From: a virus
Reading direction: 5' to 3' (one strand)
IMG/VR virus record: IMGVR_UViG_3300032093_000596
Span: 1 to 30,047 of that record
DNA length: 30,047 nt
Made by a program: the position numbers and the translations under genes. Below the pieces are notes generated by a model. That model had not been told where the DNA came from, searched no databases, and was given only the letters and a program-made list of their open reading frames with translations. Positions 1-30,047 of the stretch are shown piece by piece; the stretch's first letter is position 1; each line of letters starts with the position of its first letter.

Positions 1-478
1 TCATTGCTTCGCCGCATTTTAAGAGGCGGACGAGCTCAAAGTCCAAACGAGCCTTATCAGTCTCCGCCTTCTGGCGATTAGTCCAAGTCTCTGCTGCTTC
101 CTTACAGCGTGCTTGTAGACCACCATCCAAAGGAATGGAGATGGTCCCAGAGATTCCAAAGTTCTTTGCCCAGTTGTCCTTCTGTCCAGTTCTTTCTAAA
201 GGAGTGGTAGGATCATTATCAATATTCGCAAGTTCCTCAAATGGTCTTTGACCACTATTTGTAGTAGTAAGAAATGGTGTCAGGTTAAAGGTTGGTCCTT
301 GACAACTTACGCCACCACCGTATGAGTTGGTAACGTATGGACCTTGTAAGACCTGAACCGCCTGGTTTGTTACACTTCCTGTTGAGGTTGCCTGTGGATT
401 TGCAACCGCAGTGATTGGAGTATCCCCTTCCGCATATACAGGGGTCGCAAAGGCAGTGAGAACAAGGGCGGATGCTAT
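1..478 (-). CDS. Exported conserved cyanophage protein, partial at window edge, start unclear
   Basis: A continuous leftward frame runs off the left edge of the window. It begins near the stop of the upstream gene. It reads as a hydrophobic export signal ending VYA, then a threonine/asparagine-rich segment (VTNQAVQVLQGPYVTNSYGG), a region with cysteines, and a charged helical part near the edge. I recognise the GSVTNQAVQVLQGPY type of segment as common in hypothetical proteins of T4-like cyanophages; the function is unknown. No ATG, GTG or TTG precedes the signal sequence in frame. The coordinate given is an ATA codon overlapping the upstream TAG. The frame is also open upstream, adding basic residues (YRYNKCLH) typical of a signal-peptide n-region, so the true start is unresolved. 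It is the third member of a coupled leftward set. Confidence 0.7.
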   Translation of the reverse strand, partial: MASALVLTAFATPVYAEGDTPITAVANPQATSTGSVTNQAVQVLQGPYVTNSYGGGVSCQGPTFNLTPFLTTTNSGQRPFEELANIDNDPTTPLERTGQKDNWAKNFGISGTISIPLDGGLQARCKEAAETWTNRQKAETDKARLDFELVRLLKCGEAM

Positions 479-837
479 TGTGTGAAGACACTTGTTGTAT
501 CTGTAACCGACATTATGGTTGTGCTGCGATTCACAGTTGTGTCTTTGATCATTCCTGGTCCCGAATAAGTTTCCGTGAACTGGAATGGAGCACCATTTTC
601 CATAATGGTATAGGGTGTTCCTACTTTTGGTGTTGCGGGAATATTGATGTTTGTCCCTGTAACTGTGTAACTCCATCCTGTCTGATAATCAATTTGGCGA
701 ATAGTTTCATTTACAGTTGTTGTGGACTCCGTGTGTGAAGTCATTGTGCCGCTGGTGAAGTTAGGCGTAACGGGCACTGCTAGAGCGGGGGATATAAATC
801 CCGTCGCTACTAGCAAGACGGGATTTATAAGTCTCAT
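475..837 (-). CDS. Exported small protein of unknown function
   Basis: A 120-residue protein that starts MRLINPVLLVATGF and has a typical signal peptide ending near ALA (residues 18-20). The rest is rich in threonine, serine and asparagine, with repeated TTT runs and predicted beta character. Its ATG overlaps the TGA of the upstream gene (ATGA), so the two are probably translationally coupled. Its composition and its YTVTGTNI segment resemble SYAVTGSNI in the upstream gene, so the two may be distant paralogues. I do not recognise a functional family. Exported beta-rich proteins in phage genomes can be virion decorations or envelope-directed factors; that is inference. Confidence 0.72.
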   Translation of the reverse strand: MRLINPVLLVATGFISPALAVPVTPNFTSGTMTSHTESTTTVNETIRQIDYQTGWSYTVTGTNINIPATPKVGTPYTIMENGAPFQFTETYSGPGMIKDTTVNRSTTIMSVTDTTSVFTQ

Positions 838-1328
838 TTAAATACGCTTAACTCAATGGATCTTTGACCGACTGCTTGAGTACCAGCACCACCAGCAGTA
901 ACCGTAGGAACACCAGTACCAGAAAGAGAACCAGCAAGGGAACCAGCAACACCACCAGAAGAAGTGGTAACGCTTCCGAAAGAAGGAAGAGAACCAACAA
1001 CACCAGAGGTTACTGTTGTACCACTTGGAATAGCATCACCAGCAGTAAAGGATTCAGAGAAACTGAATGCTTGACCAGCGGTGTTTACATCATAAGAACC
1101 CTGAATCTGGGTAGCAGCAGCAGTGGTGCTTGCTGGAGCGGTAAGACCACCGAAAGTTGTAGCGGAAATGTTGCTTCCAGTTACAGCATATGAAGAACCG
1201 ATTCTGGTTGCGGCAGAAGCAGCACCATCAACAGTCAGTTGTACCGAATCAACAATCTTATGGGTGATTTCCCCTGCAAAGACTGGAGTTGTTAAGAATA
1301 ACGAAAAGGCTAGAAATAGTCTTTTCAT
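834..1328 (-). CDS. Exported Ser/Thr/Gly/Ala-rich protein
   Basis: Starting at the ATG of MKRLFLAF, the product is 164 residues. It has a clear signal peptide (basic MKR, hydrophobic core, cleavage after VFA), then a low-complexity region rich in G, S, T, A and V with no cysteine. An in-frame GTG 18 bases upstream would add six residues before the signal peptide, so the ATG is preferred. It is first in a leftward three-gene set; its TGA overlaps the ATG of the next gene. A leftward late-promoter-like CTAAATA lies about 25 bases upstream inside an inverted repeat. No family is recognised. The composition suggests a beta-sheet-rich secreted or structural protein. Confidence 0.72.
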   Translation of the reverse strand: MKRLFLAFSLFLTTPVFAGEITHKIVDSVQLTVDGAASAATRIGSSYAVTGSNISATTFGGLTAPASTTAAATQIQGSYDVNTAGQAFSFSESFTAGDAIPSGTTVTSGVVGSLPSFGSVTTSSGGVAGSLAGSLSGTGVPTVTAGGAGTQAVGQRSIELSVFK

Positions 1329-1343
1329 TTGAGTTGCGATAAA

Positions 1344-1361
1344 CACTAAAAGTATTTAGTG
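1344..1361 (-). promoter_or_regulatory. Leftward late-promoter-like CTAAATA inside a perfect inverted repeat
   Basis: CACTAAA (1344-1350) and TTTAGTG (1355-1361) form a 7-bp perfect inverted repeat with a 4-base loop. On the minus strand the same bases read CACTAAATA, a variant of the T4-type late promoter seen elsewhere in this window. It sits about 16 bases upstream of the ATG at 1328. A transcript starting about six bases downstream of the motif would lack one arm of the hairpin. Confidence 0.45.
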
Positions 1362-1384
1362 AAACTGCCTTTAAAATCAAATTC

Positions 1385-1413
1385 TTGACAAAAGATAAAT
1401 AATCACTTATTAT
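1385..1413 (+). promoter_or_regulatory. Strong sigma70-type promoter followed at once by a terminator
   Basis: TTGACA (1385-1390), a 17-base spacer and TATTAT (1408-1413) make a near-consensus rightward promoter. A GATAAATA late-promoter-like motif overlaps the spacer (1394-1401). Initiation would be near 1420, exactly where the terminator hairpin begins. This is the only rightward promoter I see before the lysozyme gene. Confidence 0.6.
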
Positions 1414-1419
1414 GTGTAG

Positions 1420-1443
1420 ACCCAACTTCTGGTTGGGTTTTTT
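1420..1443 (+). terminator. Rho-independent terminator or attenuator
   Basis: ACCCAAC (1420-1426) pairs perfectly with GTTGGGT (1432-1438) around a 5-base loop and is followed by six T. No rightward gene lies upstream, so its substrate would be transcripts from the promoter directly before it, or read-through from outside. Confidence 0.75.
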
Positions 1444-1544
1444 ATTATGAGTCATTGAAGTGACATTAGAGCCGAGGAAGGTGCCCCCAGAGATGGTTGT
1501 GGTATACCCCCCTTCTATTCGGATGTAGAGTTCAATTAAATTTA

Positions 1545-2183
1545 GTGCAAAACTTCTTTACTGTAGCCCTGCCCCTTCTGGCAACGGTTACAACCAATGC
1601 GGCAACACTGCCATTCGTAAACTACAAGATGCAGGGTCCTCCCCCATTTATTACTGATGTATTGAATCTTGTAGATGAGAAGACAGCGACCAAAGAGGTT
1701 GCTCCCGAAAAGCCAAAAGAGATAAGGCTAATTTGTAAAGGGTGTAATGAAAATGAGAATGCTACCCTGGCATACTTCCAGGAGCGTGGTATTACAGACA
1801 GAAACGCCCTTGCTACTATCATGGGCAATATTAGACAGGAATCAACATTCGTGCCTAATATCTGCGAAGGTGGTAGCAGAACCAGTTGGAGTAACTGCGG
1901 ACGCGGTTACGGACTGATTCAATGGACATCTGCCAACCGTTATTATGGATTGGGTGCTTTTGCTAATAAGTATGGTGGGAAACCATCAGACTTACACACG
2001 CAACTTCGTTATCTAACGACTGAGGTTCAATGGCAACGAATTGAGGACAGGATGAAAACTCCTGGTAAGTCTATCAATCGTTACATGGACTATGCGTATA
2101 GTTGGATTGGTTGGGGGCATCATGGTGCTCGCACACATTATGCACATGATTATGCTAACCGACTGATCACGGTAGAGGTTTAA
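1545..2183 (+). CDS. Exported phage-tail-type lysozyme
   Basis: The C-terminal two thirds match the phage tail lysozyme family (Phage_lysozyme2). The visible segments are a helix with NALATIMGNIRQES, holding the likely catalytic Glu around residue 99, then a YGLIQWTSANRYYGL substrate-groove segment, and a C-terminal SWIGWGHHGARTHY region. Such enzymes cut peptidoglycan glycan strands. Before the domain come a hydrophobic export-like segment ending TNAA and a lysine/glutamate-rich linker. The start is uncertain: no ATG precedes the signal segment, GTG at 1545 gives 212 residues, and a TTG at 1497 would add 16. A terminator hairpin follows. It could act in entry, as virion lysozyme, or in lysis; the signal-like N-terminus favours periplasmic action late in infection. 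Confidence 0.82.
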   Translation: MQNFFTVALPLLATVTTNAATLPFVNYKMQGPPPFITDVLNLVDEKTATKEVAPEKPKEIRLICKGCNENENATLAYFQERGITDRNALATIMGNIRQESTFVPNICEGGSRTSWSNCGRGYGLIQWTSANRYYGLGAFANKYGGKPSDLHTQLRYLTTEVQWQRIEDRMKTPGKSINRYMDYAYSWIGWGHHGARTHYAHDYANRLITVEV

Positions 2184-2199
2184 AAAAACTGAATATATA

Positions 2200-2230
2200 G
2201 GGGGAGGGATTTACTTCCCCTTTACTTTTT
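2200..2230 (+). terminator. Terminator-like hairpin after the lysozyme gene
   Basis: GGGGGAG (2200-2206) pairs with CTTCCCC (2214-2220), with one G-U pair and a 7-base loop. An interrupted T-rich tail follows. It lies 16 bases past the lysozyme stop codon. Confidence 0.6.
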
Positions 2231-2252
2231 ATTCTATAGATTGGGAACAGAA

Positions 2253-2441
2253 ATGACCGAACAACAACAACATCTAGCAAATCTTTTAGAGCAAAGAAAT
2301 AATCTAGACCAACAAATGACTACAAATCGGGAACTGCTTTGGAAAATTCAGGGAGCAATTGAGTATTTGGCTCAAATCGGCGTAACCCTTCCAGAACCAG
2401 AAGTGACTGAAGAAGTGACTGAAGAAGTGACTGAAGAGTGA
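2253..2441 (+). CDS. Small coiled-coil protein with a repeated acidic tail
   Basis: A 62-residue protein from the ATG of MTEQQQHLANLLEQ. The first 50 residues form a probable coiled coil with heptad-like leucines (QQHLANLLEQRNNLDQQM), followed by AIEYLAQIGVTLPEPE. I recognise that EYL-QIGV-LP pattern from small hypothetical proteins of T4-like cyanophages. The C-terminus is three copies of EVTE-E encoded by a 12-base tandem repeat. TTG at 2241 would add four residues but ATG is preferred. Function unknown; it lies between the lysozyme and a membrane protein. Confidence 0.72.
   Translation: MTEQQQHLANLLEQRNNLDQQMTTNRELLWKIQGAIEYLAQIGVTLPEPEVTEEVTEEVTEE
2400..2435 (+). repeat. 12-bp tandem repeat, three copies
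   Basis: Three exact copies of gaagtgactgaa encode repeated Glu-Val-Thr-Glu at the end of the upstream small gene. Copy number could vary by slippage and would keep the frame, since the unit is four codons. Confidence 0.9.
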
Positions 2442-2446
2442 TATAT

Positions 2447-2472
2447 AAGGGGAGTGCTGCTTACTCTCCCTT
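2447..2472 (+). other. Hairpin directly before a start codon
   Basis: AAGGGGAGT (2447-2455) pairs imperfectly (one bulged base) with ACTCTCCCTT (2463-2472). The 3' arm abuts the ATG at 2473. There is no T-run, so it is more likely a translational or processing structure than a terminator. Confidence 0.5.
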
Positions 2473-2865
2473 ATGATTAACTTTCAGTTTGGAAATAAAA
2501 AACCAGATAAACGAGAGATAATAAAAGTAAGTATTATCGTATCACTTCTTATCGCAGCACTCTCAACATTTACTGGGATAAGTGAAACCAAACTCTGGGA
2601 TATGTTGGATGAGTTACAGAGAAAATATCTTCCACTTGGTATTCTCAATGAACTTATCATCAGAGACCCTGAGAAGACCGAGAGGCGGGTCACCATGGAC
2701 GTTGACGTCGCCATTGAGAAGTACTTGACGGAAAACCCAGAAGACCCTATAATACCTAGACCGAAGTTGGTTGAGAGACCACCTGACGGTAGTGAGGCGC
2801 AGAAACTGCTTGGTGGTGAGATGCGCCTTTGTGCTCCTTGGACTGAAAATTGCCTTAATGATTGA
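2473..2865 (+). CDS. Single-pass membrane protein, conserved in cyanophages
   Basis: A 130-residue protein with a basic N-terminus, one hydrophobic segment (residues about 19-36, KVSIIVSLLIAALSTF) and an acidic, proline-rich C-terminal half ending GGEMRLCAPWTENC. The C-terminal GGEMRLCAPW motif is familiar from cyanophage hypothetical proteins near lysis-type genes, but I know no function. With the exported lysozyme upstream and the RlpA-like protein downstream, a role in envelope disruption is plausible but unproven. The next gene's ATG (2858) overlaps its last codons. Confidence 0.75.
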   Translation: MINFQFGNKKPDKREIIKVSIIVSLLIAALSTFTGISETKLWDMLDELQRKYLPLGILNELIIRDPEKTERRVTMDVDVAIEKYLTENPEDPIIPRPKLVERPPDGSEAQKLLGGEMRLCAPWTENCLND

Positions 2866-3172
2866 AACTGTAATTGCTGGTCTTACCTGTGGTATTGCTA
2901 CTTTCTATGGTTTAGGAGATGGATTTCATGGTCAAACTACTGCAAACGGCGAAAGGTTTGATGCTTATCGTTGGACTGCAGCTCATCCTTATCTACCTAT
3001 GGGTACAAAAATTCGGGTGACGAATCAAGACAATCTCAAACAAGTGATTGTAAGAGTGAATGATCGTGGTCCTTACTCCCACGCAGATTTAGACCTTTCT
3101 TATTCTGCTTTTGCTCACATCGAATCTACAAGAAAAGGAAACGCTACTGTATGCTGGAGGGTTGTAGGATGA
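2858..3172 (+). CDS. RlpA-like double-psi beta-barrel protein
   Basis: A 104-residue protein that is almost entirely an RlpA-type DPBB domain. Visible are ATFYG (residues 13-17), HGQTTANGERFD, TAAHPYLPMGTKIRVTN, VIVRVNDRGPYSHADLDLSYSAF. The Glu of TANGE and the Asp of NDRGP correspond to the acidic residues used by RlpA lytic transglycosylases, which cut glycan strands without peptide stems. The N-terminus is short and only weakly signal-like, so export may depend on another route. The ATG at 2858 overlaps the upstream gene and gives the expected domain start. Its TGA overlaps the ATG of the next gene. Confidence 0.82.
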   Translation: MIETVIAGLTCGIATFYGLGDGFHGQTTANGERFDAYRWTAAHPYLPMGTKIRVTNQDNLKQVIVRVNDRGPYSHADLDLSYSAFAHIESTRKGNATVCWRVVG

Positions 3173-3540
3173 AAAAACTCATTGCTCTTGCTCTGATTCT
3201 TTCTGGTGCTCCTGCACTTGCAACACCAGAGCAAACTTATCGCCCATTTCGTTATGAAACTCCTTGTTTGTTGGAGCAAGGTATTCAAACCTATCCTGAT
3301 ACTTGTGTAGTAGTTGAAACCCGTGAAAAGGGTGGAGCACTTCGCACTCGTAACATCTTCTCTAATAAGCACTCTCTCACTATCAAGGGTCGCTTTGATA
3401 AGGAGCAGGGATATATGACTTGGGATAGTCACAATAAGTTTGAATACAAGTGGGACTACAAGGTTGGTGGTCATAATGACTTGGGTGCTTGGACTTATGT
3501 AATGCCTGGTTTCCTTGTTCAAAATGTTTCTTGGGACTGA
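3169..3540 (+). CDS. Exported protein of unknown function
   Basis: A 123-residue protein with a textbook signal peptide: MKK, hydrophobic core, cleavage after ALA at about residue 18. The mature part has two cysteines that could form a disulphide (TPCLLEQ and DTCVVVE) and an aromatic, beta-rich C-terminus (YKWDYKVGG, GAWTYVMPGF). It is coupled to the RlpA-like gene by an ATGA overlap and is the last gene of this rightward exported set. No family recognised. Confidence 0.75.
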   Translation: MKKLIALALILSGAPALATPEQTYRPFRYETPCLLEQGIQTYPDTCVVVETREKGGALRTRNIFSNKHSLTIKGRFDKEQGYMTWDSHNKFEYKWDYKVGGHNDLGAWTYVMPGFLVQNVSWD

Positions 3541-3542
3541 TC

Positions 3543-3571
3543 TTGACAAACAAAACTGAGTAGTGTATACT
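3543..3571 (+). promoter_or_regulatory. Sigma70-type promoter for the tRNA cluster
   Basis: TTGACA (3543-3548), a 17-base spacer and TATACT (3566-3571). The predicted start point falls at or just before the first base of tRNA-Arg, so the leader would be almost absent. Confidence 0.7.
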
Positions 3572-3579
3572 ACTCTTAT

Positions 3580-3652
3580 GGGCACGTAGCATAATGGATA
3601 ATGCATCAACCTTCTAAGTTGCCGATTGCTGGTTCGAGTCCAGCCGTGCCTG
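3580..3652 (+). tRNA. tRNA-Arg(TCT)
   Basis: The cloverleaf has a 7-bp acceptor (GGGCACG with CGTGCCT), a D stem GCAT/ATGC, an anticodon loop CTTCTAA and a T arm GCTGG-TTCGAGT-CCAGC. The anticodon TCT reads AGA, a codon common in this AT-rich phage. One anticodon-stem pair (T-C) is mismatched. CCA is not encoded. Confidence 0.92.
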
Positions 3653-3668
3653 TTGTCCTTTCTTCATT

Positions 3669-3836
3669 ATGGACCCAATAAAAATTCTAATATTAATTGG
3701 AGAACTTGAGGGGTGTTATGCCCATACCAAGAAATTGGGTTTTGAAGAGGACAATAAAATCCTTGCTGAGATGAAGCAGAGGTATTATAAACTCTACTTC
3801 AAACTTTGTAAGGAACAGGGTGTTAAACCCCTGTAA
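3669..3836 (+). CDS. Small protein of unknown function
   Basis: A 55-residue protein (MDPIKILILIGELEG...) in the gap between tRNA-Arg and tRNA-Asn, ending one base before the latter. It is helical, with a mixed charged C-terminal half (EMKQRYYKLYFKLCKEQ). The frame is open throughout and its codon use resembles its neighbours. I know no function. Confidence 0.6.
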   Translation: MDPIKILILIGELEGCYAHTKKLGFEEDNKILAEMKQRYYKLYFKLCKEQGVKPL

Positions 3837-3910
3837 TCCTGCTTAGCACAGTTGGTAGTTGCGCTGGACTGTTAATCCGGATGTCGCTGGTTCGAGCCCA
3901 GCAGCAGGAG
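3837..3910 (+). tRNA. tRNA-Asn(GTT)
   Basis: The acceptor TCCTGCT pairs with AGCAGGA. The anticodon loop is CTGTTAA and the T arm GCTGG-TTCGAGC-CCAGC. The anticodon is GTT. It begins immediately after a stop codon, and CCA is not encoded. Confidence 0.93.
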
Positions 3911-3913
3911 CCT

Positions 3914-3986
3914 GCCCTTGTAGCATAACGGTTACTGCATCCGCCTTGTAAGCGGAAGATTCTCGGTTCGATTCCGAGCGGGGGCT
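3914..3986 (+). tRNA. tRNA-Thr(TGT)
   Basis: The acceptor GCCCTTG pairs with CGGGGGC (two T-G pairs). The anticodon stem is TCCGC/GCGGA, the loop CTTGTAA and the T arm CTCGG-TTCGATT-CCGAG. The anticodon TGT reads ACA. It lies three bases downstream of tRNA-Asn, so the two are probably co-transcribed. Confidence 0.94.
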
Positions 3987-4014
3987 TGACGGAAATAAAA
4001 CTCCGTCTTATAAT
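3986..4014 (+). promoter_or_regulatory. Promoter overlapping the 3' end of tRNA-Thr
   Basis: TTGACG (3986-3991) starts at the discriminator base of tRNA-Thr. After a 17-base spacer comes TATAAT (4009-4014). It should drive tRNA-Gly independently of the upstream tRNA transcript. Confidence 0.65.
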
Positions 4015-4036
4015 CCCTTCCGTGTGGGCAAGTGTT

Positions 4037-4054
4037 TGGGAGAGCAATCTCCCA
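4037..4054 (+). other. GNRA-loop hairpin in the tRNA-Gly leader
   Basis: TGGGAGA (4037-4043) pairs perfectly with TCTCCCA (4048-4054) around a GCAA tetraloop. It ends six bases before tRNA-Gly and has no T-run. A 5'-leader structure affecting processing is plausible. Confidence 0.6.
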
Positions 4055-4060
4055 CCGCCT

Positions 4061-4132
4061 GCGGAGTTAATTCAGTGGTAGAATGGCTGCCTTCCAAGCA
4101 GTTCGTCGTCGGTTCGAATCCGATACTCCGCT
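4061..4132 (+). tRNA. tRNA-Gly(TCC)
   Basis: The acceptor GCGGAGT pairs with ACTCCGC. The anticodon loop is CTTCCAA and the T arm TCGG-TTCGAAT-CCGA. The anticodon TCC reads GGA. A short T-rich stretch follows. Confidence 0.93.
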
Positions 4133-4159
4133 TTTTAAAAGATTCGGTTAACCACCCCC

Positions 4160-4194
4160 TTGACAAAAAGGTTAAGCGAATGTTAAAATAAATA
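4160..4194 (+). promoter_or_regulatory. Overlapping sigma70-type and late promoters
   Basis: TTGACA (4160-4165) and TAAAAT (4184-4189), 18 bases apart, overlap a late-type AATAAATA (4187-4194). About 100 bases of leader follow, containing three small hairpins: ACTC-GAGT near 4219, GGAGAA/TTCTCC at 4240-4257, and CGCAG/CTGCG at 4264-4281. These lie upstream of the gene at 4302, which itself has a GAGG ribosome-binding site. Confidence 0.6.
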
Positions 4195-4301
4195 TGTTCA
4201 AGTGATAAAACCTCAAATACTCGTTGAGTCACTGAAACGGAGAAAGTCGATTCTCCTTACATCCGCAGGTATAATTCTGCGAGAAACTTAGAGGTACTAT
4301 T

Positions 4302-4661
4302 ATGTTTAAATCCGCAATCGCAGCTGTTGCTGCTGCTCCTTTCCTTGCTTCGGCTGCGTTCGCTGGCCCTTATGTTAATGTAGAATCTAACGCTGGTGTC
4401 GTTGGTTCTGACTACATCGGTACTCTGACCGAAGCACATCTTGGTTATGAAGGTGCTCTGTCTCCTACCGTTAACGGTTATGTTCAGGTTGGTCCTGCAC
4501 TGTCCACTCCTGAAGGTGGTGACGCAACCGTTAAGGTTTCTGGTAAGGCAGGTGCTTCTGTTGCCGCTACCGACAACCTGAGCGTCTATGGTGAGTACTG
4601 GTTCCTGACTGGTGATGACCTGACCAGCAACATCAAGGCTGGTGTGAAGTACACCTTCTGA
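4302..4661 (+). CDS. Putative small outer-membrane beta-barrel protein
   Basis: A 119-residue protein with an export signal (cleavage after AFA, about residue 21) followed by GPYVNVESNAG. The mature part has regularly alternating polar/hydrophobic strands with glycine and aromatic residues (YIGTLTEAHLGYEG, VNGYVQVGPAL, LSVYGEYWF). It ends in VKYTF; a terminal aromatic Phe after alternating residues is the recognition signature for insertion of outer-membrane barrels. Similar AGPYV-type proteins occur in T4-like cyanophages without known function. It shares the AGPYV start, strand pattern and terminal Phe with the next gene. A role in altering the host outer membrane is inference. Confidence 0.75.
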   Translation: MFKSAIAAVAAAPFLASAAFAGPYVNVESNAGVVGSDYIGTLTEAHLGYEGALSPTVNGYVQVGPALSTPEGGDATVKVSGKAGASVAATDNLSVYGEYWFLTGDDLTSNIKAGVKYTF

Positions 4662-4726
4662 AATAGAAGGTTTGTGGAACCTAACTGTCCACATTGATTG
4701 TTAACTAAACCTTAACGACAAACTTA

Positions 4727-4758
4727 AAGACCCCTGTTAGAATATAGGGGTCTTTTTT
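4727..4758 (+). terminator. Rho-independent terminator
   Basis: AAGACCCC (4727-4734) and GGGGTCTT (4747-4754) form an 8-bp stem with a 12-base loop, ending in a run of T. It separates the two barrel genes. Confidence 0.88.
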
Positions 4759-4794
4759 ATTGAAGACATTTAATGTTTATAAAAGGAGATTTTT

Positions 4795-5178
4795 ATGAAA
4801 GCAATCGCTCTTGCCGCAATGGCACTTCCGATGATTGCGGCACCTGCCCTTGCTGGTCCATATGTAGAAAGTAAGACCACCTCTGGTATCTCTGTTACCA
4901 GTGATAAGAGCACCTACAAAGGTTCTCAAACCGAACTTCGTGTTGGTTATGATGAAAAGGTTGGTAAGTCTGGTCTGAAAGTCTATGGCGAAATCGGTCC
5001 TGGTTATGAGTTCAACACTGGTAAAACTAAGAGTGAAGGTGTTGCCGTTGGTGAAGTAGGTTTCTCTTATCCTCTTGCTAAGAAAGTTTCCCTCAAAGGG
5101 AAAGTTGCTGGTGAGTATGGTATGAGTTCTGAGGTCCTTGATCTTGGTGGTGAAGTTAAAGTTCGTTATAGCTTCTGA
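4795..5178 (+). CDS. Putative small outer-membrane beta-barrel protein, paralogue of the previous
   Basis: A 127-residue protein with a signal peptide (cleavage after ALA, about residue 20) followed by GPYVESKTTSG. Alternating beta strands (TELRVGYDEKV, LKVYGEIGPGYEF, AVGEVGFSYPL, EVKVRYSF) end in a terminal Phe, as for outer-membrane barrels. AAGGAG lies nine bases before the ATG. It has its own terminator before and after, so it is probably transcribed alone or by read-through. About six to eight strands would fit, too small for a general pore. It shares the AGPYV junction with the 4302 product. Confidence 0.75.
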   Translation: MKAIALAAMALPMIAAPALAGPYVESKTTSGISVTSDKSTYKGSQTELRVGYDEKVGKSGLKVYGEIGPGYEFNTGKTKSEGVAVGEVGFSYPLAKKVSLKGKVAGEYGMSSEVLDLGGEVKVRYSF

Positions 5179-5194
5179 TTTATGCTATAATACT

Positions 5195-5216
5195 GGGGTC
5201 TTCGGACCCCTTTTTT
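5195..5216 (+). terminator. Rho-independent terminator with UUCG loop
   Basis: GGGGTC-TTCG-GACCCC followed by six T: a classic strong terminator 17 bases past the barrel gene's stop. Confidence 0.95.
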
Positions 5217-5372
5217 ATGATTAAACTTTTAAAGATCCTTAGAGCAATTGGAAATGAAATGTGGGCAGTGCCTACAGTTCTTTTAGTCACTTTTGTGTTG
5301 ATACAAGGAATTCATACAGCAGAACATAAAAAACTTGATGGGCAAGTGGGAGATACTTGCCTGAATAGATAG
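5217..5372 (+). CDS. Tiny membrane protein
   Basis: A 51-residue protein (MIKLLKILRAIGNEMW...) with one hydrophobic segment (AVPTVLLVTFVLIQGI, residues 17-32) and a charged C-terminus with one cysteine. Its ATG directly follows the T-run of the terminator. Function unknown. It may need read-through or a start within the terminator to be expressed. Confidence 0.6.
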   Translation: MIKLLKILRAIGNEMWAVPTVLLVTFVLIQGIHTAEHKKLDGQVGDTCLNR

Positions 5373-5391
5373 TAGTATACTGAGAAGTCTT

Positions 5392-5595
5392 ATGTCTCTT
5401 ATTTCACAACGGGATAGGCAACTTACTATCACCGCCATCAATCATTATATTGATTATCTTTCTAGTGAGATTGAGTTTTATGAAAGAGAGGGTATGTTGG
5501 AAGATACTGACTACCAAGATCATAAGTTAGAACTATCAGAAACTTATGCTCTTTTAAACTGGATCAAACTAGAATATCAGAAGAATGAAAATTAA
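5392..5595 (+). CDS. Small helical protein of unknown function
   Basis: A 67-residue, acidic, probably all-helical protein (LTITAINHYIDYLSSEIEFYEREG...). TATACT lies just upstream (5376-5381) without a good -35 box. The next gene starts inside its last codons (ATG at 5585). No family recognised. Confidence 0.68.
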   Translation: MSLISQRDRQLTITAINHYIDYLSSEIEFYEREGMLEDTDYQDHKLELSETYALLNWIKLEYQKNEN

Positions 5596-5746
5596 TCTGT
5601 GGTATTGTGCTGATATGAATCAATGGCGTTGGACTCTTGTTGATGACCGACGCCCTATCTGCAGACAAGAATCTGGGCAGAGGGAAGATTTGAGACTGGC
5701 TATGGAAGATGTTGCCAAAACTGTAGAGTATATGCTACAATGTTGA
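5585..5746 (+). CDS. Small protein of unknown function
   Basis: A 53-residue protein that starts MKINLWYCADMNQWRW and ends VEYMLQC. It overlaps the upstream gene by 11 bases in another frame. It has several Trp and Cys residues but no recognised family. The frame is open and the position fits the compact gene order. Confidence 0.6.
   Translation: MKINLWYCADMNQWRWTLVDDRRPICRQESGQREDLRLAMEDVAKTVEYMLQC
5712..5741 (+). promoter_or_regulatory. Probable promoter for the tRNA-shaped RNA
   Basis: TTGCCA (5712-5717), an 18-base spacer and TACAAT (5736-5741) lie inside the 3' end of the small gene, as at other tRNA promoters in the window. Confidence 0.5.
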
Positions 5747-5768
5747 TACACTCAGGTGTAATAGACCT

Positions 5769-5841
5769 GCCCGATGACCCAGCAAGTGAAGGGACCTGAT
5801 TTACACTCAGACATTGACGGGAGCGTTACCTGTATCGGGCA
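5769..5841 (+). ncRNA. tRNA-shaped RNA, degenerate or divergent tRNA-Val(TAC)
   Basis: The acceptor GCCCGAT (5769-5775) pairs perfectly with ATCGGGC (5834-5840). The geometry is that of a tRNA: 2-base linker, D-like stem CCC/GGG, anticodon-like stem CCTGA/TCAGA (four of five pairs) with the 7-base loop TTTACAC, 5-base variable region, and T-like stem ACGGG/CCTGT (one G-T pair) with a 7-base loop, plus discriminator A. The middle loop would give anticodon TAC (Val). The usual tertiary bases are missing: no T8, no GG in the D loop, and a T loop of AGCGTTA instead of TTCRA. It could be a decaying tRNA or a tRNA mimic. Confidence 0.5.
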
Positions 5842-5885
5842 TTATTAGAGTTTACTGACAACTTAATAGAAACGGAGACTTATGT

Positions 5886-5917
5886 TATAAATAATAATAG
5901 GTCTTTGTTTCTATTAT
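5886..5917 (+). promoter_or_regulatory. Late promoter with a start-codon-covering hairpin
   Basis: TATAAATA (5886-5893) matches the T4 late promoter. ATAATAG (5894-5900) and CTATTAT (5911-5917) form a 7-bp hairpin whose 3' arm includes the first two bases of the endonuclease ATG. Late initiation about six bases past the promoter would leave out the 5' arm. Confidence 0.6.
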
Positions 5918-6452
5918 GAATAGTTGTCTAAACTGCGGATGCGAGCACGATAAACCTAAGTTCTGCTCCCGATCCTGTGCCGCCATTTATAATAACAAAA
6001 ATACGCCCAAGCGTAAGAGAACCGCCTGGAAGACTGCCACTTGCCAACACTGTGGTGTGGAGTTTGACTACCAGACCAAGAAGAGCACTGGTAAGTTTTG
6101 CTCCAATGAGTGTAGTGCCGCTGGTAGGAAGAAACTAAAAGTAGAGAACTGGTTGGCGGGCAACGCATTATCAACTGATAGGGGGGATACGCCAGGATAC
6201 ATAAGAAACTATCTACTGGAAGCGAGCGGGGGTAAGTGTTCTCTTTGTGGTTGGTCTGGCACAAACATCCATACAGGACGAATCTGCCTTGAGGTGGACC
6301 ACATAGACGACGACCCTTTTAACCATTCTCCTGAAAACCTACAAGTGGTCTGTCCTAATTGTCACGCACAAAAAACTTTACCGCCCCAGAAGAGTAAAGG
6401 TGGGCGTTATAGTAAGGACAAGCAACATCCGAAGTTTCATATAAATAACTGA
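5916..6452 (+). CDS. HNH endonuclease with zinc-ribbon repeats (homing type)
   Basis: A 178-residue protein. Two N-terminal zinc-knuckle units (CLNCGCEHDKPKFCSRSC, residues 4-21, and CQHCGVEF...FCSNEC, 43-66) precede an HNH domain: CSLCGW (108-113), LEVDHIDDDPFNHSPENL (125-142) and CPNCHAQK (146-153). HNH enzymes cut DNA with the DHID/NCH core and bound metal. Free-standing HNH genes of this kind in T4-like phages are usually mobile and cut related phages lacking the gene. It lies between tRNA-type genes with its own late promoter and a hairpin over its start codon, fitting an inserted selfish gene. Confidence 0.88.
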   Translation: MNSCLNCGCEHDKPKFCSRSCAAIYNNKNTPKRKRTAWKTATCQHCGVEFDYQTKKSTGKFCSNECSAAGRKKLKVENWLAGNALSTDRGDTPGYIRNYLLEASGGKCSLCGWSGTNIHTGRICLEVDHIDDDPFNHSPENLQVVCPNCHAQKTLPPQKSKGGRYSKDKQHPKFHINN

Positions 6453-6475
6453 AAACTGAATACAGTTAACTTATA

Positions 6476-6733
6476 ATGGATAACATTAAGATAAGATGCC
6501 GCTCCTGTGGTAAGGAGTTAGAGGGGCATCAGAATAAAACGGTGACTTGTGGTTGCCCTAATATGGCGACTATTCGTGGTGATAAGATTTCAGCACTTGA
6601 CTTATCTAATGTTATTATGCTAAACTCTTATCAACCCAAAAATAAAAAGGGTGTTCTTACACAAGAAGATATCCTGTGGCAAGAACAAAGAAAGCAACGC
6701 AAGGTTCGTAAACTGGACTTTGAAGTTCGCTGA
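6476..6733 (+). CDS. Small zinc-ribbon protein
   Basis: An 85-residue protein with CRSCGKELEG (residues 8-17) and TCGCPN (24-29), a four-cysteine zinc ribbon, followed by a SALDLSNVIML segment and a basic C-terminus. Small proteins with this 'CRSCGKELEGH...CGCPN' layout are frequent in T4-like cyanophages and some bacteria; the role is unknown. It may bind nucleic acid. It ends six bases before tRNA-Ser. Confidence 0.72.
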   Translation: MDNIKIRCRSCGKELEGHQNKTVTCGCPNMATIRGDKISALDLSNVIMLNSYQPKNKKGVLTQEDILWQEQRKQRKVRKLDFEVR

Positions 6734-6739
6734 AAATTT

Positions 6740-6824
6740 GGAGAGATGGCCGAGTGGTTTAAGGCAGCAGTCTTGAAAACTGCCGAAGTGAAAGCTTCCG
6801 TTGGTTCGAATCCTACTCTCTCCG
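6740..6824 (+). tRNA. tRNA-Ser(TGA)
   Basis: Class II tRNA: the acceptor GGAGAGA pairs with TCTCTCC. The anticodon stem is GCAGT/ACTGC with loop CTTGAAA, followed by a long variable arm and the T arm TTGG-TTCGAAT-CCTA. The anticodon TGA reads TCA. Confidence 0.94.
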
Positions 6825-6877
6825 TTTTATTTAAGATTTAATAATTTCTTCAACACTTTTTTGAAATCAACACAAAG

Positions 6878-6905
6878 TTGACGGGTTGAAACTACTTGCT
6901 ATTAT
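6878..6905 (+). promoter_or_regulatory. Sigma70-type promoter
   Basis: TTGACG (6878-6883), a 16-base spacer and TATTAT (6900-6905), placed 28 bases upstream of the ATG at 6934. It probably drives the following row of small genes. Confidence 0.6.
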
Positions 6906-6933
6906 AGCTAGTAGTATTCAATTTAAAACCCGT

Positions 6934-7083
6934 ATGGATCAGCACACCTACGAGAATTGGGTGAAGATCAAGGCGACCTTCGAAGAGTCTGGTAACACAG
7001 ACAATATGTTCTACAAGAGAGCAGTAGAAATTGTAAAGACCAGAAGAGACCCTCTGGCGAAGTTTCTTGGTGATGAAAAATGA
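6934..7083 (+). CDS. Small protein of unknown function
   Basis: A 49-residue, charged, helical protein (MDQHTYENWVKIKATFEESG...). The frame is open further upstream to a TTG, but that start would lie inside the promoter, so the ATG at 6934 is chosen. Its TGA overlaps the next ATG. Confidence 0.62.
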   Translation: MDQHTYENWVKIKATFEESGNTDNMFYKRAVEIVKTRRDPLAKFLGDEK

Positions 7084-7283
7084 TACACGAACAAGAAGAG
7101 TTAATCACTCGCTCTGAATGCCAGGAGATGATTGATGCTGCTATACGAAGGCACAATCGAAATGCTTCCATTATTTCTATGTGCGTTGGTTGGGTTGTCC
7201 TTGCTTTATTTGCTGAAGGACTGCTAAGGCTTATAGGCGTCATTCCACCCTTACTACCATGGCTCAACATTACCCTGAAATAA
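7080..7283 (+). CDS. Small membrane protein
   Basis: A 67-residue protein with a charged helix at the N-terminus (HEQEELITRSECQEMIDAAI) and a long hydrophobic stretch (residues about 31-63, SIISMCVGWVVLALF...) that could span the membrane once or twice. Coupled to both neighbours by overlap. Unknown function. Confidence 0.65.
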   Translation: MIHEQEELITRSECQEMIDAAIRRHNRNASIISMCVGWVVLALFAEGLLRLIGVIPPLLPWLNITLK

Positions 7284-7444
7284 TAGGTATAGTTCTGCTT
7301 CTTATCTTTGCTGCCACGATGTTCTATCAAGGCACAATGATAATGAAAGGGCATCGTGGATATACTCATATGGACCACGAGAAACAAAAAATGACCAATA
7401 TGAGAAAACGAATAGAGGAGTTAATGAACCAAGATGACGACTGA
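7259..7444 (+). CDS. Small membrane protein
   Basis: A 61-residue protein with one hydrophobic segment (IIGIVLLLIFAATMFY, residues 8-23) followed by a highly charged helix (RKRIEELMNQDDD). It overlaps the upstream gene by 25 bases in another frame. No family recognised. Confidence 0.62.
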   Translation: MAQHYPEIIGIVLLLIFAATMFYQGTMIMKGHRGYTHMDHEKQKMTNMRKRIEELMNQDDD

Positions 7445-7556
7445 AGAGTGGTTTATTTTCATTGACTTTTTCTCACATATGCTCTATATGTTTGTAGCAT
7501 TTATGTGTGGACTTATTATTGGATACCTAGTTGGATTTAGAAACGGAGGAATGTAA
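7434..7556 (+). CDS. Tiny membrane protein
   Basis: A 40-residue protein (MTTEEWFIFIDFFSHML...) that is largely one hydrophobic segment ending LVGFRNGGM. Its start overlaps the upstream stop and its stop overlaps the next start. Unknown function. Confidence 0.55.
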   Translation: MTTEEWFIFIDFFSHMLYMFVAFMCGLIIGYLVGFRNGGM

Positions 7557-7687
7557 TGCCCCATTTATTAGGAAGGTTTCTTGTTGTATTAGCAATCCCT
7601 TTTGTGGTTGCTACTTTATATGTTGGATCAAAGAAAGGGAGTTATTACGACTCAGAGGATTATAAAGGAAATGGAACAGCACACTAG
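7556..7687 (+). CDS. Tiny membrane protein
   Basis: A 43-residue protein (MPHLLGRFLVVLAIPF...) with one hydrophobic segment (residues 4-22) and a polar, tyrosine/aspartate-rich tail. It shares one base with the upstream stop (TAATG) and overlaps the next gene by 17 bases. Confidence 0.55.
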   Translation: MPHLLGRFLVVLAIPFVVATLYVGSKKGSYYDSEDYKGNGTAH

Positions 7688-7877
7688 TCAGTGTTGGAAC
7701 TTCGTTATGTCTTCTTTTGCTAGAAGTTATGGTGTGGAAAGAGTGATGAGAGAGGAAAACTTTCATTGGATGGCTCTACAATGGTGTGATGATAATAACT
7801 ATACATGTAATATCCACCTAGATGATTTAAAAAAAGTAGATTCTTACTTTAGAAGATATTACGAGGAATGGGATTAA
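7671..7877 (+). CDS. Small soluble protein of unknown function
   Basis: A 68-residue acidic protein (MEQHTSQCWNFVMSSF...) with many aromatic residues and three cysteines. AAAGGA precedes the ATG. The frame is open upstream but the earlier part repeats the neighbouring gene's sequence in another frame, so the ATG at 7671 is preferred. No family recognised. Confidence 0.62.
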   Translation: MEQHTSQCWNFVMSSFARSYGVERVMREENFHWMALQWCDDNNYTCNIHLDDLKKVDSYFRRYYEEWD

Positions 7878-7878
7878 T

Positions 7879-8031
7879 ATGGGACATTTCGCAGCAGCAG
7901 CACTCAACAATGATTTATTTCTTGGATTCATTTGTTACATAATGGTCTTTGTGCCTATCTTGGGCATCTGGGCAGTCCACAAATACGACTGGCAACACTG
8001 GGCTCCATTTGACAAAGGGCACAAGAAGTAG
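7879..8031 (+). CDS. Tiny membrane protein
   Basis: A 50-residue protein (MGHFAAAALNNDLFLG...) with one hydrophobic segment (FLGFICYIMVFVPILGIWAV, residues 14-33) and a His/Trp/Lys-rich tail (HKYDWQHWAPFDKGHKK). A consensus promoter for tRNA-Pro lies within its last codons. Confidence 0.58.
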   Translation: MGHFAAAALNNDLFLGFICYIMVFVPILGIWAVHKYDWQHWAPFDKGHKK

Positions 8032-8037
8032 TATAAT
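8009..8037 (+). promoter_or_regulatory. Consensus sigma70 promoter inside a coding end
   Basis: TTGACA (8009-8014), exactly 17 bases, then TATAAT (8032-8037): a perfect consensus. It overlaps the last seven codons and the stop of the upstream gene and should drive tRNA-Pro, leaving a leader of about 28 bases. Confidence 0.8.
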
Positions 8038-8071
8038 TACTTCTGTTGAGAGGCAAGACCACTCAACGCAA

Positions 8072-8145
8072 CCGGGATTAGCGCAGTTTGGTAGCGCACT
8101 TCACTTGGGCTGAAGGGGTCGCAGGTTCGAATCCTGCATCTCGGA
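8072..8145 (+). tRNA. tRNA-Pro(TGG)
   Basis: The acceptor CCGGGAT pairs with ATCTCGG (one G-T). The D stem is GCGC/GCGC, the anticodon stem CTTCA/TGAAG with loop CTTGGGC, and the T arm GCAGG-TTCGAAT-CCTGC. The anticodon TGG reads CCA. Confidence 0.94.
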
Positions 8146-8147
8146 TA

Positions 8148-8165
8148 GCCAGTTTAAACACTGGC
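8148..8165 (+). other. Hairpin after tRNA-Pro
   Basis: GCCAGT (8148-8153) and ACTGGC (8160-8165) form a 6-bp stem. There is no T-run, so this is a possible 3'-processing signal or weak terminator. Confidence 0.5.
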
Positions 8166-8168
8166 ACC

Positions 8169-8197
8169 TTGACTATATAAAGTCAAACACTTATAAT
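8169..8197 (+). promoter_or_regulatory. Promoter with an inverted repeat over the -35 box
   Basis: TTGACT (8169-8174), a 17-base spacer and TATAAT (8192-8197). The -35 hexamer is one half of the perfect inverted repeat TTGACT-ATATAA-AGTCAA (8169-8186), which could be an operator or a hairpin. It serves the three genes that follow. Confidence 0.65.
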
Positions 8198-8220
8198 ACT
8201 CAGGTATTCATTACACAACA

Positions 8221-8436
8221 ATGTCTCTGATCGAAAAATTCAAGAAAGATGTTAGCACTTTGCGTTCTGCTGCTAACGGGGATATCTACCTTGATGTAAA
8301 GAGTCCGAAACTTTATAAGAAAGTTCGCCGCTATTATGAAAATAATGGTGTCGTGTTTTCTGGAGATCCCCTTGATGACTATGAAATGCTGATGGATTAT
8401 CTCTATCAGGATCTTGAAACGATTGAGGTTGCCTGA
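8221..8436 (+). CDS. Small conserved phage protein, unknown function
   Basis: A 71-residue protein (MSLIEKFKKDVSTLRSAANGD...) with a basic N-terminal helix and an acidic C-terminus (DYLYQDLETIEVA). It is the first gene after a good promoter. Its TGA overlaps the ATG of the next gene. No family recognised. Confidence 0.68.
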   Translation: MSLIEKFKKDVSTLRSAANGDIYLDVKSPKLYKKVRRYYENNGVVFSGDPLDDYEMLMDYLYQDLETIEVA

Positions 8437-8699
8437 TGAAAGTCGTCAAAAAACCTACTGTTCTTCTTGAGCGGTTTCCTTATCGTTATGTTCAGGTCGG
8501 TACTTTGGAAATCAATGGAAAACCTGATTGTCGCATTCAAAAAGTAGACGCATATACTGGTCGTTACCGTGATATGTATCTTTGCGACAATGAAATGCAA
8601 CTTATGACCGCTATGGATGACCACGATTATACTTGTTGGTTAGACCCAGATATGGTTCCTGCATATGTGAAAGACGACGAAGACACGGAGAGTCTTTAA
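8436..8699 (+). CDS. Small protein of unknown function
   Basis: An 87-residue protein (MKVVKKPTVLLERFPYRYVQ...). The middle looks beta-rich (YVQVGTLEINGKPDCRIQKV) and the C-terminus is strongly acidic (VKDDEDTESL). Coupled to the upstream gene by overlap. No family recognised. Confidence 0.66.
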   Translation: MKVVKKPTVLLERFPYRYVQVGTLEINGKPDCRIQKVDAYTGRYRDMYLCDNEMQLMTAMDDHDYTCWLDPDMVPAYVKDDEDTESL

Positions 8700-8725
8700 A
8701 AGTACTGGTCGGGAGCAAACCCCTT

Positions 8726-8959
8726 ATGTCTAAGTCTAATGTATTCAGATACATTGGTAATATCCTCCTCTTATCTGGTTATTTTTTCCTGTTATGGGGA
8801 GATATGAAAATCGGACTATTTGTAAAATGTATTGGGAATGTCTTTGTCGTTCCCTTTGCTATCAAATATAAGTTCTGGGATATTCTTTTCTTGTGTGGTT
8901 TTTATGCCGCTATTGAGATACCAAAACTAGTCCAACTTTTCCTAGTTAATTCAAACTAG
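8726..8959 (+). CDS. Multi-pass small membrane protein
   Basis: A 77-residue, strongly hydrophobic protein (MSKSNVFRYIGNILLLSG...) with three or so membrane segments and few charges. The open frame continues upstream over the previous gene in another frame, so the ATG at 8726 is used. Unknown function. Confidence 0.6.
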   Translation: MSKSNVFRYIGNILLLSGYFFLLWGDMKIGLFVKCIGNVFVVPFAIKYKFWDILFLCGFYAAIEIPKLVQLFLVNSN

Positions 8960-9078
8960 GTGGTGGAGTCAATCCCCAATATGCCCGTGATGGAGACACG
9001 ATAAAAACCCTGGTGCGGATGGGGTATACCCCGCCCAGTTTCTTGCTTCTGGACAAAGAGCAAGTGGCGTGCATGTAA
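8949..9078 (+). pseudogene. Possible remnant reading frame without a start codon
   Basis: After a TAA, an open frame reads GVNPQYARDGDTIKTLVRMG and then YTPPSFLLLDKEQVACM before a TAA at 9076. It has protein-like composition but no start codon before an internal ATG at 9019. The stretch also contains the palindrome GGGGTATACCCC (9021-9032) and a hairpin CTTGCT/AGCAAG (9042-9064). It may be a gene remnant or a structured leader instead. Confidence 0.25.
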
Positions 9079-9089
9079 AGACCTAATGA

Positions 9090-9117
9090 GGACGGCTTGC
9101 GCGAGTCGTCCTTTTTT
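9090..9117 (+). terminator. Rho-independent terminator
   Basis: GGACGGCT (9090-9097) pairs with AGTCGTCC (9104-9111), one G-T pair and a 6-base loop, followed by six T. It marks the border between the small-gene region and the glycan island. Confidence 0.9.
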
Positions 9118-9141
9118 AGTATAATAATAAAAAAAGGTATA

Positions 9142-9939
9142 ATGATTGGTTTTAATCACTTAGGAAGACTTGGACGCTTGGGAAACCAAATGTTTCAATA
9201 TGCTGCTCTACGCGGTATTGCTGCTAAGCAGGAAGTCAACTATTGCCTTCCACTTTATAAAGAAGCAGTTGATGATGGTCTGGGAAATCCAAACAGAACA
9301 GAACTATTTGACTGCTTCACAATGGAGACGGTAACTCCATTGAATATTCAAATGATTGATATTGATAGACCTATTATTGGTGAAAATACATTCAACTTCA
9401 ACCAAGAACTATTCTCTAACTCTTTTGACTGGATTAGTTTATATGGGTTCTTTCAGTCTGAAAAGTATTTTAAGAATGTAGAAGATACTATTCGCAAGGA
9501 CTTCACATTTAAGAGTGAAATACTTGAACCTTGTGCAGATATGATGGAAGGCATTGGGCAGGCAGTTGGTCTCCATATCCGTAGAAAAGACTATCTGACC
9601 AACCCAAACCATTGTGCTCTTGATATTGAATATTATAAAAAGGCATTGATGAAGTTCCCTGATGATGCTCAGGTCATTGTGTTTTCGGATGAACCACAAT
9701 GGTGTATGGAACAAGAAATATTTGCAGATGACCGTTTTATGGTTTCTGAGAATGAGAATGGATATATTGATATGTGTTTAATGAGTATGTGTAGTGGATA
9801 TATTATTGCTAACTCTTCATTCTCTTGGTGGGCAGCGTGGTTGGGAAATAGGGGAAAAGTTATTGCACCAAAGAAATGGTTTCCTTCAAATGATAAGGAC
9901 ACTAAAGATCTATATCCCGAAACTTGGGAGGTAATTTAA
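9142..9939 (+). CDS. Alpha-1,2-fucosyltransferase-like glycosyltransferase (GT11)
   Basis: A 265-residue enzyme of family GT11, the length usual for bacterial members. Visible motifs are GRLGNQMFQYAALRG (residues 11-25), GLHIRRKDYL (143-152, the GDP-fucose binding HxRRxD signature), FSDEP (181-185) and IANSSFSWWAAWLGN (222-236). The family moves fucose from GDP-fucose to the 2-position of galactose. The ATG at 9142 puts the first motif at the normal distance. It is the first gene of the island, 24 bases after a terminator. Its TAA overlaps the ATG of the GT6 gene. No GDP-fucose synthesis genes are in the window, so the host or another phage region must supply donor. Confidence 0.9.
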   Translation: MIGFNHLGRLGRLGNQMFQYAALRGIAAKQEVNYCLPLYKEAVDDGLGNPNRTELFDCFTMETVTPLNIQMIDIDRPIIGENTFNFNQELFSNSFDWISLYGFFQSEKYFKNVEDTIRKDFTFKSEILEPCADMMEGIGQAVGLHIRRKDYLTNPNHCALDIEYYKKALMKFPDDAQVIVFSDEPQWCMEQEIFADDRFMVSENENGYIDMCLMSMCSGYIIANSSFSWWAAWLGNRGKVIAPKKWFPSNDKDTKDLYPETWEVI

Positions 9940-10664
9940 TGAAACTTGCAGACTTAGCAGTTGTTTTTATTGGGACTAACAAGTATCTAAACTTTCTCCC
10001 ATCATGGTATGAATCTTGTGAAGAGTATCTTCTACCAGGACATAAGAAGCAATACTTTGTTTTTACGGATGGTGAGTTAGATGAACTTCCTGATAATATT
10101 TCACTTTATCATCAGGAGCACCTTCCTTGGCCATATATTACACTCTACAGATTTTCTACTATTCTGAAAGCGTATGAGGACATTTGTAAGTATGATTATC
10201 TTCTATTCCTTGATGCCGATATGCGTTTGGTGGACACTGTAAAACCAGAAGAGATATTAACTGATAAACCTTATATTGGTGTTCATCACCCTTGTCATTT
10301 TCTGGGAATGAATCCACATACAAAGTTTCCAGGAGCATTTGAAACTAATTCAGATTCATCGGCATGTATTACAGATGAAGATGATACAACTACTTATTTT
10401 CAAGGATGTTTGTGGGGAGGCAGAGTTCCAGATGTGATAGATATGATGAAAGAACTTCAAAAAAGAACTGAAGATGATCTTTTAAGGAATGTAATAGCAG
10501 TCTGGCACGATGAGAGTCATCTCAATAAATTTTATTCCGAAAGAGTAGATGATGTCCATATCCTTAGTCCATCATTTGCTTACCCAGAACTATTTTCAGA
10601 ATATTGTAATTTTGAACCAAAAATAGTTCACCTTGCAAAAGAAAACTCTAAGTATCACCAATAG
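9939..10664 (+). CDS. ABO-type alpha-1,3-galactosyl/GalNAc transferase (GT6)
   Basis: A 241-residue protein matching family GT6, which includes the blood-group A and B transferases. Visible are VFIGTNKYLNFL near the N-terminus, a DxD metal motif in LLFLDADMRLVD (DAD at 92-94), TTYFQGCLWGGRV (151-163) and WHDESHLNKFYS (189-200), then SPSFAYPE. The family adds alpha-1,3 Gal or GalNAc, typically to a galactose already carrying alpha-1,2 fucose. Bacterial members usually have NxN instead of DxD; a phage GT6 with DxD has been noted in cyanophage P-SSM2. It directly follows, and overlaps, the GT11 gene, so the two may act in order. Confidence 0.85.
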   Translation: MKLADLAVVFIGTNKYLNFLPSWYESCEEYLLPGHKKQYFVFTDGELDELPDNISLYHQEHLPWPYITLYRFSTILKAYEDICKYDYLLFLDADMRLVDTVKPEEILTDKPYIGVHHPCHFLGMNPHTKFPGAFETNSDSSACITDEDDTTTYFQGCLWGGRVPDVIDMMKELQKRTEDDLLRNVIAVWHDESHLNKFYSERVDDVHILSPSFAYPELFSEYCNFEPKIVHLAKENSKYHQ

Positions 10665-10670
10665 TATAAA

Positions 10671-11369
10671 ATGAACCTTAAAGATTTAGAACTTGTTACT
10701 GCACTTGACCAAAACTTTTATGATAGTTTTAATACTTTCATGATTAGTTCTGACTTGAAAGTGTTTGGAAAACTTTTAGCTAGAACACAATTATTTGAAA
10801 AAGTCAAGGATGTTCCTGGAGATATTGTAGAGTGTGGTGTTTTTAAAGGAACTGGTCTTTTTACTTTTCTTAAATTGAAAAGATATTTTTGTCCAAATAC
10901 TTATAAAAAGGTAATTGGATTTGACTTTTTTAATTCTGATGAACTTACATCTACTCTAAAGAATCAAGATCAAACTGCCATGAAGACTTTGTTTGATGGT
11001 AGAAATTTTGAGCATGACTCAGACTTTAAACAAAAACTAGATCTCAGTATTCGTTCTTCTGGTTTTCAGGATCATGAATATGAGTTAATACCTGGTGATA
11101 TTTCTAAAACTGTAGTAGAATATGTAGAGAATAGACCAGGTGCAAAAATTTCATTGCTATACCTTGATTTGGATTTGGAAGTACCAACATACAATACTTT
11201 AGTTTCTTTATGGGATAGAGTAAGTAGTGGTGGAATAGTAGTCTTTGATGAATACGCTTATCATAACTGGTCTGAGTCGAAAGGAGTTGATAAGTTTTTC
11301 TCCGATCATGATGTTAAAATTAATTCATTAAACTTTTTTGCCCCATCTGCATATGTTGTTAAGCCATGA
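10671..11369 (+). CDS. TylF/MycF-like SAM-dependent sugar methyltransferase
   Basis: A 232-residue Rossmann-fold methyltransferase. PGDIVECGVFKGTGL (residues 49-63) is the SAM-binding motif I of the TylF family. LLYLDLDLEVPTYNTL (about 162-177) holds the Asp residues that bind metal and the sugar hydroxyls, and GGIVVFDEYAYHNWSESKGVDKFF follows. Family members O-methylate sugars such as macrocin; in surface glycan loci they cap or modify residues. It lies six bases after the GT6 gene and overlaps the next gene by four bases. Confidence 0.85.
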   Translation: MNLKDLELVTALDQNFYDSFNTFMISSDLKVFGKLLARTQLFEKVKDVPGDIVECGVFKGTGLFTFLKLKRYFCPNTYKKVIGFDFFNSDELTSTLKNQDQTAMKTLFDGRNFEHDSDFKQKLDLSIRSSGFQDHEYELIPGDISKTVVEYVENRPGAKISLLYLDLDLEVPTYNTLVSLWDRVSSGGIVVFDEYAYHNWSESKGVDKFFSDHDVKINSLNFFAPSAYVVKP

Positions 11370-12736
11370 ATAAACTTGTAATTTTTGATCTTGATGGTGT
11401 ATTGATTGATAGTAGAGATATGCATTACGAAGCACTTAATTGTGCTCTCGAAAAAGTAGATCCAAAATATAAAATAAGTAAAGATGAGCATCTAAGTTCC
11501 TATGATGGACTTCCAACTTCTAGAAAGTTGGCGATGTTGACTGAAAGTAAAGATCTTCCTGTAGAAAAGCATCAGCAGGTTTGGGAAGATAAGCAAAAAG
11601 CAACTCTTGAAATCTTCTCACATCTTGAGCATGATTATGAGTTGATGCACTACTTCCAACAACTCAAAAGTAAAGACTATCAAGTTGCTGTTGCTAGTAA
11701 TAGTATTCGCAATACTGTTAAACTAGTTCTCCTTAAACTTGGACTTCTAGAGTTCATTGATTACTATGTGAGTAATGAAGATGTAGTCAAGAACAAACCA
11801 TTTCCAGAAATGTACTGGAAGTGTATGACTGCATGTAATGCCCTTCCTAAGGATACAGTAATCTTCGAAGATAGTCATATTGGTAGACAAGGTGCTTTAG
11901 ATAGTGGTTCACACCTTGTACCTATTGAAAATAGGTATGACCTTAACCAGAGTAAAATTGATAAAGTATTTAAAATATTCTCATCTCAAAAAGTATCACA
12001 TATTCCTTGGAAGTCTGAAAAAATGAATGTTCTTATTCCCATGGCTGGTGCAGGCAATAGATTCTCTTCTGCTGGATATACATTCCCCAAACCTTTGATT
12101 GAGGTCAATGGGAAACCAATGATTCAGGTTGTTATTGAAAACTTGAATATTGATGCAAACTATACTTTCGTTGTTCGTAAAGAGCACTATGAGAAGTATA
12201 GTCTACAGTATCTACTGACGCTGATTGTACCTGGATGTAACATTGTTCAGGTAGATGGTCTTACAGAAGGTTCTGCTTGCACGACACTTTTAGCAAAAGA
12301 ATATATTGATAACGACCATCCGCTGCTACTAGCAAACTCCGACCAATTCATGGAGTGGAACAGTAATGAATGTTTGTATGCATTTAATGCAGATGGTATT
12401 GATGCTGGAATTCTAACCTTTAAGGCAACTCATCCAAAGTGGTCTTATGCAAAAGTTGGTGAAGATGGTTTCGTATCTGAAGTTGCTGAGAAGAAACCTA
12501 TCAGTAATGATGCTACTGTTGGCGTCTACTTCTGGAAGAAAGGTTCTGATTATGTTAAGTACGCAGAGCAGATGATTGAGAAAGATATTAGAACTAATAA
12601 TGAGTTTTATATCTGCCCAGCATTTAATGAGGCTATTCTTGATAATAAGAAGGTGAGAGTTAAGGAGATTGAAAGGATGTGGGGTATTGGAACTCCAGAA
12701 GACCTTAACTACTTCTTGGAGCATTACAATCCATGA
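11366..12736 (+). CDS. HAD phosphatase fused to a sugar nucleotidyltransferase
   Basis: A 456-residue two-domain enzyme. The N-terminal part is a HAD-superfamily phosphatase: FDLDGVLID (residues 7-15, nucleophile Asp8), an ASNS motif II, a KNKPFPEMY lysine motif and VIFEDSHIGRQGA. From the Met at residue 220 begins a nucleotidyltransferase domain: IPMAGAGNRFSSAG, FPKPLIEVNGKPMI, LLANSDQFMEW and a C-terminal EIERMWGIGTPEDLN. One polypeptide could dephosphorylate a sugar or polyol phosphate and activate a sugar phosphate to an NDP-sugar. The internal Met may also serve as a start. ATGA overlaps link it to both neighbours. The sugar is not predictable. Confidence 0.85.
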   Translation: MNKLVIFDLDGVLIDSRDMHYEALNCALEKVDPKYKISKDEHLSSYDGLPTSRKLAMLTESKDLPVEKHQQVWEDKQKATLEIFSHLEHDYELMHYFQQLKSKDYQVAVASNSIRNTVKLVLLKLGLLEFIDYYVSNEDVVKNKPFPEMYWKCMTACNALPKDTVIFEDSHIGRQGALDSGSHLVPIENRYDLNQSKIDKVFKIFSSQKVSHIPWKSEKMNVLIPMAGAGNRFSSAGYTFPKPLIEVNGKPMIQVVIENLNIDANYTFVVRKEHYEKYSLQYLLTLIVPGCNIVQVDGLTEGSACTTLLAKEYIDNDHPLLLANSDQFMEWNSNECLYAFNADGIDAGILTFKATHPKWSYAKVGEDGFVSEVAEKKPISNDATVGVYFWKKGSDYVKYAEQMIEKDIRTNNEFYICPAFNEAILDNKKVRVKEIERMWGIGTPEDLNYFLEHYNP

Positions 12737-13185
12737 GACTGATAGCACATAGAGGAAATGTGAATGGACCAGATCCTTCAGTAGAAAATAGTCTAGATTA
12801 TATTGATACTGCTATAAATCTTGGTTACGATGTTGAGATTGATCTTAGATGTGAATCTAATGATTTTTATCTTGGACATGACGAATCTCAGTACCATGTC
12901 TTCATGGAATGGTTGGTAGAAAGAAAAAATAATCTTTGGATACATTGCAAAGACTTTGCTTCTCTTGAATTTCTTTCAAAGTGTGATACTGATTTCAACT
13001 ATTTCTGGCATGATACAGATGATCATACTCTTACCAGTAAGGGGTATATCTGGAGTTATCCTGGACAACCACACAGTTCTAACTCTATTGTAGTTTTACC
13101 AGAAAATACAGAAACGTTCAAATTTTCTGCTAGTGAGTATGACTGTTATGGAATATGCAGTGACTATGTTGGGAGAATGGGGTAA
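12733..13185 (+). CDS. Glycerophosphodiester phosphodiesterase-like protein, short
   Basis: A 150-residue protein that begins IAHRGN (residues 4-9), followed by ENSLDYIDTAINLGYDVEIDLR (18-39) and YLGHD (46-50). These are the HRG, E-N, E-x-D and GHD motifs of the GDPD fold, which cleaves glycerophosphodiesters with two acid/base histidines. The protein is only about 60% of usual GDPD length, so the barrel is shortened. In glycan loci such small GDPD-like proteins may cleave glycerophosphate modifications. The substrate is unknown. Coupled to the HAD fusion gene by overlap. Confidence 0.75.
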   Translation: MRLIAHRGNVNGPDPSVENSLDYIDTAINLGYDVEIDLRCESNDFYLGHDESQYHVFMEWLVERKNNLWIHCKDFASLEFLSKCDTDFNYFWHDTDDHTLTSKGYIWSYPGQPHSSNSIVVLPENTETFKFSASEYDCYGICSDYVGRMG

Positions 13186-13992
13186 ATGAGAGTAGCAGTT
13201 TGTTATAGTGGGTTTCTGAGGAATATACAAAAAACATTCCCAAACATATCACAGCAAATGCTAAAGGGTCATGACGTTGACTTTTTCATTCATACATGGA
13301 ACGTTCCAGAATATTCTGAAGAAATCTTTTATTCAAAAAGCACAATATGTCCCAAGTTAATCTTGGTTGAAGAGCAGAAAGCATTTGAAAAAAATCCTTA
13401 TGGATTTATAAACTGCAACACAACTCCAGAGCAGTATCTAAATGATCTTAAGTCTTCTGGAGAAGATAAAAAATTTTTTGAGAAACCATCTAAGGAAAAT
13501 AATTTTGACTTTAACAAAGATCTTGAAGTTGTAAAGTTTGGATATTATAGTAGTTTTCCTTATAACTTTTTATCTCAGTTCTACTCCTTTTATAAAGCGA
13601 TTGACCTGAAGAAGATATATGAACAGAACAACGGATTTGAATATGACTGTGTTATTCGAATACGACCTGATGTTTATCTGAACGAACAAATAGATTTGAA
13701 CTCATTGAATATGTCCTATATGAATATATTCGATGCACCATATCATAAAGGAACTAATTTAACTGTTAATGATCACTTTGCTTGTTCATCATCAAAACTC
13801 CTTGATTTGTATGGAGAATGCTTCTTATTCTTATCCACCTATTACTTTATCTATGGAGTTGACTTCATTCAAGAGATAGTATTGGGTAAGCACTTTGAAG
13901 TCAATAATTTTTATATCAATAAATTATCAACCAGTTATCTCATTACGAGAGATAGTATAGATAGAGAAACTTATCCAAAGTTTATACGATGA
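13186..13992 (+). CDS. Putative glycosyltransferase, paralogue of the next gene
   Basis: A 268-residue protein that starts MRVAVCYSGFLRNIQKTFP and contains DVDFFIHTWN (about residues 30-39), YDCVIRIRPDVYL and NDHFACSSSKL. The 'CxSGxxR...D.F.HxW...IRxRxDV' pattern occurs in proteins of polysaccharide loci that are probably GT-A-like glycosyltransferases; I do not know a characterised member. It shares the pattern with the next gene (VCFSGQPRF, FGHLWF, FKIRTDVNV), indicating an old duplication. The ATG directly follows the upstream stop, and the next ATG overlaps its stop. Confidence 0.7.
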   Translation: MRVAVCYSGFLRNIQKTFPNISQQMLKGHDVDFFIHTWNVPEYSEEIFYSKSTICPKLILVEEQKAFEKNPYGFINCNTTPEQYLNDLKSSGEDKKFFEKPSKENNFDFNKDLEVVKFGYYSSFPYNFLSQFYSFYKAIDLKKIYEQNNGFEYDCVIRIRPDVYLNEQIDLNSLNMSYMNIFDAPYHKGTNLTVNDHFACSSSKLLDLYGECFLFLSTYYFIYGVDFIQEIVLGKHFEVNNFYINKLSTSYLITRDSIDRETYPKFIR

Positions 13993-14738
13993 AAGTTGCG
14001 GTTTGCTTTTCTGGGCAACCTCGTTTTGTAAATGAGTGTTCTCCTAGTATCCTGGAAAATGTATTTGGGAATTATTCTGTTGATGTTTTTGGGCATCTGT
14101 GGTTTGATGAAAATCTTTTAACAAAACCATATAAGTATGGTGGATCTGGTGGATGGAAAGACCAGAGAATTTCTGAAACCGCGATTGATGATTTTAAAAG
14201 AATATACAACCCTGTTAAAATGATAGTTGAAGAGAGTTGTGATTTTTATGATCCATATATGGAAGAAGACTTTGAAATATCTCAAAACAGATATTGGAAA
14301 GGATCATTAAATGAACCAAACTATAAGGAAAGGCAAATTAAAAATACTTTGTCTAACTTTTATAGTATGAGTGAAGTTAATAGACTCAAACTAAAGCATG
14401 AATATAAAAATAGATTTAAGTATGATTGGGTATTTAAAATAAGAACAGATGTAAATGTCCATACAAAAATAAATTTGTCTACCTATAACCAAAGTTCTCT
14501 CAACTGCACATCCTTAATGCAGCAACCACCACATATTAATGACTGGATTTGTTTCGGTGGATCTGATATAATGGATGTGTGTATGGGAGTTTTTCCCGTC
14601 TTCCAAAGAGTTTTTGATTTGACTAAGCATCATCGTGATGGCGCATGGGATAATGAAACACTTCATGTTCAACTCTTAGATCAAATGATGGTGAATATTG
14701 AGAGACACCCTATTGCTTTATCAGTACCTAGATTTTAA
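13989..14738 (+). CDS. Putative glycosyltransferase, paralogue of the previous gene
   Basis: A 249-residue protein with MKVAVCFSGQPRF at the start, VDVFGHLWF, YDWVFKIRTDVNVHTKI around the middle and INDWICFGGSDIMDV. This is the same pattern as the 13186 product, with the RTDV in place of RPDV. A donor-binding role for that Asp motif is inference from its position in the family. Overlaps the upstream gene by four bases (ATGA). Confidence 0.7.
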   Translation: MKVAVCFSGQPRFVNECSPSILENVFGNYSVDVFGHLWFDENLLTKPYKYGGSGGWKDQRISETAIDDFKRIYNPVKMIVEESCDFYDPYMEEDFEISQNRYWKGSLNEPNYKERQIKNTLSNFYSMSEVNRLKLKHEYKNRFKYDWVFKIRTDVNVHTKINLSTYNQSSLNCTSLMQQPPHINDWICFGGSDIMDVCMGVFPVFQRVFDLTKHHRDGAWDNETLHVQLLDQMMVNIERHPIALSVPRF

Positions 14739-14750
14739 AATTAAACAAGA

Positions 14751-15713
14751 ATGAAAATTATTATTTGGGGATATCCGCTCCATTCTCATACACATTCATA
14801 TATCCATGCTGCTTTTTATAAAGCATTTACTTATATGGGATATGAAACATATTGGTTCCATGATGGTGAATATCCCGATAACTTTAATTGGGATGACTGT
14901 GTATTTTGGACGGAAGGATTTGCTGATAAAAATATTCCGCTAAACAAAACCAGTACCTACTTTGTTCATGTCTGTCCAGATCCATCAAAGTATATCAATG
15001 CTGGAGTGAAGAAGTTTATTGACGTTCGCTATAATCATTTGTGGCACAAAGATCACAACTATGATTATACTTTAGATAAAACTAAAGTTGAAAAAGTTGG
15101 ACCTTGTTGCTATCTTCAACCAAAGAAAAATCATCGAGTTCAAGTTTTAAACAACTATCATCAGTACTGGATTGAAGACTATGATAAGTTTTATGTGACT
15201 TGGGCAACTAATATTCTTCCACACGAATTTAACTTTGAGGATATTATCCACCCTAGAGAAAATAAAATCTATTTCAGTGGAAATATTTCTGCTCATGGTA
15301 GATGTGAAAACTTCAGTACATTCAAACCTTTTATCTTGGAATGTGAGAAGAATGGAATAGATTTTATTCATAACGACCCATTTTCAAATCCTCTAAGTGA
15401 GGATGAGGTTATATCGAGAACCAAGAAGTCAATTATCGGTGTTGATATTCGTGGACCAGAACATCTTCGTAATGGATATGTTCCTTGTAGGGTATTCAAG
15501 TCTATTAGTTGGGGTCATCTTGGGACTACAAATTCTCCAGAAGTTTATGCAGAACTTGATGGTAATTGTATTCTTCAAGAAGATACTGCACAACTGTTCT
15601 ATGATTCTATGGAAAAAAGAACGGATTATGAGTACATTAAAAATGCTATGATGTATGTTCAAGAAAACCATACATACGTTAACAGAATTAAATCTATTAT
15701 GAGTTTGCTATGA
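14751..15713 (+). CDS. Putative GT-B glycosyltransferase
   Basis: A 320-residue protein (MKIIIWGYPLHSHTHSYIH...). The N-terminal half resembles a Rossmann-like sugar acceptor domain. The C-terminal half has IYFSGNISAHGR, KSIIGVDIRGPEHLRNGYVPCR and VFKSISWGHLGTTNSPEVYAEL, which resemble the donor-binding part of GT-B enzymes, where a Gly-rich stretch and a Glu contact the nucleotide sugar. The exact family cannot be named. It sits 12 bases after the upstream stop and overlaps the next gene by four bases. Confidence 0.6.
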   Translation: MKIIIWGYPLHSHTHSYIHAAFYKAFTYMGYETYWFHDGEYPDNFNWDDCVFWTEGFADKNIPLNKTSTYFVHVCPDPSKYINAGVKKFIDVRYNHLWHKDHNYDYTLDKTKVEKVGPCCYLQPKKNHRVQVLNNYHQYWIEDYDKFYVTWATNILPHEFNFEDIIHPRENKIYFSGNISAHGRCENFSTFKPFILECEKNGIDFIHNDPFSNPLSEDEVISRTKKSIIGVDIRGPEHLRNGYVPCRVFKSISWGHLGTTNSPEVYAELDGNCILQEDTAQLFYDSMEKRTDYEYIKNAMMYVQENHTYVNRIKSIMSLL

Positions 15714-16516
15714 AAGACGTAACTATTGTATCTGCCCTTTTCAATATTGCGCGTGAGGGTATGGATGGTAGAAATTGGGAAGAGTACTTAGAGTGGTTTG
15801 ATATTATGCTCAAACTCAAGTGCCCTATGGTTCTTTTTGTGACTGAAGATGTTCGAGAGTTTATTGAAGAGCGGCGGCTTTCTGTACCAACTTCTATTAA
15901 CGTTCAAACTGTAGAAGAGATTCCTTATTATTATCTGAAAGATAAGATTGATACTATTATCGAGTCTGAGGAATATATTAATAAGATTTCTGATCCAGAT
16001 AGAATTGAATGTAAGCATTCACTTTACTCTATTGTTCAGTATTCTAAGTTCAAGTGGTTAGAGCAGGCAATTGAAGAAAACCCACATGGTAGTAAGCATT
16101 TCTTCTGGTTAGATGCTGGTGGTTCTCGCTTCTTTGATGGATATGATCTATCCAATGACTATCCAAGTGCTAGTGCTATTGAGTCTCTGAATGAGATGGG
16201 TGATAGTTTCCTTATTCAGATGAATATGGAGTATTATAAAGATCTCGCTGGTGCCGATGAACTTCCAAAAGAATATCTGTTAGATAATCGCTCTTACGTT
16301 CTGGGTTCCATGTTTGGTGGTGGTCCAGAATCTATCAAGAAAGTTTCTAAGTATATGGATGAGATCTTTGTTGATGAAATGATAGGTAATGGTTATGTAA
16401 ATAACGAACAAATTGCCTTTGGATATTTGGTTAAGAAATATCCTGATGACTTTTCTGTGTTTGAGAGGTATAATGGTAAGCATATGGAACTGTTCACTGA
16501 ACTTGGTAAGCAATGA
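15710..16516 (+). CDS. HtrL/YibB (WlaTC)-like glycosyltransferase
   Basis: A 268-residue protein resembling the HtrL/YibB family: TIVSALFNIAREG at the N-terminus, YLEWFDIMLKLKCPMVLFVTEDV (about residues 25-47), EEIPYYYLKDKI, and KHFFWLDAGGSRFF, where the WLDAG motif takes the place of a DxD-like metal site. SYVLGSMFGGGPESI and NNEQIAFGYLVKKYPD follow. Members occur in LPS and capsule loci and are thought to transfer sugars. Coupled by ATGA overlaps on both sides. Confidence 0.78.
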   Translation: MKDVTIVSALFNIAREGMDGRNWEEYLEWFDIMLKLKCPMVLFVTEDVREFIEERRLSVPTSINVQTVEEIPYYYLKDKIDTIIESEEYINKISDPDRIECKHSLYSIVQYSKFKWLEQAIEENPHGSKHFFWLDAGGSRFFDGYDLSNDYPSASAIESLNEMGDSFLIQMNMEYYKDLAGADELPKEYLLDNRSYVLGSMFGGGPESIKKVSKYMDEIFVDEMIGNGYVNNEQIAFGYLVKKYPDDFSVFERYNGKHMELFTELGKQ

Positions 16517-17457
16517 GAATTGTATTAATAGGACCTGGTATTATGCCTATCCCACCAACAGGGTGGGGTGCTGTTGAGATCCTGATATGGGATACTAAGA
16601 ACGCATTAGAGCAACTTGGACATGAAGTTCATATTGTGAATACCAAAGACGGTAGGCAGATCATTGATGAGATAAACACCTTTAGACCTGATTTTGTTCA
16701 TGTTCATTACGATGAGTTCATTCCCATCGTTCCTTATATTCAATATCCAAATGCTATTACTAGTCATTTTGGATATCTTGAACGCCCAGAGATGTTCAAT
16801 GGATACATCAATATCCTGAATGCCTTTACTCAGATTAAACCAAACGTTTTCTGCCTCTCTGAGGGCATTAAGAACGTTTATAAGGTTATGTCTGGTATTC
16901 CTAGTGAAAGGTTGTTTGTGACCCCTAACGGTGTCGATACCTCTAAGTTTAGAGTAGTGCAAGAACCAAAGTATCCTGACCGTAGCATCTACCTAGCAAA
17001 GATTGATTATCGTAAGAGGCAGCATTTGTTTCAGTCTATCAGCAGTTTGTGGTTTGCTGGTAACAATGCAGATCCACGATTTGATACAGGTAAAAATTAC
17101 TTAGGTGAGTGGACAAAGAGTAAATTATTTAATGAACTAACTGAGTATGGAAACCTGGTTCTTCTGTCTGATGGTGAGGCACATCCTCTAGTTTGTATGG
17201 AAGCACTTGCTGCTGGACTTGGTGTGGTTGTCTGTGAGTGGGGTAAAGCAAACCTTGATATCAACAAGGAGTTCATTACAGTTATTCCTGAGTCAAAGAT
17301 AAACGACATTCAATATGTTGAAGATGCTATAATAAAGAATAGAGAATACTCTATTTCTCATAGAAATGATATTATAGAATATTCCAAAGAATTTGACTGG
17401 ACTTCAGTTATTGGGAAATACTATATTCCTGCTGTAAGAGAAATTATTGGACGATAG
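16513..17457 (+). CDS. GT4-type glycosyltransferase
   Basis: A 314-residue GT-B enzyme: IGPGIMPIPPTGWGAVEILIWD at residues 6-27 (the 'PP..WGG.E' acceptor-domain start of GT4 enzymes), PDFVHVHYDEF, a FVTPNGVDTSKF hinge (about 136-147) and a C-terminal LLSDGEAHPLVCMEALAAGLGVV with the E-x7-E signature region. The family uses NDP-sugars with retention of configuration. The donor-domain half is slightly short. Overlaps the upstream gene by four bases. Confidence 0.88.
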   Translation: MRIVLIGPGIMPIPPTGWGAVEILIWDTKNALEQLGHEVHIVNTKDGRQIIDEINTFRPDFVHVHYDEFIPIVPYIQYPNAITSHFGYLERPEMFNGYINILNAFTQIKPNVFCLSEGIKNVYKVMSGIPSERLFVTPNGVDTSKFRVVQEPKYPDRSIYLAKIDYRKRQHLFQSISSLWFAGNNADPRFDTGKNYLGEWTKSKLFNELTEYGNLVLLSDGEAHPLVCMEALAAGLGVVVCEWGKANLDINKEFITVIPESKINDIQYVEDAIIKNREYSISHRNDIIEYSKEFDWTSVIGKYYIPAVREIIGR

Positions 17458-17462
17458 TGTTG

Positions 17463-18254
17463 ATGGACAAGAATAAGGCAGCATTCAAACTTAAAGGACT
17501 TCCTCCCATTTATTGTATCAACCTTGATGGAAAACCTGATAGGTGGAAGTATATGGAAGACCAGTTCAAATACTGGGAGATAGAAGACTACACTCGTATC
17601 TCAGCATATGATGGTAGAGAAGATGACCTGAGTGATATTATCAAGGGTAGGTATCCTGATAACATGACTTCTGGTGAGGTTGGATGTGTAACATCTCATC
17701 TTAAGGCAATGAAGCATTTTCTAGAAACATCAGATGCACCATGTGCTTTGGTGATGGAAGATGACTGTGATATTTCTACAGCATCGCATTGGCCATTTAA
17801 ATGGAGGGACTTTTACTCTAAGGTTCCTTATGACTATGATGTTATTCAACTCGCTATTATCAACCCAGCACAAGTTCATATGAAACTCCATCGGAGGTTC
17901 GTAAATGACTTTTCTACTGCCTGCTATATGATTACAAGACATCATGCCCAGAAACTTATCGATTTGCATTGTCGTGAAGACAAGTATAAGTTAGATCAAG
18001 GTGTTAAACCCAGAGCAGTAGCTGATGACTTAATCTATAATTCTGGAAATACTTTTGCTATTCCCCTGTTCCTTTACAAGGTAGAACTTGGTTCTGATAT
18101 TCATGACATTCATGTAGATATTTTTCATAGAAGTAGTCATGATGGTCTTTGGAACTTCTGGAAAACTCAAGCTATTGATATTCCAGATTGGAATGTTATA
18201 TTTGACTATGATCCTTATTTTGGAACATTACCTCCAGGATTTGAAGGAAAGTAA
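17463..18254 (+). CDS. GT25-type glycosyltransferase (LPS-type)
   Basis: A 263-residue protein of family GT25. Visible are IYCINLDGKPDRWKYME (residues 17-33), YTRISAYDGRE, SGEVGCVTSHLKAMKHFLE (about 69-87), ALVMEDDCDIS (EDD metal motif) and a long C-terminal acceptor part. Family members transfer galactose or glucose in lipo-oligosaccharide cores. The gene overlaps the previous stop if a GTG at 17457 is used; ATG at 17463 is taken here. It is the last gene of the island and is followed by a terminator. Confidence 0.88.
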   Translation: MDKNKAAFKLKGLPPIYCINLDGKPDRWKYMEDQFKYWEIEDYTRISAYDGREDDLSDIIKGRYPDNMTSGEVGCVTSHLKAMKHFLETSDAPCALVMEDDCDISTASHWPFKWRDFYSKVPYDYDVIQLAIINPAQVHMKLHRRFVNDFSTACYMITRHHAQKLIDLHCREDKYKLDQGVKPRAVADDLIYNSGNTFAIPLFLYKVELGSDIHDIHVDIFHRSSHDGLWNFWKTQAIDIPDWNVIFDYDPYFGTLPPGFEGK

Positions 18255-18289
18255 GCATTTATACTCAATATATCGGGAAACCGTAACAC

Positions 18290-18315
18290 AGGGGGATTGC
18301 GTCCCCTTTATTTTT
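18290..18315 (+). terminator. Terminator ending the glycan island
   Basis: GGGGA (18292-18296) and TCCCC (18302-18306) form a stem around TTGCG, extendable by G-T and A-T, followed by TTT-A-TTTTT. Confidence 0.75.
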
Positions 18316-18325
18316 GCTATATAAT
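18297..18325 (+). promoter_or_regulatory. Promoter for the photosynthesis block
   Basis: TATAAT (18320-18325) with TTGCGT (18297-18302) 17 bases upstream; the -35 box is the terminator loop. It lies 28 bases before the hli ATG. The -35 match is partial. Confidence 0.5.
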
Positions 18326-18352
18326 GTTGTAACAGTTCTTCACAAAACTACA

Positions 18353-18547
18353 ATGACTGTAACAACTAATGAGTATGGGCAGCAGAACATGTTTGCCAAA
18401 GAACCTGTAATGTATTATGAAAACTACGGGCAGATTACCCCTAACATGGTCAAGGAGCGCACCAATGGTCGCTGGGCAATGATGGGTATCGTAGCAGGCT
18501 TGATTTCTTACGCAACTACTGGTAAACTGTTCTTTGGTATTTTCTAA
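18353..18547 (+). CDS. hli: High-light-inducible protein
   Basis: A 64-residue Hli protein. The chlorophyll-binding motif ERTNGRWAMMG (residues 35-45) leads into a single membrane helix (IVAGLISYATTGKLFFGIF). Hli proteins bind chlorophyll and carotenoids in the thylakoid and dissipate excess light energy, protecting PSII. The N-terminal 30 residues are polar. Cyanophages often carry hli next to psbA; here it opens a block with ferredoxin, a second hli and a peroxiredoxin. The frame extends upstream, but the ATG at 18353 gives the usual phage length. Confidence 0.93.
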   Translation: MTVTTNEYGQQNMFAKEPVMYYENYGQITPNMVKERTNGRWAMMGIVAGLISYATTGKLFFGIF

Positions 18548-18559
18548 GTATTTCTACCT

Positions 18560-18850
18560 ATGACTTACAATGTTACTCTCCGCTCTCCCGACGGCTCCGA
18601 AACCACCATTCAGTGTGCGAGCGATCAGTATATTCTTGAAGCGGCAGAAGAGGCAGGTATTGACCTTCCTGCATCGTGCCGTGCTGGCGCTTGTTCCGCC
18701 TGTGCTGGTAAACTCGTAGAAGGAACCGTAGATAATGAAGAGCAGTCATTCCTGGATGACGATCAAGTAGCAGACGGTTGGATTCTCACCTGTACCGCTT
18801 ATCCTACTAGCGACTGTGTGATTCTTACCGAGCAAGAAGAAAACCTTTAA
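18560..18850 (+). CDS. petF: Plant-type [2Fe-2S] ferredoxin
   Basis: A 96-residue ferredoxin. Cys40, Cys45, Cys48 and Cys78 ([11 protein letters not shown], then LTCTAYP) are the four ligands of a [2Fe-2S] cluster, and the acidic surface fits interaction with photosystem I and ferredoxin-dependent enzymes. It carries electrons from PSI to NADP reductase, nitrate/nitrite reduction, or phage-used reductases such as bilin reductases (known in other cyanophages, not in this window). It starts 12 bases after the hli stop. Confidence 0.95.
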
Positions 18851-18867
18851 TTTTTAGGAGTAAAACA

Positions 18868-18975
18868 ATGAACGAAAGAGCAGAACGCATTAACGGTTGG
18901 TTCGCAATGATCGGAATCGTTGCCGCAATGGGGTCCTATGCCCTGACTGGTCAAGTGATTCCGGGTGTGTGGTGA
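18868..18975 (+). CDS. hli: Minimal high-light-inducible protein
   Basis: A 35-residue protein with the Hli core and little else: ERINGWFAMIG (residues 6-16), then a helix IVAAMGSYALTG and VIPGVW. The Arg of the NGR motif is replaced by Trp (NGW). A strong TAGGAG ribosome site lies upstream. It is shorter than most Hli proteins and nearly all membrane helix. The peroxiredoxin gene starts 13 bases after its stop. Confidence 0.9.
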   Translation: MNERAERINGWFAMIGIVAAMGSYALTGQVIPGVW

Positions 18976-18988
18976 GATGGAGGTAAAG

Positions 18989-19516
18989 ATGCGTAAAGAA
19001 GATTTTCAAGTCCCACAAGTCCAATTTGTTTTCCGTGAGAACGGTGAGTTTGTAACCCGCACTACTTCAGAACTGTTTGATAACAAGCGAGTCGTTATTT
19101 TCAGTCTGCCTGGTGCATTCACTCCTACTTGTAGTGCTTATCAACTCCCAGGATTCGAGGAAAACTACGATGAATTTGCTGCTCTTGGCATCGACGCTAT
19201 TTACTGCTTGGCTGTTAATGACGGCTTTGTTATGAATGCCTGGGCACAAGATCAAAATATTGAAAAAGTAAAACTTATCCCCGATGGAAATGCCTATTTC
19301 ACCAGAAGCATGGGTTATCTGGTCAACAAGTCTAACCTTGGTTTCGGTCAGCGTTCTTGGCGTTATGCTGCGGTTGTGGATAACGGAATCATCGAAAAAC
19401 TATTCCTTGAAGACGGTTTCCGTGACAACGCAGACACCGATCCATACGAAGTATCGACACCAGAAAACGTTCTTGAGTATGTAAAGACAACTGTGAGGGA
19501 AACCGCACCAGTTTGA
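18989..19516 (+). CDS. Peroxiredoxin (Prx5-like)
   Basis: A 175-residue thiol peroxidase. FSLPGAFTPTCSAYQLPGF (about residues 38-56) contains the peroxidatic Cys48 in the PxxxTxxC context of the Prx5 group. AIYCLAVNDGFVMNAW and the late SWRYAAVVDNGII strand complete the thioredoxin fold. It reduces peroxides using glutathione, glutaredoxin or thioredoxin; a glutaredoxin is encoded at 24755. The start at 18989 is chosen because GGAGGT lies seven bases upstream. An ATG 12 bases earlier is possible. Context suggests defence against photo-oxidative stress during infection. Confidence 0.92.
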   Translation: MRKEDFQVPQVQFVFRENGEFVTRTTSELFDNKRVVIFSLPGAFTPTCSAYQLPGFEENYDEFAALGIDAIYCLAVNDGFVMNAWAQDQNIEKVKLIPDGNAYFTRSMGYLVNKSNLGFGQRSWRYAAVVDNGIIEKLFLEDGFRDNADTDPYEVSTPENVLEYVKTTVRETAPV

Positions 19517-19536
19517 TAGAATAAGTAATAATACTT

Positions 19537-19570
19537 AACTCTGTTGCTAAATAAGCAGCAGAGTTTTTTT
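19537..19570 (+). terminator. Terminator whose loop contains a late-promoter-like motif
   Basis: AACTCTGTTGC (19537-19547) and GCAGCAGAGTT (19555-19565) form an 11-bp stem with one G-T pair, followed by a T-run to 19570. The 7-base loop TAAATAA with the preceding C reads CTAAATA, a late-promoter variant. Confidence 0.9.
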
Positions 19571-19574
19571 GTAT

Positions 19575-19739
19575 ATGCCTAGAGGACAACTTACAAAGGA
19601 GACCATAAAATGTGAGGTCCTCAAAATCAAAAGAGACTTGGATAATGAGTGGATGAATAAACCTTGCCATGATCCCAAGTATCTTGCTCACGAGTATCTC
19701 AATAAGGTCCTGGACAAGATAGAGGAATATAGGGCTTGA
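19575..19739 (+). CDS. Small protein of unknown function
   Basis: A 54-residue helical, charged protein (MPRGQLTKETIKCEVLKIKR...) ending KVLDKIEEYRA. Its ATG is just past the terminator T-run. Similar short helical proteins appear in cyanophages upstream of psbA, but the role is unknown. Confidence 0.62.
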   Translation: MPRGQLTKETIKCEVLKIKRDLDNEWMNKPCHDPKYLAHEYLNKVLDKIEEYRA

Positions 19740-19761
19740 CGCCACTCCAAAACCGTAGTAT

Positions 19762-19769
19762 GATAAATA
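19762..19769 (+). promoter_or_regulatory. Late promoter of psbA
   Basis: GATAAATA matches the T4-type late promoter seen across this window. Initiation near 19775 would produce a structured psbA leader of about 160 bases. Confidence 0.55.
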
Positions 19770-19817
19770 CATCAACAACGTTACGGAATGTAACTTTCCG
19801 AAACAAGTTGTAACACT

Positions 19818-19929
19818 CCTGCCGCTTGACCGAGACTAGGCAGGGTTACCAATCCGTCTCTCATATCCCCGCTAAGGGTGCGGGGAGCATAGTATCTCCA
19901 CCATTTCCCTGATGGTCTTACTATCTTTT
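19818..19929 (+). ncRNA. Structured psbA leader RNA with a predicted pseudoknot
   Basis: CCTGCC (19818-19823) pairs with GGCAGG (19839-19844). The loop segment GAGAC (19832-19836) pairs with GTCTC (19856-19860) downstream, giving an H-type pseudoknot. A hairpin CCCCGC/GCGGGG (19867-19885) follows. Then ATAGTA (19889-19894) pairs with TACTAT (19919-19924) around an inner ACCAT/ATGGT helix, directly followed by CTTTTT just upstream of the psbA ATG. The last element looks like a terminator, so the leader could act by attenuation. It may be related to the PhotoRC RNA motifs described upstream of psbA in marine phages; I cannot confirm the match. Confidence 0.55.
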
Positions 19930-19936
19930 TAAAAAA

Positions 19937-21274
19937 ATGGCTGCTTCTATTGCACAACAACGACAATCGAATACTTGGGAACAATTCTGCAACTGGGTCA
20001 CCTCAACCGATAATCGTCTTTATGTCGGTTGGTTCGGAGTCCTGATGATTCCTTGCCTGCTTGCTGCTACGACTTGTTTCATCATCGCCTTCATCGGTGC
20101 TCCCCCTGTGGACATTGATGGAATCCGTGAACCCGTTGCTGGTTCACTCATGTACGGAAACAACATCATCTCTGGTGCTGTTATTCCTTCGTCCAATGCT
20201 ATTGGACTGCACTTTTACCCCATCTGGGAAGCTTCTTCCCTAGATGAGTGGCTATATAATGGAGGACCTTTCCAACTGGTCGTCTTCCACTTTCTGATCG
20301 GCATCTATGCTTACATGGGACGCGAATGGGAACTTTCTTACCGACTCGGTATGCGTCCTTGGATTTGTGTTGCCTACTCTGCACCCGTTGCTGCTGCTAG
20401 CGCAGTGTTCCTGGTCTATCCCTTCGGTCAAGGATCCTTCTCTGATGCGATGCCTCTGGGGATTTCAGGCACTTTCAACTACATGCTTGTTTTCCAGGCA
20501 GAACACAACATTCTTATGCATCCTTTCCACATGCTGGGAGTTGCTGGGGTCTTCGGTGGTTCTCTTTTCTCTGCTATGCATGGATCTCTTGTCACCTCTT
20601 CTCTTGTCCGCGAGACGACAGAGAATGAGTCACAGAACTATGGATACAAGTTCGGACAAGAAGAAGAGACCTACAACATTGTAGCCGCTCACGGTTATTT
20701 CGGTCGCCTTATTTTTCAATATGCTTCCTTTAATAACTCCCGTTCGCTGCACTTCTTCCTTGCTGCCTGGCCTGTTGTAGGCATCTGGTTCACCGCTCTT
20801 GGTGTTTCCACGATGGCTTTCAACCTCAACGGCTTTAATTTCAACCAGTCTATTGTTGATAGTCAAGGAAAAGTTATTAACACTTGGGCTGATGTTCTCA
20901 ACCGTGCTGGACTGGGCATGGAGGTAATGCACGAAAGGAACGCTAGACTTGTTGGTGTTCTTGCCTAGTAATAGGCATTAGTAAAATCGGGTTAAACGGG
21001 GAAACTCTCTATGAGACAATCCCGTACCAAGTCAGAAAGGGTTTAAGTTTTCTGAAAGGTCTAACGACTAGGTAGTGAGTCCCAACAATAATCTACCCAC
21101 GAATGCCCGACTCCTTAATAAACATAAGGATGAAGAGATAGTCTGAACTTACTGGCGACAGTAAGAAGTAGAGGATAAAGAACCACTACGATAACACAAT
21201 TGCACAACTTCCCACTTGACCTTGCTGCCGCAGAAGCAACTCCTGTTGCTCTAACTGCTCCCGCAATCGGTTGA
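19937..21274 (+). CDS. psbA: Photosystem II D1 protein, gene interrupted by a group I intron
   Basis: Exon 1 is 19937-20944 (336 codons) and exon 2 is 21203-21274 ([19 protein letters not shown]... then stop), giving a 359-residue D1. D1 binds the PSII reaction-centre chlorophylls, QB and the Mn4CaO5 cluster. Residue numbers are canonical: His332 and Glu333 (MHERNA) lie in exon 1; His337, Asp342 and the mature C-terminus Ala344 lie in exon 2. Without splicing, translation would continue RLVGVLA and stop at 20968. The gene is more GC-rich than its neighbours. A structured leader precedes it and a strong terminator follows. It replaces damaged host D1 so that light energy is available until lysis. 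Confidence 0.97.
20945..21202 (+). mobile_element. Group I intron in psbA, no internal reading frame
   Basis: 258 nt between exon ends ...GCT and CAC... and ending in G, as group I introns do. P1 is clear: the exon end GAACGCT (20938-20944) pairs with the guide GGTGTTC (20954-20960), with U-G at the splice site. P2 is TGCCTA-GTAA-TAGGCA (20962-20977). The middle has GTTAAACGGGGAAA and ACAATCCCGTACCAAG, typical of the P3-P4 core, and GAGATAGTCTGAAC near 21137 resembles the P7 3' strand. An intron in psbA accompanied by a nearby endonuclease gene is known in cyanophage S-PM2. Confidence 0.92.
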
Positions 21275-21281
21275 TAAAACG

Positions 21282-21308
21282 AGAGACCCTTTACGGGTCT
21301 CTTTTTTT
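21282..21308 (+). terminator. Rho-independent terminator of psbA
   Basis: AGAGACCC (21282-21289) and GGGTCTCT (21295-21302) form an 8-bp stem with a 5-base loop and a long T-run. Confidence 0.95.
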
Positions 21309-21319
21309 ATGGTATAATG

Positions 21320-21327
21320 TATAAATA
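21320..21327 (+). promoter_or_regulatory. Late promoter for the endonuclease pair
   Basis: TATAAATA is an exact T4 late promoter 27 bases before the ATG at 21354. TATAAT (21313-21318) sits just upstream. Confidence 0.7.
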
Positions 21328-21353
21328 GTTATGGAAAGTTATGAGCAACCTTT

Positions 21354-21941
21354 ATGGATTTGCACCAACTAGTAATATCTGAATGTGATAGAAGAGGATT
21401 GGAACTAATTCATCTTCCCGAAAAACTTGTTCGTCGTTCTGCTGATGTGATTGTAAGTTGTCCCTGCACAGGTCAACGAAATATGAGTATAAGAAACTTT
21501 ATTGTTACTTATGAAAAAGGTGGAGAAGCATTCTGTTGTAAGAGGAAATCAAAAGTTGGAAAAAATAATCCTGCATTTGGAAAACCAACTTGGAATGCTG
21601 GAACTGTTGGTGTATCAAAGAGTTATGGATTTTTTGGTTTTAAGGAAGAATGGGCAGACAGAGAAGATTACCTTTATTTTATAGAAACAATCTATGGAAC
21701 TTATAAGATAGGTAGGTCTTTTCACGGAATAAAATATAGGTTCACAGAAACTGTAAAAGAACTTGGTGAATGGAAAGCATCTCATAAGGAGGTATTTGAT
21801 TGTGAAAGATATATCCTAGATACATACAAACATCATCAAAATAAAATTGATGGTATAATAGGTGGTTCAGAGCATTTTGTAAAAGAACTACCGATACAAG
21901 AAGTTATAGATTACGCAAATCTGAAATTAAAAACTAATTGA
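21354..21941 (+). CDS. GIY-YIG/T5orf172-like free-standing endonuclease
   Basis: A 195-residue protein between psbA and psbD. The first 60 residues include CPCTGQRN and CCKRKS cysteines, possibly a zinc element. SKVGKNNPAFGKPTWN (67-81) resembles the NUMOD3 DNA-binding motif of homing endonucleases. YLYFIET (106-112), YKIGRS (117-122), an Arg nearby and Glu151 in FDCERYILDTYKH fit the Y...KIG...R...E layout of the GIY-YIG-related T5orf172 fold. It probably cuts psbA or psbD of phages lacking the insert. It overlaps no photosystem gene but has its own late promoter. The exact family needs profile comparison. Confidence 0.75.
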   Translation: MDLHQLVISECDRRGLELIHLPEKLVRRSADVIVSCPCTGQRNMSIRNFIVTYEKGGEAFCCKRKSKVGKNNPAFGKPTWNAGTVGVSKSYGFFGFKEEWADREDYLYFIETIYGTYKIGRSFHGIKYRFTETVKELGEWKASHKEVFDCERYILDTYKHHQNKIDGIIGGSEHFVKELPIQEVIDYANLKLKTN

Positions 21942-21943
21942 TT

Positions 21944-22450
21944 ATGAAAGAAGAATGGAAAAACATTGTAGTTGATGGAAAAGTTTATGAAGGATATTCT
22001 GTATCAAATTATGGGAATATAGTTACTCATAAAAAACAATGTGGAGGAAATATTGGTTGGATTTTTGACCCCAATTTTAGAAAGATTAAAAAAGCAAGAA
22101 AACAAAATAGGGGAATGAGTATATCTTTGACTTTTCCGAAAGGTTTTTTTGATTATGAATATAGATTAACTGCATCCAGTAAAAATAGCATTACAAGAGA
22201 TAGAAGAGTTCATCAATTGGTAATGGAAACTTTTTGTCCCATTGATGAAAATCCGCCAGTTCCAATTGAAGAATGGGAAAGAACTCCTGAAAGTATAAAA
22301 CAAATAGTAAGAGAGTGTATCTATATAAACCATAAAGACCACGACTTTACGAATAATAGATTGGATAATCTGGAATATGTTACTCCAAGACAAAACACTA
22401 GAAAAGCAGTTGAGCATTATGGAAAGCATCATTGGTGCTATAAGAACTAA
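21944..22450 (+). CDS. NUMOD4-HNH homing-type endonuclease
   Basis: A 168-residue protein. EEWKNIVVDGKVYEGYSVSN (3-22) with YGNI is a NUMOD4 domain, found at the start of many homing endonucleases. The HNH part is VHQLVMETFCP (89-99), then INHKDHDFTNNRLDNLEYVT (128-147) and NTRKAVEHYGKHHW. The ATG at 21944 is two bases past the stop of the previous endonuclease gene, so the two are probably co-translated. Located just before psbD. One of these two genes is likely the counterpart of the free-standing endonuclease reported beside the psbA intron of S-PM2. Confidence 0.85.
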   Translation: MKEEWKNIVVDGKVYEGYSVSNYGNIVTHKKQCGGNIGWIFDPNFRKIKKARKQNRGMSISLTFPKGFFDYEYRLTASSKNSITRDRRVHQLVMETFCPIDENPPVPIEEWERTPESIKQIVRECIYINHKDHDFTNNRLDNLEYVTPRQNTRKAVEHYGKHHWCYKN

Positions 22451-22482
22451 TACTCATTGACTTCTTTTGTAAACTAATGTAA

Positions 22483-22490
22483 ACTAAATA
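22483..22490 (+). promoter_or_regulatory. Late promoter of psbD
   Basis: ACTAAATA, 20 bases before the psbD ATG, preceded by a 10-base direct repeat (GTAAACTAAT, GTAAACTAAA). A transcript starting near 22496 keeps the GGGAGG ribosome site. Confidence 0.55.
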
Positions 22491-22510
22491 TGAGAAATAC
22501 ATGGGAGGTT

Positions 22511-23572
22511 ATGACTTCTTCAACACTTTCACAACCAATTCAACAACGAGGATGGTTCGATGTCTTGGATGACTGGCTTAAACGAGATCGCTTTGTATTT
22601 GTGGGTTGGTCTGGATTACTACTTTTTCCCACTGCTTATCTTGCCCTTGGTGGCTGGCTTACTGGCACAACGTTTGTTACGAGTTGGTACACCCACGGGT
22701 TGGCGTCTAGTTACCTTGAGGGGGCTAATTTCCTTACGGCTGCTGTGTCAACGCCTGCAGATTCTATGGGTCATTCTCTTCTTCTACTTTGGGGTCCTGA
22801 GTCTCAAGGGGATTTCATCAGGTGGTGCCAACTTGGGGGACTCTGGACTTTTGTGGCGCTCCACGGGGCTTTCAGCCTAATTGGATTCATGCTTCGCCAG
22901 TTTGAGATTGCCCGTCTTGTAGGCATCCGTCCTTACAACGCAATTGCATTCTCTGGTCCTATTGCAGTATTCGTTTCTGTGTTCCTGATGTATCCTCTGG
23001 GTCAATCCAGTTGGTTCTTCGCCCCTTCCTTTGGGGTTGCTGCCATCTTCAGGTTCCTGCTCTTCCTACAAGGTTTCCACAACTGGACCCTTAACCCCTT
23101 CCATATGATGGGAGTTGCTGGTATACTGGGTGGAGCACTGCTCTGTGCGATTCATGGAGCAACTGTAGAAAACACGCTGTATGAAGATGGAGACCAAGCA
23201 AACACATTTAAAGGATTTGAACCAACTCAAGAAGAGGAAACCTATTCAATGGTTACTGCAAACCGATTCTGGTCGCAGATTTTTGGTATTGCTTTCAGTA
23301 ATAAGCGTTGGTTGCATTTCTTTATGCTTTTCGTCCCTGTTATGGGTCTTTGGACTTCCAGTATCGGTATCATCGGTCTTGCTCTTAATCTGCGTGCTTA
23401 CGACTTTGTAAGTCAGGAAATCAGAGCAGCAGAAGATCCGGAATTTGAGACATTTTACACAAAAAATATACTTCTTAATGAAGGTCTTCGTGCTTGGATG
23501 GCACCAGTAGACCAACCTCACGAGCAATTTGTATTTCCAGAAGAAGTTTTACCTCGCGGAAATGCATTATAA
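22511..23572 (+). CDS. psbD: Photosystem II D2 protein
   Basis: A 353-residue D2. It starts [25 protein letters not shown]; the [19 protein letters not shown] start is diagnostic. Later come [51 protein letters not shown] (the PSII chlorophyll/iron ligand region) and a C-terminal [11 protein letters not shown]2 pairs with D1 in the PSII core and binds QA. The start is set at 22511, with GGGAGG seven bases upstream; an ATG 21 bases earlier is less likely. Together with psbA it maintains the reaction centre. Endonuclease genes flank it on both sides. Confidence 0.97.
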
Positions 23573-23601
23573 TATAAATAATTCTATCGTGTGGTAGAAT
23601 T
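23573..23601 (+). promoter_or_regulatory. Late promoter inside a hairpin before an endonuclease gene
   Basis: TATAAATA (23573-23580) is an exact late promoter. AATTCTA (23580-23586) pairs perfectly with TAGAATT (23595-23601), which abuts the ATG at 23602. Late initiation near 23586 would remove the 5' arm and free the start region. Confidence 0.65.
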
Positions 23602-24048
23602 ATGGAAAAGATAGGAATGCTTACTGTTCTTGATGAATGGTCTGATAAACTTCACAGATATTGTAAAGTTCAATGTGATTGTGGAACTATAAAAACAGTT
23701 CGTAGATCATCTATGAAACCTGGACAAACAGTATCTTGTGGATGTTATGCCAAATCACTTCGTAAGACAGGACAAGATCCAAGATCACCTATGTGGTCTC
23801 GAGCAAAATATAGAGCAAAGCAAAAGGGTCTGGATTTTAATATCACAAAAGAAGATATTGTTATTCCAGACACCTGCCCTTTGTTAGGCACTCCTATGGA
23901 ATCACCATCATTAGATCGTATTGATTCTTCCAAAGGATATATCAAAGGTAATGTGTGGGTAATCAGCAACAGAGCCAATACTCTTAAAAATGATGCAACT
24001 CTAACAGAACTTAAAACTTTAGTGGAGAATCTACAGAGGTTAAAATAA
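23602..24048 (+). CDS. HNH-like homing endonuclease downstream of psbD
   Basis: A 148-residue protein. An N-terminal part with CKVQCDCG (21-28) and SCGCYAK (45-51) cysteines is followed by PDTCPLLGTPM (89-99), SPSLDRIDSSKGYIKGNVWVI (101-121) and SNRANTLKNDATLTEL. The CPLLG...SLDRID...NVWVIS..AN layout is common in small phage endonucleases of the HNH group, where the Asp and Asn residues serve at the metal site. It lies 29 bases after psbD with its own late promoter and hairpin, typical of an inserted mobile gene. Confidence 0.82.
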   Translation: MEKIGMLTVLDEWSDKLHRYCKVQCDCGTIKTVRRSSMKPGQTVSCGCYAKSLRKTGQDPRSPMWSRAKYRAKQKGLDFNITKEDIVIPDTCPLLGTPMESPSLDRIDSSKGYIKGNVWVISNRANTLKNDATLTELKTLVENLQRLK

Positions 24049-24078
24049 ATACAAGGAGTTCTCTGAACTCCTTTTTTT
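24044..24078 (+). terminator. Terminator with an overlapping late promoter
   Basis: AAGGAGTT (24053-24060) and AACTCCTT (24066-24073) form an 8-bp stem followed by a T-run. AATAAATA (24044-24051) lies directly upstream, so a late transcript starting near 24057 would lack most of the 5' arm and escape termination. Confidence 0.8.
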
Positions 24079-24201
24079 ATGCTTCTTATTCTCATACTAT
24101 TCCAACTCTTTGGAATCTTTATGTTTCTAATGTCAATGACAGACCACTATCACTACCCTAACAATCATGAAAAACCTAACACTTTCAGAAGACCAAATTA
24201 A
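24079..24201 (+). CDS. Tiny membrane protein
   Basis: A 40-residue protein (MLLILILFQLFGIFMF...) with one hydrophobic segment followed by a His/Asn/Pro-rich tail. The ATG follows the terminator T-run directly; a late start inside the terminator would express it. Confidence 0.55.
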   Translation: MLLILILFQLFGIFMFLMSMTDHYHYPNNHEKPNTFRRPN

Positions 24202-24328
24202 ACTTTTGGCAGATGCTCTTTGGATGCGTCAGAGATGTTTCATTGCTGGTGACAAAAGATTTAAAGAGTATGGTACAATGTTAGATGAACTCCTTGAAGG
24301 AATGAATTATACTCCTGGTAGATTTTAA
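24167..24328 (+). CDS. Small protein of unknown function
   Basis: A 53-residue protein (MKNLTLSEDQIKLLADALWM...) with helical, charged sequence. Overlaps the previous gene by 35 bases in another frame. Its TAA shares a base with the next ATG. Unknown function. Confidence 0.6.
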   Translation: MKNLTLSEDQIKLLADALWMRQRCFIAGDKRFKEYGTMLDELLEGMNYTPGRF

Positions 24329-24456
24329 TGATTACTTCAGAAACATCATATAAACTTTCTGAAATCATCAGAGACACTTGGCCTAACCTTTACAGACCGC
24401 CAGTAAGGAATTATAATAAATCAAAAGAACAAAAAAAGAATGTATATGATTATTGA
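24328..24456 (+). CDS. Tiny basic protein
   Basis: A 42-residue protein (MITSETSYKLSEIIRDTWPN...) ending NKSKEQKKNVYDY. It overlaps the upstream stop by one base and the next gene by 17 bases. No family recognised. Confidence 0.5.
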   Translation: MITSETSYKLSEIIRDTWPNLYRPPVRNYNKSKEQKKNVYDY

Positions 24457-24733
24457 TTATTGGGTGGTGACGGATAAAATCACTGGTAAAGTCATTGCTC
24501 ATTGTGGAAGTGAAGGAGATGCAATAATGCTCTTTGAGTTACAACCAGATAGAAGAACTTATAGAAAACAAAAGTTCATTATGGACCAGGTGATTACAGT
24601 AAAATCAACAACAGATAAACAACTTCCTGGACAACAAGGACTACCTGCAGCAAAAGAAGAACTACCTCATATAGAACTTCAGCAACAAGTGTGGTTGCCC
24701 GAAGGTCAAGGAATTCCAGTTAACGCTAAATAA
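24440..24733 (+). CDS. Conserved cyanophage protein of unknown function
   Basis: A 97-residue protein (MYMIIDYWVVTDKITGKVIA...). The first 50 residues, with IDYWVV, GDAIMLFELQPDRRTYRKQKF, look like a small folded domain familiar from T4-like cyanophages. The C-terminus is proline/glutamine-rich. A start at the second ATG (24446) is also possible. Unknown function. Confidence 0.7.
   Translation: MYMIIDYWVVTDKITGKVIAHCGSEGDAIMLFELQPDRRTYRKQKFIMDQVITVKSTTDKQLPGQQGLPAAKEELPHIELQQQVWLPEGQGIPVNAK
24725..24732 (+). promoter_or_regulatory. Late-promoter-like motif before glutaredoxin
   Basis: GCTAAATA overlaps the previous stop codon and lies 22 bases before the glutaredoxin ATG. Confidence 0.4.
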
Positions 24734-24754
24734 CTTTCAGTTTTATAAAGAATT

Positions 24755-24991
24755 ATGAAGTTTACAGTTTATTCAAAAGATGGTTGTCCATATTGCACAA
24801 AAGTCCAACAGGTGCTAGAGTTGGCAGAACTACAGTATGTAGTCTATAAACTTGGAGTAGATTTCAATCGTAATGAATTCTACGCAGAATTTGGGGAGGG
24901 TTCTACTTTTCCTCAAGTGATTGTAAATGACCAACACATTGGTGGGTGTACAGATACAGTTCAATATTTAAAGGAGCAAAATCTAGTTTAA
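24755..24991 (+). CDS. nrdC: Glutaredoxin
   Basis: A 78-residue glutaredoxin. The active site CPYC is at residues 11-14 after the first beta strand, with the cis-proline in TFPQVIVNDQHIGGCTD. It reduces disulphides with glutathione; in T4-like phages such proteins donate electrons to ribonucleotide reductase. It may also recycle the Prx5-type peroxiredoxin encoded at 18989. The next ATG overlaps its TAA. Confidence 0.92.
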   Translation: MKFTVYSKDGCPYCTKVQQVLELAELQYVVYKLGVDFNRNEFYAEFGEGSTFPQVIVNDQHIGGCTDTVQYLKEQNLV

Positions 24992-25350
24992 TGGATAATA
25001 ATCTGCATGAAGTTTGCAATGACGTAGAAAAAGCAATTGACTATGCTTTCAATGGTCAATTTGTTTTAGGATTTTATGATTATTTGAAAGTTCGTGGGAC
25101 AAAAAGAGTTGAAGTTGAAGAGTTTATTGAAAGTAACACAGCACATGAGTTGAGTAATCTTGTAATGGATCTTGATGATTATCTTGAGGGGGGATCGGAT
25201 GAAATTCATAAACAACTTCGAGAGGGATATGGTCATATTCCAAAACCACAAGCAAGAAAAATAAGAAATTACCTACATGGTATTCTTGAGGATGCCTGGA
25301 GATATAGTCATGACAAAAGGCCAGGAAGGAGAAAGAAGAAAACTAAATAA
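24991..25350 (+). CDS. Conserved small phage protein, unknown function
   Basis: A 119-residue protein (MDNNLHEVCNDVEKAIDYAF...) with an acidic, helical N-terminal part and a strongly basic end (RPGRRKKKTK), suggesting contact with nucleic acid. It starts on the stop of the glutaredoxin gene and contains the start of the next gene in its last 40 bases. No family recognised. Confidence 0.7.
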   Translation: MDNNLHEVCNDVEKAIDYAFNGQFVLGFYDYLKVRGTKRVEVEEFIESNTAHELSNLVMDLDDYLEGGSDEIHKQLREGYGHIPKPQARKIRNYLHGILEDAWRYSHDKRPGRRKKKTK

Positions 25351-25516
25351 GTCAGAACCCCAAATTAACAGGGGTGTTGAGTTATTGCTACGCAATAGGA
25401 GGAAGAAATCAGAAAAACCAAAAACTTTTAAAATGAAGTTTGGTAAAATGATTTCTCTCTTCCGCAGAGAGTTTCATTTTTTTATAGAATTTCATTTTGA
25501 TATCAAGAAAAAATAA
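25310..25516 (+). CDS. Small basic protein, conserved in cyanophages
   Basis: A 68-residue protein, very rich in Lys and Arg (LNKSEPQINRGVELLLRNRR, KTFKMKFGKMISLFRREF). The frame is open upstream but the ATG at 25310 starts the conserved-looking part. It overlaps the upstream gene by 41 bases. Possibly binds nucleic acid or membranes; unknown. Confidence 0.62.
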   Translation: MTKGQEGERRKLNKSEPQINRGVELLLRNRRKKSEKPKTFKMKFGKMISLFRREFHFFIEFHFDIKKK

Positions 25517-25534
25517 ACTCTCTGGAGAAGAAAA

Positions 25535-25771
25535 ATGGAAACAGCATATGTAATAACATTTGTCACGATGTTCACATTGCTCTTTTTTATGGTAGGAGGT
25601 ATAATAGGTTGGTTAACCTATAGATATTTGTTAGAATCAAAACCTCCATATTTGCATCCAGAGTTCTTCGATGAAAATGGGCAAATAATACCTGACGAAA
25701 TAGTATCTGTACGATTTGAAAACGATTACGATTATGACTACGACGACGAAGACGAAGAGGAGTCAAGATAA
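25535..25771 (+). CDS. Single-pass membrane protein with an acidic tail
   Basis: A 78-residue protein: METAYVITFVTMFTLLFF... hydrophobic segment (residues 5-30), then LHPEFFDENGQIIPDEIVSVRFEND and a tail of alternating Asp/Tyr/Glu. TGGAGAAG precedes the ATG. The HPE.FDENG..IPDEIV pattern is familiar from cyanophage hypothetical proteins. Unknown function. Confidence 0.7.
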   Translation: METAYVITFVTMFTLLFFMVGGIIGWLTYRYLLESKPPYLHPEFFDENGQIIPDEIVSVRFENDYDYDYDDEDEEESR

Positions 25772-26300
25772 TATCGAGACTCTTCCAACAAATCCTTTTA
25801 TATTTGAAGTATTAGAACTCGCATCAAAGCAAAAATCTAATGCAAAGAAAGTTGAAGTTCTTAAAACATACGAACATGACTCATTAAAATCCATTTTTAT
25901 TTGGAACTTTGATGATTCCGTAATTTCTCTTCTTCCTGAAGGCGAAGTGCCATATGCAAATGCTGAAGAACAGTCTGTATATTCAGGTACTCTTTCCGAA
26001 AATCTAAAAAGAGAATCTTTGGGAGGAGAATCTGCAACTGGTCAAGACCTTGATGGTAGAGGAAAAACATCTCTTCGCAGAGAGTATCAAAATCTTTACC
26101 ATTACCTAAAGGGTGGAAATGATTCTTTGACAACAATTCGCAGAGAAATGATGTTTATAAACCTACTTCAGGGTCTTCATCCAAAAGAAGCAGAAGTATT
26201 AATCCTTACAAAAGATAAAAATCTTACCAGTAAATATAAGATATCTTTTGAAAATGTTAAAGAAGCATACCCCGATATTCAATGGGGTGGTCGTTCATGA
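25734..26300 (+). CDS. Conserved T4-like phage protein (possibly DUF6433)
   Basis: A 188-residue protein from the ATG at 25734. The start is uncertain: the first 15 codons lie over the Asp/Tyr-coding end of the upstream gene and read as threonine/lysine repeats, while NPFIFEVLELASKQKSNAKKVEVL after that looks like the conserved start of the family. The middle has a Gly/Ser-rich linker (SLGGESATGQDL), then a helical C-terminal part (NLYHYLKGGNDSLTTIRREMMF, LHPKEAEVLILTKDK). Members occur widely in T4-like phages without a known role. Confidence 0.68.
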   Translation: MTTTTKTKRSQDNIETLPTNPFIFEVLELASKQKSNAKKVEVLKTYEHDSLKSIFIWNFDDSVISLLPEGEVPYANAEEQSVYSGTLSENLKRESLGGESATGQDLDGRGKTSLRREYQNLYHYLKGGNDSLTTIRREMMFINLLQGLHPKEAEVLILTKDKNLTSKYKISFENVKEAYPDIQWGGRS

Positions 26301-26635
26301 GTGTAGTAATAGAGGGGAAAGAAAGAATGGCAGAAAATAAATCTAAAATCAATAAAGTTCTGCCTCATGAATATGGATGCGAAATTCTTCTAGAAAAAAC
26401 TACTGTAGAAAAGGCAAAGGATTCTTCACTTCCAAATGATGCATATTTAATTTGGTATATTGTAGATGGTGAAGAATACATCGATCTAACTCGTTGCCCC
26501 AAACGAGTGAATCTTTTTGATATGTATTATGACAAGTATGGTCCCGGTGCCGTTAAAAAGATTGATTTTGGATATGGTAGAACTAATCCAAAACTTTGGG
26601 GATATAAACAACCAGAGAAAAAGAAAAGAAAATGA
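26297..26635 (+). CDS. Conserved small phage protein, unknown function
   Basis: A 112-residue protein (MSVVIEGKERMAENKSKINK...) with EYGCEILLEKTTVEKAKDSSL, YLIWYIVDGEEYIDLTRCPKRVNLFDMYYDKYG and a Lys/Arg end. Coupled by ATGA to both neighbours. The pattern is common in cyanophage genomes, with no known function. Confidence 0.7.
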   Translation: MSVVIEGKERMAENKSKINKVLPHEYGCEILLEKTTVEKAKDSSLPNDAYLIWYIVDGEEYIDLTRCPKRVNLFDMYYDKYGPGAVKKIDFGYGRTNPKLWGYKQPEKKKRK

Positions 26636-26847
26636 GTGCAGGATTTGGTGCTGAAAGAGCAAAGAATGGTAAAGCAGTAGTAATTATTAATGATGATGAA
26701 GTCACTAAACTTTTAAAAAGATATAAAAAAATTAAAAAATATAGAAATTCCTCTTTATATAAAATTAAAACCATGGATGGTAATGAGACAATTATAAGTT
26801 CTTTATTGGACGATTTGGAGCAAGAACTTGATAATGGAAATATTTGA
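26632..26847 (+). CDS. Small basic protein of unknown function
   Basis: A 71-residue protein (MSAGFGAERAKNGKAVVIIN...) with a basic middle (LLKRYKKIKKYR) and an acidic end. Overlaps the 2OG-oxygenase gene by 14 bases. No family recognised. Confidence 0.65.
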   Translation: MSAGFGAERAKNGKAVVIINDDEVTKLLKRYKKIKKYRNSSLYKIKTMDGNETIISSLLDDLEQELDNGNI

Positions 26848-27502
26848 TACTTTTTACTGTCCTGTTTTAGTAAATAAATCATCTCCATCAGAACAAACTG
26901 TTTTTGGGATGAAGGAAATAATTAAATATGAAGAGAATGAATATTTGGAATCTGACTCAAATACAAGTTATGTTGGTGATAAAGTCTGCTTTGACAAATT
27001 GCATACTTTTAAAGAATTTGATTGGTTAAATAATGAAGTCAATAAAATGCTTTTAGAATTTATTGACGTATATGGTATAGAAAGTGATAAATGTAACTTC
27101 TATGTGCAAAAATGCTGGCCTGTTATTTTAAAAAATGGAGATGTTGGATTATTTCCCCATTCTCATCCAAATTCTCACATTAGTTTTGTTTATTACTTAC
27201 AGACTGAGCCTGACAATAAAACCGGTCAATTATATTTTAAACGTAGATTGGATTGGTGGGATGGGACTGTTCCATTCGAAGAAGGTACAATCTCTATTCC
27301 TGCTATTACTAATAACTGTTTGATGTTTCCTTCATCTTTGCGTCATTGGGTAGATGACTATTATGGAGAAACACCTAGAATTTCTATAACCTATGACATT
27401 ACAATTACAAGTAAAAATATACCAGGATTAGTTAATAGAGAAATGATGTTTTCTGATCCTGTTTTCTGGAGAAAATTAAATGGGAAAACATTATCTACTT
27501 AA
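26834..27502 (+). CDS. 2-oxoglutarate/Fe(II)-dependent oxygenase
   Basis: A 222-residue protein that resembles the small phage 2OG-Fe(II) oxygenases. PHSHPNSHISFVYYL holds the first iron ligands (H-x-H or H-x-N pattern around residue 110), and LMFPSSLRHWVDDYYGETPRISITYD has the distal His and the Arg that binds 2-oxoglutarate. Such enzymes hydroxylate protein, nucleic acid or small molecules; the substrate is not predictable here. They are frequent in T4-like cyanophages. The C-terminus overlaps speD. Confidence 0.82.
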   Translation: MEIFDTFYCPVLVNKSSPSEQTVFGMKEIIKYEENEYLESDSNTSYVGDKVCFDKLHTFKEFDWLNNEVNKMLLEFIDVYGIESDKCNFYVQKCWPVILKNGDVGLFPHSHPNSHISFVYYLQTEPDNKTGQLYFKRRLDWWDGTVPFEEGTISIPAITNNCLMFPSSLRHWVDDYYGETPRISITYDITITSKNIPGLVNREMMFSDPVFWRKLNGKTLST

Positions 27503-27806
27503 CTTATATGGTTGCTCATTTGTTCTTTTGGACGATGAGCGTTGTCTTATAGATTTATTAGAAAATGCCGCAATTGCCAGCGGTGCCACAGTGGTTCAAA
27601 CAATATCAAAAAAGTTTGAACCACAAGGGGTAACTGTAATCTGTTTATTATCAGAAAGTCATATCAGCATTCATACATGGCCAGAAGAAGGTAAAGCCGC
27701 TGTGGATGTATATACTTGCGGTGATTGTAATCCCAAGATTGGATGTGATATTATCATAGAGCAGTTGTATGCACAGAACCATACATTGAGTTATATAGAA
27801 CGGTAA
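27480..27806 (+). CDS. speD: S-adenosylmethionine decarboxylase proenzyme
   Basis: A 108-residue SpeD. ESHISIHTWPEEGKAAVDVYTCGD contains the self-cleavage site between Glu59 and Ser60, where Ser60 becomes the pyruvoyl group, plus His65 and the catalytic Cys80. It makes decarboxylated SAM for spermidine synthesis. Phage spermidine can neutralise packaged DNA or support translation. It overlaps the oxygenase gene by 23 bases. The next genes have their own promoter. Confidence 0.93.
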   Translation: MGKHYLLNLYGCSFVLLDDERCLIDLLENAAIASGATVVQTISKKFEPQGVTVICLLSESHISIHTWPEEGKAAVDVYTCGDCNPKIGCDIIIEQLYAQNHTLSYIER

Positions 27807-27822
27807 CAAAAGTAACAAAAGT
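27804..27822 (+). repeat. Direct 9-bp repeat before a promoter
   Basis: GTAACAAAA occurs twice in tandem directly after the speD stop and just upstream of the -35 box. It may be an activator site or chance. Confidence 0.35.
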
Positions 27823-27825
27823 TCT

Positions 27826-27853
27826 TGCATAACTATATTAACGGGTCTATAAT
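27826..27853 (+). promoter_or_regulatory. Sigma70-type promoter for the riboswitch transcript
   Basis: TTGCAT (27826-27831), a 16-base spacer and TATAAT (27848-27853). Initiation would fall at about 27860, where the aptamer begins. Confidence 0.7.
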
Positions 27854-27860
27854 GACCTTA

Positions 27861-27953
27861 CGTTCATCGGAGAAATCCGACGCAAGTAGGACGGCGGAAC
27901 GGAACGTTCATTCGCTATTCGCATATAGCGAACGCAAACCGCCCGAAGGAACG
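27861..27953 (+). ncRNA. Glutamine-riboswitch-like RNA (glnA / Downstream-peptide type)
   Basis: The sequence carries the hallmark blocks of the glutamine riboswitch group: CGTTCA (27861-27866), a P2 hairpin TCGG/CCGA, then CGCAAGTAGG (27881-27890), and CCGAAGGAACG (27943-27953). P1 pairs CGTTC with GAACG. P3 is GGCGG (near 27894) with CCGCC (27939-27943), but its loop is expanded and holds an extra hairpin TTCGCTAT/ATAGCGAA (27911-27932). Downstream-peptide RNAs of cyanobacteria and cyanophages lie upstream of short genes, as here. The consensus usually reads ACGGAAGTAGG; here one G is C. Confidence 0.75.
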
Positions 27954-27985
27954 GGACTAACAATCTCATTCTGGAAGAAATCCTA

Positions 27986-28123
27986 ATGGCTAAAGTAGTA
28001 TATCGTGGCATCGAGTATGATACCCAGAAGCGTCTGGAGTATCAACAACAAATGATGCAACAACCCCAACAGTATAACGAAACCTATCGTGGTGTTAAGT
28101 TTACTAAGGAGGGTCACAAATGA
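27986..28123 (+). CDS. YRG-motif small protein under a glutamine-type riboswitch
   Basis: A 45-residue protein with two copies of the same motif: VVYRGIEYDT (residues 4-13) and ETYRGVKFTK (32-41), linked by a Gln-rich stretch (QQQMMQQPQQ). The YRG-x-x-Y/F repeats resemble DUF4278 proteins of cyanobacteria, a group that I believe includes small regulators binding the nitrogen sensor PII; that link is inference. It lies 32 bases downstream of the riboswitch, with GGAAG ahead of the ATG. If the RNA senses glutamine, this peptide is produced according to the host's nitrogen state. Confidence 0.8.
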   Translation: MAKVVYRGIEYDTQKRLEYQQQMMQQPQQYNETYRGVKFTKEGHK

Positions 28124-28218
28124 AGAAACTCAATGTACTTCAACTCATTAAAGAGCAGAAGCTAAAAGAAAATCGTCGTTATCAAGCATCTATTGCTCAA
28201 CTTGTTGGTAATAGATAA
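28120..28218 (+). CDS. Tiny basic protein
   Basis: A 32-residue protein (MKKLNVLQLIKEQKLKENRR...) coupled to the YRG gene by ATGA overlap and ended by a strong terminator, so the two share the riboswitch transcript. Helical and basic; unknown function. Confidence 0.6.
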   Translation: MKKLNVLQLIKEQKLKENRRYQASIAQLVGNR

Positions 28219-28241
28219 TGTTTGAAAAAAATGTTTAAATC

Positions 28242-28270
28242 AGAGGGGACTTGACTCCCCTCTTTTTTTT
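28242..28270 (+). terminator. Rho-independent terminator
   Basis: AGAGGGGA (28242-28249) and TCCCCTCT (28256-28263) form an 8-bp stem with a 6-base loop, then a run of T. Confidence 0.95.
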
Positions 28271-28302
28271 GTATATAATTAGCTTTGTCAGCGTTCATAT
28301 GA

Positions 28303-28476
28303 ATGGATAGAGAGAAGCTTAAGTTAATTGTCAGAAATCTTGAATCTCTGGTAGAATGTTTAAAGTCGGAGATTTATTCTGATGTAGATTCTTATAAACT
28401 GAATTATGAGGAAGTTGTTCCTTATCTTGCCGACTATGACGAAATTTTTGAGGATAGTGATTTAGATGACTATTGA
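28303..28476 (+). CDS. Small acidic phage protein
   Basis: A 57-residue protein (MDREKLKLIVRNLESLVECL...) with a helical start and an acidic end (YDEIFEDSDLDDY). The MDREKLK...LVE.LKSEIYSDVD start is familiar from cyanophage genomes. Its end overlaps the thyX start by 11 bases. Unknown function. Confidence 0.7.
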   Translation: MDREKLKLIVRNLESLVECLKSEIYSDVDSYKLNYEEVVPYLADYDEIFEDSDLDDY

Positions 28477-29188
28477 GAATTATACTGAATTCGAGTTCAT
28501 GAAACCAGAAGTAAAACTCATCAGTGTTACTCCGGATGCAGAGAAGCACATGGCTTATTGTGCAAGAGTGAGTAATCCTGCTAATCAAGAGAATGAGAAG
28601 TTCTCTGGACTGCTCAAGTATTGTATTCAACATCAACACTGGAGTATCTTTGAGCAAGCGAGTATGACTGTAGAAATTAATACTACTCGTGGTATTGCGG
28701 CTCAAATTTTGCGTCACCGTAGTTTTACATATCAAGAATTTTCTCAACGATATGCTGACGCAAATCTTTTGAATAAGACTATTCCTCTTCCTGAACTCCG
28801 TCGTCAGGATACCAAGAATCGTCAGAATAGTATTGATGATATTCCTGACTATCTGCGTTTGACTCTTACAGAAGATATCCGTGTTCATTTTGAGCAGTCT
28901 CTACGCCTCTATAATCGCCTTCTGGAGAAAGGAGTAGCAAAGGAGTGTGCAAGGTTCGTACTGCCGCTAGCGACCCCTACACGCCTCTATATGACCGGTT
29001 CTGTGCGGTCATGGATACACTACATCGATCTTCGCTCTGCACATGGAACACAGAAGGAACACATGGAGATTGCAGAACTTGTTCGTTGCATCTTCACCTG
29101 CCAGTTTCCTGCAGTATCTGAAGCACTTGGTTGGACTCGCGAAGGATGTTCGGATTGTATTGATCCCCCTTCGATTACTATTGAATAA
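28466..29188 (+). CDS. thyX: Flavin-dependent thymidylate synthase
   Basis: A 240-residue ThyX. The family signature RHRxxSxNExSxRY appears as RHRSFTYQEFSQRY (residues 83-96), with T and Q in two usual S/N positions. It makes dTMP from dUMP using FAD, NADPH and methylene-tetrahydrofolate, for phage DNA synthesis. The C-terminal part has RSWIHYIDLRSAHGTQKEH, the substrate-binding region. An alternative start at 28499 (MKPEVKLIS) gives a form 11 residues shorter and is quite possible. Confidence 0.93.
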   Translation: MTIENYTEFEFMKPEVKLISVTPDAEKHMAYCARVSNPANQENEKFSGLLKYCIQHQHWSIFEQASMTVEINTTRGIAAQILRHRSFTYQEFSQRYADANLLNKTIPLPELRRQDTKNRQNSIDDIPDYLRLTLTEDIRVHFEQSLRLYNRLLEKGVAKECARFVLPLATPTRLYMTGSVRSWIHYIDLRSAHGTQKEHMEIAELVRCIFTCQFPAVSEALGWTREGCSDCIDPPSITIE

Positions 29189-29191
29189 ATA
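29184..29191 (+). promoter_or_regulatory. Late promoter
   Basis: AATAAATA overlaps the thyX stop codon and lies 27 bases before the TTG start of the next gene. Confidence 0.5.
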
Positions 29192-29217
29192 TCCTTACAT
29201 ACAATGGAGGAATAAAT

Positions 29218-29466
29218 TTGGCAACATATCCTGTTATTAATAAAAATACTGGAGAACAAAAAGAAGTCGTTCTCAGTGTTCATGATTGGGATCAATGGAA
29301 AAAAGATAATCCTGAGTGGGATAGGGATTGGTCAGACCCATCCACTTGCCCCTCTTCCGGAGAAGTCGGAGAAGTTTATGATAGACTTAAGAAGTCTCAT
29401 CCAGGTTGGAATGATGTTCTCCACAAAGCATCAAAAGTCCCAGGTTCAACAGTAAAACCAATTTAA
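29218..29466 (+). CDS. Conserved small cyanophage protein, TTG start
   Basis: An 82-residue protein that starts at TTG (MATYPVINKNTGEQKEVVLS), with GGAGG eight bases upstream that decides the start. The frame includes DWDQWKKDNPEWDRDWSDPSTCPSSGE and a C-terminal SHPGWNDVLHKASKVPGS. This 'ATYPVINK.TGEQKE' family is common in T4-like cyanophages near phoH; it resembles small FmdB-type proteins only weakly. Function unknown. Confidence 0.78.
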   Translation: MATYPVINKNTGEQKEVVLSVHDWDQWKKDNPEWDRDWSDPSTCPSSGEVGEVYDRLKKSHPGWNDVLHKASKVPGSTVKPI

Positions 29467-29473
29467 TTTTTTT

Positions 29474-30047
29474 ATGGCAAGAAGAAGAAAAGAAGACCAA
29501 CCAATTGGTGTTGGAATGACGGCTAAACAAATGAAGCGCAAAAAACCAATCAGTCTTGATTTGATGCGAGACATTGAACCTCTGACAGATAATCAAAAGC
29601 TTTTATTTGGGGCATATGAAAAGGGTCAACATATAGTTGCTTATGGATGTGCTGGAACAGGAAAGACCTTCATCACTCTTTATAATGCACTTCAAGATGT
29701 TCTTGATGAAAGAAGTCCTTACGAAAAAATTTATATTGTAAGGTCTCTTGTTGCCACTCGTGAGATTGGTTTTCTCCCAGGAGACCATGAAGATAAGTCT
29801 TCACTTTATCAGATTCCGTATAAGAATATGGTAAAGTATATGTTCCAAATGCCAGATGATGCATCATTTGAAATGCTCTATGGAAACCTCAAAACTCAAG
29901 GAACGATTAGTTTTTGGAGTACTTCTTTTATTCGCGGAACTACTCTGGACAATGCAATCATTATTGTAGATGAATTTCAAAATCTAAACTATCATGAACT
30001 CGATAGTATCATTACTCGTGTTGGTGAGAACTCTAAGATTATGTTCT
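29474..30047 (+). CDS. phoH: PhoH-like ATPase, partial at window edge
   Basis: 191 codons are visible before the window ends. The Walker A motif GCAGTGKT is at residues 58-65, followed by YIVRSLVATREIGFLPG and the Walker B IIIVDEFQN near residue 158. PhoH proteins are ATPases, with a helicase/nuclease role proposed for some, and are widespread in cyanophages; they belong to the phosphate-stress regulon in some bacteria. The basic N-terminus (MARRRKEDQP) precedes the core. Start ATG is in a T-rich stretch without a strong ribosome site. Confidence 0.93.
   Translation, partial: MARRRKEDQPIGVGMTAKQMKRKKPISLDLMRDIEPLTDNQKLLFGAYEKGQHIVAYGCAGTGKTFITLYNALQDVLDERSPYEKIYIVRSLVATREIGFLPGDHEDKSSLYQIPYKNMVKYMFQMPDDASFEMLYGNLKTQGTISFWSTSFIRGTTLDNAIIIVDEFQNLNYHELDSIITRVGENSKIMF

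Follow-up and report, generated by a model that had tools for sequence, protein, structure and literature searches.

Can a phage make a blood-group-like antigen? The question is raised by two neighboring genes on IMGVR_UViG_3300032093_000596, a virus contig of 30,047 nt that we analyzed over the whole record (positions 1 to 30,047; hereafter the window). A preliminary description had read them as an alpha-1,2-fucosyltransferase-type gene of family GT11 and an ABO-family gene of GT6, whose members are known mostly from vertebrates and bacteria, and had named a blood-group-like antigen as their possible product.

The photosystem, tRNA and outer-membrane genes of the contig, and also its relatives, mark it as that of a T4-like cyanophage. 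It carries psbA, psbD and thyX (read from ORF translations), and Pfam matches add speD and two cyanophage outer-membrane proteins. Tandem outer-membrane beta-barrel proteins (Phage_OMP) at 4302-4661 and 4795-5178 could also alter the host surface. A PhotoRC-II RNA lies 5' of psbA (19805-19900), and a group I intron match covers 20933-21165 at the psbA end region, where the gene may be split; the ORFs behind this match (21354-21941 and 21938-22450) resemble homing endonucleases. There is also a glutamine riboswitch match at 27859-27957 (37.6 bits, gathering 35).

GT11 and GT6 start an 11-gene plus-strand glycan cluster (9142-18254) that is AT-richer than the remaining window (G+C 35.0 % versus 40.1 %). 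Behind them, all on the plus strand, we found a TylF-type methyltransferase (10671-11369; PF05711, 5.9e-11), a fusion of a HAD phosphatase with a sugar nucleotidyltransferase (11366-12736; PF13419, 8.1e-27; PF00483, 3.7e-11), a run of unnamed genes, an HtrL/YibB family gene (15710-16516; PF09612, 2.7e-21), a GT4-type glycosyltransferase (16513-17457; PF13439, 1.2e-10) and, as the final cluster gene, a GT25 glycosyltransferase of LPS type (17457-18254; PF01755, 3.9e-13; phrog_2835). The first unnamed gene (12733-13185) matches phrog_34507, of unknown function (6.2e-30); the next two are paralogues that match phrog_13607 (13186-13992, 3.3e-23, with DUF7796 under its cut-off, and 13989-14738, 1.8e-54); and the last is an ORF (14751-15713) with no PHROG match at E 0.001. 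A terminator-like hairpin 3' of the cluster (18290-18308, plus strand) ends a unit of ~9.2 kb. A pair of functions similar to the fused phosphatase and nucleotidyltransferase recurs in the clusters of relatives, and the fused gene may make an unusual activated sugar.

The two enzymes and their active sites

The GT11 gene (9142-9939, plus strand) runs from an ATG at 9142 to a stop at 9937-9939 and encodes 265 residues, and the GT6 gene (9939-10664, plus strand) runs from an ATG at 9939 to a stop at 10662-10664 and encodes 241 residues. The overlap that had been described within 9142-10664 comes to one shared base (TAATG, position 9939), and both frames are intact. Both family assignments were borne out by profile matches and by folds. 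GT11, predicted to be of alpha-1,2-fucosyltransferase type, matches PF01531 with E 1.2e-28 (100.7 bits, above the cut-off of 23.9); no NCBIfam model matched it at E 1e-5, and no close solved relative was found by sequence. Its AlphaFold model (mean pLDDT 94.2, from an alignment of 74 sequences) shares the fold of GDP-fucose-dependent transferases, with Z scores of 14.5 to POFUT1, 13.7 to Arabidopsis FUT1, 13.5 to NodZ and 13.4 to FUT8. The alignment places the motif HIRRKDY at residues 145-151 (9574-9594, plus strand), where 62 of 63 rows keep the His, the Asp and both Arg residues; we take HxRRxDY to be the motif of the GT11 family. Its donor need not be GDP-L-fucose and may be another GDP-L-sugar.

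GT6 matches PF03414 with E 8.1e-24 (84.4 bits, above the cut-off of 25) and the NCBIfam model Gltr_6 with 191.4 bits, below its cut-off of 250, a shortfall that does not rule out the GT6 family because that model describes a narrower subfamily. By sequence, BoGT6a (4ayj) comes first at 1.8e-20, followed by human ABO chains at ~1e-18. The AlphaFold model of GT6 has a mean pLDDT of 95.4 (alignment of 75 sequences) and superimposes on BoGT6a (4ayj) with Z 32.0 and an rmsd of 1.5 over 222 residues, and on the human ABO transferases with Z ~28, so that the predicted structure, a GT-A fold of GT6 type, also agrees with the family. Catalytic residues are conserved in the alignment: WHDE with the catalytic Glu192 (residues 189-192; 10503-10514, plus strand) is kept relative to BoGT6a and the human enzymes, and K234 aligns with the conserved C-terminal Lys of BoGT6a. 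Among the residues that hold UDP and sugar in BoGT6a, Thr10, Tyr13, Trp66, Thr70 and Arg73 are kept, as are Trp189, His190, Asp191, Glu192 and Lys231 (BoGT6a numbering), while the departures are Asn69 to Ile, NAN to DAD, Gly157 to Cys and Thr134 to Ala. Thr134 contacts the acceptor sugar in BoGT6a; it aligns with Ala in a loop whose alignment is unsure, owing to an insertion.

The phage enzyme thus resembles two known systems and differs from each. BoGT6a of Bacteroides ovatus, which is of NXN type, has the same fold, ~30 % identity, WHDE and the conserved Lys; in contrast, it has NAN where the phage enzyme has DAD and AGG where it has QGC, its acceptor-side loop is shorter, and it belongs to a separate clade. 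Human GTA and GTB, which are of DXD type, share the fold, 26 % identity, the DXD and WHDE motifs, but they carry LGG or MGA and an acceptor Thr in place of QGC and Ala, and they are Golgi enzymes with a membrane stem, whereas the phage GT6 is a bare catalytic domain. The DAD metal-site motif (residues 92-94; 10212-10220, plus strand; DVD in human) places GT6 among the metal-dependent type, and metal dependence is predicted on this basis. In the available text of PMC3961637, DXD and a need for metal coincide in the bacterial GT6s assayed. The donor-site tripeptide QGC (10401-10409, plus strand) aligns with human codons 266-268 and matches none of the five vertebrate tripeptides given in the available text of PMC6351642 (LGG, AGG, MGA, GGA and HAA); nor was it found in the accessible text of the blood-group literature searched. 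UDP-Gal is the slight favorite as predicted donor, because Cys at the third position of the tripeptide would crowd an N-acetyl group. Forssman synthase has Ala at this third place and yet uses GalNAc, which makes the argument from size a weak one.

Distribution of GT6 and its linkage to GT11

The DXD motif had been set against the NXN motif usual in bacteria, and this contrast holds in part. DAD was confirmed in the window, and a motif starting with N is found in 63 of 81 bacterial GT6s (from the best 80 of 215 loci), but the other 18 have DAD as well. The idea that DXD is special to this phage was not upheld: 97 of the 98 viral loci examined (18 plus the top 80 of at least 547 relatives, some from shared contigs) have DAD together with QGC, the exception, L019, being incomplete, and the available text of PMC3961637 has GT6 from two cyanophages by 2014. 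On these alignments, DAD marks a cyanophage clade and some bacteria, not the window phage alone. Within the 15 named phage loci, DAD with QGC occurs in 9, another DXD with AGG in 4 (P-SSM2, AG-345-E02 and two huge phages) and NAN in 2 (gut contigs). In L029 and L030, two phage genomes of more than 600 kb, GT6 carries AGG and either DVD or DSD. A tree built on 138 rows gives the QGC clade of cyanophages, which has 45 rows and includes the window, an SH-aLRT of 99, and the 70-row NXN clade one of 98; the human enzyme and P-SSM2, on long branches, are not firmly placed. The GT6 of P-SSM2 and its relatives is like that of the window in being a DXD-type phage enzyme whose glycan cluster includes GT11, but it has 33 % identity, DVD and AGG and falls outside the QGC clade, and a P-SSM2-type cluster also holds GMD and GDP-L-fucose synthase.

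Two observations concern bacteria. Among 386 genomes from the phylum to which a Melainabacteria record belongs, 11 have GT6; ten loci were retrieved, and the six of them in the motif table comprise five of NXN type and one (L204) with DAD and QNC. In a Saprospiraceae frame of 946 aa (L116:5110-7947), a glycosyltransferase domain of PLOD type is joined to a GT6 with DAD and QGC.

GT11 is present in 50 of 51 non-redundant viral GT6 loci and adjoins GT6 in 38 of the 50, always upstream, where 10.9 would be expected from position. The 79 non-redundant bacterial loci have GT11 in 57 and next to GT6 in 30, with 13.2 expected; here it lies after GT6 in 20 cases, before it in 9 and is fused to it in 1. 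We derived the expected counts from a within-locus model applied to our own ORF calls, and none of 100,000 simulations reached the observed neighbor count in either the viral or the bacterial set. Before redundancy was removed, 97 of the 98 viral loci (18 plus the top 80 of at least 547) had GT11, L105 being the single exception, and so did 58 of 80 bacterial loci (best 80 of 215). In a record titled Candidatus Magasanikbacteria (L190), a frame of 527 residues carries GT6 (1.5e-29) and GT11 (1.4e-31) end to end. Above-chance adjacency in phages and bacteria, together with this natural fusion, supports action of GT11 and GT6 in sequence, and the view of the two genes as a functional pair gains from it.

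The linkage is not universal. GT11 is absent from the flanks examined in 22 of 80 bacterial GT6 loci (best 80 of 215), so GT6 need not always have GT11; it is missing from 10 of 18 bacterial DXD loci as compared to 11 of 58 NXN loci, and two to three genes (two in each as counted) separate the pair in P-SSM2 and ACG-2014f. The split pairs and the GT11-less DXD loci, along with the QGC tripeptide and the longer acceptor-side loop with its Thr-to-Ala change, would fit a reading in which the operon and its host-surface target are the same but GT11 and GT6 act at different places, or GT6 adds a different UDP sugar to a non-fucosylated acceptor, with nothing blood-group-like as the result. The fusion and the above-chance neighbor counts in two separate sets argue for sequential action instead, and we regard separate sites of action as possible but doubtful. 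That the pair is decaying or incidental cargo with no maintained function appears very improbable: a patchy distribution among cyanophages, and nothing else, points that way, whereas the frames are intact, the catalytic residues are conserved across the 45-row clade and the operon order is conserved.

Nucleotide-sugar supply and the operon leader

Relatives of the window differ in the sugar-supply genes found beside GT11. The clusters of DSL-LC02 and P-SSM2 hold GMD and GDP-L-fucose synthase. In Bellamy and S-CAM9, the gene overlapping the GT11 start is labeled as an NAD-dependent or UDP-glucose epimerase, and we found that its best solved relatives are GDP-mannose 3,5-epimerase (2.3e-82 for Bellamy and 6.2e-81 for S-CAM9). 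The label UDP-glucose 4-epimerase (S-CAM9 and others) was rejected on this match, GalE being far behind, and so was the NCBIfam reading of the S-CAM9 and Bellamy gene as a GDP-L-fucose synthase, since the GDP-mannose 3,5-epimerase match is far better. The stretches SAC, YGWEK and K..PAA of the plant enzyme, presumably its active-site residues, are kept in six such epimerases.

When we counted both routes in the 57 non-redundant viral loci with GT11 and GT6, the epimerase was present in 27, the synthase in 16, both in 0 and neither in 14 (a Fisher test on the two routes gives 2.7e-6, with kinship ignored); the flanks of IMG/VR loci span 4 to 5 kb, and route genes may sit beyond them. Parsimony on the GT11 tree calls for at least five switches between routes. 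The nine complete genomes divide in the same way: five have the epimerase (Bellamy, SynMITS9220M01, S-CAM9, S-PRM1 and S-8S55, all at E <1e-147), four have GMD and synthase (DSL-LC02, DSL-LC03, P-SSM2 and ACG-2014f, where GMD passes its cut-off and the synthase scores 422 to 462 bits against a cut-off of 500) and none has both, with a GMD-like gene of ~164 bits, below the cut-off of 415, also found in Bellamy and SynMITS9220M01. The phage collection has 37 records with a match to the epimerase and 74 with one to the synthase, and among the matches listed S-SCSM1 alone (two records, one phage) has both routes, with GMD, synthase and epimerase adjoining one another downstream of an annotated wcaG RNA. 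S-SCSM1 has no GT6 match, so exclusivity is broken for GT11 phages generally, not for GT6-bearing ones. The epimerase is correctly named in one (MK867354, S-SCSM1) of the 37 matching phage records, or one of the 32 annotated ones; across L025:8062-9183 and the 31 other annotated phage records, it goes mostly under other names, such as UDP-glucose 4-epimerase or NAD-dependent epimerase.

Within GT11 itself, Thr occupies position 149 in 13 of the 15 rows with the fucose route, and the 26 epimerase-route rows have Gly there in 22 cases and Thr in 4 (counted without L029, L083 and L059), and even the best columns did not separate the two contexts cleanly. GMD, GDP-L-fucose synthase and GDP-mannose 3,5-epimerase are all absent from four contigs (43.5 to 96.8 kb) with an identical GT6, and so the window phage would use a host donor or genes outside these contigs. 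The nearest GT11 to that of the window (L039) adjoins a synthase. Our first guess is that the window phage would use host GDP-L-fucose as GT11 donor, and that in some relatives the first sugar may be L-galactose. The many relatives pointing to GDP-L-galactose, together with QGC and the Thr-to-Ala change, leave the blood-group antigen of the preliminary description unestablished as the product.

Upstream of GT11, a wcaG RNA, a candidate riboswitch, forms the operon leader (8985-9078, plus strand; RF01761, 70.3 bits, gathering 42, E 2.2e-11). The match covers the full-length model, and its structure does not differ from RF01761. Ten bases past the RNA begins a terminator-like hairpin with a T run (9088-9113, plus strand; 11 pairs, –15.3 kcal/mol), and GT11 follows at 9142. 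The core-and-tail pattern of wcaG was found in 26 of 114 sources, 16 of them distinct, and in 14 of the 16 distinct leaders a T-run hairpin of –10 kcal/mol or lower lies within 75 bases, as compared to 16 of 1500 random control stretches; the hairpins vary in sequence and keep their pairing. No wcaG match was present in S-CAM9, P-SSM2 and ACG-2014f within the stretches searched. The first gene behind 15 leaders is an epimerase in 6, a radical-SAM-like gene in 4, GT11 in 3 and GMD in 1, and in the remaining one an adenylyltransferase-like gene precedes an epimerase. Radical-SAM-like first genes at L067:442-1263 and L070:438-1247 match a viperin model weakly, with scores well under its cut-off. 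Cyanophage wcaG RNAs are described as riboswitch candidates that precede exopolysaccharide or high-light or light-induced genes in the available text of PMC2864571, PMC9602691 and PMC9964418. With a wcaG RNA and then a terminator at the head of the operon, expression is probably set by metabolite-responsive attenuation. Tentatively, and with the greater weight of probability against it, we put forward the fuller reading that the same pair is fed by either an L-fucose or an L-galactose route, so that related phages make host caps that differ yet are parallel in structure, with the wcaG riboswitch and terminator tuning the operon to a metabolite.

A proposed capping pathway and its probable target

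The reading we prefer, with about equal confidence for and against it, is that GT11 and GT6 are sequential capping enzymes on one glycan, directed at the host surface and expressed from a wcaG-led operon. The families, folds, motifs, recurrent linkage and leader architecture were computed, and from them we infer the substrates, order of action, linkage, target and regulation that follow. After infection, the phage would transcribe the unit when the leader permits. GT11 would use a GDP donor to place an L-sugar (L-fucose, or probably L-galactose in many relatives) on a terminal sugar, probably galactose, and the metal-dependent GT6 would next draw on a UDP donor to add a D-sugar (galactose slightly favored) in alpha-1,3 linkage beside the L-sugar, which is the order of the ABO pathway. 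A short branched cap would in this way be added to a glycan built from host precursors, and the TylF-type methyltransferase may finish it. E. coli O86 offers a parallel, as its WbnK (GT11) and WbnI (GT6) make a blood-group-B-like O unit. In the available text of PMC4506291, WbnJ, WbnK and WbnI act sequentially on the repeating unit; these are bacterial O-antigen genes, likened here by description.

The likeliest target would be a host surface glycan, LPS or exopolysaccharide, during infection. Chloroviruses provide a precedent for glycans on the virion, and decoration of fibers or capsid rather than the host would suit the tail-fiber gene annotated a few kb after the cluster in ACG-2014f and P-SSM2. 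Flippase, polymerase and ligase are absent from the cluster's Pfam matches, so a cytoplasmic acceptor would be possible. However, GT25 and HtrL are surface-glycan families, and bacteria, which have no virion to decorate, share the GT11-GT6 linkage. The cluster content therefore leans toward a host surface glycan over a fiber, and we consider a virion target unlikely.

Phage GT6s are already known, as are wcaG RNAs that precede exopolysaccharide genes and glycan clusters. The QGC clade, the recurrent pair with its fusion, the exclusive donor routes and the hairpin behind wcaG were not found in the literature searched (subscription journals and supplements lay outside it). A large cyanophage DXD clade whose donor-site signature is new adds a third setting in which to study the evolution of donor choice, and two alternative nucleotide-sugar routes beside one GT11 allow a direct test of L-fucose against L-galactose. 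The leader is a defined RNA with which to seek the ligand of wcaG. If it is true that the cap alters the host surface, the pathway would be a candidate for excluding competing phages in very abundant photosynthetic cells.
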